A DNA stretch of 64,000 nt from Oribacterium parvum ACB1. GTDB lineage: Bacteria; Bacillota; Clostridia; Lachnospirales; Lachnospiraceae. This document shows positions 1 through 64,000 of the stretch, piece after piece. How positions within the stretch are numbered: the stretch's first letter is position 1; every line of letters begins with the position of its first letter. The stretch lies in NCBI RefSeq assembly GCF_000238055.2, contig NZ_KE148312.1, positions 937,201 through 1,001,200 on the forward strand, given 5' to 3'. The notes under the pieces are model-generated. The model ran no database searches, was not told where the DNA came from, and saw nothing but the letters and a program-made list of their open reading frames with translations. The translations under genes and the position numbers were made by a program.

Positions 1-1878
1 TATCTTTTTCAAAAACGCATCAATATCGAAATGCAAGGGTTTACCAATATGAATACGGCTGTTTTCCGTTTCTTCCAGCCCCTCTTCCGCCATAAGCTTT
101 TCCTCGTACAGTTTTTCTCCGGGGCGAAGTCCGGTGTATTGAATCTTGATATCCATATCCGGCTTAAAACCGGAAAGACGAATAAGATTCCGAGCTAAAG
201 TATCAATCTTTACCGGAGACCCCATATCCAGGACAAAGATTTCTCCTCCCTTTGCAAAACTTCCCGCTTCCAGTACAAGGCTTACCGCCTCCGGAATAGT
301 CATAAAGTAACGGATGATATCCGGATGGGTTACTGTAACAGGACCACCCTTTTCGATTTGCTTTTTAAAAATAGGGATTACAGAGCCATTGGATCCCAAA
401 ACATTTCCAAAGCGAACCGCAACAAACTCCGTATGAATATTGTGGAATACAGTTCCATCTCCGGCCTTATCCGCATTTTCCATTCCCTTATGGGTATAAA
501 GTTGTGGAATCTCTTCCGCCTTTCCTGCTTTTATTTTGGCATCAAAAGCTTGGATAATCATTTCGCAAAGACGTTTGCTTGCACCCATGATATTGGCGGG
601 ATTGACCGCCTTATCGGTGGAAATCAGCACAAAGCGCTGACAGCCGTGCGTCAGTGCGGCATATGCCGTTTTATAAGTCCCCAATGCATTATTCTTAATG
701 CTCTCACAAGGGCTTTCTTCCATCAAAGGAACATGCTTATGTGCGGCTGCATGATAAACAATATCCGGGCGATAATCCTCAAAAACCTGAAACATACGAC
801 GGGAATCTCTGACCGAACCGATTAATACCGTAAGACGCAGATTGGGATATTTCTCTTTCAGCTCCAACTGAATACTGTAAGCATTGTTTTCATAGATATC
901 AAAGATAATCAGTTCCTTCGGGTTATGCGCCGCTATCTGCCTGCAAAGCTCCGATCCGATGCTTCCGCCTCCACCGGTAACCAGTACGGTTTTCCCGTTG
1001 ATAAAACGAAAAACATCCTCCAAGTCAACACGAATAGGGTCTCTTCCCAATAGATCTTCTACAGAGACATTTCTCATCGCGGAAACTGTTACTTCTCCAA
1101 GAACCAACTGGTACATGCCGGGGAGGTTTTTCAGTTCACAACTGGTTTCATTACAGATATTCAAAATATCACGGCGCTGTTCTGCCGTGGCAGAAGGAAT
1201 TGCCAAAAAAATCTTATCGACAGCAAACTTTTCAACTGCTTCCAAGATACTTTCTCTTCCTCCTACAACAGGAATATTGTCAATCAGTCTTCCCCACTTG
1301 TTTTGGTTATCGTCGATAATACATACCACGTCGCCCCCCACTTCACCGGCACGATGAATGTCACGAACCAGCATCTGTCCTGCTGCCCCTGCCCCAATCA
1401 CCATAATACGCGACTGTATTCTCTTGGAATTGATTTTCCGAATCAGAAGAATAAAGCGATAGGAAAAGCGAATCCCCAGAACCGCAAAATACTGAAGCAA
1501 TGCTCCGATAAAATAATAGGAAACCGGCATTCTGCGAAAAAGTATGGTAATTCCTACTATGTGGAAGAGGGAGCTGACCATGGTTGCCAAACTGACTCGA
1601 AGCAGCTCCGAGTAACTGGCAAACCGCCATATACTCTTATATAATTTCAAATACCAAAAAACTGCCAAAGAAAAGAGGACGTAAATGGGGAGAAATCTCC
1701 TCCAAGCTTCTATATATGGAGGATCAATCATCGAGAACCGCAGATCAAAGCGTAACCACAAGGCAATAAGATAAGAAATCCCCAGTGCCAAGGCATCGTA
1801 AATCATAAGTCCGAAGGCCACAATATGCCAGTGTTCTAATCGAAATCCGTCCTTCTTTTTTTTCAATTCTTTTTCCAT
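1..1878 (-). CDS. CapD/WbpM-like nucleoside-diphosphate sugar epimerase/dehydratase (C-terminus cut by window edge)
   Basis: Membrane-anchored polysaccharide biosynthesis enzyme of the CapD/WbpM/FlaA1-long group, which usually makes 4,6-dehydrated UDP-HexNAc for capsule or glycan synthesis. The first ~120 residues hold about four hydrophobic helices. A nucleotide-binding-like stretch (GAGAAGQ) precedes the NAD-binding motif VTGGGGSIGSE near residue 300. The SDR catalytic region is STDKAVNPANIMGASKR near residue 416, with Met in the usual Tyr place, as in this subfamily. Conserved LRPGEKLYEE lies near the cut end. 626 codons are visible and the stop is outside the window. The start at 1878 follows GGAG. 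The exact sugar substrate cannot be read from sequence. Confidence 0.93.
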   Translation of the reverse strand, partial: MEKELKKKKDGFRLEHWHIVAFGLMIYDALALGISYLIALWLRFDLRFSMIDPPYIEAWRRFLPIYVLFSLAVFWYLKLYKSIWRFASYSELLRVSLATMVSSLFHIVGITILFRRMPVSYYFIGALLQYFAVLGIRFSYRFILLIRKINSKRIQSRIMVIGAGAAGQMLVRDIHRAGEVGGDVVCIIDDNQNKWGRLIDNIPVVGGRESILEAVEKFAVDKIFLAIPSATAEQRRDILNICNETSCELKNLPGMYQLVLGEVTVSAMRNVSVEDLLGRDPIRVDLEDVFRFINGKTVLVTGGGGSIGSELCRQIAAHNPKELIIFDIYENNAYSIQLELKEKYPNLRLTVLIGSVRDSRRMFQVFEDYRPDIVYHAAAHKHVPLMEESPCESIKNNALGTYKTAYAALTHGCQRFVLISTDKAVNPANIMGASKRLCEMIIQAFDAKIKAGKAEEIPQLYTHKGMENADKAGDGTVFHNIHTEFVAVRFGNVLGSNGSVIPIFKKQIEKGGPVTVTHPDIIRYFMTIPEAVSLVLEAGSFAKGGEIFVLDMGSPVKIDTLARNLIRLSGFKPDMDIKIQYTGLRPGEKLYEEKLMAEEGLEETENSRIHIGKPLHFDIDAFLKKI

Positions 1879-1906
1879 GAATACTCAGTCACTCCATGTT
1901 GTTGAT

Positions 1907-2410
1907 TTATGCTTTAAAAGGAAATTTCTCTCCGGGACTTACCGTAACATCCTCTACCGTTTCCTCTCCCTTTGTAATGATATAATGTACGGCATACTTC
2001 CGGAAAAAGCTGCCATATTCCGTATCCGTGGACTTGGTATAACGGAAGTCCTGAATGAAAGCTTCATTTGCAATATTTTTCATCAGTTCATCCATAAAGA
2101 CAGCCAGGGCTTCCTGACTTACATTATCAACAATCTCCACCTGGACCTCCACGGTCTTTGATGCATTATCTCCGGAAATGTTTAAGTTCTTTACAAAAGG
2201 ATAATCCTTCGGATTCATCTCATCCAAAACATCATCATGAATCTGGTCAAAATCCATAGGAATATCCACATCTGCCGCCGCAGTCGTCATAACCGGAGTT
2301 TCCTTGGTTCCATATGTCGGCTTACAGGAAGAGAGAGTCAAAAGAGTAAGACCCGACACTACAATATAAATCCCGACTTTGTGCAAACCATTCTTTTTTT
2401 CTCTGTTCAT
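1907..2410 (-). CDS. putative lipoprotein, unknown function
   Basis: A 167-residue secreted protein. It begins with a basic N-terminus, a hydrophobic core and a lipobox LTLSSC, so it is probably a lipidated surface protein. The ATG at 2410 is preferred over a longer frame because AGGTGG precedes it and the signal peptide then has normal length. The mature part is acidic, with no domain I recognise. The region around residues 45-165 could be one small alpha/beta domain. It lies 28 bp upstream of the CapD-like gene on the same strand and may be co-transcribed with it, suggesting a cell-envelope role. That link is inference only. Confidence 0.75.
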   Translation of the reverse strand: MNREKKNGLHKVGIYIVVSGLTLLTLSSCKPTYGTKETPVMTTAAADVDIPMDFDQIHDDVLDEMNPKDYPFVKNLNISGDNASKTVEVQVEIVDNVSQEALAVFMDELMKNIANEAFIQDFRYTKSTDTEYGSFFRKYAVHYIITKGEETVEDVTVSPGEKFPFKA

Positions 2411-2509
2411 TTTTATCCACCTGTCCTTGTCATTTAAGCTTGTGAGCCCCAATCCTTCATTTCATAACGGCTATTATACCATGCTTCTCCCGTATTTCTA
2501 GGAAAAACT

Positions 2510-2544
2510 GTCAAAGAAAAGGAGCCGTGAGGTTCCACGACTCC
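2510..2544 (-). terminator. rho-independent terminator of ppdK
   Basis: On the minus strand, GGAGTCGTG and CACGGCTCC form a 9-bp stem (one U-G pair) followed by TTTTCTTT. It lies 35 bp past the ppdK stop. Confidence 0.85.
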
Positions 2545-2578
2545 TTCAAACTCAACTCCCTCTAACCGGGTAATTCTA

Positions 2579-5212
2579 TTACTTTCTCGGATTCTTAATC
2601 TCAGCCTGTGCTGCAGCAAGACGTGCTACCGGCACACGGAATGGAGAGCAAGATACATAGTCTAAGCCGATATTATGGCAGAACTCAACGGAAGACGGAT
2701 CTCCACCGTGCTCACCGCAGATTCCTACATGTAAGTGAGGATTAACCGGCTTTCCTAAGTCGATAGCCATCTTCATCAGCTTTCCTACACCGACCTGATC
2801 CAGCTTGGCAAACGGATCGGACTCGAAAATCTTACTATCATAGTAAGCATTCAAGAACTTTCCTGCATCATCTCTGGAGAAACCGAAAGTCATCTGTGTT
2901 AAGTCATTGGTTCCAAAGCAGAAGAAGTCTGCATTCTTTGCAATCTCATCCGCGGTGAGACAAGCTCTCGGAATCTCAATCATGGTACCTACCTGGTAAG
3001 CAAGCTTCACGCCGGCCTTCTTGATTTCCTCATCAGCAGTCTCAACAACGACCTTCTTAACAACGTTGAACTCTTTTACTTCGGAAGTAAGCGGAATCAT
3101 GATTTCCGGCTCAAGCTTCCAATCCGGATGCTTCTTCTGTACGTTGATTGCCGCACGGATAACAGCCTTTGTCTGCATAACGGCAATCTCCGGATAAGTT
3201 ACAGCAAGACGCAGTCCTCTATGTCCCATCATCGGGTTGAACTCATGTAAGGAAGTGATGATATCCTTGATTTCCTGAACGGACTTATTCTTTGCCTTAG
3301 CCAGCTTCTCAATCTCCTCTTCCTCCTGCGGTACGAACTCATGGAGAGGCGGATCTAAGAAACGAATGGTAACGGGATTCCCCTCAAGAGCTTCATAAAG
3401 AGCCTCGAAGTCACCTTGCTGGAAAGGAAGAATCTTCTCTAAAGCTTCTTCTCTCTCTTCCTTTGTATCGGAAACAATCATCTCACGGAAAGCGAAGATT
3501 CTCTCCGGATCGAAGAACATGTGCTCTGTACGGCAAAGACCGATTCCTTCAGCACCAAGCTCCCTTGCCTTCTTTGCATCGGCAGGAGTATCGGCATTGG
3601 TACGAACAGCAAGCTTTCTGTACTTATCAGCCCATCCCATGATACGACCGAACTCACCGGCGATGCTTGCATCTACTGTCGGAATAAGTCCCTCGTATAC
3701 ATTTCCTGTAGTTCCGTCGATGGAAATGCAGTCTCCCTCATGGAAGGTCTTTCCGCCGAGAGTGAACTTCTTGTTTGCCTCGTCCATAACGATATCGCCA
3801 AGACCGGCAACACAGCAAGTTCCCATTCCACGAGCAACTACGGCTGCATGAGAAGTCATACCGCCACGAACGGTTAAGATACCCTGTGCCACCTTCATTC
3901 CGGTGATATCCTCCGGAGAAGTCTCTAAACGTACTAAAACCACCTTTTCGCCACGAGCTGCCCAAGCTTCAGCATCGTCTGCGGAGAATACCACCTTACC
4001 GCAAGCAGCTCCGGGAGATGCACCGAGTCCCTTTCCAAGCGGAGTGGCAGCCTTCAACGCCTTCTGATCAAACTGCGGGTGAAGAAGGGTATCCAGGTTA
4101 CGAGGATCGATCATGGCAACTGCCTCTTCCTCGGTACGCATTCCTTCATCTACTAAATCACACGCAATCTTAAGTGCTGCCTGTGCGGTTCTCTTACCGT
4201 TTCTGGTCTGGAGCATGTAAAGCTTTCCGTGCTCAACGGTGAACTCCATATCCTGCATATCTCTGTAGTGCTTCTCCAGAGTACTGCATACCTCTGTAAA
4301 CTGCTTAAATGCCTCCGGGAACTTCTGCTCCATCTCATTGATGTGCATCGGTGTACGAACACCGGCTACTACGTCTTCTCCCTGTGCATTGGTTAAGAAC
4401 TCACCGAAAAGTCCCTTGTTTCCGGTTGCCGGATCTCTTGTGAAAGCCACACCGGTTCCGCAATCGTCACCCATGTTACCGAATGCCATGGACTGTACGT
4501 TTACGGCTGTACCCCAAGAATAGGGGATGTCGTTGTCTCTACGATAAACGTTTGCACGGGGGTTATCCCAGCTGCGGAATACCGCCTTGATAGCACCGAA
4601 AAGCTGTTCCTTCGGATCGCTCGGGAAATCCTTACCGATCTTCTCCTTATACTCTGCCTTAAACTGCTCTGCAAGCTCATGAAGGTCTTCTGCGGAAAGC
4701 TCAACGTCCTGCTTAACGCCCTTTTTCTCCTTCATCTTGTCGATGAGTTCCTCGAAATATTTCTTTCCAACCTCCATAACAACGTCGGAGTACATCTGGA
4801 TAAATCTTCTGTAGCAGTCCCAAGCCCATCTGGGATTTCCGGACTTCTCTGCGATAACTCTTACTACATCTTCATTCAAACCAAGGTTTAAGATCGTGTC
4901 CATCATACCCGGCATAGAAGCTCTTGCACCGGAACGAACGGATACAAGAAGAGGATTCTCATGGTCTCCAAACTTCTTTCCCGTAATTTCTTCCATCTTC
5001 TTGATATGCTCTTCAATCTGTCCCATGATTTCCGCATTGATTTCTCTGCCGTCCTCATAGTACTGTGTACAAGCCTCTGTTGTGATTGTGAAGCCCTGCG
5101 GAACCGGTAAACCGATATTGGTCATCTCCGCAAGGTTTGCTCCCTTACCGCCAAGAAGCTCTCTCATACTTGCGTCACCCTCCGTGAAGAGGTAAACCCA
5201 CTTTCTTGCCAT
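2579..5212 (-). CDS. ppdK: pyruvate, phosphate dikinase
   Basis: Interconverts pyruvate + ATP + Pi and PEP + AMP + PPi; in anaerobic Clostridia it often works in the glycolytic direction with PPi. At 877 residues it is the usual length. Visible parts: the N-terminal ATP-grasp domain (GGKGANLAEM, then SVRSGARASMPGMMDT), the swivelling phosphohistidine domain with catalytic His455 in GGMTSHAAVVARGMG, and the C-terminal PEP/pyruvate barrel with GLCRTEHMFF and the C-terminal GICGEHGGDP. The ATG at 5212 follows TAAGGAGG. It stands alone, with its own terminator downstream and a 196-bp leader region upstream. Confidence 0.98.
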   Translation of the reverse strand: MARKWVYLFTEGDASMRELLGGKGANLAEMTNIGLPVPQGFTITTEACTQYYEDGREINAEIMGQIEEHIKKMEEITGKKFGDHENPLLVSVRSGARASMPGMMDTILNLGLNEDVVRVIAEKSGNPRWAWDCYRRFIQMYSDVVMEVGKKYFEELIDKMKEKKGVKQDVELSAEDLHELAEQFKAEYKEKIGKDFPSDPKEQLFGAIKAVFRSWDNPRANVYRRDNDIPYSWGTAVNVQSMAFGNMGDDCGTGVAFTRDPATGNKGLFGEFLTNAQGEDVVAGVRTPMHINEMEQKFPEAFKQFTEVCSTLEKHYRDMQDMEFTVEHGKLYMLQTRNGKRTAQAALKIACDLVDEGMRTEEEAVAMIDPRNLDTLLHPQFDQKALKAATPLGKGLGASPGAACGKVVFSADDAEAWAARGEKVVLVRLETSPEDITGMKVAQGILTVRGGMTSHAAVVARGMGTCCVAGLGDIVMDEANKKFTLGGKTFHEGDCISIDGTTGNVYEGLIPTVDASIAGEFGRIMGWADKYRKLAVRTNADTPADAKKARELGAEGIGLCRTEHMFFDPERIFAFREMIVSDTKEEREEALEKILPFQQGDFEALYEALEGNPVTIRFLDPPLHEFVPQEEEEIEKLAKAKNKSVQEIKDIITSLHEFNPMMGHRGLRLAVTYPEIAVMQTKAVIRAAINVQKKHPDWKLEPEIMIPLTSEVKEFNVVKKVVVETADEEIKKAGVKLAYQVGTMIEIPRACLTADEIAKNADFFCFGTNDLTQMTFGFSRDDAGKFLNAYYDSKIFESDPFAKLDQVGVGKLMKMAIDLGKPVNPHLHVGICGEHGGDPSSVEFCHNIGLDYVSCSPFRVPVARLAAAQAEIKNPRK

Positions 5213-5408
5213 CTTTAACCTCCTTATATGTCTCTCTTACAAATGAATGTAAAGAAGATAAGTTTGAATGCTGTACATGATGTACATTTTCCTGTTTGAA
5301 ACCCGTGCTTTCCCTAAATATAGGCAAATACGCACTAAGCGGAATTATATACGACAGGGCATTTTAAGTAAAGGGACGAATGGGATAAATCCGGATTTTT
5401 TCATATTT

Positions 5409-6110
5409 CTATGCCTTAAATCGATAGCCTACGCCCCAGATTGTTTCAATGTACTGCGGTTTTACCGCATTACTCATTTCAATCTTCTCACGAAGCTTTT
5501 TGATATGCACCGTCACCGTCGCAATATCCCCGATTGAGTCCATCTTCCAGATCTCTTGGAAAAGCTCTTCTTTTGTAAATACCCGGTTCGGATGCGCTGC
5601 AAGAAAGGCCAAAAGGTCAAATTCACGGGAGGTAAAACTGACTTCCTTGCCGTCTACAAAAACCCTCCTTGCCGTTGTATCGATACGCAGTCCGCGTATC
5701 TCTATGATTTCATTTTCTTCTTTTCCGCTGTCTCTAAGTCTCTTATAGCGGGATAGATGCGCCTTCACCCTCGCCACCAGTTCACTTGCTGAAAAAGGCT
5801 TGGTCAAATAATCATCCGCCCCAAGTCCAAGTCCTCGAATCTTATCGATATCATCCTTTCTGGCTGAAACCAAAAGAATAGGGATATCTTTTTTTGCTCG
5901 AAGCTCCTGTGTAACGGAAAAACCGTCCCTACCGGGAAGCATAAGATCCAAAATCAGAAGATCGTAGTCCGTGCTAAGAGCCCGTTGCAGCCCCTTTTCC
6001 CCGTCCTTTTCCATATCCACTAAAAAGCCGGAAAGCTCCAGATAGTCCTTCTCCAGTTCTGCAATAGAGGCATCATCCTCCACGATTAAAATTCTCTGTT
6101 TCTCATCCAT
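5409..6110 (-). CDS. OmpR/PhoB-family response regulator
   Basis: A 233-residue two-component regulator. The receiver domain (1-120) has the acidic pocket E11-D12-D13, the phospho-acceptor Asp55 in LILDLMLPG and the switch Lys104 in LTKPF. A winged-helix DNA-binding domain follows (about 135-232; FTSREFDLLAFLAAHPNRVF and the ending WGVGYRF are typical). It is followed on the same transcript order by no further gene and is preceded 50 bp upstream by its cognate sensor kinase. Targets are unknown. Confidence 0.95.
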   Translation of the reverse strand: MDEKQRILIVEDDASIAELEKDYLELSGFLVDMEKDGEKGLQRALSTDYDLLILDLMLPGRDGFSVTQELRAKKDIPILLVSARKDDIDKIRGLGLGADDYLTKPFSASELVARVKAHLSRYKRLRDSGKEENEIIEIRGLRIDTTARRVFVDGKEVSFTSREFDLLAFLAAHPNRVFTKEELFQEIWKMDSIGDIATVTVHIKKLREKIEMSNAVKPQYIETIWGVGYRFKA

Positions 6111-6160
6111 ATATTTCCCCTTCCTTTGGCGAAAGAAATGATTCTCCGAATCAAACTCTG

Positions 6161-7210
6161 CTATGACTTCGTACCACTCTCCATAAAGTATTTTCTGAGC
6201 ACAAAATGAATGCTTGTTCCTTCTCCCAACTCACTTTCGGCCCAGATACGTCCCCCGCTGTCCTCTATAATCTTTTTTACAATGGATAAGCCTATGCCGG
6301 AGCCCCCTGTTTCCGTTCCTCTTGCTGTGTCCGAGCGAAAAAACCGTTCAAAGATATACGGTAAATCCTTTTTTTCTATTCCCTTTCCATTGTCTTTTAT
6401 AACAATTTCGACAAAATCACCTGCATCCAAAAGACTGAACTGAATCTTCGGCTCTTCTTTATCCATATATTTTACGGCATTGGAGACAATATTGTTTAAA
6501 ACCTTCCGTAACTGCTCCGGATCCGCAATGACCTCCACCGTGTCTTCCACAAAAAAATCGGTACCGAACTGAAAGCCCAGACTGTCCAAATCAACTGCAA
6601 TTTCCACACTATAGTCCTGAAAATATTCCAGTGCGGGCAGACGTACAAAATGATAGGGAATCCTGTTGGTTTCTATCTTCGCATAATAGTTTAACTCATC
6701 AATCAGGCGATTCATCTCCACTGCCTTATGATAAATCGTTTGCAGATACTTCCGTCTTTTTTCTTCTGTAGAAGCAACGCCTTCCAATATCCCCTCTGCA
6801 TAACCTCGAATTGCCGTAATCGGAGTCTTTAAATCATGTGCAATATTACTGACCAACTCTCGATTTTCCTCTTCATCCCGCATCTTCTCTTCCTGATTCT
6901 GCTTCAGCTTGATACGCATTTTTTCAAAAGCTTGCGTCAACTCCCCGAATTCGTCATGCGTCTCCGCTTCCAGGGTAAAGTTCAGGTCTCCGCCTTCGAT
7001 TCGTCTGGCGGCATTTTTTAAAGTATCAATCGGCTTAACTATTCCGTTATAAATCCAAGCCACAAGAAAAATACCGGCAATCACAAGAATAAATATATTT
7101 TGCTCCATTGTCGTAAGACCTTGTGTGGAGAGGAAAAAGAGGAAAATGGGCAAAAGTGTACTGACACAGAAGCTGACCGCAACTCTTCCCATTAAGCCAA
7201 GACTTTTCAT
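6161..7210 (-). CDS. sensor histidine kinase (HAMP-HisKA-HATPase)
   Basis: Partner of the response regulator 50 bp downstream. Two N-terminal membrane helices (about 8-30 and 37-55) are separated by only a few residues, so there is almost no extracellular sensor domain; it may sense the membrane or a partner protein. HAMP (about 56-108) is followed by the phospho-acceptor His125 in SNIAHDLKTP, then the ATPase domain with N box (NIVSNAVKY), DNGKGI and GGSGIGLSIVKKI. I chose the ATG at 7210 (349 residues) because AAGGAGGGG stands just before it; an in-frame ATG at 7231 is possible. Confidence 0.94.
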   Translation of the reverse strand: MKSLGLMGRVAVSFCVSTLLPIFLFFLSTQGLTTMEQNIFILVIAGIFLVAWIYNGIVKPIDTLKNAARRIEGGDLNFTLEAETHDEFGELTQAFEKMRIKLKQNQEEKMRDEEENRELVSNIAHDLKTPITAIRGYAEGILEGVASTEEKRRKYLQTIYHKAVEMNRLIDELNYYAKIETNRIPYHFVRLPALEYFQDYSVEIAVDLDSLGFQFGTDFFVEDTVEVIADPEQLRKVLNNIVSNAVKYMDKEEPKIQFSLLDAGDFVEIVIKDNGKGIEKKDLPYIFERFFRSDTARGTETGGSGIGLSIVKKIIEDSGGRIWAESELGEGTSIHFVLRKYFMESGTKS

Positions 7211-7282
7211 CTCCCCTCCTTTCAGCACCATTACGAAATGCCCGTTTTATTGAACCCCTCCGTTTTATCGGATTCCTCCATT

Positions 7283-8404
7283 TCATCCTAGTATTTTTTC
7301 AGAAAACTCGAGTGCTGCAGCAATCACCGCGTCCATATCGTAATACTTATACTCACCGAGTCGCCCCCCGAAAAGCAGCTTCTCCTCTTTCTTCGAAAGC
7401 GCTTGGTATTGTTCATAAAGAGCCTGGTTTTTCTCATCATTAACCGGATAATAGGGTTCATCCCCCTTCTTCCACTCTGCACTGTATTCCTTGGAGATGA
7501 TGGTTGTCGGAATATCCTTTCCCTCTCGGTCCTTTCCGAAGGTAAACCACTTATGCTCGATAATTCTCGTATATGGACTCTCTTCATCCGTATAGTTTAC
7601 GGCTGCATTTCCCTGAAAGTTCGGAATCGAAAGCTCTTCTACCTCGAAACGAACCTTTCTATACTCCAGCTCCCCAAGACAGTAGTCATAATAGGCATCG
7701 ATTGCTCCTGTGAAAATGACCTTCTTTGCCCTACTCATCCACTCTGCCTTTTTTTTCAGAAAATCCACCGAAAGCTCTACCGGAACCCCTTCCAGCATCC
7801 TCTCTACCATGGCGGTATAACCCTCTACAGGAATTCCCTGATAGAGCGCATTAAAATAATTGTTGTCATAGCTGAGACGCACCGGAAGACGGCGAATGAT
7901 AGAAGCCGGTAAGTCCTTGCAGGCTCTTCCCCACTGCTTTTTCGTGTACCCCTTAATCAACTTCTCGTAAATCTCTTTTCCGACAAGAGAAATCGCCTGC
8001 TCTTCCAGATTTTTCGGTTCTGTAATGCCAGCCTCCCGCCTTTCCGCTTCAATCTTTTCTGCGGCTTCCTCCGGTGTAATGACTCCCCACATTGCATTAA
8101 AGGTATACATGTTGAAAGGAAGCGAATAGATTTTTCCCTTGTAATTGGCTATTGGGGAATTCGTAAAACGGTTGAATTCCGCAAACTGCTGTAAATAATT
8201 CCAAACCTTCGTATTGTTTGTATGGAAAATATGCGCTCCGTAATGGTGAACCATAATCCCATTTTTCTCATAGGAATATACATTGCCTCCGATGTGGTCC
8301 CGCTTGTCGATGACGAGGACCTTCTTTCCTCTCTGCTTCGCCTCATGTGCGAATACGGCGCCGAAAAGTCCTGCCCCTACTACAAGGTAATCCAAATCTT
8401 CCAT
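7283..8404 (-). CDS. glf: UDP-galactopyranose mutase
   Basis: Flavoenzyme that converts UDP-galactopyranose to UDP-galactofuranose for surface glycans. 373 residues, the normal family length. It has the N-terminal FAD dinucleotide fold (VVGAGLFGAVFA), the family signature MVHHYGAHIFHT, the conserved KGYTKKQWG segment and RLPVRLSYDNNYF. Its reading frame ends 72 bp before the histidine kinase start. With the CapD-like gene it suggests that this organism makes a Galf-containing surface polymer. The start at 8404 follows AGAGGAG. Confidence 0.97.
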   Translation of the reverse strand: MEDLDYLVVGAGLFGAVFAHEAKQRGKKVLVIDKRDHIGGNVYSYEKNGIMVHHYGAHIFHTNNTKVWNYLQQFAEFNRFTNSPIANYKGKIYSLPFNMYTFNAMWGVITPEEAAEKIEAERREAGITEPKNLEEQAISLVGKEIYEKLIKGYTKKQWGRACKDLPASIIRRLPVRLSYDNNYFNALYQGIPVEGYTAMVERMLEGVPVELSVDFLKKKAEWMSRAKKVIFTGAIDAYYDYCLGELEYRKVRFEVEELSIPNFQGNAAVNYTDEESPYTRIIEHKWFTFGKDREGKDIPTTIISKEYSAEWKKGDEPYYPVNDEKNQALYEQYQALSKKEEKLLFGGRLGEYKYYDMDAVIAAALEFSEKILG

Positions 8405-8533
8405 ACTCTACTCCTCTTCTATGTATCGACAATCTTTCAGACTATTTTAACAAATTTTCACTCTTTATTATAGCTGTCTACGTATTTTAACCGAGAAAAT
8501 CTTTACTCTATTCATACTCCGCCGTCTAGCAGA

Positions 8534-8582
8534 ATGGGTCCGAAATGGAGACACAATCATAGTACCTCTTTTTCAGACCCAT
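8534..8582. other. long imperfect hairpin between ohrR-like gene and glf
   Basis: ATGGGTC pairs with GACCCAT, and the next GAAATGGAG / CTCTTTTTC segments also pair 7 of 9, giving an extended stem with a loop of about 15 nt. No T-tract follows on either strand, so it does not look like an ordinary terminator. It lies 130 bp upstream of glf and could be a leader structure. Confidence 0.4.
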
Positions 8583-8640
8583 CCTACATAAAAGCTATTC
8601 ATAAACTCGCTTTTTCGCAGCTTCTTATCTCTCCCTGAAG

Positions 8641-9084
8641 CTAATCCTTCTGTTCGATAGCATCCAGCGTCCTGCTTAAAAGCTTCTTCATAACCAGCAT
8701 TTCTTCATCACTTAACGGAATACAGGCACGCATACCCACCGGAACCGACTTCGCAGTCTCCCGCAACTTCTCTCCCTCTTCTGTAATACGTACACAAAGC
8801 GCTCTTTCGTCTTCCTGATAACGGGAACGGCTAATCAAGCCCTTCTGTTCCAATCTCTTAAGGAGCGGAGTAAGCGTACCGGAGTCCAAATATAAGACCT
8901 CACCCAAATCCTTTACTCTTACTTCCTTCTTTTCCCACATCACCATCATGGTAATATACTGCGTATATGTCAAACCCAAGGGATCCAGAAAAGGCTTATA
9001 CCTTCTGGTTACTTCCTTGGCACATGCATAAAGAGGAAAGCAAAGCTGATTCTCCAATCTTAACGCCTCATATTCTCCCTGCAT
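8641..9084 (-). CDS. MarR-family regulator, OhrR-like (organic peroxide sensor)
   Basis: A 147-residue winged-helix repressor. The N-terminal segment LENQLCFPLYACAKEVTR matches OhrR proteins, and Cys15 is at the position of the redox-sensing cysteine. Conserved GLTYTQYITMMVMWE and LYLDSGTLTPLLKRLE follow. OhrR normally represses an ohr peroxidase gene; no ohr gene is in view, but thioredoxin reductase and thioredoxin lie immediately upstream on the same strand, so they may be linked in a thiol-redox response. A perfect 10-bp palindrome (GCAATATTGC, 9115-9124) precedes the gene. Confidence 0.88.
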   Translation of the reverse strand: MQGEYEALRLENQLCFPLYACAKEVTRRYKPFLDPLGLTYTQYITMMVMWEKKEVRVKDLGEVLYLDSGTLTPLLKRLEQKGLISRSRYQEDERALCVRITEEGEKLRETAKSVPVGMRACIPLSDEEMLVMKKLLSRTLDAIEQKD

Positions 9085-9114
9085 TATTCTTTCCTTCCCT
9101 TGTTATAAAATGGG

Positions 9115-9124
9115 GCAATATTGC
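9115..9124. promoter_or_regulatory. possible operator of the OhrR-like gene
   Basis: Perfect palindrome GCAATATTGC about 30 bp upstream of the start codon. It could be the self-regulation site. A second imperfect palindrome (TACATTCA...TGAATTGTA) overlaps the trxB stop at about 9152-9176 and is an alternative candidate. Confidence 0.3.
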
Positions 9125-9153
9125 TCATTCCGATTCAATCAACCCTTAACTAC

Positions 9154-10068
9154 TTACAATTCATGTTCGTGAATGTAATTCACTGCGGCCAATGCCGCAA
9201 CCGCTCCATCAGAAGCTGCTGTTGTTAACTGACGTACTTCCTTGGTTCGGCAATCACCCGCTGTAAAGATTCCCGCCGTTCTCGTTAAGGTATTCTCCCC
9301 CGCAGAAACATAACCTTTACTGTCTAAATCCACAAGTCCCGCAAAAGCCCCGTTGTCCGGAACCTGTCCGATAGCAACAAAAAGTCCGTCCAATTGAATG
9401 TCTCTTTCGCCGCCTTCCTTATCCGCCACTACAATTCCGGTAAGGCCGCTCTCGTCGCTCTTTAATTCTTTAATGGTGGAGTTTAAAACCAATTCCACAT
9501 TGGGCTGTGCTATCAGGCGATCCACCTCAGCCTTATCTGCCCTGAATTCCTCTCTTCTATGAATCAGATACACTTTCTCTACATAACCGGAAAGGAAAGC
9601 AGCATCTTCCACCGCCGTATTTCCACCGCCGTTTACCGCAACGACCTTTCCTCTATAAAACATCCCGTCACAGGTTGCACAATAAGAAACGCCCTTCCCT
9701 ACAAGCTCTTCTTCCTTATCTATTCCCAAGGTCCTGTTTTTTGCTCCTGTAGCTATAATAACTGTTTTTGCCTGATATACATTGTTTTTCGTTTCTACGA
9801 CTTTGTACTTTCCATCCTCTTTAATGGCGACTGCCTTCTCAATCCGTATATCCGCCCCCAGATCCTTCGCCTGCTTATATAGATTTGTAGCAAATTCAAA
9901 ACCGGAAATCTTCTGTATAGCAGGATAGTTCTCTATCTCAGGAGTATTGATAATCTGTCCGCCATAAGTGGAGGCCTCCAAAACCAGAACGGATTTTCCT
10001 GCACGAAGTCCATAGATTGCTGCGGAAAGCCCTGCAGTTCCTGCTCCGATAATAACTAAATCAAACAT
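9154..10068 (-). CDS. trxB: thioredoxin-disulfide reductase
   Basis: NADPH-dependent flavoenzyme that reduces thioredoxin. 304 residues from the ATG at 10068, chosen because GAGGGAG precedes it and the FAD motif (VIIGAGTAGLSAA) then starts at the usual place. The redox-active CATC lies near residue 134 within SYCATCDGMFYRG, the NADPH motif is NGGGNTAVEDA, and the C-terminal FAD motif is GIFTAGDCR. It lies downstream of trxA, with a bidirectional terminator-like hairpin in between, so full co-transcription is uncertain. Confidence 0.97.
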   Translation of the reverse strand: MFDLVIIGAGTAGLSAAIYGLRAGKSVLVLEASTYGGQIINTPEIENYPAIQKISGFEFATNLYKQAKDLGADIRIEKAVAIKEDGKYKVVETKNNVYQAKTVIIATGAKNRTLGIDKEEELVGKGVSYCATCDGMFYRGKVVAVNGGGNTAVEDAAFLSGYVEKVYLIHRREEFRADKAEVDRLIAQPNVELVLNSTIKELKSDESGLTGIVVADKEGGERDIQLDGLFVAIGQVPDNGAFAGLVDLDSKGYVSAGENTLTRTAGIFTAGDCRTKEVRQLTTAASDGAVAALAAVNYIHEHEL

Positions 10069-10102
10069 ATTTTCTCCCTCTTCGAAACAAAGTCTATCTC
10101 GC

Positions 10103-10131
10103 AAAAAAGGACGGCCATAGCCGCCCTTTTT
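10103..10131. terminator. bidirectional terminator-like hairpin between trxA and trxB
   Basis: AAAAAAGGaCGGC and GCCGcCCTTTTT pair around CATA. The A-tract and T-tract flank a GC stem on both strands. On the minus strand it would end or attenuate the trxA transcript before trxB. Confidence 0.75.
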
Positions 10132-10150
10132 GTGCCTTCGACTATAGCCC

Positions 10151-10459
10151 TTATTTTAAAAGTTCTAAAACCTGTTCCTTTGGAAGGAAGCCGGTGTTCT
10201 GCTTATATATCTGACCGTCCTTAAATACGATGAGAGTCGGGATGGCACGCACGCCATAGCGAACCATAAGTTCCTGCTCCTCATCCGCATTAACTGCATA
10301 AACTTTAAAGTCCTTTGCCTCTTCCGCAATCTCTCCGATAATCGGGGAAAGCATCTGGCAAGGTCCACACCAGCTAGCCCAAAAATCCACCAAAACCGGC
10401 TCCTTTGCCTTCAAAACCTTCTCTTCAAAATCCTTTGCTGTAACACTTGGTGCTGACAT
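10151..10459 (-). CDS. trxA: thioredoxin
   Basis: 102-residue cytosolic thiol-disulfide protein with the canonical active site WCGPC (Cys31 and Cys34) in the segment DFWASWCGPCQ. The cis-Pro loop RAIPTLIVF and the C-terminal GFLPKEQV helix are also present. It lies 82 bp upstream of trxB, its reductase. AGGAGG precedes the start. Confidence 0.97.
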   Translation of the reverse strand: MSAPSVTAKDFEEKVLKAKEPVLVDFWASWCGPCQMLSPIIGEIAEEAKDFKVYAVNADEEQELMVRYGVRAIPTLIVFKDGQIYKQNTGFLPKEQVLELLK

Positions 10460-10662
10460 AACTTAACCTCCTCTATCAATCAAAACGAATCGGGCTTTGC
10501 AAAAAGAATCTTATCATCCTTTTTCCATCACCTTCATTGCCCTTGGCAAATCCTGTGATACCCTGTTTGCCCTTTACAAAAGCGAAATCTATGTGAACTG
10601 CAAGATTTCTCTTGGAATCAAAACAATTGTATACAATCAAATTGATTATGTCAACACTTTTC

Positions 10663-11205
10663 CTATAACTCTTCCTCCAAGCTTAAGGCCTCCCGAATCA
10701 AGTCATAAGAAAAGCCCTTTCTCATAAGAAAAGCATAGAGTTTCTTTTTATCTTTCGGATCTGTAAGGTCTAAAGACTTTTTTTTCTTTTCCAAGCAATT
10801 TAGGAGAGCCACCCTTTCCGGATTGTTCTCTTCTTCTCTCTGCTTTTCCTGAAAGGCTTCTATCGCTTCTGCCAAAGACGCAGAATCCACCCCTCGTTGG
10901 AAGAGCTTTGCCTTCATATCGCGAAGGGAACGCTTTCCACCGTTTTCTTCCAGATAACGAAGAGCATATTGATAATCATTCAGATATTCATATTCCTTTA
11001 AAAAAGCCATTGTTTTTGCAATAATCTCTTCCGGATACCGCCGGGACTTTTCTAACTTTTCTCTGAGGCGCCTCTCCGTTTTCGCTGTCCCTGTAAGAAG
11101 ATAGAGACTGCGTTCCTTACATCTTTGCAAAAGCTTTTCTTCCGAAGAGAGGGAAGCTCTGTCCAAAGGATTATGTACTTCTATGCTTGCTTCCCATTCC
11201 TTCAT
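10663..11205 (-). CDS. recX: regulatory protein RecX
   Basis: Modulator of RecA filament activity. The 180-residue protein is made of three-helix RecX repeats: LTGTAKTERRLREKL, then KEYEYLNDYQYALRYLE, then DMKAKLFQRGVDS, then RKGFSYDLIREAL. It starts 46 bp after the recA stop on the same strand, the usual recA-recX order. AAGGAG precedes its ATG. Confidence 0.93.
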   Translation of the reverse strand: MKEWEASIEVHNPLDRASLSSEEKLLQRCKERSLYLLTGTAKTERRLREKLEKSRRYPEEIIAKTMAFLKEYEYLNDYQYALRYLEENGGKRSLRDMKAKLFQRGVDSASLAEAIEAFQEKQREEENNPERVALLNCLEKKKKSLDLTDPKDKKKLYAFLMRKGFSYDLIREALSLEEEL

Positions 11206-11251
11206 TGACTTTTACTCCTTCTCTGATAGAAAAAAGCATCGTTCTGATTCT

Positions 11252-12367
11252 TTAAGCTTCCTGAGCAGAGGTATCCACAGCGCTCTCTTCCTCTTCTACC
11301 GCATTGATTACCGCTTCCAGATACGGATCCTCTTTTAAACCGTATTCCTTCCGAAGCTCTTTTTCGAGCTCCGCCATAAGCTTGGGATGATCCTTCAAAA
11401 AGGTCTTGGCATTCTCTCTACCCTGTCCGATTTTATTGCCCTGATAAGCAAACCATGCTCCGCTCTTCTCAATCATCTTCTTTTCTACTGCCAGGTCCAA
11501 AATCTCTCCTTCCTTGGAGATACCACTGCCGAAGCTGATGTCGAACTCCACCTGCTTAAAGGGAGGAGCAATCTTATTCTTCGCAATCTTTACCTTTACA
11601 CGGTTTCCGCTAAACTCTCCTTCCCCCGCCTTAATAGACTCTCCCTTCCGAATATCGATTCGCACGGAAGCATAGAATTTCAGCGCTCTTCCTCCGGTTG
11701 TTGTCTCCGGATTTCCAAACATTACGCCCACCTTTTCACGAAGCTGATTGATGAAAATAAGAATGCAATTGGACTTCGAAATAATGGCTGTCAGTTTTCT
11801 AAGTGCCATGGACATCAGTCTTGCCTGTAACCCCACATGGCTGTCTCCCATTTCTCCATCGATTTCCGCCTTGGGTACCAGTGCAGCAACGGAGTCTACA
11901 ACCAGAATATCCATTGCGCCGGAACGAACCATGGTTTCCGCAATATCAAGAGCCTGCTCTCCGGAGTCAGGCTGAGATACATATAGATTGTCAATATCCA
12001 CACCGATTGCCTGCGCGTAGCGGGGATCTAAAGCATGTTCCGCATCAATAAACGCTGCAATGCCGCCTCTCTTTTGTACCTCTGCAACGGCATGCAAAGC
12101 CAATGTGGTTTTTCCGGAAGACTCCGGCCCGTAGATTTCTATAATTCTGCCTCTGGGAAAGCCGCCCGCACCAAGTGCAATATCCACGGAAAGGGAGCCT
12201 GTAGGTACCACTTCGATATCCTTATTGACTCCGGCATCTCCCAATTTCATAATGGATCCTTTTCCGCAGTCCTTCTCTATCTTTGTTAAGGCGGCATCCA
12301 GTGCCTTCAGCTTCTCCTCATGGTCCACCAGCGCTACTACCGGGGCCTTACTCACTTTACTAGCCAT
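11252..12367 (-). CDS. recA: recombinase RecA
   Basis: ATP-dependent strand-exchange protein and SOS co-protease. 371 residues with Walker [10 protein letters not shown] (80-88), the conserved [31 protein letters not shown] and the L2 region [16 protein letters not shown]. The C-terminal tail is acidic, as expected. A promoter with a probable LexA box lies upstream, consistent with DNA-damage induction together with recX. Confidence 0.99.
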
Positions 12368-12493
12368 ATTTTCTCCTTTTTACATATCTCTTCCAATAAG
12401 ATAAGAATTTTTTTATCACGGGTATCCGTCACACAAGCTCCAGCAACAGTATTGTTTCCTTCTTCTTCTACGCTTAAAGCTTCGACTTTTGGC

Positions 12494-12516
12494 ATTATAA
12501 CACAGAACATACTTTC
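12494..12516 (-). promoter_or_regulatory. recA promoter -10 with overlapping LexA-like (SOS) box
   Basis: On the minus strand, GAAAGTATGTTC (12516-12505) matches the Firmicutes LexA palindrome GAACATATGTTC at 10 of 12 positions. It lies just upstream of TATAAT (12499-12494), so repressor would block the promoter. The -35 is weak. The untranslated leader is about 120 nt. Confidence 0.6.
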
Positions 12517-12642
12517 TTTCTATACTTCATATTCGGATAAGGTTTCATTCTATTTTGAGGCGATTGAGCCTCTTAAATAGCCGTTTTAGGTAATAAAAAG
12601 GAATAAAAAGGCATCCTTCCTTTATCAAATTTTTTGATATTG

Positions 12643-12712
12643 TGAAAAAACAAAAAAAGAGAAGCAGGCAAGACGAAAATAGAAGTACTTTTCGATTTTA
12701 ACCTGCTTCTCC
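12643..12712 (-). terminator. terminator of the xanthine dehydrogenase operon
   Basis: On the minus strand AGAAGCAGG (12710-12702) pairs with CCTGCTTCT (12668-12660). An inner AAAATCGAA / TTTTCGT pairing adds stability. The stem is followed by CTTTTTTTGTTTTTTC. It lies 25 bp after the last gene of the operon. The remaining region up to recA (12713-12736 aside) holds only AT-rich sequence and the recA promoter. Confidence 0.88.
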
Positions 12713-12736
12713 AATACTTATTCTGTTAGAAATACC

Positions 12737-15316
12737 TTATTTTTTCTTCCGATAGAAGGTTCCTTCCAGCGGAAGCTTCGTTCTGAACTCATGGTCAAAG
12801 GCATAGTATGCATTTGCAATGGCCGGAGCGATAGGAATACTTGCAATCTCTCCGATTCCCTTTGCGCCGTGTGCGAACGGGAGAGGGGTATCTTTTTCCA
12901 CATAAATGGCATGGATGTTCGGAATCTGGTTTGCACGCAGAAGGCCCAAGGTACCCAATTTCGCAGTAGGCACACAGTCCTTTAAGGGGAAGTCCTCGGT
13001 TAAGGCATAGCCCATTCCCATGAGTACACCGCCCTCAATCTGTCCCTGAATGGATACCGGATTCACAACTTTTCCGGAATCATGAGCGGCATATACATCC
13101 GTCACTCTTCCCTCATCATCCAAAATAGCCACATTGGTTGCAAAAGCATAAGCTACATGGGATTTCGGGTTCGGGAGATCCGCACCAAGCTTATCTGTCG
13201 GATCAAAGAACTCGTAAAAATATTCTTTTCCGTTCAGCTCTTCCAGCTTCCCTCCTGCTGCATCAAGATCTTTTTTAACCTCGGCAGCCAGTCCCCTAAC
13301 CGCTTCACCGGTAATCAGCGTCTGACGAGATCCGGAGGTCGTTCCGGAGTCCGGGGAATCCTCGGTGGATCCTCTGGAAATACTGAGTTTCTCTATGGGA
13401 AGGCCGGTTTCACTCTGTAATATCTGGGTGAATACCGTACGACAGCCCTGTCCGATATCGGAAGCTGCGGTATAGACTCTAAGCTTTCCGTCTAACACTT
13501 CCGCTCTTGCTCTACCTTTATCCGGAAGTCCTACACCGACTCCGGCATTCTTTAAAGCACAGGCAATGCCCGCTCTTCCGGGATGGGCTTCATAAACATC
13601 CTTTACCGCAAGAAGCGTTTCCTTAAGTGCCGTGGAACAATCCGCAATCTGCCCGTTCGGAAGCACCTTTCCGGGTTCGATGGCATTACGGAAGCGAATC
13701 TCCCAAGGACTGATTCCCACCATTTCCGCAAGCCTGTCAATCAGCATTTCCAAAGCATACTCACTTTGACAAACACCGAAGCCTCGGAAAGCTCCTGCAG
13801 GAGGGTTATTGGTATAATACCCATATCCCAAAATATTCGTATTCTGATAGGTGTACGGACCTACGGAGTGCGTACAGGCTCTCTCTAAAACCGGGCCGCA
13901 AAGAGAAGCATAAGCTCCGGTATCAAAGTTGATTTCACAATCCAGCCCCTGGAAGATGCCGTTTTCATCGCAGGCCAGAGTAAAGGTTCCCTCCATGGCA
14001 TGACGCTTCGGGTGGAAGTTGATGGATTCCTGACGAGAGAACTTGACCTTTACAGGTCTGTTCGCCTTCAAAGCCATAAGCACTGCAATATGCTGTACGG
14101 AAACATCTTCCTTACCGCCGAATCCGCCGCCGACCAGCTTGTTCTCCACTACAATACGGGAAGGATCCCAGCCCATCATAATGGAAATTTCTTTTCTGGT
14201 GTCGTATGCCCCCTGGTCGGTGGTATAGACCTTTACACCGTCCTTATACGGGAAGGCAACAGCACACTCCGGCTCCATAAAGGCATGCTCTGTAAAAGGT
14301 GTGGAGAAGCTGTCCGTCACAACATACTTTGCGTTCGCAATAGCTGTCTTCGCATCTCCGCGACTTACATGTCTTTGCTGGCAGAGATTTCCGTTTTGAT
14401 GAATCTTCGGGGCATTTTCCGCCTTGGCCTCCGCTATGCTTCTTACCGGCTCCAAGACCTCGTATTCTACCTTCACAAGTTTCTTAGCCGCCTCCAGAAT
14501 AGAAGGAGTCTCTGCACAGATCAGACAAAGCGCATCTCCGATACAGCGGGTAATGTCCCCTTCGGCAATCATAACGTCCCAGTCTTGCTGGATATGTCCG
14601 ACCTTATTGTTCGGAACGTCCTCCGCCTTTAAGACGCAAAGTACTCCGGGGAGACTTTCCGCAGCTTCCGTATTGATTTTCAAAATCTTCGCCCTCGGAT
14701 GCTCGGTACGTACTGCACCGCCGTAGGCCATATTTTCCATCTCCACATCATCCGGGTATTCTCCTGTACCAAGTACTTTCTCCCGGACATCCACACGGAA
14801 TGCGGACTGCCCGATGCCGAAGTCTTCTCCGCACTCCAATCCGGAAAGAATCTTCTCTTCTCCGCGAAGCACCTTAGCTGCCAGGTCAATTCCTTCGATA
14901 ATCTTCTTATATCCCGTGCAACGGCAAATATTTCCGCGAATGGCTTTTTTAATATCCTCTTCCGTCGGATTCGGATTCTCATCGATAAGCGCCTTCGCAC
15001 TCATCACCATACCGGGAATACAGAAACCGCACTGCACGGAACCGCAGCGGCCGAAGGCATAGACATAGGCCTCCTTCTCTTTAGTACTTAGCCCTTCCAC
15101 GGTCACGATATTCTTCCCTACCGCCTTCTTGGTTGTCAAAATGCAGGAACGCATAGCCTTACCATCAATAATGATAGTACAGGTTCCGCAAGCTCCCTCA
15201 CTGCAACCGTCCTTTACCGACTTGCACTTTAAATCATCTCTTAGATAGCGAAGGAGAGGCTTATCCTCCTCCGTTCCCACTTCTCGACCATTTACAATAA
15301 AACGATATTGCTCCAT
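12737..15316 (-). CDS. molybdenum hydroxylase with fused N-terminal [2Fe-2S] domain (selenium-dependent xanthine dehydrogenase-like)
   Basis: 859 residues. The first ~155 hold two [2Fe-2S] centres: Cys38, 43, 46 and 58 (plant-ferredoxin type), and Cys96, 99, 131 and 133 (helical type). The rest is a molybdopterin-binding xanthine dehydrogenase-type region with GGGFGGKEDVS, GAFRGFGVCQ, SDIGQGCRTVF and the catalytic-Glu region KGIGEIASIP. This architecture and length match the family annotated as selenium-dependent xanthine dehydrogenase or molybdenum hydroxylase; selenium use cannot be read here because the Se is a labile ligand, not selenocysteine. It is last in an operon with a separate XdhABC enzyme, 16 bp after the Fe-S subunit gene, so it may use the same FAD subunit. 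Substrate uncertain; a purine is most likely. Confidence 0.9.
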   Translation of the reverse strand: MEQYRFIVNGREVGTEEDKPLLRYLRDDLKCKSVKDGCSEGACGTCTIIIDGKAMRSCILTTKKAVGKNIVTVEGLSTKEKEAYVYAFGRCGSVQCGFCIPGMVMSAKALIDENPNPTEEDIKKAIRGNICRCTGYKKIIEGIDLAAKVLRGEEKILSGLECGEDFGIGQSAFRVDVREKVLGTGEYPDDVEMENMAYGGAVRTEHPRAKILKINTEAAESLPGVLCVLKAEDVPNNKVGHIQQDWDVMIAEGDITRCIGDALCLICAETPSILEAAKKLVKVEYEVLEPVRSIAEAKAENAPKIHQNGNLCQQRHVSRGDAKTAIANAKYVVTDSFSTPFTEHAFMEPECAVAFPYKDGVKVYTTDQGAYDTRKEISIMMGWDPSRIVVENKLVGGGFGGKEDVSVQHIAVLMALKANRPVKVKFSRQESINFHPKRHAMEGTFTLACDENGIFQGLDCEINFDTGAYASLCGPVLERACTHSVGPYTYQNTNILGYGYYTNNPPAGAFRGFGVCQSEYALEMLIDRLAEMVGISPWEIRFRNAIEPGKVLPNGQIADCSTALKETLLAVKDVYEAHPGRAGIACALKNAGVGVGLPDKGRARAEVLDGKLRVYTAASDIGQGCRTVFTQILQSETGLPIEKLSISRGSTEDSPDSGTTSGSRQTLITGEAVRGLAAEVKKDLDAAGGKLEELNGKEYFYEFFDPTDKLGADLPNPKSHVAYAFATNVAILDDEGRVTDVYAAHDSGKVVNPVSIQGQIEGGVLMGMGYALTEDFPLKDCVPTAKLGTLGLLRANQIPNIHAIYVEKDTPLPFAHGAKGIGEIASIPIAPAIANAYYAFDHEFRTKLPLEGTFYRKKK

Positions 15317-15332
15317 TTTAACCTCCTGCGGC

Positions 15333-15818
15333 TTACTTATGTGTTGCCAAATAAGTTTCCTCTACTGCTCTTTCTACTGCCTTTAAAATATTTTCATAAC
15401 CGGTACAACGGCAAAGATGCCCGGAAATCAGCTTACGAAGCTCGTCTTTCGTGTAACGCTTACCGGATCCCACAATCTCTACAGCGGACATAATAATCCC
15501 CGGTGTGCAGAAACCGCACTGTACGGCTGCTTCCTCGATAAAAGCTCTCTGAATCGGACTTAACTCTCCATTTTCGCCTTTTAATCCCTCAACTGTCATG
15601 ACCGATTTTCCATCCGCCCACATTGCGAGGTAGATACAGCTGTCTATCGCCTCTCCGTCTACCAAAACGGTACAGGCACCACACTCTCCTACCTCACAGC
15701 CCTTCTTCACCGAAGTGAGATCCAAGCGGTTTCTCAGGGTATCGAGCAGGGACTCACGCTCGTCTACGGCAAGCTCTACTTTTTTTCCGTTAACGGTAAA
15801 ATGAATGATTTTAAGCAT
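15333..15818 (-). CDS. xdhC: xanthine dehydrogenase [2Fe-2S] subunit
   Basis: 161-residue electron-transfer subunit. Cys41, 46, 49 and 61 bind the plant-type cluster; Cys101, 104, 136 and 138 (QCGFCTPG and CRCTGY) bind the second cluster. It passes electrons from the molybdenum subunit to the FAD subunit. Its start overlaps the end of the FAD-subunit gene by 8 bp, indicating tight coupling. GGGAGGAGAG precedes the ATG. Confidence 0.96.
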   Translation of the reverse strand: MLKIIHFTVNGKKVELAVDERESLLDTLRNRLDLTSVKKGCEVGECGACTVLVDGEAIDSCIYLAMWADGKSVMTVEGLKGENGELSPIQRAFIEEAAVQCGFCTPGIIMSAVEIVGSGKRYTKDELRKLISGHLCRCTGYENILKAVERAVEETYLATHK

Positions 15819-16701
15819 GAATCTCTCCTCCCTGCAGGCGAATTGCCTCCTCTAATGCCCTCTTTGCCAGAGTCGCGATAATCTGTAAACGGAATTCCTT
15901 GGAAGCTCTCCAAGAACTTCTGGGATTCACTTCTGTTAAAGCAATCTTTACATATTCCTCCATCCGCTTTTCATCATGGATATCCGCACCCTTTAAGCTT
16001 TCCTCCGCTTTCTTACAACGAATCGGCGTCGGAGCCGCTACCCCGTAAGCCAGCCTGCAATCCAGAATGCTCTTCTTATCTTCACTCAGCTTTACCATAG
16101 CGGCGCAGCCAAGAGTAGCGATCTCCATGGCCTTTCTCTTTCCGTACTTAATGTACTTTCCGCTCCAGCCCTCGTAATTTTCTCTTGGAATTCTGAAGCC
16201 CGTACAGACTTCATTCCATTTTCTAACGGTTTTTCCCGGTCCGGTATAAAACTCGGAAATCGGCACCTCTCGCTCTCCCTCCGGCCCTACCAAATGTACT
16301 ATCGCATCCAGCGCTCTGATACTTGCCGCAGAATCCGCAGAGGTTGCACCGTTACAGATATTTCCTCCAATGGTTCCCATATTTCTAATCTGCGGTCCTC
16401 CCACAGTATCCACTGCCTCTCCCAGCATAAGGAGATGCTTCTGAATCAAAGGGTCATTGGTAATATGAGTGAAGCTTGTTCCGGCACCGATAAAGAGGTC
16501 CCCGTTCTCCAGCATCTTCACACCCTTGATTTCTTCTATATTTTTAATGGAAACCAATGCTTTTCCCGCATCTTTTCCTTCTCTGACACGAATGAGCACA
16601 TCGGTTCCGCCGGAAATCACTTCCGCATTTTCATTTTCCGACAACGCCTTCACCGCATCTTCTACGCTCTTTGCCTCGTAAAACTCCTGAATATCGAACA
16701 T
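15811..16701 (-). CDS. xdhB: xanthine dehydrogenase FAD-binding subunit
   Basis: 296-residue flavoprotein of the CO dehydrogenase/xanthine dehydrogenase medium-subunit family. It has the FAD motifs SGGTDVLIRVREG near residue 30 and NMGTIGGNICNGATSADS near 108, and a C-terminal CO_deh_flav_C region (about 180-285). It hands electrons to NAD+ or another acceptor. It is preceded by the molybdenum subunit gene with a 13-bp gap and overlaps the Fe-S gene downstream. Confidence 0.96.
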   Translation of the reverse strand: MFDIQEFYEAKSVEDAVKALSENENAEVISGGTDVLIRVREGKDAGKALVSIKNIEEIKGVKMLENGDLFIGAGTSFTHITNDPLIQKHLLMLGEAVDTVGGPQIRNMGTIGGNICNGATSADSAASIRALDAIVHLVGPEGEREVPISEFYTGPGKTVRKWNEVCTGFRIPRENYEGWSGKYIKYGKRKAMEIATLGCAAMVKLSEDKKSILDCRLAYGVAAPTPIRCKKAEESLKGADIHDEKRMEEYVKIALTEVNPRSSWRASKEFRLQIIATLAKRALEEAIRLQGGEIHA

Positions 16702-16714
16702 TACTCACCCTCCC

Positions 16715-19153
16715 TTAAATAGTCTCAAGTAAACCGGCTTCTCTGAAAGCATCGGTAAGTCTCTGGGCAGTCATCGGCGCCGTGTTCATTGCTACACCGG
16801 TAGCCTGTAAAATGGCGTTTCGAATGGCAGGTCCTGCCGGAATAATAGGAGGTTCGCCCAAGCTCTTGTTCCCGTAGGGGCCTGTGGGATCATCCAATTC
16901 CACAAAATCCACCTGCATGTCCGGAACGTCCATAGCGGTAGGAATCTTAAAGTCCAAAAGATTGTCATTCAAGACTCTTCCTGTCTTCTCATCTACAAGA
17001 AGCTCCTCGGAAAGAGCGAAACCGATACTTTGTGCGATACCGCCGTGTACCTGTCCCGTTGCGGTTGCATGGTTGATAATCACACCGGAGTCATGCACCT
17101 GCACAAGATTCTTTACTTCTACAAGTCCAAGCGGAATATCCACCTCTACCTCTACAAAGCAAGCACCGGAGGAAAAGCTGTTTTCCTTACAATGGTTCGT
17201 AAGCTCAGCGGTAATGTGTACGGAACGATCCAGGGAATAGAATGCGGTGTCCGCCAAGATCCGAAGAGGAAGCACGGCTTTTCCGTTCTTCTTCTCGATG
17301 ATTTCCGACTCCAGAACATCTAACATCTCCTTGGTGATTTCTTCGTCTTCCTTTAAGCCATACGCTTCCCGGATTGCCTTAGCGGCAGCTGTCACTTCAT
17401 TTAAGTATACGGTCTTAGAGAAATCCTCTACTGCATGATTCACCATATACACGGCATAGTCGATGAGTTTTCTCTTAAACTCTTCCGCAACCTTCTTACA
17501 AGCCTTACCGGAAACATAGGTCTGGCGAGACGCGTAAGCCCCGGTATCGAAGGGTGCCGTATCGGTATCCTGTGTGGATTCAATATAAATATCTTCGAAT
17601 CGAAGTCCGGAGGACTCTGCTGCCATCTGCACAAATACGGTATCCGCACCCTGCCCGATCTCCGTTGCTCCCATAAAGAGCTGTGCGGAACCGTCCTGAT
17701 TTAATACCATACGGGCAGAAGCTGTCTCCAAAGCAATGGGGTACACACCGGTCTTATAACAGAAAATAGCCATGCCGATACCTCTGCGCTTCTCTCCACT
17801 CTGCGGCTTATCATACTCCGCTCTCTTTTCCTTCCAGTGCACGAGTTCCGCGCCCTTTTCCATGGTCTGCTTTAAACCGTAGGAATGGAAGGTAATGCCG
17901 TTATGCGGGTCTTTAAAGCCTGCCGGCATGCAGTTTTTCATTCGAAGCTCCAAGGGATCGATTCCCAGCTTCTTTGCGATATCGTCCGTCTGACACTCGG
18001 TAAACCAAACCGACTGCGGAATACCGTAAGCTCTCATCGCACCTGCTGTAGGTGCATTGGTATAGACTGTCCAGCAATCCACCTCCGTACCGAGTTTATC
18101 CTGATACAGTTCCTTATAGACATTTCCGCAGTTGGCACAAATCGCATGCCCGTGAGAAGCATAACCGCCGTTGTTGGAAAAAGCCTCCAGCTTTCTTGCG
18201 AGGAACTGTCCGTCCTTCGTCACCACCGCCTTCGTGTGTCCCGTAATCTGGTGTCTCGTTCTGGTTCCGTAAATGGTTTCCTCTCTGGAAATCTCAAGGC
18301 GAACCGGTCTACCGCCAACCTGCATGGACATATAAGCATTCAACGGCTCATAGAGCATATCCTGCTTGTTTCCAAAGCCGCCTCCGATATAGGGCTTAAT
18401 AATCCGCACCTTTCCCGCCGGAACGCCGAGCGCCATGGAGGCATAGAGCTTCACAATATGCGGAATCTGGGTGGAGCTGACAATGGTAATCTTTCCGTTT
18501 ACGTCCACATAGGCAAAGGAAACCGGAAGTTCGATATGACAATGGGAAATCTTCGGCGTGTCATAGACTTCCGAAAACTCTACGATATTATCCTCTCCAT
18601 ACTGTTCTTTTGCTTTCTTTACCCCTTCTTCATAGGTAAAGTCCTTTTCCACCATTGTCATATGGCTGTGCACAATGACATTGTCCTTACGAAGATCCGG
18701 ATGAAGCGGAGTTGCCCCTTCCTTTAAGGCTTCCTCTACGGTTGTCATTACAGGATACTCTTCGTACTCCACCTTCAAAAGGCGAAGCGCCTGAGAACAG
18801 GCTACTTCATTTTCCGCAATAACACAGGCAATATCATCTCCATAGATACGAACTCTCTGATTCAAGAGCTTTCTGTCGCATATATCTTGGTGTGCCTTCT
18901 CTACGGACCAAGGATGTCCGGCAGTCGGGAACTGGATATCCGGTACATCAAAACAGGTAATAATCTTTACCACTCCGGGAACCTTCTCCGCCTCTGTCGT
19001 ATCGATGCTCTTTACCAAACCGTTTGCAATCGTGGAATGATAAACCTTGCCATGCAAAATATTCTTCGGCTCCAAGTCCGCAGTATACTTTGCTTCACCC
19101 GTTACCTTGCCATAGGCATCTACTCGAATCTTGTCTTGTCCTACCTCTCTCAT
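16715..19153 (-). CDS. xdhA: xanthine dehydrogenase molybdopterin-binding subunit
   Basis: 812-residue catalytic subunit that hydroxylates xanthine or hypoxanthine at the molybdenum centre. It has the N-terminal a/b hammerhead domain (RVDAYGKVTGEAKYTAD), GGGFGNKQDMLYE, TAGAMRAYGIPQ with the conserved Arg, TEIGQGADTVF, and the catalytic Glu in KSLGEPPIIPAGPAIRNAI near the end. It is the first gene of the operon xdhA-xdhB-xdhC-fused hydroxylase. Two SD-like GGAGG/GAGG blocks precede the ATG. The permease diverging from it fits uptake and oxidation of purines. Confidence 0.95.
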   Translation of the reverse strand: MREVGQDKIRVDAYGKVTGEAKYTADLEPKNILHGKVYHSTIANGLVKSIDTTEAEKVPGVVKIITCFDVPDIQFPTAGHPWSVEKAHQDICDRKLLNQRVRIYGDDIACVIAENEVACSQALRLLKVEYEEYPVMTTVEEALKEGATPLHPDLRKDNVIVHSHMTMVEKDFTYEEGVKKAKEQYGEDNIVEFSEVYDTPKISHCHIELPVSFAYVDVNGKITIVSSTQIPHIVKLYASMALGVPAGKVRIIKPYIGGGFGNKQDMLYEPLNAYMSMQVGGRPVRLEISREETIYGTRTRHQITGHTKAVVTKDGQFLARKLEAFSNNGGYASHGHAICANCGNVYKELYQDKLGTEVDCWTVYTNAPTAGAMRAYGIPQSVWFTECQTDDIAKKLGIDPLELRMKNCMPAGFKDPHNGITFHSYGLKQTMEKGAELVHWKEKRAEYDKPQSGEKRRGIGMAIFCYKTGVYPIALETASARMVLNQDGSAQLFMGATEIGQGADTVFVQMAAESSGLRFEDIYIESTQDTDTAPFDTGAYASRQTYVSGKACKKVAEEFKRKLIDYAVYMVNHAVEDFSKTVYLNEVTAAAKAIREAYGLKEDEEITKEMLDVLESEIIEKKNGKAVLPLRILADTAFYSLDRSVHITAELTNHCKENSFSSGACFVEVEVDIPLGLVEVKNLVQVHDSGVIINHATATGQVHGGIAQSIGFALSEELLVDEKTGRVLNDNLLDFKIPTAMDVPDMQVDFVELDDPTGPYGNKSLGEPPIIPAGPAIRNAILQATGVAMNTAPMTAQRLTDAFREAGLLETI

Positions 19154-19280
19154 AGAAATCCTCCTGACCTCCTGACTACCAAAAGCAATCTATCCTAAGC
19201 TTTTATTTCACAAACTGATGAATGGGCTATCCTATTCTTTTAATTAAAAAAGAATATAAATTCCCAACTTTCCTTAATAT

Positions 19281-19309
19281 AGTATAAAATTTGTTTTTTC
19301 TAGCGTCTA
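19281..19309 (-). promoter_or_regulatory. probable promoter of the xdh operon
   Basis: Minus-strand TATACT (19286-19281) lies 17 bp after TAGACG (19309-19304). It gives a leader of about 120 nt before xdhA. This lies in the 489-bp, very AT-rich divergent region 19154-19642. I see no purine-riboswitch core there and no credible gene. Confidence 0.4.
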
Positions 19310-19599
19310 TTCACAAAAATAAACAGTATTTTTTGGATTTTATCATGCATTATATACCAAAAAATTATTTAGATTTTCCCTTCCTTTCTCTATATTCTTC
19401 CCTTTTCTATGCCTTCCTTTACAAATTCGATTTATTACTTCAACTTTCTGAAATATACCCCTTATTATCTGCTATATTTTGTGCAAAATACAAATATTTT
19501 TTATTCCAAGTTTTAATTTAATTCCATTTTCTCCAAGATAGACATTATTTTAACCAAGTGCTACACTTCAGCTTAAGTAAATTTATAAATATTTTATAT

Positions 19600-19629
19600 T
19601 TATGGAAGAGGAACGTTCCTTTTCCATAA
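19600..19629. promoter_or_regulatory. 30-bp near-perfect palindrome upstream of the xanthine/uracil permease
   Basis: The two 15-nt halves TTATGGAAGAGGAAC and GTTCCTTTTCCATAA match as an inverted repeat at 14 of 15 positions. It ends 5 bp before the GGAGG of the permease gene. It could be a repressor operator or an mRNA hairpin that controls ribosome access. Confidence 0.6.
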
Positions 19630-19642
19630 AGAAGGAGGACAA

Positions 19643-20992
19643 ATGAGTCAAGAAAAAGCAGGAAATGTCTCTATGGAGAACATCTACCGTCTGGACGGCC
19701 GTGTACCTGTTGGAAAAGCAATCCCTTTCGGCCTGCAGCACGTACTTGCCATGTTCGTATCTAACCTCGCTCCCATTACCATCATTGCCGGAGCGGCACA
19801 GCCCGCACTTTCTCAACAGGAGATTGCATCTCTGATTCAAAACGCGATGTTCGTCGCCGGAATCGCTTCCATGATTCAGCTCTTTCCTATATGGAAGGTT
19901 GGCGCAAAACTGCCCATCATTATGGGTGTGAGTTTCACCTTTGTAACCATTTTATCCACCATTGCCGCAAATTATGGCTACCCGACCGTAATCGGCGCCG
20001 TATTGGTAGGCGGCATCTTTGAAGGAACTCTGGGACTTTTGGCAAAGTACTGGAAGAAACTGATTTCTCCCATCGTATCCGCAACCGTAGTAACCTCTAT
20101 CGGCCTTTCTCTCTTTACGGTGGGTGCCAGATCCTTCGGAGGCGGCTATGCCGAAGATTTCGGTTCCGCAACAAACCTAGCCATTGCAAGTATTACTTTA
20201 CTGACCTGCATCATATGGAGCATTTTTGTAAAAGGCTATATGAAGCAGCTTTCCGTTTTGGCCGGTCTTGTAGTCGGCTACATTCTATCTATCTTTGTCG
20301 GAAAGGTGGACTATAGTACTCTACTTTCCAAGGGCTTCGTTTCTCTTCCGAAGATTCTTCCTTATATGCCGAAGTTTAACCTCGGGGCTATCGTTTCTGT
20401 TTGCATCATCTTCCTGGTATCCGCAACCGAAACCATCGGTGACACCACTGCCATGGTTGTATCGGGACTCAATAGAGACATTACGGAGAAAGAAATCTCC
20501 GGTTCACTCGCATGTGACGGATATGCTTCTTCCATTTCTTCTCTCTTCGGATGCGCTCCGGTTACTTCCTTCTCCCAAAACGTCGGTCTAATTGCCATGA
20601 CCAAGGTTGTTAATCGCTTCACTATCGCAACCGGCGCTGCTGCTATGATGCTCGCAGGTCTGCTTCCTCCTGTAGGACAGTTCTTCTCCTCCCTTCCCCA
20701 GTGTGTATTGGGAGGCTGCACCATCATGATGTTCGGTAGCATCGTTGTTTCCGGTATGCAAATGATTGCTTCCTGCGGATTTTCACAGAGAAATATCGTG
20801 ATTGCTTCCCTCTCTTTGGCAATCGGTGTAGGCTTTACCGCCAGCACGGAAGCTGAAATTTGGCACATTTTCCCGTCCATTGTGCAGATCGTATTCGGTG
20901 CCAACGTCGTTGCGGTAGTATTCGTAGTAGCCCTTCTTTTAAGCTTTATCCTTCCGAAGGATATGGATGTGAAAAAAATCTCTGTTGAGTAA
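19643..20992 (+). CDS. NCS2-family xanthine/uracil permease
   Basis: 449-residue membrane transporter with 12-14 hydrophobic helices, the nucleobase-ascorbate transporter family. The family signature Q-N-x-G-x4-T-K is seen in SQNVGLIAMTK (about 312-322), and the transport-core segment is SATETIGDTTAMV (about 260-272). Divergent from the xdh operon, it most likely imports xanthine, urate or another oxidised purine. Start: GAAGGAGGACAA precedes ATG. A long palindrome sits immediately before the ribosome binding site. No clear terminator follows. Confidence 0.93.
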   Translation: MSQEKAGNVSMENIYRLDGRVPVGKAIPFGLQHVLAMFVSNLAPITIIAGAAQPALSQQEIASLIQNAMFVAGIASMIQLFPIWKVGAKLPIIMGVSFTFVTILSTIAANYGYPTVIGAVLVGGIFEGTLGLLAKYWKKLISPIVSATVVTSIGLSLFTVGARSFGGGYAEDFGSATNLAIASITLLTCIIWSIFVKGYMKQLSVLAGLVVGYILSIFVGKVDYSTLLSKGFVSLPKILPYMPKFNLGAIVSVCIIFLVSATETIGDTTAMVVSGLNRDITEKEISGSLACDGYASSISSLFGCAPVTSFSQNVGLIAMTKVVNRFTIATGAAAMMLAGLLPPVGQFFSSLPQCVLGGCTIMMFGSIVVSGMQMIASCGFSQRNIVIASLSLAIGVGFTASTEAEIWHIFPSIVQIVFGANVVAVVFVVALLLSFILPKDMDVKKISVE

Positions 20993-21155
20993 AAAATGTT
21001 TTAGAAATATATATTAGAAAATCAAGACTTATAAATTTATTGCCGGCTTTTTTAATTCTTCTTTTGGCAAATATTAATTTATCTAATATAAGTACTTGAA
21101 TTAATAAAATATATTTATTTTAGCGATACAATAAACATTATTCCGCATTTCCCCG

Positions 21156-21184
21156 TTGAATCCTGAAAGATAAAAGAATATAAT
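21156..21184 (+). promoter_or_regulatory. promoter of the POT transporter
   Basis: TTGAAT (21156-21161), a 17-bp spacer, then TATAAT (21179-21184). Transcription would start near 21191 and leave a leader of about 125 nt. Confidence 0.7.
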
Positions 21185-21202
21185 TACAGAACTCGAACTA
21201 AT

Positions 21203-21278
21203 ATCTTTCTTTTTTGTAAACAATTATAAAGAAAGATAGGGGGGAAGGAATTTGCAACAAAAGAAGTTGTTTTTCCTT
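21203..21278 (+). other. structured leader of the POT transporter mRNA
   Basis: Two successive hairpins. ATCTTTCTTT (21203-21212) pairs with AAAGAAAGAT (21228-21237). AAGGAA/GCAAC (21245-21258) pairs with GTTG/TTCCTT (to 21278) across an internal loop. They fill the leader between the promoter and the AGGAGGGGG at about 21302. No known riboswitch class was recognised. Confidence 0.45.
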
Positions 21279-21317
21279 GTTACTAATTTTTAAGTCCTTT
21301 TAGGAGGGGGATTTCAA

Positions 21318-22685
21318 ATGACCAACACAGTTCAAACAAAAGCGAATCCCAAAGCAGGCTTCTGGTTTTGTAACTTCGCCTTCACTTTGGAGCGTTTCAG
21401 CTACTACTCCGCAAAATGGTTAATCATCCAGTTTATTGCGTTGGAAGCAGCTAAGGGTGGCTTAGGCATCACGGATGGTTCCAATGCGGTTTATCAGTCC
21501 TTTTTCGTTGCCTTTACCTACCTGGCACCACTTTTCGGATCTGTTCTTTCCGACCGTTTCTTCGGTGCAAAGTACCTCGTTCCAATCGGAATGGCTCTGA
21601 TGAGCCTTGGTTACTTTGTAGGCTTTAACGCACACAGCTTAGGCGGAATGGCTCTCATGATCGGTCTTGTATCCATCGGAACCGGTCTCTTTAAGCCACA
21701 GACCAACTCTATCACCGGCCTTCTTTTCTCTGATAAGAAGGAGCTCGACAAAGCATTCTCCACACAGTACTCCATGGTTAACTTGGGAAGCTTTATCGGA
21801 ACAACTTCTATCGGATTGATTGCAGGAAGCTACGGTTACAGAATCTGTTTCTTGGTTTGTGCCGTTGCTATGTTGATTAACGCTGTTTTGTTCGTTTGTT
21901 CTTGGAAATCTCTCGGCGAAGTCGGTGCAAGACCCTTCAAAGAGAATGAAAAGAAGGATACAAGCGCAGCAGATTCTGAAACAGTGGAGAAAAAGCCGCT
22001 CACCAAGATTGAGAAGCAGAGAATCGCAGCTATCGTATTCGTATCCGCCTTCTCCGCTATTTTCTGGATTTTCTGGTATATGGCTTATCTTCCGGTTTAT
22101 GATTACTGGGGAACTGCAATTCAGGAAGCAGGAAAAGAAGTGTATCGTATGAACTGGCAGATTGGAAGCTTCCAGGTTCCGACTTCCTTCTTCGATTCCT
22201 TGAACGGTTTAGTATGTATCGCTCTCGGCCCAATTCTCGGTATACTTTGGGAGATGGATGCAAGAAGACCGAATGGCGGATTGACTATCTTTAAGCACAC
22301 TGCATTAGGTCTCGGCCTTTTGGGAGTTGCTTTTGCCGTTTTTGCCTTTGCGGATATTACAAGAGGCGGACAGCCTGCAAACTTGCTCTGGGTAGTTCTC
22401 TTCGGATTTGTTTTATCCTTCGGTGAGATGACCTTCTCCCCGCTTGGTAACTCCTTCATTTCCAAGTTTGCTCCGAAAAGACTGCTTTCCGCAATGATGG
22501 CGGTATGGACTTGTGCAATCTTTATTGCAGGACTTTCCTACGGTGCACTGTATAACGCAATTTCCAAGATCCCCTTTGCTACATCCAGCTTCGGTATTGC
22601 TGCAATCTTAATTGTTGTTGCTGCAATCCTTTGGGGTATGGACGGTAAGTTAAGAAGTCTTGTTATCGAAGATAAGAAAGACTAA
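21318..22685 (+). CDS. POT/PTR2-family proton-coupled oligopeptide transporter
   Basis: 455-residue MFS-type transporter with about 12-14 helices. The POT signature ExxERFSYY is present as TLERFSYYSAKW (about 25-36), followed by SDRFFGAKY (DRxxG loop) and FKPQTNSITGLLF. A short charged loop (about 205-232) separates the halves. It probably imports di- or tripeptides. AGGAGGGGG precedes the ATG. Its link to the purine genes upstream is only positional. Confidence 0.88.
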   Translation: MTNTVQTKANPKAGFWFCNFAFTLERFSYYSAKWLIIQFIALEAAKGGLGITDGSNAVYQSFFVAFTYLAPLFGSVLSDRFFGAKYLVPIGMALMSLGYFVGFNAHSLGGMALMIGLVSIGTGLFKPQTNSITGLLFSDKKELDKAFSTQYSMVNLGSFIGTTSIGLIAGSYGYRICFLVCAVAMLINAVLFVCSWKSLGEVGARPFKENEKKDTSAADSETVEKKPLTKIEKQRIAAIVFVSAFSAIFWIFWYMAYLPVYDYWGTAIQEAGKEVYRMNWQIGSFQVPTSFFDSLNGLVCIALGPILGILWEMDARRPNGGLTIFKHTALGLGLLGVAFAVFAFADITRGGQPANLLWVVLFGFVLSFGEMTFSPLGNSFISKFAPKRLLSAMMAVWTCAIFIAGLSYGALYNAISKIPFATSSFGIAAILIVVAAILWGMDGKLRSLVIEDKKD

Positions 22686-22763
22686 TAAATGAAAGCAAAA
22701 GGGCTATAAAGAAACAGTACAAACGAGAGACAGTATGCTTTGCGCACGACTCTCGTTCAGAAC

Positions 22764-22800
22764 AAAAAAGGTGCTCAGATTCCCATCTGAGCACCTTTTT
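22764..22800. terminator. strong bidirectional terminator
   Basis: AAAAAAGGTGCTCAGAT and ATCTGAGCACCTTTTT form a perfect stem around TCCC. It serves the POT gene on the plus strand and probably the minus-strand acyltransferase gene as well. Confidence 0.92.
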
Positions 22801-22918
22801 GAATATAAGCTTATAGGACAAAACGGGTTGATAAAAACCGCTCTACAGATAGATAAATATACCATCAGGAATGCCCCTGCTCGTTTTTATACTGCAAAAC
22901 ATCTCTTCTACGGACTTT

Positions 22919-24124
22919 TTATCCTGTAAAACGAAAACGGCAAAGATTGTCCAGCGTCTTTCTCCCTAATACAAAAAGAAGAAGCAAGGATAAGAGGAGC
23001 AAAAAGATATAGAAGAGAAGAATCAGCCAAAAAGGGATTCCCTCGTGCCAGAACGGCTGTTCCAGTCCTCCGGCAAAAAAAGCATCTCGGAAAGGGCGAT
23101 GGAATACATAAATCGGCATTGAATAGTGACCCATTTTCATAAGAAAAGTCTCTCTATCCTGAAATACTCGTTCCATTCCAAAGTAAATCTGACTTCCCCT
23201 GGAAGTAATTTCCGGTTGAATACTCTCCTTCTTCTGCCGAAGAAAAATCAGGAGCCCATAAAAGAAATAAGCAATGCAAAGGGAAAAGGGAATAAAAGCG
23301 ATTCTTATCAGGGTCGGGTGTTTTTTAAAGAAAGGCAGAATCGCTTCGCCCTCGATACGGTAGCCCCAGGTACCGTAAAAAACGCGGGTATAGGGAAGAA
23401 GTTTTGGCAAAAATAGAATTATAATCAGGGTAAAACAAAATCCCAAAACGAAAGGGGGCCTATGTATTTTTTGAAAAGAAAAATCGCCGAGTTTCGCAAG
23501 CATTCCCAGATAGAAAAAAGGGGCAAAGCCCAGAATTCTGTCTGAAGCCAGAAAATCCTTCCATTCTTCGCCGATTTTCATAAAGGACAAAGGGATAGAG
23601 AGTAAAATCAAGCATAAAAAATAAAAGCTGATGACCTGCTCTCCCGTCTTTTTTCTACGAAAAATTTCCATAGGGAGGAGAGTCAGCTCCAAAAAGAAAA
23701 GGACAAGAAGATACCATGGTGTAGAAGATTCATGAAAGAAATCCGGCCAAGTCGTATGCACATCATAGAAGAGGATGTCAGCACGATGTAACATGAATTT
23801 CATCAATATATATAAGAGAAGATAAGAAAAGAGGGAACGAAAACTCGTCCCTCTTTTTTTCCATTTTCCATAAGCAAAGTAGCCGGAAAGAAAGAGAAAT
23901 GCCGGCATATGAAAGCTGTAAATCAGATAAAAGCTACGGTTAAACAGAGGATAAGGGCTATCGCTAAGCGGAAGAAGAAAGTGTCCCAGTACAACCAAAA
24001 AGATGAGAAATCCCTTAAAACTGTCGAGCTCCTTCACTCTTTTCTTTGTTTTGTCTCTTCCCTTTTCCTTCCTTTCCTCTTTTCGTATACTCTCTCGCAA
24101 AGTGACTCTTCCCCCTTTTTTCAT
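22919..24124 (-). CDS. membrane acyltransferase (acyltransferase 3 family)
   Basis: About 401 residues with around ten hydrophobic helices. The N-terminal ELDSFKGFLIFLVVLGHF is the typical entry with the catalytic-type His, followed by SFHMPAFLFLSGYFAYGK. Members O-acetylate or acylate surface polysaccharides, peptidoglycan or exported small molecules; the substrate here is unknown. The start is uncertain: no good ribosome binding site precedes the ATG at 24124. The TTG at 24100, which follows GGGGGAAGAG, or a GTG further in, are alternatives. Confidence 0.88.
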   Translation of the reverse strand: MKKGGRVTLRESIRKEERKEKGRDKTKKRVKELDSFKGFLIFLVVLGHFLLPLSDSPYPLFNRSFYLIYSFHMPAFLFLSGYFAYGKWKKRGTSFRSLFSYLLLYILMKFMLHRADILFYDVHTTWPDFFHESSTPWYLLVLFFLELTLLPMEIFRRKKTGEQVISFYFLCLILLSIPLSFMKIGEEWKDFLASDRILGFAPFFYLGMLAKLGDFSFQKIHRPPFVLGFCFTLIIILFLPKLLPYTRVFYGTWGYRIEGEAILPFFKKHPTLIRIAFIPFSLCIAYFFYGLLIFLRQKKESIQPEITSRGSQIYFGMERVFQDRETFLMKMGHYSMPIYVFHRPFRDAFFAGGLEQPFWHEGIPFWLILLFYIFLLLLSLLLLFVLGRKTLDNLCRFRFTG

Positions 24125-24186
24125 TCTTTACTACAAAAGCAATTATCCACCAATTACTGTCTCTTTCCGCTGTAAGACTCTCCTTA

Positions 24187-25875
24187 TCAGCTGAAAATAG
24201 GCTGCAATGCCTTTGCAAGCTTCTCTTTCTCTTTTTTTGCTTCTTCCTTTGTCTTTCCCAAGGTTGTGTAATAGGCCTTAATCTTCGGCTCTGTTCCGGA
24301 AGGACGGACAATAATGCTTTCCCCATTCACTAAAGTATAAAGAAGCACATTTGCTTTCGGAAGTCCGGTTTTTTCACTATCCAGGTAGTCTAAAGCTTCT
24401 TTTACGGCAATACCGGCAAATTCTTTCGGACTGTCTTTCCGAAGCGTTTCCATAATCCCCTTCATCTTATCCATGCCGGAAAGTCCCGGGAAGGAGAAGC
24501 TGTCTACCGCATTCAAATAATAACCGTATTTTGCATATATTTCTTCCAATCGAGCCTTGATGGAAGAGCCGTTCTTTCTGTAATAGGCAGCCATTTCACA
24601 GATGAGCATGGAAGCCACAACCGCATCCTTATCTCTTACCGCTGTACCGGAAAGGTAACCATAGCTTTCCTCGAAACCGAAAAGGAAGCGTTCCTGTTCT
24701 CCCTTCTCCTCTAAGAATTTAATCTGCTCTCCAATCCACTTAAATCCGGTCAAGGTGTGGCGCATCTCCACTCCATAGTCTACAGCCACCTTGTCTGCCA
24801 GCGGTGTGCTGACAATGGACTTGACCGCAATCGGATTCTTCGGAAGTGTTCCTTCCGCCGTTCTTCCTGCTGCAATATAGTCTAAGAGGAGTACTCCCAT
24901 CTCATTTCCGCTGACAAGCTCATACTCTCCATTTTCCGTTCGCATGGCAATTCCCACACGGTCTGCATCAGGATCTGTCGCAAGAAGCAAATCCGCATTT
25001 TTCTCCTTCGCAAGAGCAAGTCCCTTTTCCATCGCTTCGAAAATCTCCGGATTGGGATAAGGACAAGTGGTAAAGTATCCATTCGGATATTCCTGCTCCG
25101 GCACAATCGTAACATCGGATATGCCGAGCTCCCGGAATATCCGGGTAACCGGCTCCAGACCGGTTCCGTTTAGCGGGGTATAAACCAAGGAAAGCCCTGC
25201 ATCCTTGCACACGCCGGGATGCACACTTTGGGAAAGCACGGACTGATAAAAAGCCTCCTTACATTCCTCTTCTACAAAACGAATCAATCCCTGATCTACC
25301 GCTTCGGAGAAGGACATGGTCTTAGCACCGCTTAAGACATCCGTCTCTTTAATCTTGGCATAAACCTTATCCGCCGCTTCATCCGTCATCTGGCAACCGT
25401 CACTGCCGTACGCCTTGTAACCGTTATATACTGCAGGGTTATGGGAAGCTGTGAGCATAATTCCTGCACTGCAATGATAATATCTTGTCGCAAAGGAAAG
25501 TGCCGGAACAGGCATCAAAGCATCATAAAGGCGAACGGAGATTCCATTTGCAGCAAGAACCTGAGCCACCTCTTTTGCGAAGGTCCAGCCCTTTAAACGA
25601 GAATCATAGCTGATGGCCACCAGCTTCTCCAGTCCTTCCTCCAGGATATATCTTGCCAAGCCTTCCGTTGCCTGTCGAACCACAAAAATATTTATGCGAT
25701 TGGTTCCTACACCCAAGGTTCCGCGAATCCCTGCCGTACCGAACTCCAAGGCTACGCCGAAGTGCTCTTTAATCTCTTCCTCTTTTCCGGAAAGCAGATT
25801 CAGCTCTCTACGCAGGTCAAAATCCAATAAATCCGCCTTTGCCCAGCGCTCATACTCTTTTTTGTAGTCCAACAT
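24187..25875 (-). CDS. phosphoglucomutase/phosphomannomutase (alpha-phosphohexomutase family)
   Basis: Interconverts glucose-1-phosphate and glucose-6-phosphate, feeding sugar-nucleotide synthesis. 562 residues from the ATG at 25875, preceded by GGAGG. Motifs: FGTAGIRGTLGVGTNRIN at the N-terminus, the phosphoserine loop LTASHNPAVYNGYK (about residue 144), the metal-binding DPDADRVGIA, the sugar-binding GFEESYGYL, and the C-terminal phosphate-binding RPSGTEPKIKAYY. Length and motifs fit the PgcA-type enzymes of Firmicutes. Confidence 0.96.
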   Translation of the reverse strand: MLDYKKEYERWAKADLLDFDLRRELNLLSGKEEEIKEHFGVALEFGTAGIRGTLGVGTNRINIFVVRQATEGLARYILEEGLEKLVAISYDSRLKGWTFAKEVAQVLAANGISVRLYDALMPVPALSFATRYYHCSAGIMLTASHNPAVYNGYKAYGSDGCQMTDEAADKVYAKIKETDVLSGAKTMSFSEAVDQGLIRFVEEECKEAFYQSVLSQSVHPGVCKDAGLSLVYTPLNGTGLEPVTRIFRELGISDVTIVPEQEYPNGYFTTCPYPNPEIFEAMEKGLALAKEKNADLLLATDPDADRVGIAMRTENGEYELVSGNEMGVLLLDYIAAGRTAEGTLPKNPIAVKSIVSTPLADKVAVDYGVEMRHTLTGFKWIGEQIKFLEEKGEQERFLFGFEESYGYLSGTAVRDKDAVVASMLICEMAAYYRKNGSSIKARLEEIYAKYGYYLNAVDSFSFPGLSGMDKMKGIMETLRKDSPKEFAGIAVKEALDYLDSEKTGLPKANVLLYTLVNGESIIVRPSGTEPKIKAYYTTLGKTKEEAKKEKEKLAKALQPIFS

Positions 25876-26074
25876 ACTAAACCTCCATTTTCTTGCCATA
25901 ATACTCCGCTACTCATTATTTTCTTATTCTACTACTTTATTTCTCAAAATTGCAGAGGCTTCCGCCAAATTATAAGTAATATTTTTATAGCCGTATCAAT
26001 ACGCTTCTTTCAATATTAAAAACGCCTCTTTCTAACAATGAAATAGGATGATACAAAGAATTTTATAGCTGCTT

Positions 26075-27391
26075 TCAGCTATCTAAGAGTCCTGATTCCT
26101 GTAGATAAGAAATCAACTTCTCTTTTTCATTTTCCTTCGGCTCTTGTAAGACCCGGTCAAAGGCAAGCTGTAAAATCTCTCCCATCCTCTTTCCCGGAGA
26201 AACACCTAAAGAAATGAGGTCTTTTCCGCTTAACATAAGCTCGGACAAAGACACGCAATTCTTTTCCGACTCCACCTTCGTAATCCACAAAAGGCGCTCT
26301 TTCACAATGGATTCAGCTTGTTTTTTTGTAGTGATTATTTCTCCTGTTCGTCTTTTCGATTCCAATAAATCGCTTTCCAATGGAGAATACAACTCTGCTT
26401 CATCCTGATGCAGCAACGCAAGACGCATCTCATAAAAATCCCGAACCATCTTTAAGCCGTATCTTGCGATACGCTTTCGTAAAGCATAAGGGCTCTCCAC
26501 TTCCTCTTCGGAAAATAAAGCTGCAAAATGGCTGCCTCCCTCTATACTCTCTCTATCAAGCTTTAAATCTCTTAAAATTTTACGAGCCAGGTCCGGTACA
26601 TTTCGAAGAAACAGGCCAAATCGAACAATTTTTTCTACCGGAGCAAAGGGAAGCAACTTGGGAATCCCGCTTTCCTGAATCTTCGGAAAGTCCTCCGTAA
26701 TATAGGGGGCAAGTCCTGTAGAGAAAAACATTTCTACCTTATCCGGATGTGCGCTGGCCAAAAGCTTCCACAGCTCTACTGCAATACGCTCTTTGGAGAC
26801 ATTTTCCAAGCTTTCCTTTAAGCTTTCGATTCCCAGATAAGCCTCTTCGTCCAAAGAAAAATCAAGTTGTGCGGAAAATCGAATTCCGCGCATCATCCGA
26901 AGGGCATCTTCCGCAAAACGGTCCTTCGCCTTTCCTACTGCACGAACAATTTTCTTTTCCAAATCTTCCTGTCCGTGAAAAGGGTCTATAATTCCTCTCT
27001 CCATGTGATACGCCATCGCATTAATCGTAAAATCCCGTCTTGCCAGATCTTCTTCCAAAGAGCCTGTAAAGGACACTGCATTCGGATGTCGGTGATCCGT
27101 GTATTCTCCGTCAATCCGATAGGTCGTCACTTCAAAGCTCCGAATCCCTCTCTCCACTTCCTCCGGCGGCACAAGAACGGTCACCGTCCCGTGTTCAATT
27201 CCGGTATCCACGGTATGTGAAAAAATTCTTTTTATCTCATCCGGCTTGGCAATGGTCGTGATATCCCAGTCCTCGGGATCTCGCCCGAGAATTCCGTCCC
27301 GGACACAGCCTCCCACGATATAGGCCTCAAAACCCGCATTTTCCAAGGAACGGATAATGAATTCCGCTCCCTTTGGCATCGTAATCTTCAC
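26075..27391 (-). CDS. cca: CCA tRNA nucleotidyltransferase
   Basis: Adds or repairs the 3'-CCA end of tRNA. 438 residues, class II nucleotidyltransferase. The head has YIVGGCVRDGILGR and the metal-binding DPEDWDITT, then RRDFTINAMAYH and the RNA/nucleotide-binding DRFAEDALRMMRGIRFSAQ. A helical C-terminal half follows. The start is GTG at 27391 with GAGG about 13 nt upstream; the spacing is long, so expression may be modest. Confidence 0.95.
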   Translation of the reverse strand: MKITMPKGAEFIIRSLENAGFEAYIVGGCVRDGILGRDPEDWDITTIAKPDEIKRIFSHTVDTGIEHGTVTVLVPPEEVERGIRSFEVTTYRIDGEYTDHRHPNAVSFTGSLEEDLARRDFTINAMAYHMERGIIDPFHGQEDLEKKIVRAVGKAKDRFAEDALRMMRGIRFSAQLDFSLDEEAYLGIESLKESLENVSKERIAVELWKLLASAHPDKVEMFFSTGLAPYITEDFPKIQESGIPKLLPFAPVEKIVRFGLFLRNVPDLARKILRDLKLDRESIEGGSHFAALFSEEEVESPYALRKRIARYGLKMVRDFYEMRLALLHQDEAELYSPLESDLLESKRRTGEIITTKKQAESIVKERLLWITKVESEKNCVSLSELMLSGKDLISLGVSPGKRMGEILQLAFDRVLQEPKENEKEKLISYLQESGLLDS

Positions 27392-27450
27392 TCTTGTTCA
27401 TACCTCAAGATTATTTACTGTTTCAAATCATGACTTTATAATTCGATAGC

Positions 27451-28404
27451 TTATTCTTTCTCTATGCTATCCTTCTTTGGAAGCATGACGGATACGGCAC
27501 GCTTCAGGATTTCCAGATGCATCTCTTTATAAGCTCCGCCAAACTCTCCGTCCAGCGTCCATCCAAGCTCTTCTTCCGCCTCTATACTAAGGTTCTTAGT
27601 CTTAAAGAACTGTACCTGTGGATTGTTTTCCGGAATATTTCCGCTCAGAGCGGTACTGATAATCTCCCCATAATCCGCAATATTTTTCGGTGCACGAATC
27701 AGTAAAACCTCAAATTCTCCATCCTGTAAATCCACAGCCAGTTTTTCTTCTAAAGAACTTCCGGGGAAACCGGTAAAGCCTCCAACGGAGCGGGAATTGA
27801 AAATAGCACCAAAAATGTATTCACCCGAAAAAGAAGAACCCCCCGATGTGATTTTCAAAGAATAGCTCTTACTCAAATTCTCCGGCATCGTACGAATCGA
27901 CTCCAGAATATAAGCCATATGCCCCAAGTTGTTTTTTAATTCCTGATTGGTTCCATAGCTTACCTTGGTAAACGCACCGAATGCCGCAATATAATTAAAA
28001 TACAAGTCATTCAACTTCCCAATATCATACTGAAAGGGCTCTCCCTTGACGATACCTCCTATATTTTCCTTAAGGTCCTTGGGAATTCCCAGAGAAGCCG
28101 CGAAGTCATTGGTTGATCCTGTCGGAATGTAGCCAATCGGAGTCTGTATCTTCTCCACCATCAGGCTGTTCACCAGATAGTGCAAGGTTCCGTCTCCTCC
28201 GACACAAACGATAAGATCAAATCTATCTCTATATTTATGCACAATGTTTTCTGTATTCAGTTTTTTGGATTTTGGAAGAATCGGAAAAACAGTCAACTCA
28301 CAATTTTTCTTGGCAAACTCCTCCACAATATTGTAAAGAAGAGTCTTTCCCTTTTCTTGCCCACTACTGCTGTTAATCAACAAAAGCACCTTTTTTTCCA
28401 TCAT
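27451..28404 (-). CDS. diacylglycerol/lipid kinase family protein (DagK/YegS-like)
   Basis: About 317 residues. Contains the NAD-kinase-like catalytic core CVGGDGTLHYLVNSLM (about 85-100) and GYIPTGSTNDFAASLG, the hallmark of soluble lipid kinases, plus a C-terminal beta domain. It probably phosphorylates diacylglycerol or a related lipid at the membrane. Two adjacent ATGs (28404 and 28401) follow GGAGGGAGGA; an upstream GTG at 28416 is also in frame. Alternative substrates such as sphingoid bases cannot be excluded. Confidence 0.9.
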   Translation of the reverse strand: MMEKKVLLLINSSSGQEKGKTLLYNIVEEFAKKNCELTVFPILPKSKKLNTENIVHKYRDRFDLIVCVGGDGTLHYLVNSLMVEKIQTPIGYIPTGSTNDFAASLGIPKDLKENIGGIVKGEPFQYDIGKLNDLYFNYIAAFGAFTKVSYGTNQELKNNLGHMAYILESIRTMPENLSKSYSLKITSGGSSFSGEYIFGAIFNSRSVGGFTGFPGSSLEEKLAVDLQDGEFEVLLIRAPKNIADYGEIISTALSGNIPENNPQVQFFKTKNLSIEAEEELGWTLDGEFGGAYKEMHLEILKRAVSVMLPKKDSIEKE

Positions 28405-28460
28405 TCCTCCCTCCACTCTCCATTTTCCCCTTGCTTATTTCGTCATTATATACTGAAAAA

Positions 28461-28663
28461 GGGGCTGTAAAAAATTAAAATAATAAAGAGATTCTTTGCA
28501 ATATAGGTCTGAATGCGGGGTAGTCTGAGCCCGTCGGTACTTGCGAAAAACAAGAGAAACGCAGTTTTTCGCTTAGTATCCGTTACGTGGCGAAGCTAGC
28601 GAGAGCGTGCCCCAAGTTCAGACCTATATTGCTTAGAAAATTATTTTAATTTTTTACAGCCCC
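28461..28663. repeat. structured intergenic repeat, copy 1 (203 bp, 24-bp perfect terminal inverted repeats)
   Basis: Begins GGGGCTGTAAAAAATTAAAA and ends with its exact inverted complement. Inside, GCAATATAGGTCTGAA pairs with TTCAGACCTATATTGC, and a further GCGAAAAAC / GTTTTTCGC hairpin lies in the centre. The element folds into one long branched hairpin and has no coding capacity. It sits directly after proS; on the minus strand it ends CAGCCCCTTTTTC, so it could act as its terminator. Copy 2 lies at 60929. Confidence 0.88.
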
Positions 28664-28677
28664 TCAAAAAAACTCTC

Positions 28678-30114
28678 TTAATAGGCTCTTCCCCAATAAA
28701 CCATCTTTGTCGCTTTCTTTCCGCAAACAACACAGCTATCGGAAATTTCTTCCTGCTCCATAGGAATACAACGGGAGGTAATGCCGGAATACTCCTTCAG
28801 CTTATCCTCACAATCTCTGCATCCGCACCACATAGCCCGTACAAAGCCCGGCTTCTTATCGAGGGACGCTACTAGCTCATCCAGGTTCTTCGCATCGGTG
28901 GTTCTTTCCTTCTGGAAAGCAAGCGCTCTGTCATACATATCTTTTTGCATCGCTTTTAAGAGTTTCTCTACCTCAACGGTCAGTCCGGAAAGCTCTGCTA
29001 CAATCTTTTCCCGATTGTCTCTTCTTACCAGTACAGCCTGATCCTTCTCAATATCCTTAGGCCCGATTTCCAGACGAAGCGGAATACCGCGCACCTCTCC
29101 ATCCGCAAACTTAAATCCCGGAGTCTTATCGGAATCATCCACCTTGACACGGATACCCGCCTTAAGGAGCTCATCCTTAAGAGCATAAGCTTTATCCAGT
29201 ACTCCTTCCTTGTTCTGCTGAATCGGCACGATAACAACCTGTACCGGAGCAATTCTTGGCGGAATGACAAGTCCGGAATCATCTCCATGAACCATGATCA
29301 GTGCACCGATGGTCCTTGTTGTAATTCCCCAAGAAGTCTGATGAACTGCTTCGATTTTATTTTCCTTACTTAAATACTGCACATCAAAGGCCTTTGCAAA
29401 GCCGTCTCCGAAGTTATGAGAGGTCGCACACTGTAAAGCCTGTCCGTCATGCATCAGTGCTTCTACCGTATAGGTCGCAATAGCACCGGCAAACTTCTCC
29501 TTGTCGGTCTTTCTGCCCTTTACTACCGGAATAGCAAGCTCATTTTCCAAAACATCCGCATAGATGTTCAACATAAGGAGGGTTCTCTCTTCCGCTTCTT
29601 CCGCTGTAGCATGAACGGTGTGTCCCTCCTGCCAAAGGAACTCTCTCGTTCTTAAGAAGGGTCTTGTTGTCTTCTCCCAGCGCACTACGGAGCACCACTG
29701 GTTTAAAAGTTGGGGTAAATCTCTATAGGACTTTACGACCTTGGAATAGTAATCACAGAAAAGTACTTCAGAGGTCGGACGAACACAGAGTCTCTCCTCC
29801 AGTCTCTTGGAACCGCCGTAGCTTACCCATGCAACCTCCGGAGCAAAGCCCTCCACGTGCTCGCTTTCCTTCTCTAAAAGAGACTGTGGAATAAGTAAGG
29901 GCATCGCGCAGTTCTGCACGCCGGTAGCCTTAAAACGGGTATCCAATTCGTACTGGATTCTCTCCCAGATGGCATAGCCTGCAGGGCGAATTACCATGAA
30001 GCCTTTTACGGAAGAATAATCTGTCAGCTCCGCCTTCTTCACTACATCCGTATACCACTGCGCAAAATCTTCCTCTCTGGAAGTAATCTGCTCCACCAAT
30101 TTCTTATCCGCCAT
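28678..30114 (-). CDS. proS: prolyl-tRNA synthetase (type 3, archaeal/eukaryotic-like)
   Basis: Charges tRNA-Pro. 478 residues, starting at the ATG at 30114 after a GGGGGG ribosome binding site. It lacks the bacterial editing insertion and instead matches the shorter type found in archaea, eukaryotes and some Clostridia. The class II core has [17 protein letters not shown] and [17 protein letters not shown]. The C-terminal extension carries a zinc-type Cys set (CGCRDC, then CVVCGKKA) and ends in the typical aromatic WGRAY. No T-box leader was recognised upstream. Confidence 0.97.
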
Positions 30115-30269
30115 AGTCCCCCCTCTATTAAAAAGCGATTTCGTCTTTTCTTTAAACACATTTTCCCTATATATTCCTTAGAATATATCCTGTTAAAAAA
30201 CTATCTATTGATTTTACCCCATGAAAATCAGAATCGCAAGGGTTGATTTGGCTCTTTCCATGCCTAAAA

Positions 30270-31262
30270 TTAATCTTCATATCCCGCCGCCAAAAACATC
30301 GGTTTAATTATGATAATACGGTCATAGACCTTTTGAGAAACCTGCTTTGTGCTGTCGAGCTCTTTTAATTCCTTCTTTAGAAGCAAATATGCCTCTTGCA
30401 CGGTTGTTGCCTTACCCTCCAGAATACTCTGCCGCATCCACTCCAGACAAAAAGGATGGGCATACTGCGGAGGAAGAGGAAAGTCTACGGACAGATAGTC
30501 TTTCATTTTTCGAATCGATTCTTCATACTCCTTTTTCACCGCTTCCCGATTGTTTTTTCCGGTCGGTCGGACGCGAAGTCCCATCATAAGAAGCATCAAA
30601 GCAAAACCAAGAAGGACGATTGCAAGACTTTGCTCTCCATTTTTATAAAGGAAAAATGCCGAAAAAAGACACAATACCGCTCCCAGAAAAAGAAGCAAAG
30701 CAAAATGTCCATAATAGGGGTTTGTACTTTGTACCATTCTTTCCCGCTTTGCCTGCACGGCAAGGCTTTGATATAAATCTTCCCGTCTTAGTAAAATCGC
30801 CTCTGCCTTTTCTATTTCCGAAAGGGCTCCTTCCGCTTCTTCTGAAAGCTTCGGAAGGAGTTTCGCTTTTTCTTCCGCTTCCTCTGCACGAAGCTTTTCT
30901 TCCGCACGTTTGCTCATGGTAGGAATTGCCGGAAAACGTTTCCTTATTTCAGAAAGGGCTTCATCCACCCTCCACTCCTTTCGAATGAGGCAGGCCTTTT
31001 CTTTTCCTCCGTCATACTCCACAACAAGATAAGACAAGCTTGCAAAGATTCCCTTTCCGGAAAAGCCGCCCTTACTCATGGCAACACGTTTATACACACG
31101 CTCTACCGCCTCTATCGGTATGTAGTACATCCTGTCAATATAAAAGGAGTTTAAATAGAGGGCTTTCTCTCCGATTCCTATCGCTCCGATACGCAGTGCC
31201 TCCCTTTTATCCTTTTTTAAAATATCCTTTTCCAACTTTTTCTCACTTAGGGGAAAATTCAT
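30270..31262 (-). CDS. unknown protein with two central membrane helices and coiled coil
   Basis: 330 residues, not recognised. Residues 1-100 look like a small soluble beta-rich domain (PH-like in feel: GEKALYLNSFYIDRMYYIP). Residues 110-170 are Glu/Ala/Lys-rich and likely coiled coil. Two hydrophobic helices follow (about 188-207 and 213-230), then a charged helical C-terminus. A cytoplasmic N-terminal domain attached to a membrane hairpin is plausible. It stands between proS and cstA on the same strand with its own ribosome binding site (AGGTGAGG). Confidence 0.8.
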   Translation of the reverse strand: MNFPLSEKKLEKDILKKDKREALRIGAIGIGEKALYLNSFYIDRMYYIPIEAVERVYKRVAMSKGGFSGKGIFASLSYLVVEYDGGKEKACLIRKEWRVDEALSEIRKRFPAIPTMSKRAEEKLRAEEAEEKAKLLPKLSEEAEGALSEIEKAEAILLRREDLYQSLAVQAKRERMVQSTNPYYGHFALLLFLGAVLCLFSAFFLYKNGEQSLAIVLLGFALMLLMMGLRVRPTGKNNREAVKKEYEESIRKMKDYLSVDFPLPPQYAHPFCLEWMRQSILEGKATTVQEAYLLLKKELKELDSTKQVSQKVYDRIIIIKPMFLAAGYED

Positions 31263-31326
31263 AGCCTCACCTTTCTATACCATGAAACAATATCTCATCA
31301 CTTTTCTATCCGAATACAATTCTATA

Positions 31327-31369
31327 GATAAAGAAAAATATACCCCGCTTCCTCTAAAGAAAGCGAGGT
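31327..31369 (-). terminator. terminator of cstA
   Basis: On the minus strand ACCTCGCTT and AAGCGGGGT form a 9-bp stem (one U-G pair), followed by ATATTTTTCTTT, 100 bp after the cstA stop. Confidence 0.8.
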
Positions 31370-31468
31370 GAAAATTTTACTATTGATTCAATATTTCCTG
31401 TAAACCATGCTCCTTCTAGATATTTTCACTTAAAAGAAACTCCGAAAAGCAGCAAGTCCGGAAATCCC

Positions 31469-32911
31469 TTATGCTTTAGCTTCTCCGGAAACCGGCTTCT
31501 TCGTTGCTCTTAAGAAGAGAATGAGGAAAACTGCCGCAAGGATAATTCCTACCGGATAAGCCACAGTAGTGGTCAGCCCAAAAGCACCCAAGCACTCCGG
31601 TGCACAGAAGAAATAGGTCATGGAAACCGCACTCATGAACACTGCAGGAACTGCCGTAATCCAATAATTCTTCTTCTCTCTATAGAGATACATGGACGCA
31701 GCCCAGAGAACAATCATAGCCAATGTCTGGTTGGTCCAGCTGAAGTATCTCCAAACAATCGCATAATCCAAGTGAGAAATAACTGCACCGGCACCAAGAA
31801 TCGGAAGGGTCAAAAGACCACGTTTCTTGAAATCATTCTGGTCAATCTTGAACCAGTCCGCAACAGTAAGACGAGCGGAACGGAAAGCCGTGTCTCCTGA
31901 AGTAATCGGGCAAGCGATAACACCCATCATGGCAAGCAGCATTCCCACGGATCCCATGGTAGTCTTACAGATGTCGTAAACGGTAGTGGAATTTCCTCCA
32001 CCTGCTTCCAAGAGCTTCGCGCCGCCGTAAATGGCACAGCCTGCTGCTGCCCAGATGAGCGCAATAATACCCTCTGCAACCATGGCACCATAGAAAACCA
32101 TTCGTCCCTGCTTCTCACTCTTCATGCAGCGTGCCATAAGCGGAGACTGTGTTGCATGGAAACCGGAAATAGCACCGCAGGCTACAGTAATAAACATAAA
32201 AGACCAAATCGGAAGACCGCTCGGATGCTCATTTCTAAAATGCTGAAAAATCTCCGGAATCACAAAACCGTGAGAGAAGATACCGATTCCCACTCCGACT
32301 GCCATGGCAATCAGACAAATACCGAAAACGGGATAAATCTTTCCGATAATCTTATCGATAGGACAGAACGTTGCAATTAAATAGTAAAGCAGAATAATCC
32401 ACAGCCAAACTTCTTTACTAGTAAGTAAAGCATTTGCAGAACCGCCGGACTTAATCAAGGTCACAATCAGTCCTGCAGGGCCTACAGCAAATACGGTACC
32501 TACCATAATTAAAAGCACTACGGAGAACACACGCATCAGATTCTTCATACCGAGTCCCAAGTAGTTACCGGTAACCTCGGAAATGGATGCACCGTTTGAT
32601 CTCTCACTGAGCATTCCGGAAAAATAGTCATGCACACCGCCGGCAAAAACCGTACCGAAGGTAATCCATAAAAATACAACCGGCCCCCACTCAGCACCTG
32701 TCAAAGCTCCAAAAATCGGTCCTAAACCGGCAATATTTAAGAGCTGTACAAGGAACAACTTCCATTCCGGCATGACGACATAGTCTACACCGTCGTTAAT
32801 GCGCACTGCCGGCGTCTCTCTGTCGTCCGGACCGAAGGTATTCTCTACGAACTTACCATAGGTAAAATATCCGATAATCAGAATAAAAAGACATACAAAA
32901 AAACTAACCAT
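31469..32911 (-). CDS. cstA: carbon starvation protein CstA
   Basis: 480-residue inner-membrane transporter with around a dozen helices, of the CstA family linked to peptide or pyruvate uptake under nutrient limitation. Family segments: LLNIAGLGPIFGALTGAEWG, GGVHDYFSGMLSERSNGAS, ATQSPLMARC and CPITSGDTAFRSAR. It is the short form common in Clostridia, lacking the long C-terminal part of the enterobacterial protein. The ATG at 32911 follows GGAGG, so the longer upstream frame is not used. Confidence 0.95.
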   Translation of the reverse strand: MVSFFVCLFILIIGYFTYGKFVENTFGPDDRETPAVRINDGVDYVVMPEWKLFLVQLLNIAGLGPIFGALTGAEWGPVVFLWITFGTVFAGGVHDYFSGMLSERSNGASISEVTGNYLGLGMKNLMRVFSVVLLIMVGTVFAVGPAGLIVTLIKSGGSANALLTSKEVWLWIILLYYLIATFCPIDKIIGKIYPVFGICLIAMAVGVGIGIFSHGFVIPEIFQHFRNEHPSGLPIWSFMFITVACGAISGFHATQSPLMARCMKSEKQGRMVFYGAMVAEGIIALIWAAAGCAIYGGAKLLEAGGGNSTTVYDICKTTMGSVGMLLAMMGVIACPITSGDTAFRSARLTVADWFKIDQNDFKKRGLLTLPILGAGAVISHLDYAIVWRYFSWTNQTLAMIVLWAASMYLYREKKNYWITAVPAVFMSAVSMTYFFCAPECLGAFGLTTTVAYPVGIILAAVFLILFLRATKKPVSGEAKA

Positions 32912-32951
32912 AATTCGCCTCCACTCTTTTTCTCCTGTTTTTACTGCAAAT

Positions 32952-32980
32952 ATTATAAATTTTCGGTTTTTCTCTCGCAA
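32952..32980 (-). promoter_or_regulatory. cstA promoter
   Basis: Minus-strand TTGCGA (32980-32975), a 17-bp spacer, then TATAAT (32957-32952). The rest of the 378-bp gap to 33289 is AT-rich, with no gene. It holds two direct copies of TTCTACAAATTGAAAAA at 33234 and 33252. Confidence 0.65.
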
Positions 32981-33289
32981 GAAGAAGATTTCACGGAAAA
33001 AGGGTACTGAATTAGGTTATTTTTTCTTTTTATCGTTATTTTGCATAAAAATATCGCTCTGTTTAATGAATGTTTCAACAATTTTCAATATAAAACAAGG
33101 AAATGAACGCTCTAAAACTAGCCTCAAGAATGATAAGCAATTTTAAAAAAATATTGTATTCAGTATGTAGTATTACAAAATCCGGGGAAGTACTCCCTCC
33201 TGCAACATCCTTCTTAATTCTATAGATAAAAAATTCTACAAATTGAAAAATTTCTACAAATTGAAAAAAATTGCAATTTCAAGGCTCTT

Positions 33290-34123
33290 CTATCTTTTAT
33301 CTGCGGGCTTTCTCGTTACCTGAAAAAGCTGCGGGCGTAAATGGACTTCTCCCAGCACCACACCCTCTCTCTGTCTAAGAATTGTTTCCACGGCAGATGC
33401 CACATCGGAGGGAAGGAGATAGCTCGCTCTGTTTTCTCCTATCGTAAAATCCGCATTGCGGTATAAATCGGTATCCGTCATATCCGGTAAAATGCTGTGC
33501 ACCTTTAGTCCCGACTTTCTATTTTCTGCAAAAAGACTCCTTGCAAAGGAAAGAAGCCCCGCCTTTGTTGCTCCGTAAACTGCCCCGTAGCTGTTTTCAT
33601 GAAGGGCGGTCACAGAAGATATAAAGAAGATATGCCCTCTTTTTTCCTTGATGTCTCTAAGAAAAAATTGGCTAAGGAACAGAGGTGTTTCCAAATTCAC
33701 TTTCATCATCTCCGAAATCTTCTCCTGATTCAAGCTTTCATGAAAGCCGTAGTAGGCTACTCCTGCGGAGTGAATAAGAAGCTCCGGCTTCTTCTCCTGA
33801 AACGAACGACAAAAATCCCGTACCGCCTGATTATCCCGTAAGTCGAGTTTTACGGGAATAAAAGGAAGCTCCATCTTGTTAGATGGCCCGTCCTCCGGCT
33901 TGTTGTTTGCTTGCTTCTCATCTTGCTCATCAAATAGCTTAGAGGCTTGCTCTTTAGATAATTGGGTTTCCTGCTCTTCCGATAGCTTTTCAAAATCTCT
34001 GCCTATCCCATAGACCTGATAGCCCATTTCACAGAGTTTTTCCGAAATAGCATAGCCTATCCCGCCGGAAGCTCCCGTCACTAAAGCAACTCGATTCTCC
34101 ACGCTTTCTTTTTTCTCTGTCAT
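33290..34123 (-). CDS. short-chain dehydrogenase/reductase
   Basis: 277-residue NAD(P)-dependent oxidoreductase. The cofactor motif is TGASGGIGYA (about 16-25), the active site is Ser (FISSVTAL) with YGATKAGLLSFA. An unusual hydrophilic insertion, rich in Glu, Gln and Lys (about 47-82), splits the fold after the second beta strand. The substrate is unknown. It is third in the probable operon with ppk1 and the nucleosidase-SPL fusion gene, 46 bp downstream. After its stop, the minus strand has AAATTGCAATTTTTTTC, a weak terminator. Confidence 0.9.
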   Translation of the reverse strand: MTEKKESVENRVALVTGASGGIGYAISEKLCEMGYQVYGIGRDFEKLSEEQETQLSKEQASKLFDEQDEKQANNKPEDGPSNKMELPFIPVKLDLRDNQAVRDFCRSFQEKKPELLIHSAGVAYYGFHESLNQEKISEMMKVNLETPLFLSQFFLRDIKEKRGHIFFISSVTALHENSYGAVYGATKAGLLSFARSLFAENRKSGLKVHSILPDMTDTDLYRNADFTIGENRASYLLPSDVASAVETILRQREGVVLGEVHLRPQLFQVTRKPADKR

Positions 34124-34169
34124 TTTTTACTCCCCATTCCACCCTGTAAACAATCTTCATAGACAAGCT

Positions 34170-36392
34170 TTATTGCTCTTGTTCGTGATTTACTTCAACA
34201 TCTTCGCTCCATCTGAATATTTTCTCTCTCGGCATGTTTTCTTCCAGCTTATGAAGGAGAAATCCTTCTATCTCTTCCTTTATTTTTTCCGGATAATGAT
34301 AATACCCTCCCGTATTTTCATAAGGAAATACAGTATACGGAGATTGAGGAAAGGCTTTCAGCATAGGCTTAAGGTAGGTCTCTGAAATGCGGAAGCTCCC
34401 CACGCTGCAATCGTAGAGCTTGGCCATCGGAATTTCTCGGAAAACAGTATCCAAAAACACGTTATAAAGTTCCTTCCACTTCTCATGGTAAATCATCGGA
34501 TCAAAGCAGAGTCGAATAGAATATCCTTCCTCTATCAACAATTTTGCAGCCCTTAGACGACTTTCAAGACTTGCGGAACTGTGCTCCGCTCTCTGTACTA
34601 TTTCCTCCGGAGAGACTGTAAAAGCAAAGATGAGTCTTTTCCTTGCCTCGGCAGAAAGCTGTGCTCTCTTGATTTTCCGAAATAAGGCTTCTCCACCCGC
34701 CTTGGTCCGCACTTCAATGCGAAGTTTCTCCTCTCCTTCCAAAAAACGGGAGAACTTTTCTACATAGGGGAAAATCTCCTCTAAGGCCAACAAGTCCGTA
34801 TCATAGGAAATGCAAAGATATAAGCTTCCCTTTTCTCGAATCCACTTTCTGCAATCCTGAAAATAATCTTCTATATTCAGAAAAAGGACCAGATTTGCGG
34901 AAGGGTACATTCCCTGTAAATAACAATATTCGCAGTGGAATGGGCAGTTCATAATCAAAGAACTGTAGCAAAACTGTGTCTCACTAAAACTTTGACAAAC
35001 CGGCGCACCGGGATAGATTCTCTGCCCTTCTTTTGTTGCCAATATAAGCTTTTTGCTCCGCTCCTGCATAAATCGACTTTGTTTTTTTCTGTTAAAGAGA
35101 TCCTTATAATGCCGGATGAGAATGATTTTAGCCTTGGGGAATTTCTTCAGTATTGTCTCTACATCCGCATGTCCCCATATTTCCCTTTCTACATAAATAT
35201 GAGAAAAATGCGGGTGGAAAGGAAGAGGATCCTCCTCTTTCGATATAGCATATGGAATTTTTCTTTCCTCTCCTCCTCTATCTTCCACTTCTTTTTTCGT
35301 CTCCAATAAGCAAGGAAAGTCCTCTTCGGTAGTGGAGGAGAAATGGAGTAAATCGTCTTCCAGCTCCTGCAAAATCTTCTGTCCCCCTCGCTTATCCCGA
35401 ACAGGAAGAAAGCCTTCCTGTCTTTTCTTCTGAAAATACTTGTTCCAAGAAAAATGAATGCTCTTTCCATAGTGAAGCAATTTTTCCAGTTTCTTTTCCA
35501 AGACAAAGGAGAGGCGAAGTTCTTGAGAAAGAAGCTGCACTTCAGACAAAAACGCCTCCTCTTTCTGTCTTTCTTTCTCTTTTTTCAGACTGATTTCATC
35601 CAAAATCCGGATAAAAGAAAGAACTTGTTCCTCTTCCCGTTTCAGAAGTTTCCGAAATTCTTCTTTCACTTTGTTTATTTGCTTCTGTGACTGCTCTTTC
35701 TCGCTTTCTTCCGCTGTATTCCCTGCAAAATTCAGCCCAAAATCCGTTCCACAGCGAAGAATGAACATATCTTCCGTAGAAAGAAAGCTATATCCGCTTT
35801 GGAAAACCGCAGTCGATTCCATATCATAAAGAAAAATTTCTTCCGGATAGGGTATTTCTTTAGAGAATTTTATAGAACTTCCTTTTGTTCTCTTCTTTGA
35901 AGCATTTGCCGGAGAAGCCTTTAATTCCCCTCTGTCAGGCAAGTAAGGCAGACCTCTCCCTAATATCTCCGCATCCTTCCAAGAAAGCCTTTGGTCTCCG
36001 GTGATAAGTCTTGCCTCCGGAAAGGAAAAGGCGTAAAGCATATCCGGGTAGAACTGTCGTCCCGTTGCCCATTCCTGAAGGGCATGAATCAAGAACCAGC
36101 TTCCTAAACAGCTTCCCTCGGCGGTATGTGGTGCTTTCAGGATTGCAGCACTGCCCAAGGATAAGAGAATATCCCCTCTCTTTGCTCCCTCCTTTGCCAA
36201 GGTCGCGGAAACTGCTGCCGCTGCATTGTTTCGCCCTTCTCCGCAGATAGTCAGCAATATCCTTCCTTCGGATTCGCTAAATTCACTCGTACAATACTGC
36301 AAAAAGGGAAACGAAGTTTTTCGTTTCCCCATCTTCAATGCTTGAATTATATTTTCTACTTCTCCGTAGTGTGCTGCAAAAATAAATAGCAT
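34170..36392 (-). CDS. fusion protein: nucleoside phosphorylase/nucleosidase-like domain + spore photoproduct lyase-like radical SAM domain
   Basis: 740 residues. Residues 1-225 resemble MTAN/PNP-superfamily enzymes: AAHYGEVENI with Glu11, a GEGRNNAAAAVSATL glycine loop, DMESTA with Glu192 and GTD with Asp217 match the usual acidic catalytic positions. Residues 225-395 are charged and helical, probably coiled coil. Residues 396-735 resemble spore photoproduct lyase: a radical-SAM CX3CX2C cluster (Cys483, 487, 490 in NCPFHCEYCYLQ) and Cys527 in YLCISYDTD, which may match the H-donor Cys of SPL. It starts 6 bp after ppk1. I infer that the first domain may remove 5'-deoxyadenosine, a radical-SAM by-product. 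No sporulation gene is in view. Confidence 0.85.
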   Translation of the reverse strand: MLFIFAAHYGEVENIIQALKMGKRKTSFPFLQYCTSEFSESEGRILLTICGEGRNNAAAAVSATLAKEGAKRGDILLSLGSAAILKAPHTAEGSCLGSWFLIHALQEWATGRQFYPDMLYAFSFPEARLITGDQRLSWKDAEILGRGLPYLPDRGELKASPANASKKRTKGSSIKFSKEIPYPEEIFLYDMESTAVFQSGYSFLSTEDMFILRCGTDFGLNFAGNTAEESEKEQSQKQINKVKEEFRKLLKREEEQVLSFIRILDEISLKKEKERQKEEAFLSEVQLLSQELRLSFVLEKKLEKLLHYGKSIHFSWNKYFQKKRQEGFLPVRDKRGGQKILQELEDDLLHFSSTTEEDFPCLLETKKEVEDRGGEERKIPYAISKEEDPLPFHPHFSHIYVEREIWGHADVETILKKFPKAKIILIRHYKDLFNRKKQSRFMQERSKKLILATKEGQRIYPGAPVCQSFSETQFCYSSLIMNCPFHCEYCYLQGMYPSANLVLFLNIEDYFQDCRKWIREKGSLYLCISYDTDLLALEEIFPYVEKFSRFLEGEEKLRIEVRTKAGGEALFRKIKRAQLSAEARKRLIFAFTVSPEEIVQRAEHSSASLESRLRAAKLLIEEGYSIRLCFDPMIYHEKWKELYNVFLDTVFREIPMAKLYDCSVGSFRISETYLKPMLKAFPQSPYTVFPYENTGGYYHYPEKIKEEIEGFLLHKLEENMPREKIFRWSEDVEVNHEQEQ

Positions 36393-36398
36393 TCTGTC

Positions 36399-38453
36399 CT
36401 ACTCCGCATTTCTGTAAGCTTCTCTGTAGAAGTAGTCTTGCGAGTCAAAGCGCTCCTCTCCCAAGCCCTCCGGGTCATGATAGAAACCGTCGGAAAGAAG
36501 CCATTTCCCCTTCTCCGTATCCTTAAAGCCAAGGTCGAAAATCTCCCGCACACGATTCTTATTTTCTTCATCGAGTATCGGCGCTGCAACCTCCACTCTT
36601 CGGAGCGTATTTCTGGTCATACAATCCGCACTGGCAATATAGATTTCTTCCTCATCCCCCTGCCCGAATCGATAGATGCGGGAGTGCTCCAGGAATCTTC
36701 CCACTATACTGTGAATCCGGATATTCTCCGTCCTTCCGGGAATACCCGGAATGAGGCAACAGATTCCTCGAATCAGCAGCTGAATCACTACCCCTTTTTG
36801 AGAGGCTTTAATCAAAGCATCGATAATGTCTTTGTCTGTCAGTGCATTTAGCTTTAAACCGATATAACCGCCTCTTCCTTCCTCCGCCTTTCTGCCTTCC
36901 GCTTCTATTTTTTCCAAAATGGCATTCTGCAAGCCTTTTGGCGCAACGAGAAGGGCAGAGCTCTTTTCTACTGTTTCTCCAAGAAGCAGAGTACGGAAAA
37001 CTTCCTGTGCATCCTCTCCTATCTCTCTGTTGGCCGTCATAAGGCAAAGGTCAGTATAGAGAGTGGCCGTTTTTTCATTATAATTTCCCGTTCCAATCTG
37101 GGTAATGAAGGAGACGCCTTCCTCGGTCTTTCTCGTAATAAGGCAAAGCTTGGAATGCACCTTATAAGCTGGAAGACCGTAGATTACCTGGCATCCCGCA
37201 TCCTCCAAGCGTCTTGACATCTCGATATTCGCCGCCTCATCGAACCTTGCTCTTAATTCCACAAGAGCAAGGACTTCCTTTCCATTTTCCGCAGCCTCAC
37301 AAAGCGCATCCACAATCTGACTGTGGCTCGCCATACGATAAAGGGTAATCTTTATGGAGTGAACCGACTTATCCACTGCCGCAGCCTGTAAAAGACCGAT
37401 AAAATTCTTCATACTCTCAAACGGATAAGAAAGAAGGATATCTTTCTTTTCAATCTGATGAATGATATTTTCATCCTTTCGAATCTTTCCGCTCATTCTC
37501 GGGCTGTAGCGAGGATAAAACATCTCCTGATGTTCTCTCTTGGCATTTTGCAGAGTGAAGAGGAAGGACAGGTCAAGAGGCGTTTCACAATGGATAACAT
37601 GGTCTTCCGAAATCCCTAAATACGTAGCCAGCTTCTTCTTAACCGACTTATGGAGCTCCCTACTAAGTTCCAGTCTTACCGGATTTAAGCGCTTTCTTTT
37701 CTTTAAAAGCTGCTCCATCATTCCTCGGTAATCCATATCCTCATCGTACACGTCTCCTGCATCAATATCCGCATTTCTTGTAATGCGGATGATGGATTTC
37801 TCCCGAATGGTATACGCCGGATACAGCTTCGAAACAAAGTGGAGAATCAGCTCTTCGGAAAGCATGTGGTAGCCCTTTCTTCCCGGAATCTCTATCAATC
37901 TCTTAAAAACCGGATTCCAGCAGGGAACAATCCCCATTCTTTTCTTTCCGCCCTTTGTTTCCAGACGGGCCACCGCATAAAGCTCACTGTTTTGTAAAAA
38001 GGGGAAGGGCTGCTGTTTCCCTACAATCATAGGAGAAAGATACGGACGAATTGCCTTATCAAAGTATGCCTCAAGCTGGCTCTGCTCTTGTTTGGACAGT
38101 TTTTGAAAGTTGATAATATGAATGCCTACCGGCTCAAGCTCCCCCATAAGCTGGGTATATATCTCCTTTCGTTTCTGCTCAAGCCTCTCCACTTCCTTTA
38201 AGATAAGCTTGATTTGCTCCTTACTGCTTAAGCCTGTTTTATTGTCCTTGACTGTTTTTTTATTCTCCATCTGCTGCATGAGTGTGCCCACACGAACCAT
38301 AAAAAACTCATCCAGATTGGTCTGATAAATGGAGACGAACTGCAGACGTTCCATAAGAGGCACACGAGGATTGGCTGCCTCATTTAGAACACGCTCATTA
38401 AACAAAAGCCAAGACAGCTCTCGATTTTGATAACATTCCCGATTTTCCTTCAT
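36399..38453 (-). CDS. ppk1: polyphosphate kinase 1
   Basis: Makes inorganic polyphosphate from ATP. 684 residues, normal family length. N-terminal domain ENRECYQNRELSWLLFNERV, head domain, and two phospholipase D-like C-terminal domains. The catalytic region includes FDEAANIEMSRRLEDAG and PAYKVHSKLCLI with the phospho-acceptor His. I prefer the ATG at 38453 to a TTG two codons upstream. The stop is 6 bp before the fusion gene, so the two are likely co-translated; the SDR gene completes the unit. Confidence 0.97.
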   Translation of the reverse strand: MKENRECYQNRELSWLLFNERVLNEAANPRVPLMERLQFVSIYQTNLDEFFMVRVGTLMQQMENKKTVKDNKTGLSSKEQIKLILKEVERLEQKRKEIYTQLMGELEPVGIHIINFQKLSKQEQSQLEAYFDKAIRPYLSPMIVGKQQPFPFLQNSELYAVARLETKGGKKRMGIVPCWNPVFKRLIEIPGRKGYHMLSEELILHFVSKLYPAYTIREKSIIRITRNADIDAGDVYDEDMDYRGMMEQLLKKRKRLNPVRLELSRELHKSVKKKLATYLGISEDHVIHCETPLDLSFLFTLQNAKREHQEMFYPRYSPRMSGKIRKDENIIHQIEKKDILLSYPFESMKNFIGLLQAAAVDKSVHSIKITLYRMASHSQIVDALCEAAENGKEVLALVELRARFDEAANIEMSRRLEDAGCQVIYGLPAYKVHSKLCLITRKTEEGVSFITQIGTGNYNEKTATLYTDLCLMTANREIGEDAQEVFRTLLLGETVEKSSALLVAPKGLQNAILEKIEAEGRKAEEGRGGYIGLKLNALTDKDIIDALIKASQKGVVIQLLIRGICCLIPGIPGRTENIRIHSIVGRFLEHSRIYRFGQGDEEEIYIASADCMTRNTLRRVEVAAPILDEENKNRVREIFDLGFKDTEKGKWLLSDGFYHDPEGLGEERFDSQDYFYREAYRNAE

Positions 38454-38501
38454 GGCCAAAATCCTTTCTACATCCTTGTATTAAAGGTCTATAACGACAA
38501 A

Positions 38502-38532
38502 TTTGCGGAAAAATATAATATTTTTCCGCAAA
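38502..38532. terminator. perfect hairpin between amino acid permease and ppk1
   Basis: TTTGCGGAAAAATAT and ATATTTTTCCGCAAA are exact inverted copies separated by one base. It lies just after the permease stop and 50 bp before the ppk1 start. T-runs are inside the stem, so it may be a terminator or stabilise the mRNA end. Confidence 0.65.
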
Positions 38533-38538
38533 GTCGAA

Positions 38539-39966
38539 TTAAGCATTCGCTTGTTTTTCATTTTTTGCCAAAAGCGGCATGATGATACCCAGAATGGAAA
38601 GCACCAAGGGAGTGATTATATTCAATGCCATGGTAAATGTATCCTTGGAGTGCATCCCTAAGAGACAGCTTGCGGCAGTAATCAAGAAGCACCAAGCGCC
38701 GAAAGCCAGAGCCACAGCATCATTCTTCACAAAACGATATTCCGGATGGAATTTATCTCCGGCCTTACGAAGAGCAATGTAGGCAGCAAATACCCAAAGG
38801 TAACGAAGAGGCATACATACGGAGTTCAACTTAGTGAGCTGCTTTAATACCGCTGCGGCGCCCGGAACAAAGGACTGTGCCAAGATGATAGATCCGGACA
38901 GTACAGCTACCATAATGATACCGTTTGTGTAAGCCCCAACATCATTCTGCTTTAAGAGCTTCTTCGGAATAAACTGCTTTGTATCTTCATTATCGAGAAG
39001 CATACGAAGAGGTGCATCGATACTCATAATGAGAACTGCAAACTGTCCAATCATATTGCAAAGTGCATAAATCACCAAAAGAGTATCGCCAATGCCATAG
39101 TACTGTCCCAGACGCTGGAATGCCCAGTAAGCACCGTTTGCCGCATAAGAGTTAAAGCTCTCTTCCGAAGCATTAATCACAGTCGGATCAAACATCATAC
39201 CCATCGCAATGGTTCCGAGCATAGCACAAACCACAACCATGATAGCCAGCGCAATCATTCCCTTCGGGAATCCCTTACTCGGGTTCTCTACCTTATTTAC
39301 ATACGGAGAAATCTTCTCACATCCGCCAACCGCAAAAACCAGGATGGAAAGGGAGGTAAAATATTCCAAACGGAAATTCGGAATCAAGTTCTTTAAGCTG
39401 AAATCAAGGCTCACATAGTCTGCCTTCGGATTGATTGCCGGAGCTGCAAACATCATCACGATATAAAGCAAAGACATCACAAACATACTGGAACCTGCCA
39501 AAGTTGCCATCTTCTTCAAAGGATTTAAACCTCTACTTGCTACATAGCAGAAGATTAAAAGAAGGGCAAAGGTAATCAGCTGAATGTAAATACTCGGCAA
39601 ACGATCATAGAGCTCCGCACTACGGAAAATCACCCAAGACAATGCCTTCAAACCGCCACTCGGCTTACTGGCAATATAGGTGATGTGACAAGCCCAGTAA
39701 GTCCAACCTGCATAGTACGCAATCTTGGTTCCCATGGTCTCGCGAATCCAGGAACTCACTCCTCCACCTGCATTCTTAAATGCGGAACCAAGTTCTCCAA
39801 CCATTAATGCATAGGGCACGAAGTATAAGGCAAACATGAAAATCCAGCTGAAAATAACCTGAATTCCATTAAACCAAACGAAGCCGTTTACCACATTACC
39901 AAAGCCCCAAACCGTAGAAAATGCCATAAATGCGAGCAATTTCCAACTAATCTTTTTTTGTTCCAT
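38539..39966 (-). CDS. APC-superfamily amino acid permease
   Basis: 475-residue membrane transporter with about 12 helices. The N-terminal segment (KLLAFMAFSTVWGFGNVVNG) and the GGGVSSWIRETMG motif fit amino acid/polyamine permeases, resembling the glutamate/GABA antiporter branch. The substrate cannot be told from sequence. AAAGGAGAG precedes the ATG. It lies between the M18 aminopeptidase gene and ppk1; a strong hairpin follows it. Confidence 0.9.
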   Translation of the reverse strand: MEQKKISWKLLAFMAFSTVWGFGNVVNGFVWFNGIQVIFSWIFMFALYFVPYALMVGELGSAFKNAGGGVSSWIRETMGTKIAYYAGWTYWACHITYIASKPSGGLKALSWVIFRSAELYDRLPSIYIQLITFALLLIFCYVASRGLNPLKKMATLAGSSMFVMSLLYIVMMFAAPAINPKADYVSLDFSLKNLIPNFRLEYFTSLSILVFAVGGCEKISPYVNKVENPSKGFPKGMIALAIMVVVCAMLGTIAMGMMFDPTVINASEESFNSYAANGAYWAFQRLGQYYGIGDTLLVIYALCNMIGQFAVLIMSIDAPLRMLLDNEDTKQFIPKKLLKQNDVGAYTNGIIMVAVLSGSIILAQSFVPGAAAVLKQLTKLNSVCMPLRYLWVFAAYIALRKAGDKFHPEYRFVKNDAVALAFGAWCFLITAASCLLGMHSKDTFTMALNIITPLVLSILGIIMPLLAKNEKQANA

Positions 39967-40048
39967 ACTCTCTCCTTTATTTCTTAAATATATAGTTTCT
40001 TCAGTAAAGGACTGCTCCTCTCCTGTAAAAACACCCTTTTACTCATTT

Positions 40049-41377
40049 TTAATACTTAATTTCCAAATTCCCGTCTCCTCTTCCGAGTACGGAAGAAGAA
40101 TAGAACAGCTTAGCCACTTCTACAAGATAGTAGGTATCTTCTACACCCGCCGTCTCATACGGGGAATGCATGGAAAGCTGAGGTAGTCCGATATCCACGG
40201 TGTTTAATGCCACCTGACTGTTGGAGATATTCCCCAGTGTGGAACCTCCAAGCATATCGGAACGGTTTGCGAAACTCTGGTAAGGCACCTTCGCCTTTTC
40301 ACAGAAGCTCTTAAACACGGCAGCGGATACGGCATCCGTAGTATACTTCTGGTTCGCACTGTACTTCAGTACAATTCCCTTATTCATATACGGTCTGTTT
40401 AAAGCATCCGCCTTGTCGAGGTGTGCAGGATGCACGGCATGTGCATTGTCTGCGGAAACAAGGAAACTGTTCTGTAAAGCCTTGATATACTCTTCCTCTC
40501 CCATACCGAAAGCATAGAGAATTCTATGCAGTACATCTTTTAAGAAGCTTGAATCCGCACCCTGCTTCGTACCGCTTCCTACCTCTTCGTTGTCATAAAC
40601 GCAGTGGAGTGCCACGCTCTCCTTCGGCTTAGCGGCAAGAATTCCCTGTAAGGAAGAAAAGGCACACTGCAGATCATCCAGTCTTCCACTTGCGATGAAC
40701 TCTTCCTTTCCGCCCAAAATCGTTGCCTTTTGTCTGTTGTAGAGAAATAAATCCCAATCCAGAATGCTCTCTTCTTTTACGGAAATCGCATCCGCGACAA
40801 TCTTCTTGAAACTTCCCTTTCCTTCGATAGTGGAAAATAGAGGCAGCATATCCTTCTGTGCATTGAACTTGTAGCCGTCATTCACTTCCCGATTCATGTG
40901 AATCGCCAGATTCGGAATAATGAGTAAGTCTCGGTCGATGTTTACAAGTTTTGTCTCTACTCCCTTCACACTCTTAACCAGCACTCTTCCCGCAACGGAT
41001 AAAGGTCTGTCCAGCCACGGAGAACAAATCATTCCGCCATACTTTTCTACATTGAGCTGAATGTATGCCTTGTCGATTTCAAGTTCCGGATCTCCCTTTA
41101 TCTTAAACACGGGAGAATCGCTGTGGCTTGCCATCATCTGGAAGCCCTTAAAGGATTTTTCCGGAAGGACAAAGGCGATGAGTGCAGAGCCGTTTCTTGT
41201 CACAAAATACTTTCCGCCCTTCTTTAATTTCCAGTCCTCTCCCTCGTACAAAGGAAGGAATCCTTCCTCTACAAGGATGTTTTTCATATTTTCCACTGCA
41301 AAGAAGGCATTGACACTTCCGTCAAGAAAGTCCATCAGCTTCCTGTTCAGTTTCTTTACCTCTGCTGCTTTTGCCAT
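40049..41377 (-). CDS. M18-family metallo-aminopeptidase
   Basis: 442-residue cytosolic dodecameric-type aminopeptidase that removes N-terminal acidic (or other) residues. Metal ligands and motifs: MASHSDSPVFKIKG (His), SGRLDDLQCAF (Asp), YDNEEVGSGTKQGADS (Glu pair), SADNAHAVHP and the C-terminal LSMHSPYETAGVEDTY with the last His. AAAGGAG precedes its start. Being next to an amino acid permease suggests peptide use for nutrition. Confidence 0.96.
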   Translation of the reverse strand: MAKAAEVKKLNRKLMDFLDGSVNAFFAVENMKNILVEEGFLPLYEGEDWKLKKGGKYFVTRNGSALIAFVLPEKSFKGFQMMASHSDSPVFKIKGDPELEIDKAYIQLNVEKYGGMICSPWLDRPLSVAGRVLVKSVKGVETKLVNIDRDLLIIPNLAIHMNREVNDGYKFNAQKDMLPLFSTIEGKGSFKKIVADAISVKEESILDWDLFLYNRQKATILGGKEEFIASGRLDDLQCAFSSLQGILAAKPKESVALHCVYDNEEVGSGTKQGADSSFLKDVLHRILYAFGMGEEEYIKALQNSFLVSADNAHAVHPAHLDKADALNRPYMNKGIVLKYSANQKYTTDAVSAAVFKSFCEKAKVPYQSFANRSDMLGGSTLGNISNSQVALNTVDIGLPQLSMHSPYETAGVEDTYYLVEVAKLFYSSSVLGRGDGNLEIKY

Positions 41378-41601
41378 ACAAACTCCTTTCTCTATCCACT
41401 TTCTCTATACATATTCTTATGGAGGGGAAGCCCTCCCGATTATATCTATAATGATTTTCTTTTATTTGCCCTCAAGCATTATACAGGAAAGCTTCATACT
41501 TGAGAAGTAAAAAAATAGGATGTTTTACTAGGTTTTATTTTTCACAAATTTTCGACATCCTTTTTTCTTTTTTACAATCGTGATTTTCAGCAGACTATAA
41601 A

Positions 41602-41644
41602 TGTTGCATTTGCAACACCACAATTTATATGAATTTGCTATACT
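41602..41644 (+). promoter_or_regulatory. Fnr/HcpR-type operator and class II promoter for the DUF1858 operon
   Basis: Palindrome TGTTGC-ATTT-GCAACA at 41602-41617; -10 box TATACT at 41639-41644. With transcription starting about 7 bp after the -10, the palindrome centre is near -41.5, the classic position for an activating Crp/Fnr protein, and no good -35 exists. This is the only clear feature of the 417-bp divergent region 41378-41794; about 140 nt of leader follow. Confidence 0.72.
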
Positions 41645-41794
41645 GTTTCCCGTAATCGAGAGTTTTCAGGTTTTAGAAGAACAACCTAAGGCAGACATTG
41701 TATGCCTTTGCTCTCTTTAAAGAATAATAGTTTTGCTCAGAATGAGTCTTTGGAGAAAAACGGAGCAGAACAAAAGATTTAGGAGGAAAATAAA

Positions 41795-42004
41795 ATGGCA
41801 AAGATTTCCAGCGATATGTTAGTAGGACAAATTGTAAACGAGCACCCGGAGTTAATCGACACCTTACTGGAGGTAGGAATGCACTGCTTAGGCTGCCCCA
41901 GCTCTCAGATGGAGTCTCTGGAGGACGCTTGCATGGTACACGGTTTAAACCCGAATGCGGTACTGGCTACCCTGAACGCAAAGTTAAGTGAGGTTTCTGA
42001 ATAA
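41795..42004 (+). CDS. DUF1858 / hybrid-cluster-protein-associated redox disulfide protein
   Basis: 69-residue protein with the DUF1858 (ScdA N-terminal-like) pattern: DMLVGQIVNEHPELIDTLLE, then the CxxC pair in GMHCLGCPSS (Cys31, Cys34), then EDACMVHGLNPN. This family is known for being found with hybrid cluster protein, and hcp lies 2.3 kb away under the same predicted operator. A thiol or Fe-S redox role in nitrosative stress is likely. Its stop overlaps the next start (TAATG), so translation is coupled. Confidence 0.93.
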   Translation: MAKISSDMLVGQIVNEHPELIDTLLEVGMHCLGCPSSQMESLEDACMVHGLNPNAVLATLNAKLSEVSE

Positions 42005-42609
42005 TGAGTGCTTTTTTAGGACCGATTCACTATTGGCTTTATAATAAAATCCAGCTGCAGGAAGAGCTAATTCGGAAAATTGCGGAGTATGGTGAAAAAT
42101 CCGGCTGGGCAGTATTTTCCGAGAAGCACTTGGAGGAGAAGACGGTAAACAAGGAGCTTCGTCCCTTAAATGAACTGATTGATGTAATGAATATCCACGG
42201 TTGGCTACAGGAAAGAGTACAGGATGCAGAAGCACGTTATGCCCTTTTGGTAACAAGCATTCTGGCAGAAAACCCGGAAAGACTTTCCGATTTGGAAAAA
42301 ATTGCCTTTCAGTTTGGAAAAGAGCGGGCACTTGCTCCTGAATCCGATGCGGCCGATGCTTACAGGAAGATGGACGATTCCCTCTTAAACGGTATGCCCT
42401 GTGACAGAGTCAATGTCATCACGGAGCAGGATCCGGCTCGCACCTCTTGGGTACAGGAAGAAGATATTCATGCTCCCTTCTGGACTGCCGTAAACGGAGA
42501 TCCTTCCGTTTACTATCAGCTTAGAAAGAAAATCATGGAGGGAATGCTCTCCGAAACTGCCCTTCACTTCGACACGGACGAGGAATGGCACTACAGCCTG
42601 TATCAATAG
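42004..42609 (+). CDS. unknown protein in the DUF1858-hemerythrin operon
   Basis: 201 residues, no recognised domain. Predicted mostly helical and acidic with a single Cys (MPCDRV). No signal peptide or membrane helix is seen, so it is cytosolic. The beginning (FLGPIHYWLYNKIQLQEELIRKI) is amphipathic. It is translationally coupled to the DUF1858 gene (overlap of one base) and followed 26 bp later by a hemerythrin gene. The context suggests a partner in Fe-S repair or NO/O2 defence; that is inference. Confidence 0.88.
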   Translation: MSAFLGPIHYWLYNKIQLQEELIRKIAEYGEKSGWAVFSEKHLEEKTVNKELRPLNELIDVMNIHGWLQERVQDAEARYALLVTSILAENPERLSDLEKIAFQFGKERALAPESDAADAYRKMDDSLLNGMPCDRVNVITEQDPARTSWVQEEDIHAPFWTAVNGDPSVYYQLRKKIMEGMLSETALHFDTDEEWHYSLYQ

Positions 42610-42635
42610 GCAAATCCACAAGAAAGAGGACAGAG

Positions 42636-43199
42636 ATGAATAGAAGTATTGCCATTATGGAAGAAGAGCACAGCAATATCAACAGAGCCCTTGCAGTGGT
42701 TCGCAAGATTTGCCTACAGCTTATGGGCGGAGCAGAGGTGCCGGACAGCGATTTACGACAGATTATTGATTTCATCAGAGGCTATGCGGATAAACATCAC
42801 CATGGTAAGGAGGAAAAATTCCTCTTCCCGGTTATGGTGGAAAAGATGGGACCCGTAGCAGATAAGCTTGTTACCCACGGAATGCTCGTAGAGCATGACC
42901 TTGGAAGAGCGGATGTACTTGCTCTGGAAACAGCCTTAAATGAGTATCAGAAAACCCCGACTCCGGAGTTAAAGCTGGATATTCTCTCCTACGCGATGGC
43001 TTATGCCCACCTCTTACAGCTTCACATTGAAAAGGAAAACAGTGTGGTTTATCCTTTCGCGGAACGAAGCCTGAGCACAGAGGACTTCCAAGTTATCAAC
43101 GATAAGAGTGAGGTCTATGAGGCGGAGAAAAAGAAAGAAGGTGTACAGGATAAGTACCTGAATGCTTTGGAAATCCTTGAAAAGAAGTATCTTCACTAA
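42636..43199 (+). CDS. hemerythrin-domain protein
   Basis: 187-residue four-helix-bundle protein with a probable di-iron site. Candidate ligands are His in EEEHSNIN, the KHHHGKEEKFLFP cluster, HGMLVEHDLGR, and HIEKENSVVYPF. It resembles the C-terminal half of ScdA/YtfE (RIC) repair proteins, in which a DUF542/ScdA_N domain is fused to hemerythrin; here DUF1858 and hemerythrin are separate genes of one operon. The ATG at 42636 follows GAGGACAGAG; the longer upstream frame overlaps the preceding gene and lacks such a site. Confidence 0.93.
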   Translation: MNRSIAIMEEEHSNINRALAVVRKICLQLMGGAEVPDSDLRQIIDFIRGYADKHHHGKEEKFLFPVMVEKMGPVADKLVTHGMLVEHDLGRADVLALETALNEYQKTPTPELKLDILSYAMAYAHLLQLHIEKENSVVYPFAERSLSTEDFQVINDKSEVYEAEKKKEGVQDKYLNALEILEKKYLH

Positions 43200-43203
43200 A
43201 TAG

Positions 43204-43241
43204 AGAAGGGGCGCCACAACAGTAGTGCCCCTTCTTTTTTT
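43204..43241 (+). terminator. terminator of the hemerythrin operon
   Basis: AGAAGGGGC pairs with GCCCCTTCT, followed by TTTTTTT. It lies 5 bp after the hemerythrin stop. Confidence 0.93.
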
Positions 43242-43277
43242 ATACAAATGTGTATTGCGTGACGCTTATCCTATCTC

Positions 43278-44024
43278 TTAAATCTCTCTCTGCGTCTTTA
43301 AAATAAAGGTATTCCTGTCAAAATCAATGATACCTGCATCCTTTAAAGAAGCCAGCTCCCTCGTCATTGCGGAACGATTTGTACAGAGGAACTGTGCCAT
43401 ATCCGTACGACTTAAGGAAAGCTCAATGTACTTTGACTTCTGCTTCTGTGCCTGCAAAGAGAGGTATGCAAGAATCTTTTCCCGTAAGCTTCCGCGGGAA
43501 GTGACCTCTATTTTTTCCATAAGCTGAATATTCTTCTTGCTGATTAAGTCAAAGAGATTCTCTATCAGACGGAAGTGGAAGCCGCATTGGTTTTTGCAGA
43601 CATGAATCGCCTTTTCAAATGACAGGAAGAGCACCTCCGTTTTCGTTGCGGAAAGAAAGGAAAGATATTCGTCCTCGGATGCACTGTTTCCAAATGTTTC
43701 TCCGAAGATTTCCCCCTCCCCCATATAAGTGAGCAGAGTTTCTCTTCCCCATACATCCGTCTTAATCATATGAATGCTGCCAAAAAGAACTACTCCCACA
43801 TGCTTTTCATGATTTTCCTCCAAGTGAATCAATTCTCCCTTTTTATACGAACGCACATAACTTTTCATACAGTAAAGCAAAGCATTCAGATTTTCCTTCT
43901 CAATGCCCTTAAATATTTCCATATCCGAATAGCGGAGTACCTCCTCTTTATTCAGTTTCTTTCTCTCTTCCATGATCTGACATCCGCCTCCACAATTACA
44001 GCAGGCCTTCATTTCTTCTGACAT
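43278..44024 (-). CDS. Crp/Fnr-family transcriptional regulator with N-terminal Cys cluster
   Basis: 248 residues from the ATG at 44024 (AAAGGAG precedes it). The N-terminus carries Cys8, 9, 11 and 15 (ACCNCGGGC), possible ligands of an Fe-S cluster or metal. A cyclic-nucleotide-type beta-barrel domain (about 35-145), a long dimer helix and a winged helix with SRTDMAQFLCTNRSAMTRELASL follow. Divergent from hcp, it is the likely HcpR/Fnr-like regulator of the three TGTTGC-N4-GCAACA sites in this region, including one in its own upstream region. The signal (NO, O2 or redox) is inferred. Confidence 0.9.
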   Translation of the reverse strand: MSEEMKACCNCGGGCQIMEERKKLNKEEVLRYSDMEIFKGIEKENLNALLYCMKSYVRSYKKGELIHLEENHEKHVGVVLFGSIHMIKTDVWGRETLLTYMGEGEIFGETFGNSASEDEYLSFLSATKTEVLFLSFEKAIHVCKNQCGFHFRLIENLFDLISKKNIQLMEKIEVTSRGSLREKILAYLSLQAQKQKSKYIELSLSRTDMAQFLCTNRSAMTRELASLKDAGIIDFDRNTFILKTQREI

Positions 44025-44176
44025 AGTCTCTCCTTTACAGCATCTCCCATAATCGAATATCGGTATCCCGGTATAGACTTCCTTTCTTATCGCCTTAACT
44101 TTCTCCCCGAAAAAAATAAACTTATAACTCGACAATCTCAAATTGTATTTAATTAATGCATAGTCTAATTCTAGTT

Positions 44177-44219
44177 TGTTGCGCATGCAACACATTTTTT
44201 CTCCCCTTTATAGCAAAAT
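44177..44219 (+). promoter_or_regulatory. Fnr/HcpR-type operator between regulator and hcp
   Basis: Palindrome TGTTGC-GCAT-GCAACA at 44177-44192. A weak -10 (CAAAAT, 44214-44219) lies at the same distance from its centre as at 41602, again fitting class II activation, here of hcp. It could also autoregulate the divergent regulator gene. The rest of the 298-bp gap shows nothing else. Confidence 0.65.
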
Positions 44220-44322
44220 GAAATGCATCGAGTGAGAGGGGCAGATTTTCAGAGTTATTCTGTGAAATATTCGCTCCGCTACAAAGTTATTTTGAGTCAT
44301 TGTTTTTCTTAGGAGGGAAAAA

Positions 44323-45966
44323 ATGGAGAATAAGATGTTTTGTTATCAGTGTCAGGAAACAGCCAACTGTTCCGGCTGTACCGTATCCGGTGTTTGCGGA
44401 AAGAAGCCGGATGTCGCAGCCATGCAGGACCTTCTGGTTTATGCCACCAAAGGCTTATCTGCTGTAGCCGAAGAGGCAAGAGCGGAAGGAAAGGAAGTTT
44501 CTCCGGACTTAAATCACCGTGTAACGATGAACCTTTTCATCACCATCACCAATGCGAACTTTGATAAGGATGCGATTGTGGAAAATATCAAGGAAACCTT
44601 CGCCATGAGGGATGCCGTAAGAGCGACTCTTTCCGACAGTTCTAAGCTTCCAAAGGCCGCAACTGTAGAAGTTGCAGAGAAGGATTACGAAATCTTTGCC
44701 CAGAGCATCGGTGTTTTATCTACTGAAAACGAAGATATCCGTTCCTTAAGGGAATTGATTACATACGGACTTAAGGGCCTTGCAGCTTATTCCAAGCACG
44801 CCAATGCACTTTTAAAGGATGACAGCAATGTTGATGCTTTCATCCAGAAGGCTCTTACAAAAACATTGGACGACAGTCTTTCTGTTGACGATTTGGTAGC
44901 CCTTACCTTAGAGACCGGTAAGGCAGGCGTAGAGGGTATGGCTCTTCTGGACAGTGCCAACACTTCCACTTACGGAAATCCGGAAATCACCAGCGTCAAT
45001 ATCGGTGTTGGAAAAAATCCGGGAATTCTCGTTTCCGGACATGACCTTAGGGATCTCGAAATGCTCCTCGACCAGACAGAGGGAACCGGCGTAGATATTT
45101 ACACCCACTCCGAGATGCTTCCTGCACACTACTATCCTTTCTTTAAGAAGTATAAGCACTTTGTAGGAAACTATGGAAATGCATGGTGGAAGCAGAAGGA
45201 GGAGTTCGAGCCGTTTAACGGACCAATCCTCATGACTACAAACTGTATTGTGCCTCCCAAGGACAGCTACAAGGACAGACTTTGGACTACCGGTGCGGCA
45301 GGATACCCGGGCTGCAAGCACATCGGCGGAAAATACGGCGAGATTAAGGATTTCTCTGCTATTATTGAGCAAGCTAAGTCCTGCCCGGCTCCGACGGAAA
45401 TCGAGACAGGTACCATCGTAGGTGGATTTGCGCACGAGCAGGTATTTGCTCTTGCCGATAAGATAGTAGAAGCTGTAAAGTCCGGCGCGATTAAGAAGTT
45501 TGTCGTTATGGCAGGTTGTGACGGAAGACAGAAGAAGAGAGATTACTATACCGAATTTGCCAAGGCTCTTCCGAAGGATGCTGTCATCTTAACCGCAGGA
45601 TGCGCAAAGTATAAGTACAATAAACTGGAGCTTGGAGATATCGGCGGAATTCCAAGAGTACTGGATGCCGGTCAGTGTAACGATTCCTATTCCTTAGCCT
45701 TAATCGCTTTGAAGCTGAAGGAAGTGTTCGGCTTAGATGATGTAAACAAGCTTCCGCTTGCTTACAATATCGCTTGGTATGAGCAGAAGGCCGTTATCGT
45801 TCTCCTTGCCCTTCTCTACTTAGGGGTAAAGAACATTCACCTTGGACCAACCCTTCCCGCCTTCCTTTCTCCGAATGTAGCAAAGGTTCTCGTAGAAAAC
45901 TTCGGTATTGCCGGAATCGGAACCGTAGAAGACGACATGAAGCTCTTCTTCCCGGAGACGGCCTAA
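44323..45966 (+). CDS. hcp: hydroxylamine reductase / hybrid cluster protein
   Basis: 547-residue Fe-S-O cluster protein that reduces NO or hydroxylamine and protects anaerobes from nitrosative stress. The N-terminal Cys set (Cys7, 10, 19, 25 in [21 protein letters not shown]) binds the cubane cluster. Hybrid-cluster ligands are visible in [49 protein letters not shown] and [17 protein letters not shown] precedes the ATG. A predicted Fnr/HcpR-type operator lies upstream, and its regulator gene is divergent. Confidence 0.98.
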
Positions 45967-46060
45967 ACCTATAATTCATTGTTGTTCAAAACAGTTTGTA
46001 ATGCATAAAGCAGGGTGGAAAGTATGTAAATCTCCATTTTGCCATAATACGTAAGAACAG

Positions 46061-46120
46061 AAAAAAGAGCTGTAAAAATCAAAATTTCTTTACACTTTGA
46101 TTTTTTACAGTTCTTTTTTC
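46061..46120. terminator. bidirectional terminator after hcp, similar to the ends of the structured repeat
   Basis: AAAAAAGAGCTGTAAAAATC and GATTTTTTACAGTTCTTTTTT pair over about 23 bp with one bulge. The core GCTGTAAAAAATCAAA is shared with the termini of the 28461 and 60929 repeats, so this may be a minimal relic. It sits in the 384-bp gap 45967-46350, which otherwise is AT-rich and empty. Confidence 0.75.
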
Positions 46121-46350
46121 TTTCCAAGAAAAGCTTAATTTTTAAAATTTGTATTCTTCTTTCACTCCAAAAATTAAGTAGAAAATAGTTTTTCCATATG
46201 ATATATTTATATATACAATAAATTTTACATAATACTCGATTTAAGCAGTGTAGTTCTTAGGAAAACAAACTTTCCGGAATTCACTTGGGTACTTGTTTTT
46301 CCTATGCATTCCACGGCATCTTTCCCAAAACGGGAGAAAGTGAGTGTAGT

Positions 46351-46740
46351 ATGTACCAAATTCAAATTAAACGAATTTACACAGAAAAGTCCGACACGGA
46401 TGGCTTTCGTATATTAACCGACAGACTTTGGCCAAGAGGAATAGCTAAAGAAAAAGCTGCCATTGATTTCTGGGCCAAAGAACTCAGCCCCTCCACTTAT
46501 TTAAGAAAATGGTTCGACCACAAGGAGGAGCTTTTTACCCGTTTTCGTGAGCTTTACAGAGAAGAGTTGGAAAAAAATCCGGAAAAAGACAGTTTTATCC
46601 GGCTCGTGAAGGAAGAGCTAAAAAAAGAAGCGGTTACTCTCCTCTTTGCTTCAAAAGAAGAAAAACTGAATCAGGCTACAGTTCTTGCTGAATGGCTGAA
46701 GGAACAGCTTTCGGAGAACACAAAGGAACATTCCGCTTAA
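46351..46740 (+). CDS. DUF488 family protein (YeaO-like)
   Basis: 129-residue cytosolic protein with the DUF488 pattern: IKRIYTEKSDTDGFRILTDRLWPRGI, then the conserved WAKELSPSTYLRKWFDH, and VTLLFASKEEKLNQA. The biochemical role of the family is not established. The ATG at 46351 starts the conserved domain; a weak GGGAG is 14 nt upstream. It lies between hcp and a nitronate monooxygenase-like gene and may belong to the same stress region, but no operator was seen before it. Confidence 0.88.
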   Translation: MYQIQIKRIYTEKSDTDGFRILTDRLWPRGIAKEKAAIDFWAKELSPSTYLRKWFDHKEELFTRFRELYREELEKNPEKDSFIRLVKEELKKEAVTLLFASKEEKLNQATVLAEWLKEQLSENTKEHSA

Positions 46741-46775
46741 TGCGCAAAGTGGAGAGCAGAAGGGAAAAGAGATTT

Positions 46776-47822
46776 CTAAAAAAGCTCTTCTACAATATCT
46801 TGTACCGTCACAATTTCTCGAAGCTTTCCGATATTTGCTCCCGAGAAAAAGAGTCCCTCCTCTATATTTCCTTCCACAGCAGAAATCAGGGCATGGGTGA
46901 TGCAATACTTTACTGTTCCGGGATCACAAGAATGAATACAGCGGGAGCAATGTTTCGGCGGAATCCTTCCAAGCAGTCCCAGCTTTTCCAGCATGGGACT
47001 GTGCACCGCTCTCCCCGGCATCCCTACAGGACTATGAATTATACTAAGATCCATTTCTTCTTTGGAGAGTAGGTATTCTTTATAAGCATCGCTTGCATCA
47101 CATTCCTTAGTACCGATAAAGCGGGTAGCCATCTGAACTCCGTAAGATCCGGCCTCTTGCATCCGGATAATATCCTCTTTACTCCAGATGCCTCCCGCGG
47201 CAAAAAGCGGTATCTTCCTGCCATATTCTTCTTCAAAACCCTCCAATACGGACAAGACCTCCGGAATCAGTTCCTCTAAAGACTTTGCCTTCCCTTCCTC
47301 CACTTCAGACGCCTTAAATCCCAGATGCCCTCCTGCCAAAGGGCCTTCCAAGACAATAAAATCCGCGGTTCTCTTGTACTTTTGACTCCAGGTTTTCAGT
47401 AAGACCTTTGCCGCTCTTCCACTGGAAACAATCGGAGCAATCATAGTCTTTCCCTCCGGTACAAATTCCGGAAGACTTAAGGGCAGACCCGCTCCGGAAA
47501 TCACGGCATCAATTCCCTCTTCTACAGCTGTTTTTATTGCATCCTCCCACTGCTTTGTGGCAACCATGGCATTGATGGAGAGTAGTCCTCTTCCCTCACT
47601 CAATTTTCTTGCCTTTCGGATTTCCTTCCGCAAAGCCCTAAGATTGGCTTCCTCCGGAGAACGACGAAAGTCCTCTTCCTTATATCCGCAGTCAGCAGTA
47701 CTGATGCAGCCCATAGCACCGGACTTTGCCACTGCGCCTGCTAAGCCGGAAAGGGAAACACCCACCCCCATTCCTCCCTGAATCAAAGGAATGGCCAAAC
47801 CTCTATTTTTTAACTGATCCAT
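46776..47822 (-). CDS. nitronate monooxygenase / FabK-like FMN oxidoreductase
   Basis: 348-residue TIM-barrel flavoprotein. N-terminal IPLIQGGMGVGVSLSGLAGAVAKSG binds FMN; GGHLGFK carries the catalytic-type His; FAAGGIWSKEDI and GVQMATRFIGTKE form the phosphate-binding end. Such proteins oxidise nitronates or reduce enoyl-ACP. The inserted Cys-rich piece PKHCSRCIHSCDPGTVKYC near the C-terminus is typical of an anaerobe-specific subset. Detoxification of nitro compounds would fit next to hcp; the fatty acid role cannot be excluded. Confidence 0.88.
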   Translation of the reverse strand: MDQLKNRGLAIPLIQGGMGVGVSLSGLAGAVAKSGAMGCISTADCGYKEEDFRRSPEEANLRALRKEIRKARKLSEGRGLLSINAMVATKQWEDAIKTAVEEGIDAVISGAGLPLSLPEFVPEGKTMIAPIVSSGRAAKVLLKTWSQKYKRTADFIVLEGPLAGGHLGFKASEVEEGKAKSLEELIPEVLSVLEGFEEEYGRKIPLFAAGGIWSKEDIIRMQEAGSYGVQMATRFIGTKECDASDAYKEYLLSKEEMDLSIIHSPVGMPGRAVHSPMLEKLGLLGRIPPKHCSRCIHSCDPGTVKYCITHALISAVEGNIEEGLFFSGANIGKLREIVTVQDIVEELF

Positions 47823-48083
47823 TTTTCCATCCTTTCTGTAATCGAAAAGGAATCCCTTTTTATATGATTAAATATTTTTAATCTTATGGATACTTAATCT
47901 TAAATCTTTTGAAAAAGGCAGTAAAGAGATTTTTGTAGGAACTTTCTTGTATATTTATTAATTTTTTTGAAATAATTGTCTTCTTGCACTACAACACAGG
48001 CTATTCAGTCCGAACAATTCCTTTCCGTTTTTCTATGGATACTTGTCCAAAAGCGAGATATCACACGATATCCATTATGAATA
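47823..48083. other. AT-rich intergenic region without a gene
   Basis: This is most of the 384-bp gap between the nitronate monooxygenase-like gene and flavodoxin. It contains GATTAAatatttTTAATC (a palindrome at about 47866-47883), two copies of TATGGATACTT and a short GATATC repeat. No promoter can be fixed with confidence. Confidence 0.5.
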
Positions 48084-48116
48084 AAAAAGAGGCTCTGCAT
48101 ACACAGAACCCCTCTT
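48084..48116 (-). terminator. terminator of flavodoxin
   Basis: On the minus strand AAGAGGGGTTCTG and CAGAGCCTCTT pair with a small internal loop, followed by TTTTTATTC. Confidence 0.75.
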
Positions 48117-48206
48117 GTTAATAGACTTTAGCCAATTTCAAGGACTTATATCCCAAAGGTACCCCCGTTTGTCGGAGGATTATAATTTTCTATTTTCAAG
48201 GAATCA

Positions 48207-48629
48207 TTAAGCCTTTGCAAGTGCCTCTCCAAGAGCCTTACAATTTGCAAGCCCTTCTTCGTCCGGTGTGAGATTGCAGATTACCGGCTCAGCAACCAAA
48301 ACCGCCCCTGCTTCCTTCATTCTTGCCTCCCAGCTGCGCATCCACTCGCCATCACCCCAGTCATAGGAGCCAAAGAGAGCAATCTTCTTTCCGGAAATGG
48401 ACGGAATCAGTTCCTCTACGAAGGGTTCCATCTCTCCTTCATCCAAGACTTCATCTCCCATAGCAGGGCATCCTAAAGCAAATACTTCCTCTCCTGAAAG
48501 CTCTTTCGCGGAAATATCGGAAACGCTCACTGCTTTTGCGTCTTTTCCTGCTGCCTTAACCCCCTCTGCCACTGCCTCAGCCATAGCCTCCGTGTTCCCT
48601 GTCTGACTCCAAAATACAACTTTAATCAT
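48207..48629 (-). CDS. flavodoxin
   Basis: 140-residue FMN electron carrier that can replace ferredoxin. The phosphate-binding loop is WSQTGNTEAMAEAVAEG (about 8-24). FMN-stacking regions are ALGCPAMGDE (about 52-61) and LFGSYDWGDGEWM (about 86-98). AAGGAGG precedes the ATG. Upstream is a one-mismatch copy of the Fnr/HcpR-type palindrome, suggesting that it supplies electrons for Hcp or repair. The iron-regulated DUF3793 gene is next upstream on the same strand. Confidence 0.96.
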   Translation of the reverse strand: MIKVVFWSQTGNTEAMAEAVAEGVKAAGKDAKAVSVSDISAKELSGEEVFALGCPAMGDEVLDEGEMEPFVEELIPSISGKKIALFGSYDWGDGEWMRSWEARMKEAGAVLVAEPVICNLTPDEEGLANCKALGEALAKA

Positions 48630-48681
48630 TTTATGTCCTCCTTATATATGTAGAAGAATATTTTCTTCTCCTTTAACTATA

Positions 48682-48722
48682 TCCTATTATTTTACTAGGA
48701 TTGTTTTGTTGCAATAGCAACG
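48682..48722 (-). promoter_or_regulatory. Fnr/HcpR-type operator upstream of flavodoxin
   Basis: TGTTGC-AATA-GCAACG at 48707-48722, one mismatch from the sites at 41602 and 44177. On the minus strand possible -10 boxes are TAAAAT (about 48694-48689) and TATAGT (about 48681-48676). The second would put the centre near -45, so the promoter geometry is less exact than at the other two. Confidence 0.6.
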
Positions 48723-48795
48723 TTTCTCTTATCTATACTTTTCTTTTCAAGGCTCTCGATTTGCTAAGTTTACTCATTTTTAAAAGCTATCGCTT

Positions 48796-49413
48796 CTAGG
48801 CCGCCTTATCCTTTCTCAAGCCGTAGCTTTCCACGATACTCCGTAGACTAAAGCCGTCCTCCAATAACTGTAAAAATTTCTGAATACAAGAGTCATAAGC
48901 ACGAAAAAGCTGTAAAGCCGCTTCTTCGTTTGAATACACCTTCCAGTAGCCTGTTAACTTGGCTTTTCGGTACGGATCTTCCATGTATATGCGAATATCC
49001 TCAGGAGGATAGCCTAAAAAGATACCCACCTCATGGGGGAAAGTCGCTCCACAATCCTTGTACTTTCGAAAACGCTCTTTAAAGAGAAACAAATAGTTCC
49101 CTGTCTTATCCTCTTTATATCCCAAGTCCAAAGAAGAAAGAAATCTCCGCAAGTTCCTATTCTGTAAATGTTGAAAAAACACAGACTTTCTATACAAGAA
49201 GATGCTTTCCTTCTTTCCGGAATGAAGCGTTTCTATTCGGAAATCATTGTAGCGAGAAAATAAACTCTCCAGCATTTTCTTTTCTTCATAGCTCACCGTA
49301 AAGATTGCCGCAGGCTTTAGACCTGCAATCACCGGAGCATTAAGGCAGAGATGCTCGCGCACATAATCTTCGACAGAGCTTTTTTTTCTACAAAAAAATC
49401 CGTTCCATTCCAT
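48796..49413 (-). CDS. DUF3793 family protein
   Basis: 205-residue cytosolic protein of a family found in anaerobic Firmicutes. Recognisable pieces are REHLCLNAPVIAGLKPAAIF, CGATFPHEVGIFLGYPPEDIR and GYWKVYSNEEAALQLF. The molecular function is unknown, but the gene is often seen near flavodoxin and iron-uptake genes, as here. A strong promoter with an overlapping palindrome, shared with the FeoB-associated gene, points to metal-dependent repression. Confidence 0.87.
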   Translation of the reverse strand: MEWNGFFCRKKSSVEDYVREHLCLNAPVIAGLKPAAIFTVSYEEKKMLESLFSRYNDFRIETLHSGKKESIFLYRKSVFFQHLQNRNLRRFLSSLDLGYKEDKTGNYLFLFKERFRKYKDCGATFPHEVGIFLGYPPEDIRIYMEDPYRKAKLTGYWKVYSNEEAALQLFRAYDSCIQKFLQLLEDGFSLRSIVESYGLRKDKAA

Positions 49414-49427
49414 ACTTTCCCTTTCTT

Positions 49428-49487
49428 AGTTAGTTTATAATAACTAACTATAATGCTGATTATATTAGTAATAGCTAACTTTGTCCA
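49428..49487 (-). promoter_or_regulatory. DUF3793 promoter with iron-type operator
   Basis: Minus-strand -35 TGGACA (49487-49482), a 17-bp spacer, -10 TATAAT (49464-49459). The palindrome AGTTAGTT-N6-AACTAACT (49428-49449) covers about +3 to +24, a good repressor position. A further AGTTAGC half-site lies in the spacer. In the rest of the 335-bp gap to 49748, TTATACTGG near 49600 could serve the plus-strand dihydropyrimidinase gene. Confidence 0.65.
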
Positions 49488-49748
49488 GTGCTTTTTATTT
49501 CTTTATCAACTGATTATTTCTTTATTAACTGATAAAATCTTTACTCTATTTATATCCGGTAAAAAATACTTTATAAATCCACTGTTTCTTCCAGGGAGGA
49601 GTGTTATACTGGTTTGTGGAAAAGCGCTGTATAGACCGATGATCTACGGAATCTTAGCTGTTATACGATGTATGAAACACAATGTGCTATATCCGAGCTT
49701 CTGTAGGCCCGGCTTGAAACAAAAGTGATAACTGAAAAAGGAGGCATT

Positions 49749-51161
49749 ATGCTTTGCATTGAAAAGGGAACAATTGTAAGCCCCAGAGAGAGTTTTAAGG
49801 GCAATCTCTATATAGAAGGAGAAAAAATCAGAAGAATTTTCAGAGAATCAGAGCAGAAGGAAGAAACGGCTTTTTTAGAAAGCCTGCAAGAAGAGCCCGA
49901 GAGGATTGATGCCGAAGGAAGGCTTCTCTTTCCGGGATTTATCGACTGTCACACTCACTTTGAGCTGCATGTTGCAGGAACGGTAACCTGCGATGACTTC
50001 CCTTCCGGAACCAAGGCCGCTATAGCCGGCGGAACCACAAGTATCGTAGACTTTGGTACACAGTATAAGGGTGAAACGCTCATGGAGGGCTTCCATAACT
50101 GGCAGAAGAAGGCGGATAAGGGTGCCTCCTGTGATTACGGTTTTCACATGTCCATCACGGACTGGAACGAGAGCAGCAAGAAGGAATGTCAAAAAATGAT
50201 GGATGAAGGATTAAGCACCTTCAAGATCTATATGACCTACGATATTCAGGTAGATGATGAAGAAATGTTTGAAATCCTGGAGGAACTGAAAAGGGTAGGC
50301 GGCATTACCGGTGTTCATTGTGAAAATACGGGCATGATTGCCGCTTTGCAAAAAGAACTGATTTCCGACCCCAAAACGAAAGCAAGGGTTTCTTCCCATT
50401 ATCTTTCCAGACCGGATGATGCAGAGGCTGAAGCCATTAACCGTATGCTCTACATTGCCAATGTAGTGGATACTCCGATTATTGATGTTCACCTTACCTG
50501 TGAAAAAGGACTGAATGAGATTCGAGAAGCAAGAAAAAGAGGACAGACCGTTTTTGCCGAGACCTGTCCTCAGTACCTGACCATGACAGAAGACTTATAT
50601 AAGTCGGAAGATTTCCTGACCTCCGCCCGCTATGTCATTGCACCGCCTCTTAGAAAGAAATCCGATCAGGAAGCTCTATGGAAGGCGCTTGCAGACGGAG
50701 AAATCCAAACGGTCTGCACGGATCACTGTTCCTTTACTCTTGAACAAAAAGGCTTGGGGAAGGAGGACTTCCGAAAAATCCCCGGCGGAATGCCCGGTGT
50801 AGAAACCAGAGGCGAAGTGATTTTCTCCGAAGGCGTGGTAAAGGGACGGATTACAAAGGAAAGAATGTGTGCTCTTCTTTCCGAAAATCCGGCAAAGCTC
50901 TATGGCATGTATCCGGAAAAGGGTGTTCTTCTGGAGGGATCCGATGCAGATATCGTGATACTTAATCCGAATAAAAAGAAGACCATCACCAAAGAAACTC
51001 AGGTTTCTCGCTCCGACTATGCACCATTGGAAGGTTTAGAAGTACAGGGTGTGATCGAGGAAGTCTACTTAAGAGGACAGCTTGTCGCAAAGGAAGGGAA
51101 GGTAGTGAAGGAGAATCGAGGCAGGTACTTAAAACGAAAAAAATTTCAATCCGTAGTGTAA
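49749..51161 (+). CDS. hydA: dihydropyrimidinase / D-hydantoinase
   Basis: 470-residue zinc amidohydrolase opening dihydropyrimidine or hydantoin rings. Metal ligands: DCHTHF near the N-terminus, the carboxylated Lys in STFKIYMTYD, His in GVHCENTG and IDVHLTCEKG, Asp in CTDHCSF. The sequence ETCPQYLTM is also typical. The ATG at 49749 follows AAGGAGG; the frame's earlier ATG lacks one. It stands alone between iron-linked genes and an aminotransferase. It may take part in pyrimidine salvage, with the purine genes at 12.7-21 kb as a parallel. Confidence 0.94.
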   Translation: MLCIEKGTIVSPRESFKGNLYIEGEKIRRIFRESEQKEETAFLESLQEEPERIDAEGRLLFPGFIDCHTHFELHVAGTVTCDDFPSGTKAAIAGGTTSIVDFGTQYKGETLMEGFHNWQKKADKGASCDYGFHMSITDWNESSKKECQKMMDEGLSTFKIYMTYDIQVDDEEMFEILEELKRVGGITGVHCENTGMIAALQKELISDPKTKARVSSHYLSRPDDAEAEAINRMLYIANVVDTPIIDVHLTCEKGLNEIREARKRGQTVFAETCPQYLTMTEDLYKSEDFLTSARYVIAPPLRKKSDQEALWKALADGEIQTVCTDHCSFTLEQKGLGKEDFRKIPGGMPGVETRGEVIFSEGVVKGRITKERMCALLSENPAKLYGMYPEKGVLLEGSDADIVILNPNKKKTITKETQVSRSDYAPLEGLEVQGVIEEVYLRGQLVAKEGKVVKENRGRYLKRKKFQSVV

Positions 51162-51351
51162 GAATTTTTTAACTTCCCTAATCTTTTCTTTATATATTTT
51201 ATTTTTCTTTAAGTCATAAAACATAATTTCATCACAGAAGGGAAGTATCCTATACACAGTTACATAAGATGTAACTACAAAAAAGCTTTTCATACTCAAC
51301 TCCGGGACCTTCTCCTGTAAATAAGGGTTTCGGAGCCCCCTTCAAAATGAT

Positions 51352-51388
51352 AGCGAAAAGAGCAAGGCGAAGGCCTTGCTCTTTTGCT
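51352..51388. terminator. bidirectional terminator between hydA and the aminotransferase gene
   Basis: AGCGAAAAGAGCAAGGC and GCCTTGCTCTTTTGCT pair around GAAG. The A- and T-runs allow termination of both converging genes. The rest of the 310-bp gap (51162-51471) holds one more small hairpin, AGTTACAT-AAG-ATGTAACT at 51258-51276. Confidence 0.85.
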
Positions 51389-51471
51389 GTTCTATAGTCT
51401 TTTCCAAAATTCTGTTTGCCGTTTCAATATCCTATCAAACTTTCCACAATCCTATTCGTTTTTCTGCTTTT

Positions 51472-52689
51472 CTACTGCTCCTCTTTGTCCTGTAAAACTC
51501 TTTCCTGACACTTCTTTGCCAAAGCTCGGAATGCAGGGATGGACGCTTCTATTTTTTCATAGGGTAGACAATAGGCAAGACGGAAATAACCCGGAAGGCC
51601 AAAGCCGTCTGTAGGAACCAAAATGATATGTTCCTCTTCTGCAAGCTTTAAAAATGCATCCGTATCTTCCATAGGAGACTTCATAAGGAGATAGAAAGCA
51701 CCTTGCGGCGGAACGCATGAAAAGCCCATTTCGCTAAGCTCCGTATAAAGCAGTTTTCTATTTCTATCATAAAAACTCAAATCCACCTTTACATCAAGGC
51801 ATTGTCCGATGACCTTTTGAAATAAAGAAGGTGCATTCACAAATCCCAGGGTTCTTCCGGCAATCACCGCCGCAGCCATCAGCTCTTTTCCCTCCTCTAC
51901 TCTATCCGAGATAGCCAGATAGCCGATACGCTCTCCCGGAATAGACAAGGTCTTTGAGAAGGAGTAAAGGTAAATGCTGTTCTCATAAATCTCCGGCATA
52001 AACAGCACTTCTCTATCGTCATAAGCCAGTTCTCTATAAGGCTCATCACAAATCAGATATATCGGGTGTCCCAGCCTTTCCTCTGCACTCTTAAGGATTT
52101 TAGTGAGAGCACGCAGATCCTCTTCACTGTAAATGATTCCGCTCGGATTGTTGGGGTTGTTCAGGATGACAGCCTTGGTTCTTCTCTTAATCATCTGCTC
52201 CGCCATGTCCAGATTCAAGGAGAAATCCTCTTTTCTCATGGGAACCACGGTAAGCTTCGCCTTGTAATGCGAAACATAGGCCTTATATTCCGTAAAATAC
52301 GGAGCAAAGCAAAGCACCTCATCCTCTTCATCCAGAAGACAACGCATCAGGATATTCAAGCCCCCCGCAGCGCCGTTACACATCAAGATATTCTCTGCCG
52401 AATAAGCTAATCCAAAGCGTTTTTCAAGATGCTCCGCCACCTGCTTTCTGACATCGGGAAAACCGGCATTTTTCATGTATCCGTGAATCTCATGCGGGTC
52501 CTGATTCTCCAAAAGGCTGATAATGGCATTCTTTACCTCATAAGGCACGGAAGCAACCGGGTTTCCAAGACTAAAGTCATAAACCTGTTCCTTTCCGTAT
52601 TTCTCCGCCATTTCCTGACCCAGTTCAAACATCTTTCGAATTACGGAGTTTCCCTCCATAAGACTCTTCATGCTTCGTGCCAAAGTCAT
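51472..52689 (-). CDS. class I/II pyridoxal-phosphate aminotransferase
   Basis: 405-residue fold-type I enzyme. The PLP lysine is in YSFSKTLSIPGERIGY (about residue 240), preceded by LNNPNNPSGIIYSEE and CDEPYRELAYDD. It has the N-terminal FSLGNPVASVP. It is likely to act on aromatic, branched or aspartate-type amino acids; specificity cannot be fixed. The start overlaps the end of the upstream membrane protein gene by 4 bp (ATGA), so the two are co-translated. Confidence 0.94.
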   Translation of the reverse strand: MTLARSMKSLMEGNSVIRKMFELGQEMAEKYGKEQVYDFSLGNPVASVPYEVKNAIISLLENQDPHEIHGYMKNAGFPDVRKQVAEHLEKRFGLAYSAENILMCNGAAGGLNILMRCLLDEEDEVLCFAPYFTEYKAYVSHYKAKLTVVPMRKEDFSLNLDMAEQMIKRRTKAVILNNPNNPSGIIYSEEDLRALTKILKSAEERLGHPIYLICDEPYRELAYDDREVLFMPEIYENSIYLYSFSKTLSIPGERIGYLAISDRVEEGKELMAAAVIAGRTLGFVNAPSLFQKVIGQCLDVKVDLSFYDRNRKLLYTELSEMGFSCVPPQGAFYLLMKSPMEDTDAFLKLAEEEHIILVPTDGFGLPGYFRLAYCLPYEKIEASIPAFRALAKKCQERVLQDKEEQ

Positions 52690-53744
52690 GCTTTTCCTCC
52701 CAAAGAAGACTCATTCTGCTTCTTTTCATGCAAAGGTTTAAGAGCCGCTGTCTTTAAGTCGTTAAATCCCGCATCCTCGGAAACCGCCTCGGGATTGTTG
52801 CGCAACATGGTTTTAATCCACCAGTGCATCTTGCCGCTATGCTCATTTCCTCCATCTTCCAAAAGAGCAAGTCGCTCTTCCAGTCTTTCTCTATTTGCTT
52901 CCAAGTCTCTAAGTTTTCTTGTCGAGGGGAAGGAAAGTGCTCCTCCTACCGAACTTGCCATTGCCGAAACGGAACTCTTTACAGAGTCTGCCACTGCCAA
53001 AGTAGAGTCCTTCACTGTACCGGCTACAGCCAAAGTGGAATCTTTCACGGTACTGGCCATAAACTTTGCCGCAGCAACATTTCCCTCCGTTTTTTGTACA
53101 GTCCGAAATTCCTCAGCAGAAAGCTCCAGCTCCGCCCTTGCATCCGCGAGCCTCTCATAGACCTCCGCAATTGACTTCCGAAGATTTTGTATCTCTTCTG
53201 AATTCGCGGCAAGGCGCGCAACTCTTTCCTTGAGTTCCAGGGCTCCGATTGTGGAAAGGATGACATCCTCCACAAAAAGGGTATAGAACATCGTATTAAT
53301 AATCACGAAAGTAATATAGCTCCAATCCGCAGGTATAGCGGAAATCCTCGGATGTAAAACCCGCATCAAAAAAATGGCAGCGCATCCCCAGCCTATCGAG
53401 GCAGGTACACAGATATAGCCGTGAAAGTTCAAGGGATTCTGAGAATAATCCCACCACCTCATGTGAAAGAGCTTGTTCATCGTCACCCCCGTGACAAGCT
53501 CCAAACAAGTTCCTCCGATAAATCCCACACAAAACAGGTAGAGGAGATTCTCCTCATGTCCGTGCGTTAAAAGAACCAGCAAGCAAGATCCTACCCCGTA
53601 AATAGGAATCCAAGGGCCATGACAGAAGCCCCTGTTTTGCAAATGTCCCGATTTAACGGAGCAATAGGTGCACTCATAGCACCATCCAAAAATACAGTAG
53701 AGCATAAAAAAAGTAGCCCACTGTAACACAGTATACGACCCCAT
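52686..53744 (-). CDS. CmpB-like putative ABC transporter permease (PF06541 type)
   Basis: 352 residues. The first ~165 hold about five membrane helices in the family pattern (CIFGWCYECTYCSVKSGHLQNRG, GPWIPIYGVG, WWDYSQNPLNFHGYIC). The family name is historical; transport is not proven. The cytoplasmic tail (about 165-352) is helical. It carries 11-residue repeats of the form VKDSTLAVAGT (about 233-260), then a coiled coil (RDLEANRERLEERLALLE). It is coupled to the aminotransferase gene by a 4-bp overlap. Confidence 0.88.
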   Translation of the reverse strand: MGSYTVLQWATFFMLYCIFGWCYECTYCSVKSGHLQNRGFCHGPWIPIYGVGSCLLVLLTHGHEENLLYLFCVGFIGGTCLELVTGVTMNKLFHMRWWDYSQNPLNFHGYICVPASIGWGCAAIFLMRVLHPRISAIPADWSYITFVIINTMFYTLFVEDVILSTIGALELKERVARLAANSEEIQNLRKSIAEVYERLADARAELELSAEEFRTVQKTEGNVAAAKFMASTVKDSTLAVAGTVKDSTLAVADSVKSSVSAMASSVGGALSFPSTRKLRDLEANRERLEERLALLEDGGNEHSGKMHWWIKTMLRNNPEAVSEDAGFNDLKTAALKPLHEKKQNESSLGGKA

Positions 53745-53848
53745 AAGAATATCCCTCTAAACGTCCAATTCCAAGGTTATATACTAGCACAAAGCAGGCT
53801 TTTTTACAAATTGTACACTGCAAAACTCTATCCGGTTTTAGTCCGGTT

Positions 53849-54475
53849 TTAGTCCTTTTCCTCTCCTTTTACACGAATTCTCTGCCGAATTCTCTTCTCT
53901 GTTTCCGGCTTTTCCTCTCTTTCTTCCCGTTCTTTCTCTATCCCTTTTTTCGGAAATAAAAAAGCATCTGCAGCATAAGTAAAAAACTGTTCTTTTCCGA
54001 ATCCCCCTTCCGGATTTTCTTTTCCAATCGCTTCCCCCTCCGCTACAGAGAATTGCCCAATCCAATCTTGAAAATCCCGTTCCACGGAAGAAAGTTGTTC
54101 TTTCTCATCCAAGTTTTGAAATATTTCTCCCAGAGATTCTTCTAACTTTTGGGAAATGGCATCCTTCATTTCCCAAAAGAAAGGATAAAAACGGCTGAAC
54201 ATAGGGTTGAAATTTCCAAAAAGTAAGACATCCGGGCTGACCTCCAAAACATTGGAAATAGAAAGTAACATTTCCAAGCTACATCCTACACTTCCGATTT
54301 CCAAGCGGGAAATAGTATTCGTCGTTGTATATACCAAGCTTGCCAAGTCCTTCTGTCTGAGTTTCTTCTGTATGCGATATTTCTTAATCTGCCTTCCGAG
54401 CTGCGCATAATTCAGCTGATTGTTTTTCCAACTATTTTTCGCCTCGCCGTCTCCACGCGCCTTTTCCGTCCCCAT
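53849..54475 (-). CDS. XRE-family helix-turn-helix regulator
   Basis: 208 residues. The HTH domain (about 22-82) reads LGRQIKKYRIQKKLRQKDLA, then a recognition helix in YTTTNTISRLEIGSVG and LEMLLSISNVLEVSPDVLLFG. The C-terminal 120 residues are charged, ending in a Lys/Arg/Glu-rich tail, and may bind a ligand or partner. AGGAGAACG precedes the start. Position next to the CmpB-like/aminotransferase pair could mean local control, but no operator was recognised. Confidence 0.92.
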   Translation of the reverse strand: MGTEKARGDGEAKNSWKNNQLNYAQLGRQIKKYRIQKKLRQKDLASLVYTTTNTISRLEIGSVGCSLEMLLSISNVLEVSPDVLLFGNFNPMFSRFYPFFWEMKDAISQKLEESLGEIFQNLDEKEQLSSVERDFQDWIGQFSVAEGEAIGKENPEGGFGKEQFFTYAADAFLFPKKGIEKEREEREEKPETEKRIRQRIRVKGEEKD

Positions 54476-54572
54476 GTTTTCGTTCTCCTATAGCCAATCT
54501 CCGAAAATCGAAGCTAACGCTTCATCCTTCCTTCTACCGGCTATAGTAGCTTTATTTCTGTTTAAATAAGAA

Positions 54573-54602
54573 TGTCGGGAAATGTAGATTCATTTCCCGA
54601 CA
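54573..54602 (-). terminator. terminator of the YitT gene
   Basis: TGTCGGGAAATG and CATTTCCCGACA form a perfect 12-bp stem with a 6-nt loop, 8 bp after the stop. On the minus strand TTCTTATTT follows. Confidence 0.75.
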
Positions 54603-54609
54603 AGTAGAA

Positions 54610-55497
54610 TTAATCTTCCCCTTTAATCCTTACAAAGCGTTCTCCGGTACCGTAAACCGTAACAATGGGAGAAACTTCCATAAATGCATTTGGAAAATGC
54701 TCCGCAAGATAAGTCCGAATCAGCGCGGATTGTCTGGGTGATATGATAGAAGAAAGCATGATCTTATCCGACTTCGTATAAGCACCCACAGCCTTATACA
54801 TCGTCACGCCTCTGCCAAGGCTTAAGATATAACGGGTAATATCATCACTGTCATCCTGACTCGCAGGAATGATATTCGTTTTATAGAGCTTCTGCCGGAA
54901 ACCGAAAAGCATATAGTCCATAATGTAAATACAGATGACATGGTTCACCAATGCATAGAGAGCAACATCCTTATTAAATACAAACCCCAAAGAAATCAGG
55001 ATACTGCCGTCCAAAAACAACATAACACGGCTAAGAGCAACTCCCTTAAACACCTTTCGATTCAGGATTCTCGCAATGGTATCCGTTCCGCCAAAGGTCA
55101 CCCCTGCACGAAGCACAAGGCCTGACCCCAAACCATAGAAAATGGAAAAGTAAATGCAAACCAAAAACATTTCCCCCTGCACGAATACAAAGTGAAACAT
55201 CCCGGTCAAAACCAAAAGTGTCGGGTAGAGGAAGGAGACAAAGATAATCTTCATAAACTCTTCCCGCCTTAAGGTAAAGAAGGCAATAATCAAAATGGTA
55301 ATGCTAAAGACATAATAAATATAGCTGTAATTGATTCCCGTGAACCGTTCCGCCATCTGGGAAAGACCCGTCACTCCGCTGGTGGACAATTTGTTGGGAA
55401 CCAGAATACAGTTCACAGAGAACGCCGTAATAAAGCATCCCAAAATAATCTGCAAATAATTTAAAATTCTTCCCTTGTTCTTCTTAAGCACTTCCAT
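54610..55497 (-). CDS. YitT family membrane protein (first of two)
   Basis: 295 residues. The N-terminal DUF161-type region has five to six helices (LQIILGCFITAFSVNCILVPNKLSTSGVTGLSQ; GSGLVLRAGVTFGGTDTIA). A C-terminal soluble DUF2179 domain (about 205-295; GRGVTMYKAVGAYTKSDKIML) is likely cytoplasmic. The function is not established. It lies 84 bp downstream of a second YitT gene that differs in sequence, an old duplication probably in one operon. Confidence 0.93.
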   Translation of the reverse strand: MEVLKKNKGRILNYLQIILGCFITAFSVNCILVPNKLSTSGVTGLSQMAERFTGINYSYIYYVFSITILIIAFFTLRREEFMKIIFVSFLYPTLLVLTGMFHFVFVQGEMFLVCIYFSIFYGLGSGLVLRAGVTFGGTDTIARILNRKVFKGVALSRVMLFLDGSILISLGFVFNKDVALYALVNHVICIYIMDYMLFGFRQKLYKTNIIPASQDDSDDITRYILSLGRGVTMYKAVGAYTKSDKIMLSSIISPRQSALIRTYLAEHFPNAFMEVSPIVTVYGTGERFVRIKGED

Positions 55498-55581
55498 CTT
55501 TTTGCTCCTTCTGTCGGATATGCATCTTAAAAATACCGCCGACTATTATACTGACAAAGCAGAGGAGAAAACAAGACCGCT

Positions 55582-56433
55582 CTACCATTTTTTTGGCGTA
55601 TAATGAATTTCCGCTACATTATACACCGTGATAAAAGCCTTCGGATCTTCCTTCTCTAAAAAACTCATCAGCTTCTGGTATTCCTGCCTGTCCACTACCG
55701 CTACAATCTCCTTTTTTCGTTCATGACTGTAGGCCCCTTCAATATCATAAACACTCATTCCGCTATGCAGGCGATGTAAGATGTAATCCGTAATCAGATC
55801 CGCCTTATCCGTGATAATACATACCCGCTTTTTAATACTTTGTCCGAAGATAAAATGGTCCAGAATAATCCCGTTAAAGTACGTCCCGAGAATCGATAAA
55901 ATAACCGTTTTCTTATCGAAGGCAAAGATAGAAAGGGCAGCAATAAAGAGTCCTGCAAGTCCCAGAGCCTTCCCAAGTTCCATGTGAAGGTATTTCTGCA
56001 TGAGCTTTGCTACAACATCCAGACCGCCCGAACAGGTATTTCGGTTAAATAAAATCGCAAGACCGATACTTACAAAGAAAATATACGCAATCACGTCTAA
56101 AAGCACATCTCCGGTCAAAGACTGATTGTTTGGAAACAACTTCTCAAAAAGAAGCATAATGGCCGGAAGCACAATCGTCGCATAAGCCGTCTTATAGGCA
56201 AAGCTGCGACTTAAGAAGAAATAGGCAACGAGCAGAAGCACTACATTCATAATCATGGTCAAAGTTGCAACAGAGAGAGGCAGAAAATGATTCAGGATAA
56301 TCGCCAGACCCGAAATGGACGAAACCGCAACATGACTCGGCACCTGAAAGAAGAAGATGGCCGCCGCCACAATCACAATTCCCAGATTCACCATAAAACT
56401 ATCTTTTAATTTCGCAGTTAAATCTTTATTCAT
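55582..56433 (-). CDS. YitT family membrane protein (second of two)
   Basis: 283 residues, same two-part design as its neighbour: a membrane region (about 12-200; FLPLSVATLTMIMNVVLLLVAYF, NRNTCSGGLDVVAKLM) and a C-terminal DUF2179 domain (HSGMSVYDIEGAYSHERKKEI). The two proteins are clearly divergent, so they may form a heteromer or have separate roles. GGAGGAG precedes the ATG. The MFS gene upstream ends 75 bp before it. Confidence 0.93.
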   Translation of the reverse strand: MNKDLTAKLKDSFMVNLGIVIVAAAIFFFQVPSHVAVSSISGLAIILNHFLPLSVATLTMIMNVVLLLVAYFFLSRSFAYKTAYATIVLPAIMLLFEKLFPNNQSLTGDVLLDVIAYIFFVSIGLAILFNRNTCSGGLDVVAKLMQKYLHMELGKALGLAGLFIAALSIFAFDKKTVILSILGTYFNGIILDHFIFGQSIKKRVCIITDKADLITDYILHRLHSGMSVYDIEGAYSHERKKEIVAVVDRQEYQKLMSFLEKEDPKAFITVYNVAEIHYTPKKW

Positions 56434-56508
56434 TTTGACTCCTCCACTTTTCTTTCTATATTTACTCTTCCACTTTCTATATTTTCCCTTCCGCTTTCCA
56501 TTCTATAT

Positions 56509-57861
56509 TTACGCTTCATCTGATACAATCGGCTTCTTCCTCTTTCTTTTTGCCTCTTTTGTCTTTTTGAGAAGCTGTTTATACATATATAGCATGGCAA
56601 TCCCCAAAACCACAGCATAAAACGGAAAAAGGCCCGTTCCGAAGTTCTTTGCCAGAACACCGAAAACAGGAGGCAGACTCAGGCTCCCGATGTATGCCGA
56701 AGCCATTTGCTTTCCAATTAAGGCAGAGGTATTTTCCGCTCCAAAATTATAGGGGGTCGAGTGAATGATGGCAGGATAAATCGGTGCACAGCCCAGTCCC
56801 ATAAAAAGGAGGCTGAGAATAACAAAAACTTGTCGAAGCTCCATACCGAAGAGCTGCTTTCCGGAAGAAAGACCGGCCGGAAAAAGAAGGGCAATCCCCA
56901 GAAAAAGAATCGCGATTCCTCCCAAAATCAGCTCCTCGTCCTTCCATTTTGCAGAAAAAATACCGGCCAAGAAACGCCCGAAGGTGATTCCGAAATAAAA
57001 CAAAGCCACAAAAGATGCTGCAAGCTTGGCATCAATACGCAAGGAATAAACCATAAAGGAGCCGGACCATAGTCCGATAGTCTGCTCAATCGCACAGTAG
57101 AAAAAGAAGCTCGCAATGCACTCCTTCGCACCGGGAATCCGAAGAATCTCTCGAAAAGACATTGCTTTTTTCCCTTCTTCCGATTCTGTATCCATCATTA
57201 GTGAATTTGTTTTTGCTTCCGGAGTTGTTTCTGCTCTCTCTTTCGTTTCTACTTCCGAATGCACTTCTGCTCCATCATGCAGTTCTCCTTTTGCTAAGCC
57301 ATTCGCATCTTCTTTCTCCTTCCAAAGTCCAAGACTTAGGAATAGCAAAAATGTAAGACCCGATTGGAGTATCCCGATTAAAAGATAGCCTTTAGACCAA
57401 GAAAAACCCCTTTGCAGAACAAAGCCCATAATGTAGGGACCGATTGAAGCACCGATTCCCCACATACAGTGTAGCCAGTTCATATGCCTGCTGGAATAGT
57501 GCAAAGCAACATAATGATTCAAAGCCGCATCTACCGAACCTGCTCCAAGCCCATAGGGAATGGCAAAAAGAAGCAGCATATAGAAAGAACGACTCATCGA
57601 AAATCCAAAGATGGCCAAAGCGGTGAGCAATACGGAAAATGCGGTTATCTTACCTGTTCCGAAGCGCCGATTTAAGCTCTCGCTCTTTAGACTGGACAGA
57701 ATTGTGCAGCAGGAAATCAGCATATACACACTACCCGAATAGGAAAGAGGAACCTTCAGCTCCTCATGCATAATCGGCCATGCGGAGCCGAGTAAAGCAT
57801 CCGGAAGCCCCAGACTGATAAACGAAAGATAAATGATTAGCAGTAAAAACGAAAACATCAT
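56509..57861 (-). CDS. MFS transporter
   Basis: 450-residue major facilitator protein with 12 helices. It resembles the fucose/sugar permease-like branch: ISLGLPDALLGSAWPIMHEEL at the start, YGLGAGSVDAALNHYVALHY, and GLGCAPIYPAIIHSTP in the second half. The loop between helices 6 and 7 (about 185-235) is long, acidic and low-complexity. Substrate unknown. Two adjacent ATGs (57861 and 57858) follow GGGGGA. Confidence 0.92.
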   Translation of the reverse strand: MMFSFLLLIIYLSFISLGLPDALLGSAWPIMHEELKVPLSYSGSVYMLISCCTILSSLKSESLNRRFGTGKITAFSVLLTALAIFGFSMSRSFYMLLLFAIPYGLGAGSVDAALNHYVALHYSSRHMNWLHCMWGIGASIGPYIMGFVLQRGFSWSKGYLLIGILQSGLTFLLFLSLGLWKEKEDANGLAKGELHDGAEVHSEVETKERAETTPEAKTNSLMMDTESEEGKKAMSFREILRIPGAKECIASFFFYCAIEQTIGLWSGSFMVYSLRIDAKLAASFVALFYFGITFGRFLAGIFSAKWKDEELILGGIAILFLGIALLFPAGLSSGKQLFGMELRQVFVILSLLFMGLGCAPIYPAIIHSTPYNFGAENTSALIGKQMASAYIGSLSLPPVFGVLAKNFGTGLFPFYAVVLGIAMLYMYKQLLKKTKEAKRKRKKPIVSDEA

Positions 57862-57945
57862 TCCCCCTATTTCCCAAAAACATCACTTTTTCTGAAAAGA
57901 ACAAGCTACAAAAGCAGTTCTTTCGCCCCTTTTCCCTGATTTGTC

Positions 57946-59328
57946 CTACTGTTGTGTCTTTACCGGATTATCCGATCTAGCCCGAAGCTCTTTCAGGATT
58001 CCGCCGGTAATCAAAAAGGCAATACATGCCGCAAAAACATCGCTCACGGGCTGAGACAGCTGCACACCGAAGAGACCGAAAAGAGGCGGCAAAATGAGCA
58101 GGACCGGAATCAGACAGATTCCCTGACGAAGAAGAGCCACAATACTTGCACGGAACGGATATCCCGTAGTCTGACTAAACATATTGGCCATGGTAATCTG
58201 CGCAGCAAGCGGAATGGTAAGGCATTGCAGGCGAAGCGCCAGATAGCCGATGCGAATCACCTCCGCATCCTCTCTTCTAAAGACGGTAATCAGCGGCTTT
58301 GCAAAGAAAAAAACCACCGCTCCCATAACAATTAGCATAAGAAAACATACCTTCAAGCTAAAATAATAGGCCTGTTCTACCCTCTTGTAGTTTTTCGCCC
58401 CATAGCAATAACCGCAAACCGGCTGGAATCCCTGTCCAAAACCGATGACAAGGGAATTTAAAAACATCGTAATACGCATGACGATTGCCATGGCGGCAAT
58501 CGCGGCATCTCCATAGGGGTGTGCCGAAAAGTTCAAAATGATTGTAGAAATCCCGGCAATGCCCTGCCTGGCAAGACTCGGTAGCCCGAACTGCAAAATC
58601 AGACTATAACGTTTCAAACTAGGCTTAAAGTTTTTTAAGGAAACACTGATGCAAGCCGGCATCTTATTGCATTGATAGAGTAAAATGAAAAAGGAAACCA
58701 TCTGGCTAAGTGTGGTTGCAACTGCCGCACCCATGATTCCCATTTTAAAGCCGTAGATAAAAAGCGGATCCAAGAACATATTTAGGATGCCGCCTGTAGC
58801 AATTCCCAGCATGGAATAGAAGGAGTTTCCCTGAAAGCGAAGCATATTGTTCATCCCGAGAGACGCCATAATAAAGGGTGTCCCGAGAAGAACATATTTT
58901 GCATAGCTTATAGCATAAGGAGCTATCGTCTTTGTAGAACCAAGCGCATAAATAAGAGGTATTACATAAATAATACAGAAGAGGGCGATAAGCGTTCCGA
59001 GAAAAAGCTCCGTAAAAAAACCGATTGCTACAAAGCGTTCCGCTTCCTCCTGCTTTTTTGCACCCAGCAGGCGGGAAATCTCATTTCCACAGCCCATCCC
59101 GATCATAAAAGCAATAGCTTGGATAATCGCCATCATGGAATAGACGATTCCCACCGCACCGGAGGCGGAAGTCCCGAGCTGAGACACAAAAAAAGTGTCT
59201 GCCATATTGTAAACAGCCACCACAATCATCGATACCATAGACGGAAGTGCAAGGCGCGGAATCAGAGTCTGTACCGGCTCTTCCATCATCTGCCTGAACT
59301 TTTCTTCCTCCGTAAGAATCTTCCTCAT
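57946..59328 (-). CDS. MATE-family efflux transporter
   Basis: 460-residue multidrug/toxin extrusion-type protein with 12 helices: LIPRLALPSMVSMIVVAVYNMADTFFVSQLG, MGCGNEISRLLGAKKQEEAE, GLPSLARQGIAGISTIILN. It probably exports cationic compounds using a Na+ or H+ gradient. It is divergent from a second MATE gene starting 284 bp away. GAGGGAG precedes its start. Confidence 0.95.
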   Translation of the reverse strand: MRKILTEEEKFRQMMEEPVQTLIPRLALPSMVSMIVVAVYNMADTFFVSQLGTSASGAVGIVYSMMAIIQAIAFMIGMGCGNEISRLLGAKKQEEAERFVAIGFFTELFLGTLIALFCIIYVIPLIYALGSTKTIAPYAISYAKYVLLGTPFIMASLGMNNMLRFQGNSFYSMLGIATGGILNMFLDPLFIYGFKMGIMGAAVATTLSQMVSFFILLYQCNKMPACISVSLKNFKPSLKRYSLILQFGLPSLARQGIAGISTIILNFSAHPYGDAAIAAMAIVMRITMFLNSLVIGFGQGFQPVCGYCYGAKNYKRVEQAYYFSLKVCFLMLIVMGAVVFFFAKPLITVFRREDAEVIRIGYLALRLQCLTIPLAAQITMANMFSQTTGYPFRASIVALLRQGICLIPVLLILPPLFGLFGVQLSQPVSDVFAACIAFLITGGILKELRARSDNPVKTQQ

Positions 59329-59611
59329 TGATTTCTCCCTCTCACCAAACCTACCGCTTCTATCCGACTACTCTATATCCCTTTCGATTGATTTCATCGT
59401 TTTTTTAGAAAATTCGCTTATTCCAAAGCACAAATCTGTGCCTTCCGCTTACAAAGTTCTTCTAAAGAAGCTTAACCTTGCGAAATCGCTCTATTCTATG
59501 TTAGGATAGCAAGATACTGTCTAAATGTGCTTTATTATACTACTGCAAGAGGGATTTTGCAAAAACACCGTTAAGGCATTCCATTATTTTCAGTTAATCA
59601 GGGGTTAATAT

Positions 59612-60910
59612 ATGAAGCGTTTTATTCATTATGTAAGTCATAGTGTTGCTGCCATGATTGGTATTTCCGTCTATATCCTGGCAGATACTTTTTTTATTGC
59701 GTCTTATTCCGGAAGTGACGGACTTGCCGTCTTAAATCTGGCACTCCCTCTCTACGGCATGATGAATGCTCTGGGCTCCATGCTCGGAATCGGAAGCGCA
59801 ACAAGATACAGTATCCGTAAGGCAAGGGGCAAAGATGTAAACTCCTTCTTTTTACAAGCCCTTTTCTGGAATGCCGTATTCAGCATCCCTTTTTTGATTG
59901 GCGGACTTTTCTTCCCGAGGCAGATTTTACAGCTTTTGGGAGCGGACCGGGAGCTTCAGGACTTGGGAATCCCCTATGTTCGGACGATTCTCCCTTTTGC
60001 TTTCTTCTATATGGCCAACTATACCACCGGAGCCTATGTGCGAAACGACAACAATCCATCCAATGCTATGATTGGTTCTGTCATCGCGAGTCTTTTTAAT
60101 ATCGTGTTTGACTATATCTTTATGTTTCCGATGAACATGGGTATGGCCGGAGCAGCGCTGGCAACCGGACTTTCCCCTATCGTGGGATCCGCCTATTGCC
60201 TCTTACACTACTGCAGTAAGAAGAATACCATTCCCTTCGGTTGGCAAACACCGCGCTTTAAGCATCTCTGCGCCTGCTGTCAGCTCGGTCTTTCGAACTT
60301 TGTCGGAGAAATCGCGAACGCCGTCACCATTACCACCTTTAACATGCTCATCTTAAAGATCTCCGGAAATATCGGAGTAGCAAGCTATGGAGTCGTTGCC
60401 AATGTCTCTGCAGTCTGCAACGCCATATTTAACGGTCTTGCACAGGGTGTACAACCTCTAATGAGCCACAGCTACGGAAAAAAAGACAATAAAGCCCTGA
60501 AAAAATATCTGCAATACGGAATCGTAACCGCATTGCTTTTTTCCCTGACCATTGTCTTTACCGTAAACTTCAAAAGTGATTTCTTTATTTCTCTATTTAA
60601 CAGTGAAAATAATGCAGGTCTGCACAAGTATGCCGCAGAGGGCATCCACCTTTACTTCTGGGCTTTCTTCTTTGTCGGAATCAATACCCTTTTGGTATCC
60701 TATTTCTCCGCAACGAATAACCCGAAGCCTGCCTTCCTCACTTCTTTGATTCGAGGAACCTTTGCCATCGTCTTCTTCGCCTTGGTCCTTTCCTCTATCT
60801 GGCAAATGACCGGCGTATGGCTTGCCTTCCCTTGCTCGGAAGCCTTTTCTCTCCTTGTGATTCTCTATTACTATAAAAAGGAGCAGAATGAAGCAAAAGA
60901 AAGAGCTTAG
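59612..60910 (+). CDS. MATE-family efflux transporter (second)
   Basis: 432 residues, 12 helices. It starts directly with MKRFIHYVSHSVAAMIGISVYILADTFFIA, so the N-terminal extension is short. LGIGSATRYSIRKARGKD and GLAQGVQPLMSHSYGKKDNKAL are family-typical. It is not a close copy of the divergent MATE protein. AGGGGTT precedes the ATG. A small hairpin covers its stop codon. Confidence 0.94.
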   Translation: MKRFIHYVSHSVAAMIGISVYILADTFFIASYSGSDGLAVLNLALPLYGMMNALGSMLGIGSATRYSIRKARGKDVNSFFLQALFWNAVFSIPFLIGGLFFPRQILQLLGADRELQDLGIPYVRTILPFAFFYMANYTTGAYVRNDNNPSNAMIGSVIASLFNIVFDYIFMFPMNMGMAGAALATGLSPIVGSAYCLLHYCSKKNTIPFGWQTPRFKHLCACCQLGLSNFVGEIANAVTITTFNMLILKISGNIGVASYGVVANVSAVCNAIFNGLAQGVQPLMSHSYGKKDNKALKKYLQYGIVTALLFSLTIVFTVNFKSDFFISLFNSENNAGLHKYAAEGIHLYFWAFFFVGINTLLVSYFSATNNPKPAFLTSLIRGTFAIVFFALVLSSIWQMTGVWLAFPCSEAFSLLVILYYYKKEQNEAKERA

Positions 60911-60921
60911 CGCTCTTTCTT
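60897..60921 (+). terminator. hairpin over the MATE stop codon
   Basis: AAGAAAGAGC pairs with GCTCTTTCTT around TTAGC, which includes the stop. A weak T-rich tail follows. The structured repeat begins 8 bp later, so the repeat may be the real terminator. Confidence 0.55.
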
Positions 60922-60928
60922 CTCAAAA

Positions 60929-61229
60929 GGGGCTGTAAAAAATCAAAATAATAAATAGATTCTTTGCAATATAGGTCTGAATGCGGGGTAGTCTGAGCCC
61001 GTCGGTACTTGCGAAAAACAAGAGAAACGCAGTTTTTCGCTTAGTATCCGCTACGTAAGGACAAACTTTTCATCAGAAAAGTTGTCCTGTACGAGACCAA
61101 CTTCCGAAGGAATTTGCTTTGCGAAGCAAAGTGAGCAGTGGTTAACAAAACCACTGCTCAGTCAGGCGAAGCTAGCGAGAGCGTGCCCCAAGTTCAGACC
61201 TATATTGCTTAGAAAATTATTTTGATTTC
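60929..61229. repeat. structured intergenic repeat, copy 2 (with a 108-bp insertion)
   Basis: The left ~128 bp differ from copy 1 (28461) at only three positions. At 61057-61164 it carries 108 bp absent from copy 1, made of three hairpins (61058-61088, 61113-61130, 61132-61160). The right part then matches copy 1 again up to ATTATTTTGATTT, where the terminal repeat breaks off. It occupies nearly the whole 352-bp gap after the MATE gene. Confidence 0.88.
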
Positions 61230-61262
61230 TTCATCACGAGTATTGCTCGTAAAGAGAGTAGA

Positions 61263-62135
61263 CTACAGCAGTTGAATCAAGCAATGGAAAGACTTTTCCT
61301 CTTCCGGTAAGATGGAGAGGAAGTCCTCTTTCTTCGCGATGTCTTCCTCTATACCTTCTCTTCCGGGAAGAGAGGTCCACGGCTCTAGGCAGAGGAAAGG
61401 CGCATCCTTCCCATAGGGTTGCCAAAGGCCAATATAGGGATAGTCCGGGTATTCCATATAAATCCCTCTTTCTGTCCCCTTCTTTCTGAAGAAAAGAGCG
61501 GATCCCGTTCCGGATAAAACCACTGCATCCTTTTTAAATAAAGCGGAAGTGAGCGAGAGCGTTTTTTCCTCTAAGGAAATTTCTCCTCTATCTTTTTTTG
61601 TGAAACAGTCCTTGGAAAAAAGAATCTGTTCCGCTTTTGTTTCCCTCAACTTGGGAAAATACACTTCAAACTCCGATATTTTCTCTTCCGAAGAAAACAG
61701 CCGGAATCCCGGGTGTAATCCCAGTCCGAAATACAGGGTCTCCACGCCCAGATTTTCTACCTTGCACTCCATAAACAGGCTCTTTCCCTCCACCCTGTAA
61801 AACATTCTTAAGCGAAACGAAAAGGGATAGGACTGTCTTGTCACCGCCGTATCTCTAAGCTCCAGAATACAGCTTTCCTGTTCATTTTCTACAACACGGA
61901 AAGTATTTTCCCAAGCAAAGCCATGCAAGCCCATGGAGTACTTCTTCTCATTATAGAGATAGCATTTCCCTTGAAGACGTCCGATAAAGGGAAATAAAAC
62001 AGGCGCCTGTTCCTTCCACAATGCGCCCCCTTGCCAAAGAAACTCTTGCCCACTCGTCTTATCAAAAACAGAGTGGAGCTCAGCTCCTTCTTCCTTTATC
62101 TCTACTCTTAGTTCATCGGATTCAATACGCAACAT
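61263..62135 (-). CDS. aldose 1-epimerase family protein
   Basis: 290-residue beta-sandwich mutarotase-like protein of the LacX/YeaD-type branch. Catalytic-type residues appear in KYSMGLHGFAWENTF (His) and LGLHPGFRLF (His-Pro motif), with a later acidic region (SEFEVYFPKL). It interconverts alpha and beta forms of a hexose or a sugar phosphate. TAAAAGGAG precedes the ATG. It lies between the repeat and the iron-transport genes, apparently alone. Confidence 0.92.
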   Translation of the reverse strand: MLRIESDELRVEIKEEGAELHSVFDKTSGQEFLWQGGALWKEQAPVLFPFIGRLQGKCYLYNEKKYSMGLHGFAWENTFRVVENEQESCILELRDTAVTRQSYPFSFRLRMFYRVEGKSLFMECKVENLGVETLYFGLGLHPGFRLFSSEEKISEFEVYFPKLRETKAEQILFSKDCFTKKDRGEISLEEKTLSLTSALFKKDAVVLSGTGSALFFRKKGTERGIYMEYPDYPYIGLWQPYGKDAPFLCLEPWTSLPGREGIEEDIAKKEDFLSILPEEEKSFHCLIQLL

Positions 62136-62202
62136 AAACTGCTCCTTTTACAAACCACCACAGCAATCTTATCTGTATTGTACCCAAATTCCGGCAAAAC
62201 TA

Positions 62203-62430
62203 CTATGCTTTCTTTCTATTCCTGCTATGTCTGTCCAGAATAGCCTGCTGCTCTTTCGTAAGGTGAAAGTCCGTATGATCCAACTCTTCATGTCCGACAT
62301 GATCGCATTTTCCTGACTTCGCATAACTGCAAAAAGCACAAGAACCGCTTCTCTTGTGTTCCTTCCGTAAAGCGCGAATAATCAGGAAAATCAAGCCTGC
62401 CACAAACAAAATCACCACAATATTTCCCAT
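62203..62430 (-). CDS. FeoB-associated Cys-rich membrane protein
   Basis: 75 residues: one N-terminal membrane helix (about 3-18), a basic stretch, then CAFCSYAKSGKCDHVGHEELDH with three Cys and several His/Asp, a metal-binding look. This family accompanies FeoB in Firmicutes and is thought to assist ferrous iron uptake. It follows feoB on the same strand after a 400-bp gap that holds its own promoter and operator, so it can be controlled separately. Confidence 0.9.
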   Translation of the reverse strand: MGNIVVILFVAGLIFLIIRALRKEHKRSGSCAFCSYAKSGKCDHVGHEELDHTDFHLTKEQQAILDRHSRNRKKA

Positions 62431-62556
62431 TATTTTACCTTCTTTCTATTTCTCTATCTTTCCGTCTTTCAACTTATAGACCCGGATTCTTCCTTCTATA
62501 TTTCTATCTGCATTCCAAACTCCTATCCCCACTCCTTTTTTATCATTTTTTTCTAA

Positions 62557-62609
62557 AATATATTTTCTCTAAACTAAGTCATGCAAGAATTAGTTTTGAA
62601 TAACTAATT
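62557..62609 (-). promoter_or_regulatory. promoter and iron-type operator of the FeoB-associated gene
   Basis: Palindrome AATTAGTT-N6-AACTAATT at 62588-62609, the same design as the site at 49428. Just downstream on the minus strand are TTGCAT (62586-62581), an 18-bp spacer and TATATT (62562-62557). The operator sits just before the -35 rather than over the start, unlike at 49428. Confidence 0.55.
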
Positions 62610-62729
62610 CCTATTATAGAGGATTCCCGCTCGAGATAATAGAAAGAAAAAATAAAATTTTTGAAAAAATCCTATATCGCATGCACTGAAAGCAAGCCTT
62701 GTTAAGAATGCAATACTTCTTAAGAACAC

Positions 62730-62766
62730 AATACCCTCTTCTCAAGCGAAGCAGGAAGAGGGTATT
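62730..62766 (-). terminator. hairpin downstream of feoB
   Basis: AATACCCTCTTC pairs with GAAGAGGGTATT (12 bp, 13-nt loop), 65 bp after the feoB stop. There is no clean T-tract, so it may be a weak terminator or protect the 3' end. The 400-bp gap 62431-62830 otherwise holds only the promoter region noted above. Confidence 0.6.
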
Positions 62767-62830
62767 GCAATATATACTGGGGGGACAGTTCAATTTATTA
62801 GAAATGCCAAGAAATATCAGGCAAATTCCT

Positions 62831-64000
62831 TTAAGCCATCGCTCTCTCTACGGCTCTTTCTTCTTTCTCGGAAAGGGTATCCGCTTCCTTATAAGGACGG
62901 AAGAGTCCCCAAATGCCAATCAGAATCAGCGCAATTGCCACAATGGTGAAGAAATTGAAGCTGACAACACCGGCGATGAGTCCGCCAATCTGGTAGATTA
63001 CGAGAGATACGCAGTAAGCCAAGAAGCACTCCCAACCAATGGCAAACATCGTCCAACGACCATTGTTCATCTCTCTCTTGATGGCGCCGATTGCTGCGAA
63101 GCAGGGAGCACAGAGCAAGTTGAAAGCCAGGAAACTGTATCCTGCGATACCATTTCCAAAATACTCACGAACCTGTGCCCAAATCTGATCACCGGACTCG
63201 GCAAGCTCTTCTGCACCCTGATAGTGGAAGAGGGTTCCGAAAGTACCTACTACATTTTCCTTTGCAATGAGTCCGGTAAGCGCTGCCACTACAGCCTTCC
63301 ACTTGCCCCAACCAAGAGGAGCAAAGAGCCATGTAAAAGCATTACCAAAAGCGGCAAGAATGGATGTATCCATGTCATCTTCCGGAAGATACTGCATCTG
63401 GAAATTAAATCTGGACAAGAACCAAACCAGGATGGTCGCAAGGAGAATAACGGTACCTGCCTTCTTTACGAAAGACATTCCTCTCTCCGCCATACTCTTT
63501 AAGATATCGATAGGACGGGGCAGGTGGTACGCCGGGAGCTCCATAACGAAAGGCGCCGGCTGTCCTGCGAACATCTTTGTCTTCTTTAATACGATACCGG
63601 AGAACACGATGGCACAAACGCCAAGGAAATAAGCACTCCAGCCTACCCATGCGGAATTATTGAATAACGCGCCGGCAAGTAAACCAATAACCGGAAGCTT
63701 TGCGGAGCAAGGAATGAAGGTGGTCGTCATAATCGTCATACGACGGTCTCTTTCATTCTCTACGGTACGGGAACCCATGACACCCGGTACACCGCAACCG
63801 GTACCAATCAGCATCGGGATAAAGGACTTTCCGGAAAGACCGAACTTACGGAACACTCTATCCATGATGAAGGCAACTCTCGCCATGTATCCACATCCTT
63901 CCAAGAATGCAAGGAAAAGGAAGAAGGTGAGCATCTGCGGCAAGAAACCGAGTACCGCACCAAGACCGGCAACAATACCGTCAATCACAAGTCCCTGTAA
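62831..64000 (-). CDS. feoB: ferrous iron transport protein B, C-terminal part (N-terminus beyond window)
   Basis: The visible 389 codons are the membrane region of FeoB, the GTP-gated Fe(II) transporter. The frame is open to the window edge; the N-terminal G domain lies outside. Seen here: IDGIVAGLGAVLGFLPQM, GYMARVAFIMDRVFRKFGLSGKSF, the Gate/Cys signature IGTGCGVPGVMGSR and FIPCSAKLPVIGLLAG, and a second Gate region with GLIAKENVVGTFGTLF. The C-terminal helices end after a short charged tail. It is upstream of the FeoB-associated gene. Confidence 0.97.
   Translation of the reverse strand, partial: LQGLVIDGIVAGLGAVLGFLPQMLTFFLFLAFLEGCGYMARVAFIMDRVFRKFGLSGKSFIPMLIGTGCGVPGVMGSRTVENERDRRMTIMTTTFIPCSAKLPVIGLLAGALFNNSAWVGWSAYFLGVCAIVFSGIVLKKTKMFAGQPAPFVMELPAYHLPRPIDILKSMAERGMSFVKKAGTVILLATILVWFLSRFNFQMQYLPEDDMDTSILAAFGNAFTWLFAPLGWGKWKAVVAALTGLIAKENVVGTFGTLFHYQGAEELAESGDQIWAQVREYFGNGIAGYSFLAFNLLCAPCFAAIGAIKREMNNGRWTMFAIGWECFLAYCVSLVIYQIGGLIAGVVSFNFFTIVAIALILIGIWGLFRPYKEADTLSEKEERAVERAMA

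Follow-up and report, generated by a model that had tools for sequence, protein, structure and literature searches.

A large family of structured dispersed elements in Lachnospiraceae, seen from a copy directly behind proS in Oribacterium

A folded repeat behind proS

What is a 203-bp sequence that folds back on itself from end to end doing directly behind the gene for prolyl-tRNA synthetase? This sequence lies at 28461-28663 (plus strand, the strand being set by its conserved core) of the window, that is, the whole stretch of 64,000 nucleotides analysed here, which is a part of the 2.47-Mb genome of an oral Oribacterium, O. parvum ACB1, of the family Lachnospiraceae. The original prediction saw in it a structured repeat with one further copy, kept either as a folded RNA or as a MITE, and able to end transcription of the gene before it. 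The answer that we favour, with a probability of roughly 0.62, is that it belongs to a large Lachnospiraceae family of structured dispersed elements that are non-autonomous, with selection acting on the folded plus strand and with an outer stem that would act as a terminator.

The predicted pairing is found in full. The terminal inverted repeats are perfect over 24 bp (28461-28484 with 28640-28663, AAAAA standing just before the left arm), and so is the inner inverted repeat over 16 bp (28498-28513 with 28617-28632), whose arms vary fast among copies and are almost always paired. When the whole element is folded as RNA, its energy is -98.9 kcal/mol versus -44.9 ± 3.9 for shuffled sequences (z = -13.9), and none of 200 shuffles folds as well as the native sequence. 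Inside the arms lies a conserved core (28517-28613), whose parts are a helix P1 (GGGG/CCCC), a junction, a long hairpin with covariation and a tetraloop hairpin. It is this core, and not the terminal repeats on which the emphasis had been placed before, that is the most conserved part of the element. One side of an internal loop, UCUGAGCC (28524-28531), is near-invariant and stands opposite GGCGAAG at 28589-28595, and the small hairpin GC-GAGA-GC with its GNRA tetraloop is at 28599-28606. With their tandem G.A, the two sides of the internal loop may form a k-turn-like structure; UGAG opposite GGCGA is kept in Oribacterium, and the adjacent pairs C42-R117 and U41-G118 blur any k-turn bulge.

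The further copy is also real. It is of a 303-bp form, truncated at its right end, at 60929-61231 on the plus strand, and the paired change of T to C in the left arm and A to G in the right arm (ATTAAAAT/ATTTTAAT to ATCAAAAT/ATTTTGAT) keeps the pairing, as had been noticed. It exceeds the copy behind proS by an extra domain of 108 bp with several hairpins (61057-61164, plus strand), which is inserted within the core. About nine copies of the own genome are of this longer form, and such a domain was found at this one fixed core site in about 15 copies. Among copies of the domain (that of the window and those at loci L026-L033 and L042-L045), the stem letters of one hairpin are wholly swapped, GTGGTT/AACCAC in some and TGGGCT/AGCCCA in others. 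The window has in addition a hairpin of outer-arm sequence alone, devoid of a core, at 46067-46113, with an A-tract before it and a T-tract after it.

How does the element stand to proS? The gene, identified by Pfam (28678-30159, minus strand), reads into the element, which starts 14 bp past the proS stop, and a diacylglycerol-kinase-like gene follows downstream (27451-28416, minus strand). The plus strand of the core, the conserved one, is thus antisense to both genes. On the proS strand the element reads ACAGCCCC followed by TTTTTC, and TTTTTCAG, at 28449-28460 of the minus strand, lies just 3′ of it, which gives proS transcripts a hairpin and a T-tract. This is the anatomy of an intrinsic terminator, a stable G+C-rich hairpin foot and then a U-tract. 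A scan for terminators with short loops lists nothing at this copy because the hairpin is 203 nt long. In 12 of 13 congeners, judged by eye, a short plain terminator hairpin with a T-tract comes right after proS; O. sinus, judged in the same way, has no clear hairpin and T-tract there. Anatomy and congeners together bear out, at the level of sequence, the proposal that the element could end proS transcription, and in this genome it apparently serves as that gene's stop signal. It is to be noted that proS is followed by cca in O. sinus (L215) and in three other congeners (L218, L220 and L223), with no diacylglycerol-kinase-like gene between them, and that in the genome of the window this gene and the element both stand between proS and cca.

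One fold in about 100 genera

The copies are far more than two, and 92 pieces matched when the own genome was searched. Sixteen of these are near-full 203-bp units, which are almost identical at unrelated sites, about nine are of the longer form of about 300-310 bp, and the remaining copies have only the core of about 97 nt in common. At least 44 copies in this genome have both core halves, and the O. sinus loci examined yielded 74 of this kind. In O. sinus, a 15-base core word has 162 matches with up to two mismatches versus 2 for the reversed word, and about 160 relatives of the element are carried there.

How far does the family extend? A covariance model built from 45 Oribacterium copies was run against Lachnospiraceae with a threshold of E up to 0.01, and 118 of 397 genomes, about a third of those sampled, gave matches, in 104 of 334 genera. 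Copies across about 100 genera have the fold in common though their letters differ greatly. In a phylum-wide sample, five of 398 genomes matched, four being Lachnospiraceae and one lying outside (G814); in a class-wide sample searched with a second model, all 11 matching genomes of 391 were Lachnospiraceae, one genus (g231) being represented by four species with the element. The exception, G814, lies outside the class and has seven copies in its one genome (L204, L209), which suggests transfer across classes. Phages and plasmids were considered as vehicles and set aside for want of matches, as sequence searches found no copy in phages, plasmids or viral contigs.

Might such an element come from a known class of RNA or ribozyme and have drifted beyond what existing models detect? 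Its compact junction with a tetraloop and near-invariant internal loops does resemble tertiary-structured RNAs. However, with gathering as well as looser cut-offs, no Rfam 15 family was found over the Oribacterium loci (E up to 5), nor over the element when 20 loci from other genera were searched (E up to 1), and we regard such a membership as extremely improbable. At L149, a TwoAYGGAY RNA (RF01731, E 3.5e-13; 1248-1409, minus strand) and a copy of the element are separated by about 90 bp.

To what extent is the fold kept by selection? Two alignments were examined. The first, of 45 diverse copies that are nearly all from Oribacterium, was made by MAFFT without structure; 95.3% of its cells pair, 28 of 48 pairs are changed on both sides, and none of 500 shuffles matches this. 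The second has 61 copies across genera, fitted to the covariance model, which favours the structure; 94.2% of its cells pair, versus 63.3% after shuffling and at most 44% with slid partners, and changes of both partners are seen in 44 of 48 pairs, which goes far beyond the single pair that had been noticed originally. A mutual-information scan blind to the structure placed 38 known pairs in its top 60 and added one new pair, which lengthens the inner helix. In the outer stem, all four Watson-Crick pairs are used at almost every position.

Which strand is the folded one? Two signs bear on this. Next to P1, the small hairpin has a tetraloop that is of the GNRA type in all 47 sequences from outside Oribacterium, in six versions (GAGA 20, GGGA 9, GAAA 9, GCAA 5, GCGA 3 and GGAA 1). 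In the same set, G-U outnumbers A-C by 90 to 29 (p = 2e-8) and, when four junction pairs are left out, by 42 to 20 (p = 0.007), both p values being optimistic since related sequences are not independent. The arms of Oribacterium copies show G-U over A-C as well (106 versus 63), and the outer arms of other genera show no such bias (41 versus 38). Thus, family-wide covariation and the strand-specific GNRA and G-U signs strongly support the view that the folded plus strand is under selection, and the earlier reading of a selected folded strand is firmly borne out.

Could the palindromes have been perfected without any selection on the fold, by template switching (quasipalindrome correction), with recombination keeping the cores alike? 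Some near-identical cores with unrelated self-complementary arms would agree with this, and recombination between copies is suggested by the locus L028 described below. Against it, covariation is also found in the core hairpins, around conserved loops that are not complementary; the GNRA loops, present in 47 of 47 cases, and the excess of G-U are signs of one strand only, which correction of DNA does not produce; and the fold has been kept over all those genera. We hold this explanation to be very improbable.

A further question is whether the selected strand is RNA or DNA. A GC-GNRA-GC hairpin is also very stable as a DNA mini-hairpin, so the strand bias fits single-stranded DNA as well as RNA. 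In such a case the folded DNA strand would matter in the way of IS200/IS605 ends or attC sites, with an enzyme moving the plus strand into hairpins at replication. Insertion beside or inside hairpins, also in the apical region of other copies of the element, speaks for this together with the lack of target duplication, but the presence of Y1 transposase does not track the element and no recombinase gene is linked to it, as is described in the next section. We consider it quite unlikely that single-stranded DNA is the form that matters, and RNA probably is.

Gene ends, filled sites and empty sites

Where do the copies lie? With open reading frames called mechanically, and among copies for which both neighbours were called, 97 copies (all but one from Oribacterium) fall between 48 convergent, 43 tandem and 6 divergent gene pairs, and 39 copies of other genera between 13 convergent, 23 tandem and 3 divergent ones. 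The copies favour gene 3′ ends. Between tandem genes, the plus strand of the element runs antisense in 25 cases and sense in 18, which is near-equal, and so there is no obvious role for it as an RNA acting in cis. A conserved promoter was not identified for the copies. Outer arms of Oribacterium copies, of the form RRRRCTGT, have A-rich sequence before and T-rich sequence after them; measured from fixed arm ends, the A-tract level is 0.60 versus 0.30 and the T-tract level 0.56 versus 0.29 in sequence 32-40 nt farther out, which is about twofold. In Oribacterium, the outer stem with these flanks probably acts as an intrinsic terminator in both directions. Termination as the general function of the family is excluded, as some copies lie within operons and have no T-tract.

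These placements bear on the possibility that the element is a host RNA, a 3′-UTR or small-RNA module spread by ordinary duplication and not selfish, which would serve the host in 3′-end formation, mRNA stability or protein binding. The preference for 3′ ends and the strong purifying selection on the core agree with this. So do copies that occupy orthologous sites in O. sinus and in the species of the window, the genes of the two being about 75% identical (L006/L101, L077/L109, and 60929 of the window/L125), from which it also follows that some copies are old. What makes us regard a host RNA as rather unlikely is that 70% of the genomes of the family have no detectable copies, that copy numbers span from one to about 160, that there is no orientation bias relative to tandem genes, and that copies are nested in one another.

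Traces of mobility are seen in filled and empty sites. In genome G321 an element occupies a spacer of 167 nt between fmt and a zinc-peptidase gene, and the same spacer is 16-41 nt in eight congeners. The six copies of G321 have similar cores and arms that are unrelated yet self-complementary. A pre-existing long hairpin was considered as the source of such locus-specific arms and rejected; since the congener spacers are only 16-41 nt, the arms at fmt came with the insertion or arose after it. Sites that are filled in O. sinus and empty in the genome of the window often have a plain terminator hairpin instead; the O. sinus loci were picked for holding an element, so that no rate of gain or loss is derivable from them. 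At one such site, the plain hairpin at 48083-48116 of the window has a stem, AAAAAAGAGG/CCTCTTG, which recurs as the outermost one in the element that O. sinus has there.

In both O. sinus and the genome of the window, nested copies are found in which left halves come first, then one full core, and then right halves (the order being judged by eye), and this looks as if one copy entered the apical hairpin of another. Nested arrays at L113 1000-3300, L125 2430-2850, L041, L102 and L127 form very long composite hairpins. Certain copies have near-identical cores and unrelated arms. Across all copy pairs, arm similarity declines gradually with core similarity, and therefore most of the arm change is ordinary compensated divergence. 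Locus L028 (G000:C1:377831-378942) has a left flank of 400 bp identical to that of L027 and a right flank of 400 bp identical to that of L029, a chimera that suggests that copies recombine, unless the assembly is at fault. Some elements are abutted by another palindromic repeat, of about 48 bp (TTTGCGAGCGATACGCATTAAGAATAAAA), at L028 350-397 and at about ten other places in the own genome.

What moves the element, then? It is short, non-coding, present in many copies and bounded by terminal inverted repeats, like a MITE, and near-identical copies at unrelated sites and the filled and empty sites uphold that part of the original prediction. The flanks of 25 copies, inspected by eye, are A-rich on the left and T-rich on the right and show no direct repeat, hence no sign of a target duplication. 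A parent transposase with the same ends was looked for in the own genome, and no pair of GGGGCTGTAAAAAAT ends at the spacing of an insertion sequence was found. Since two defining traits of a MITE were thus not seen, our classification goes no further than structured dispersed element. In 78 neighbouring open reading frames, the most frequent Pfam families include no transposase or other recurrent partner, the neighbours being unrelated housekeeping genes, and a linked protein partner was dropped. The Y1 transposase (PF01797, IS200/RAYT) was likewise dropped as universal mobiliser, for it does not co-occur with the element, being present in 57 of the 118 genomes that carry the element and in 156 of the other 279 (odds ratio 0.74, p = 0.19).

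A scheme along the following lines would accommodate these observations. The unit would be the core of about 97 nt, with P1, the junction, the covarying long hairpin and the GNRA hairpin, closed by a long stem whose sequence may vary freely as long as pairing holds. Selection would act on the plus strand when it is single-stranded and folded, RNA being the most likely form, and the molecular role of the core might lie in being recognised in its folded state for mobilisation in trans. Units would come to lie at the 3′ ends of genes, frequently within an intrinsic terminator or instead of one and sometimes within one another, and the copy behind proS would have taken over the terminator role for that gene. 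It is even conceivable, though we think it unlikely, that the family stands for a new class of mobile element in which the folded RNA or single strand itself moves, its core being recognised by its fold through a trans-acting enzyme, with insertion into hairpins including its own and the closing stem rewritten from copy to copy. If that were true, its spread in Lachnospiraceae would reflect a mobilisation system not yet described.

Comparison with known systems

Here, then, is a strongly supported family of structured nucleic acid that Rfam 15 does not contain, and its hosts belong to a bacterial family that is among the main ones in the human mouth and gut. It provides a model ready for Rfam and a test bed for how dispersed elements turn into host terminators. 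What recognises a near-constant core when the stem around it changes completely? In the open-access literature searched, no description of the family was found.

Short dispersed intergenic elements with inverted repeats are well known in other bacteria. BOX and ERIC are among them and are known with internal insertions, which resemble the extra domain of 108 bp in their arrangement. RUP is a further short element of this kind (PMC2229807), but it has a likely parent insertion sequence (IS630-Spn1) and TA targets, and no parent was found for our element. REP sequences with RAYT (PMC3733652) are also palindromic intergenic repeats; the present element is far larger, has a complex core and has no association with Y1. 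The L17 downstream element (Weinberg 2010, PMC2864571) is likewise a structured RNA 3′ of genes, for which GNRA loops and G-U pairing served to tell the direction, but it is tied to one ribosomal protein gene and not dispersed. Fremin and Bhatt (2021) collected 250 palindromic candidate RNAs from human microbiomes, most of which overlap predicted terminators (PMC8040213). The main text of that study has no description that matches our family, which could nevertheless be listed among such candidates.

Two further parallels are bcr1 and YPAL. The repeat bcr1 of the Bacillus cereus group is a chromosomal non-coding repeat of about 150 bp with traits of a mobile element (PMC2267715, PMC6542083) and, like our element, with a conserved secondary structure (PMC2267715). 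It is described as confined to one species group, in contrast to about 100 genera here, and the stems of our family differ almost completely among distant copies. YPAL, or RU-2, of Yersinia is a mobile element of 168 bp that has inverted repeats in its interior, goes into targets that include or border on dyad symmetries, and has sites found both filled and empty (PMC2229807), all of which is shared with our element; it makes target duplications of 3-26 bp, of which none was seen here, and it differs in host group and range (PMC2229807). By analogy, the element behind proS would work in the manner of bcr1 or YPAL, membership in either being not claimed.

Follow-up and report, generated by a model that had tools for sequence, protein, structure and literature searches.

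A nucleosidase-like domain joined to a spore photoproduct lyase-like radical SAM enzyme in Oribacterium parvum belongs to a conserved two-gene module

An intact fused gene at the locus

The window analysed here, a 64,000-nucleotide stretch of the Oribacterium parvum ACB1 genome, carries on its minus strand a single gene whose product joins an MTAN-type nucleosidase domain and a helical domain (together termed N) to a radical SAM domain of the spore photoproduct lyase (SPL) type (termed S) (Table 1). The sequence-only reading had described one continuous 740-codon frame, and the minus-strand frame indeed runs uninterrupted from 36392 to 34170 for 740 amino acids, while the plus strand read from 34170 contains many stops; the residue numbers given in that reading (Glu11, Glu192 in DMESTA, Asp217 in GTD, Cys483/487/490 and Cys527) were all correct. 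In addition to Glu11, Glu192 and Asp217, residues 1-225 carry a conserved Tyr115-Pro116-Asp117 motif. The bounds of the linker are taken from relatives in which the halves are separate genes, whose N genes stop near residue 349 and whose S genes start near residue 393. N, an MTAN-like domain with a helical tail of ~120 residues, is mostly 240-320 aa long, and the S gene alone encodes ~340 aa in split loci. PPK1 lies upstream of the fusion, and Rfam and tRNA scans of the 64-kb window returned no matches.

Table 1. Coordinates of the fused gene, its parts and the adjoining SDR gene within the window
Feature	Position	Strand	Basis
Whole N-S fusion gene, 740 codons plus stop	34170..36392	minus	Single open frame; full-length matches in other fused genomes
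MTAN-type nucleosidase domain, residues 1-225	35718..36392	minus	Profile, Foldseek, conserved catalytic residues
Helical domain (C-terminal domain of N), residues 226-349	35346..35717	minus	Helices in the model, conservation
Linker between the two ancestral genes, residues 350-392	35217..35345	minus	Low confidence, pLDDT mostly <60
SPL-type radical SAM domain (S), residues 393-740	34170..35216	minus	PF20903, PDB profile, Foldseek
Radical SAM motif Cys483-x3-Cys487-x2-Cys490	34923..34946	minus	Invariant in 120 S sequences
Tyr530, in the column of the Bacillus/Geobacillus SPL H-donor Cys (Gt Cys140, Bs Cys141)	34803..34805	minus	120/120
Cys466, candidate H-atom donor	34995..34997	minus	120/120; aligned with the clostridial SPL donor Cys
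Downstream SDR gene, 277 aa, third cassette gene in Lachnospiraceae	33290..34123	minus	adh_short, 3.1e-33

An AlphaFold2 model of the 740-aa fusion, built from a 61-row alignment, reached a pLDDT of 88.1 and a pTM of 0.89. When this model was compared with the PDB using Foldseek, the SPL structure 4fhc ranked first (E 2.2e-17, TM 0.80 by target length), followed by many MTANs (E ~1e-8, TM ~0.6-0.67 by target length). Profile matches and predicted fold thus agree with the domain identities first assigned, a phosphorylase-superfamily N half and an SPL-type S half; residues 1-225 do match that superfamily, and no frameshift was found. Further genomes, Oribacterium sinus DSM 17245 among them, carry the same fusion, which is therefore not an assembly error; because their linkers differ, a sequencing artefact that removed a frameshift or stop is ruled out as well. 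The fusion of an MTAN-like and an SPL-like half in a single protein is real. The longest fused relative (L071:1077-3785, plus strand; 903 aa) has repeated Asn-rich inserts (e.g. NLTQNESNNPNYNGT) within its MTAN domain.

Active-site residues of the two halves

When the fusion was searched by itself, the sole match of its N half was to futalosine hydrolase at E=0.16, below detection. A profile of the N family (40 relatives) matched solved MTAN structures in the PDB at 3.5e-10, PNP_UDP_1 was matched by 31 of the 40 family members, and the named best matches of N include futalosine hydrolase as well as MTAN. The MTAN equivalog TIGR01704 (cut-off 73.8 bits) gave no match to the window protein at E up to 1 and was not reached by any N relative tested, the best scoring 25.1 bits; an ordinary MTAN encoded elsewhere in the window's genome scores 168.9 bits against the same model.

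Alignment to PDB sequences, on which the assignment of residues to columns rests, places Glu11, Glu192 and Asp217 opposite Glu12, Glu174 and Asp197 of E. coli MTAN. The E. coli MTAN mutants Glu12Gln and Asp197Asn are among the structures listed by Foldseek, and Glu174 is a catalytic residue of that enzyme. The three residues are kept in 93, 92 and 89, respectively, of the 95 N sequences that have the domain, and the trio is complete in 89 of these, as it is in the window protein, so that the intact MTAN catalytic set first noticed there holds up. That the trio is kept among relatives only 20-44% identical to the window protein argues for an active nucleosidase, and we predict that the N half is catalytically active.

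S persists without the MTAN catalytic part in at least seven loci. Some of these (L015/L078, L018, L094, L102) have an incomplete MTAN active site and retain the Tyr-Pro-Asp motif and the helical domain; in others (L079, L081, L090) only the helical domain is left of N, fused to S. No part of N is retained with S more consistently than the helical domain, in which Ser295, Gly337 and their neighbours are conserved, and for this reason we infer a role for this domain in docking N to S. Each of the four genomes tested among those without the MTAN part (G020, G033, G064, G265) has an ordinary MTAN elsewhere, which could substitute for the missing part.

The S half matches the Pfam SPL family (PF20903, E=7.9e-17, 61.6 bits against a gathering cut-off of 27) and SPL in the PDB (2.1e-11, or 3e-20 with a profile of the S family). 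Among credible PDB matches the S profile gives SPL alone, and kinship with queuine lyase, a radical SAM/nucleosidase salvage system, was rejected on that basis. The window protein stays below the cut-offs of the SPL equivalog TIGR04070 (76.1 bits against 400) and of TIGR03886, lyase_spl_fam (47.5 bits against 437.55). On its own profile the S family scores 376-555 bits and true SPL-like proteins score 61-93 bits; S forms a separate clade, and three genomes (G080, G120, G239) contain S and true SPL together.

The CX3CX2C radical SAM motif is intact, as had been read from the window alone: Cys483, Cys487, Tyr489 and Cys490 are each found in 120 of 120 S sequences, and Tyr489, within the motif, and Tyr491, directly after it, match the tyrosine pair of SPL. 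The hydrogen-donor cysteine of the Bacillus type (Bs Cys141/Gt Cys140) is absent; alignment to 4fhc, 4fhg (C140S) and 4fhe (C140A) puts Tyr530 in its column, a tyrosine in all 120 S sequences. Cys527, which the sequence-only reading had suggested as a possible hydrogen donor, lies three residues upstream of this column and is serine in 16 of the 120 relatives, and we abandon it. Cys466 aligns with Cys74 of C. acetobutylicum SPL (hhalign, L-INS-i) with low local confidence and a shift of ~2 residues in one mode, and Cys74 is the hydrogen donor of that enzyme (PMC5368176). Cys466 is accordingly put forward, with the same low local confidence, as a better donor candidate than Cys527. With Tyr489 and Tyr491 kept and Cys466 as a possible donor, S could still share the mechanism of SPL while being a different enzyme.

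Neither SASP nor Spo0A was found in the window's genome (99.9% complete), which extends to the whole genome the earlier remark that no spore gene was in view and rules out spore DNA repair in this organism. SASP is likewise missing from 13 of 34 S-carrying genomes, and is present in all 12 SPL-only genomes tested. Judged by its sequence and distribution, the S half is not the spore enzyme. A second SPL-like subgroup of the same order, with a GSNSDL motif (L146:419-1411 and L149:397-1389, both minus strand; L152; L153), has cysteine at neither known hydrogen-donor position and is therefore probably not spore photoproduct lyase either.

Distribution and neighbours of the pair

In a set of 61 genomes made up of 60 relatives and the window's own, 33 gave a match, and the strong matches were mostly pairs of neighbouring genes. 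From a scan of 84,980 species genomes 80 loci were kept, mostly from Lachnospiraceae, the others coming from Thermobrachium, Caloramator, Thermotalea and Fusobacterium. Of these 80 named loci, 57 have N and S side by side and 11 have them fused. The two genes usually overlap, S starting before N ends, and with mechanically chosen start codons the commonest overlap is 29 bases. Within the order, 245 genomes were compared: 32 carry S (376-555 bits) and 26 carry N (at least 129 bits). Each of the 26 N-bearing genomes has S as well, and N occurs in none of the 213 genomes without S (Fisher p ~1e-29, a value that overstates the association because related genomes are not independent, although the pattern is exclusive). 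Two genomes (G053, G228) have both N and S, though on different contigs. N-S is a conserved two-gene module in anaerobic Firmicutes and some Fusobacteria, with more than 100 loci among thermophilic anaerobes and those of the gut, rumen and mouth.

When the fused or split state is mapped onto a tree of 96 SPL-type domains, 10 changes are needed, at least six of them forced by well-supported branches. Each change may be a gain or a loss, and the simplest reading is that fusion occurred several times independently. The window and O. sinus proteins are sisters with one fusion in common. N and S existed as separate genes before they were fused. Since N and S are adjacent across many anaerobes and have been fused several times, they very probably form one uncharacterised machine; co-occurrence and repeated fusion thus support the functional coupling of the halves proposed from the single protein.

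The SDR gene is present in 64 of 80 loci. Its Ser170, Tyr183 and Lys187 (the Ser-Tyr-x3-Lys set) are invariant in 62 sequences, in which Thr16, Gly17, Gly21 and Gly23 of the TGxxxGIG cofactor motif are invariant or nearly so. Elsewhere in the phylum, in distant families, SDR is mostly missing beside N-S, and N-S is therefore the core of the cassette; an obligatory three-gene pathway that includes SDR is correspondingly weakened. Neighbours other than SDR vary among loci. Among the loci examined, those with PPK1 next to N-S come from just four genomes, all of them Oribacterium, so that the polyphosphate kinase operon originally offered as context is incidental and a role in polyphosphate metabolism is ruled out.

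Three further observations concern individual loci. Between window positions 34170 and 38459, PPK1 is 81% identical to its O. sinus counterpart and the adjoining N-S fusion 53%, from which the fusion evolves much faster than PPK1. In Fusobacterium mortiferum a 218-aa ORF (L109:5305-5961, plus strand), by eye suppressor-of-fused (SUFU)-like, lies between N and S. In Oribacterium sp. oral taxon 078 a 693-codon frame runs antisense to N-S (L004:1591-3672, plus strand, and the same region of L033); it is most likely a by-product of high G+C and not a gene.

Proposed function, alternatives and known systems

5'-Deoxyadenosine, a product of radical SAM enzymes, also inhibits them, and salvage enzymes must remove it; one enzyme able to cleave it is MTAN (PMC8102628). 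We propose, with a probability of about 0.42, that the protein is a bifunctional fusion in which N cleaves an adenine nucleoside arising from the chemistry of S, most likely 5'-deoxyadenosine, and in which the substrate of S is not spore photoproduct. The S half would generate a 5'-deoxyadenosyl radical from SAM and act on its own substrate; the N half would hydrolyse the glycosidic bond of the resulting nucleoside, most likely the by-product 5'-deoxyadenosine, relieving the radical enzyme of inhibition and pulling the reaction forward. The helical domain would hold nucleosidase and radical enzyme together and, in Lachnospiraceae, SDR would probably act on the product. We infer both substrates, the docking role and the SDR step.

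This clearing role is suggested by the conserved MTAN active site, by the exclusive association of N with S, by repeated fusion and by the ordinary MTAN that could substitute in each of the four genomes tested among those that have lost the MTAN part. A "self-clearing" radical SAM enzyme is therefore plausible. Three points weigh against it. The loss of the MTAN catalytic part in at least seven loci that keep S is one; another is that a genome already equipped with an ordinary MTAN has no obvious need of a dedicated nucleosidase. The third concerns the radical itself: in true SPL two tyrosines serve to convert 5'-deoxyadenosine back to SAM (PMC5368176), and because Tyr489 and Tyr491 are kept, 5'-deoxyadenosine may not be released by S. 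If S regenerates SAM as SPL does, clearing would hardly be needed, and the substrate of N would be some other nucleoside. More broadly, we put somewhat short of an even chance on the module being a radical SAM system new to the literature: an SPL-type enzyme working as a unit with a nucleosidase dedicated to it, often within a single chain, to remove or channel the adenine nucleoside that the radical step produces, on a substrate unrelated to spores.

The main rival, which we consider unlikely on present evidence, is a sequential pathway in which S makes a specific adenosylated product, N removes its adenine and SDR acts next. Precedents exist, as MqnB follows MqnE and HpnG follows HpnH, in each case a nucleosidase after a radical SAM enzyme. 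A divergent nucleosidase paired exclusively with one radical SAM enzyme, an SDR with intact catalytic residues in most loci and the presence of futalosine hydrolase beside MTAN among the named matches of N would all fit such a pathway. However, S and SDR remain together in loci without the MTAN catalytic part (the L015/L078 region, L018, L079, L081), which argues against a pathway-specific step; SDR is missing beside N-S in distant lineages; and we know of no SPL-family member that adenosylates its substrate. Considerably less probable is that N serves mainly as a scaffold or sensor, its MTAN fold binding a nucleoside or SAM-derived ligand and its helical domain positioning or regulating S, with hydrolysis secondary or lost. 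The loci that keep the Tyr-Pro-Asp motif and helical domain without a complete active site, and those that keep the helical domain alone fused to S, are what this predicts, yet all three catalytic residues in 89 of 95 domain-bearing sequences are hard to explain without catalysis. Least probable is a vegetative-cell SPL that repairs DNA or nucleotide photoproducts, for which PF20903 membership, the tyrosine pair and the possible clostridial-type donor Cys466 speak, but which sits poorly with a separate clade that coexists with true SPL, a TIGR04070 score of 76 bits against 400, and a genome without SASP or Spo0A when spore photoproduct forms in spores.

Two known enzyme superfamilies stand here in a conserved and apparently undescribed partnership. 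No published description of the N-S fusion or pair was found in the literature searched, which covered subscription journals only in part. Neither N nor S exceeds the cut-off of any curated equivalog; S is caught only by the broad SPL family, and for many N relatives the broad PNP_UDP_1 family is the sole match. The curated names available, "spore photoproduct lyase" and "nucleosidase", fit loosely, and the former is misleading in spore-less hosts. A nucleosidase attached to, or invariably encoded beside, one radical SAM enzyme would make a direct test of local by-product clearing possible; alternatively, the N-S pair would reveal a new adenosylation pathway.

Several known systems resemble the module in part. 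MqnE/MqnB and HpnH/HpnG likewise combine a radical SAM enzyme with a nucleosidase of the MTAN/phosphorylase superfamily in one pathway, but they belong to other radical SAM families, their substrates are known and, to our knowledge, neither pair is fused. TIGR03886 (lyase_spl_fam) is, like S, another SPL-type radical SAM branch beside true SPL; we know of no nucleosidase partner for it. With MTAN (MtnN; PF01048) N has in common the fold and the Glu/Glu/Asp catalytic set, whereas it falls far under MTAN equivalog cut-offs, has an additional helical domain, is never found without S and coexists with an ordinary MTAN in the window's genome. With SPL (SplB; PF20903, TIGR04070; 4fhc) S has in common the fold, the CX3CX2C motif, the two radical-path tyrosines, the invariant Lys564, Arg612 and Arg668 and possibly a donor cysteine of the clostridial type (Cys466). 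Unlike SPL, to which it is only ~17-22% identical, S forms its own clade, has tyrosine at the Bacillus-type donor position, occurs in hosts without SASP or Spo0A, and is paired or fused with a nucleosidase.
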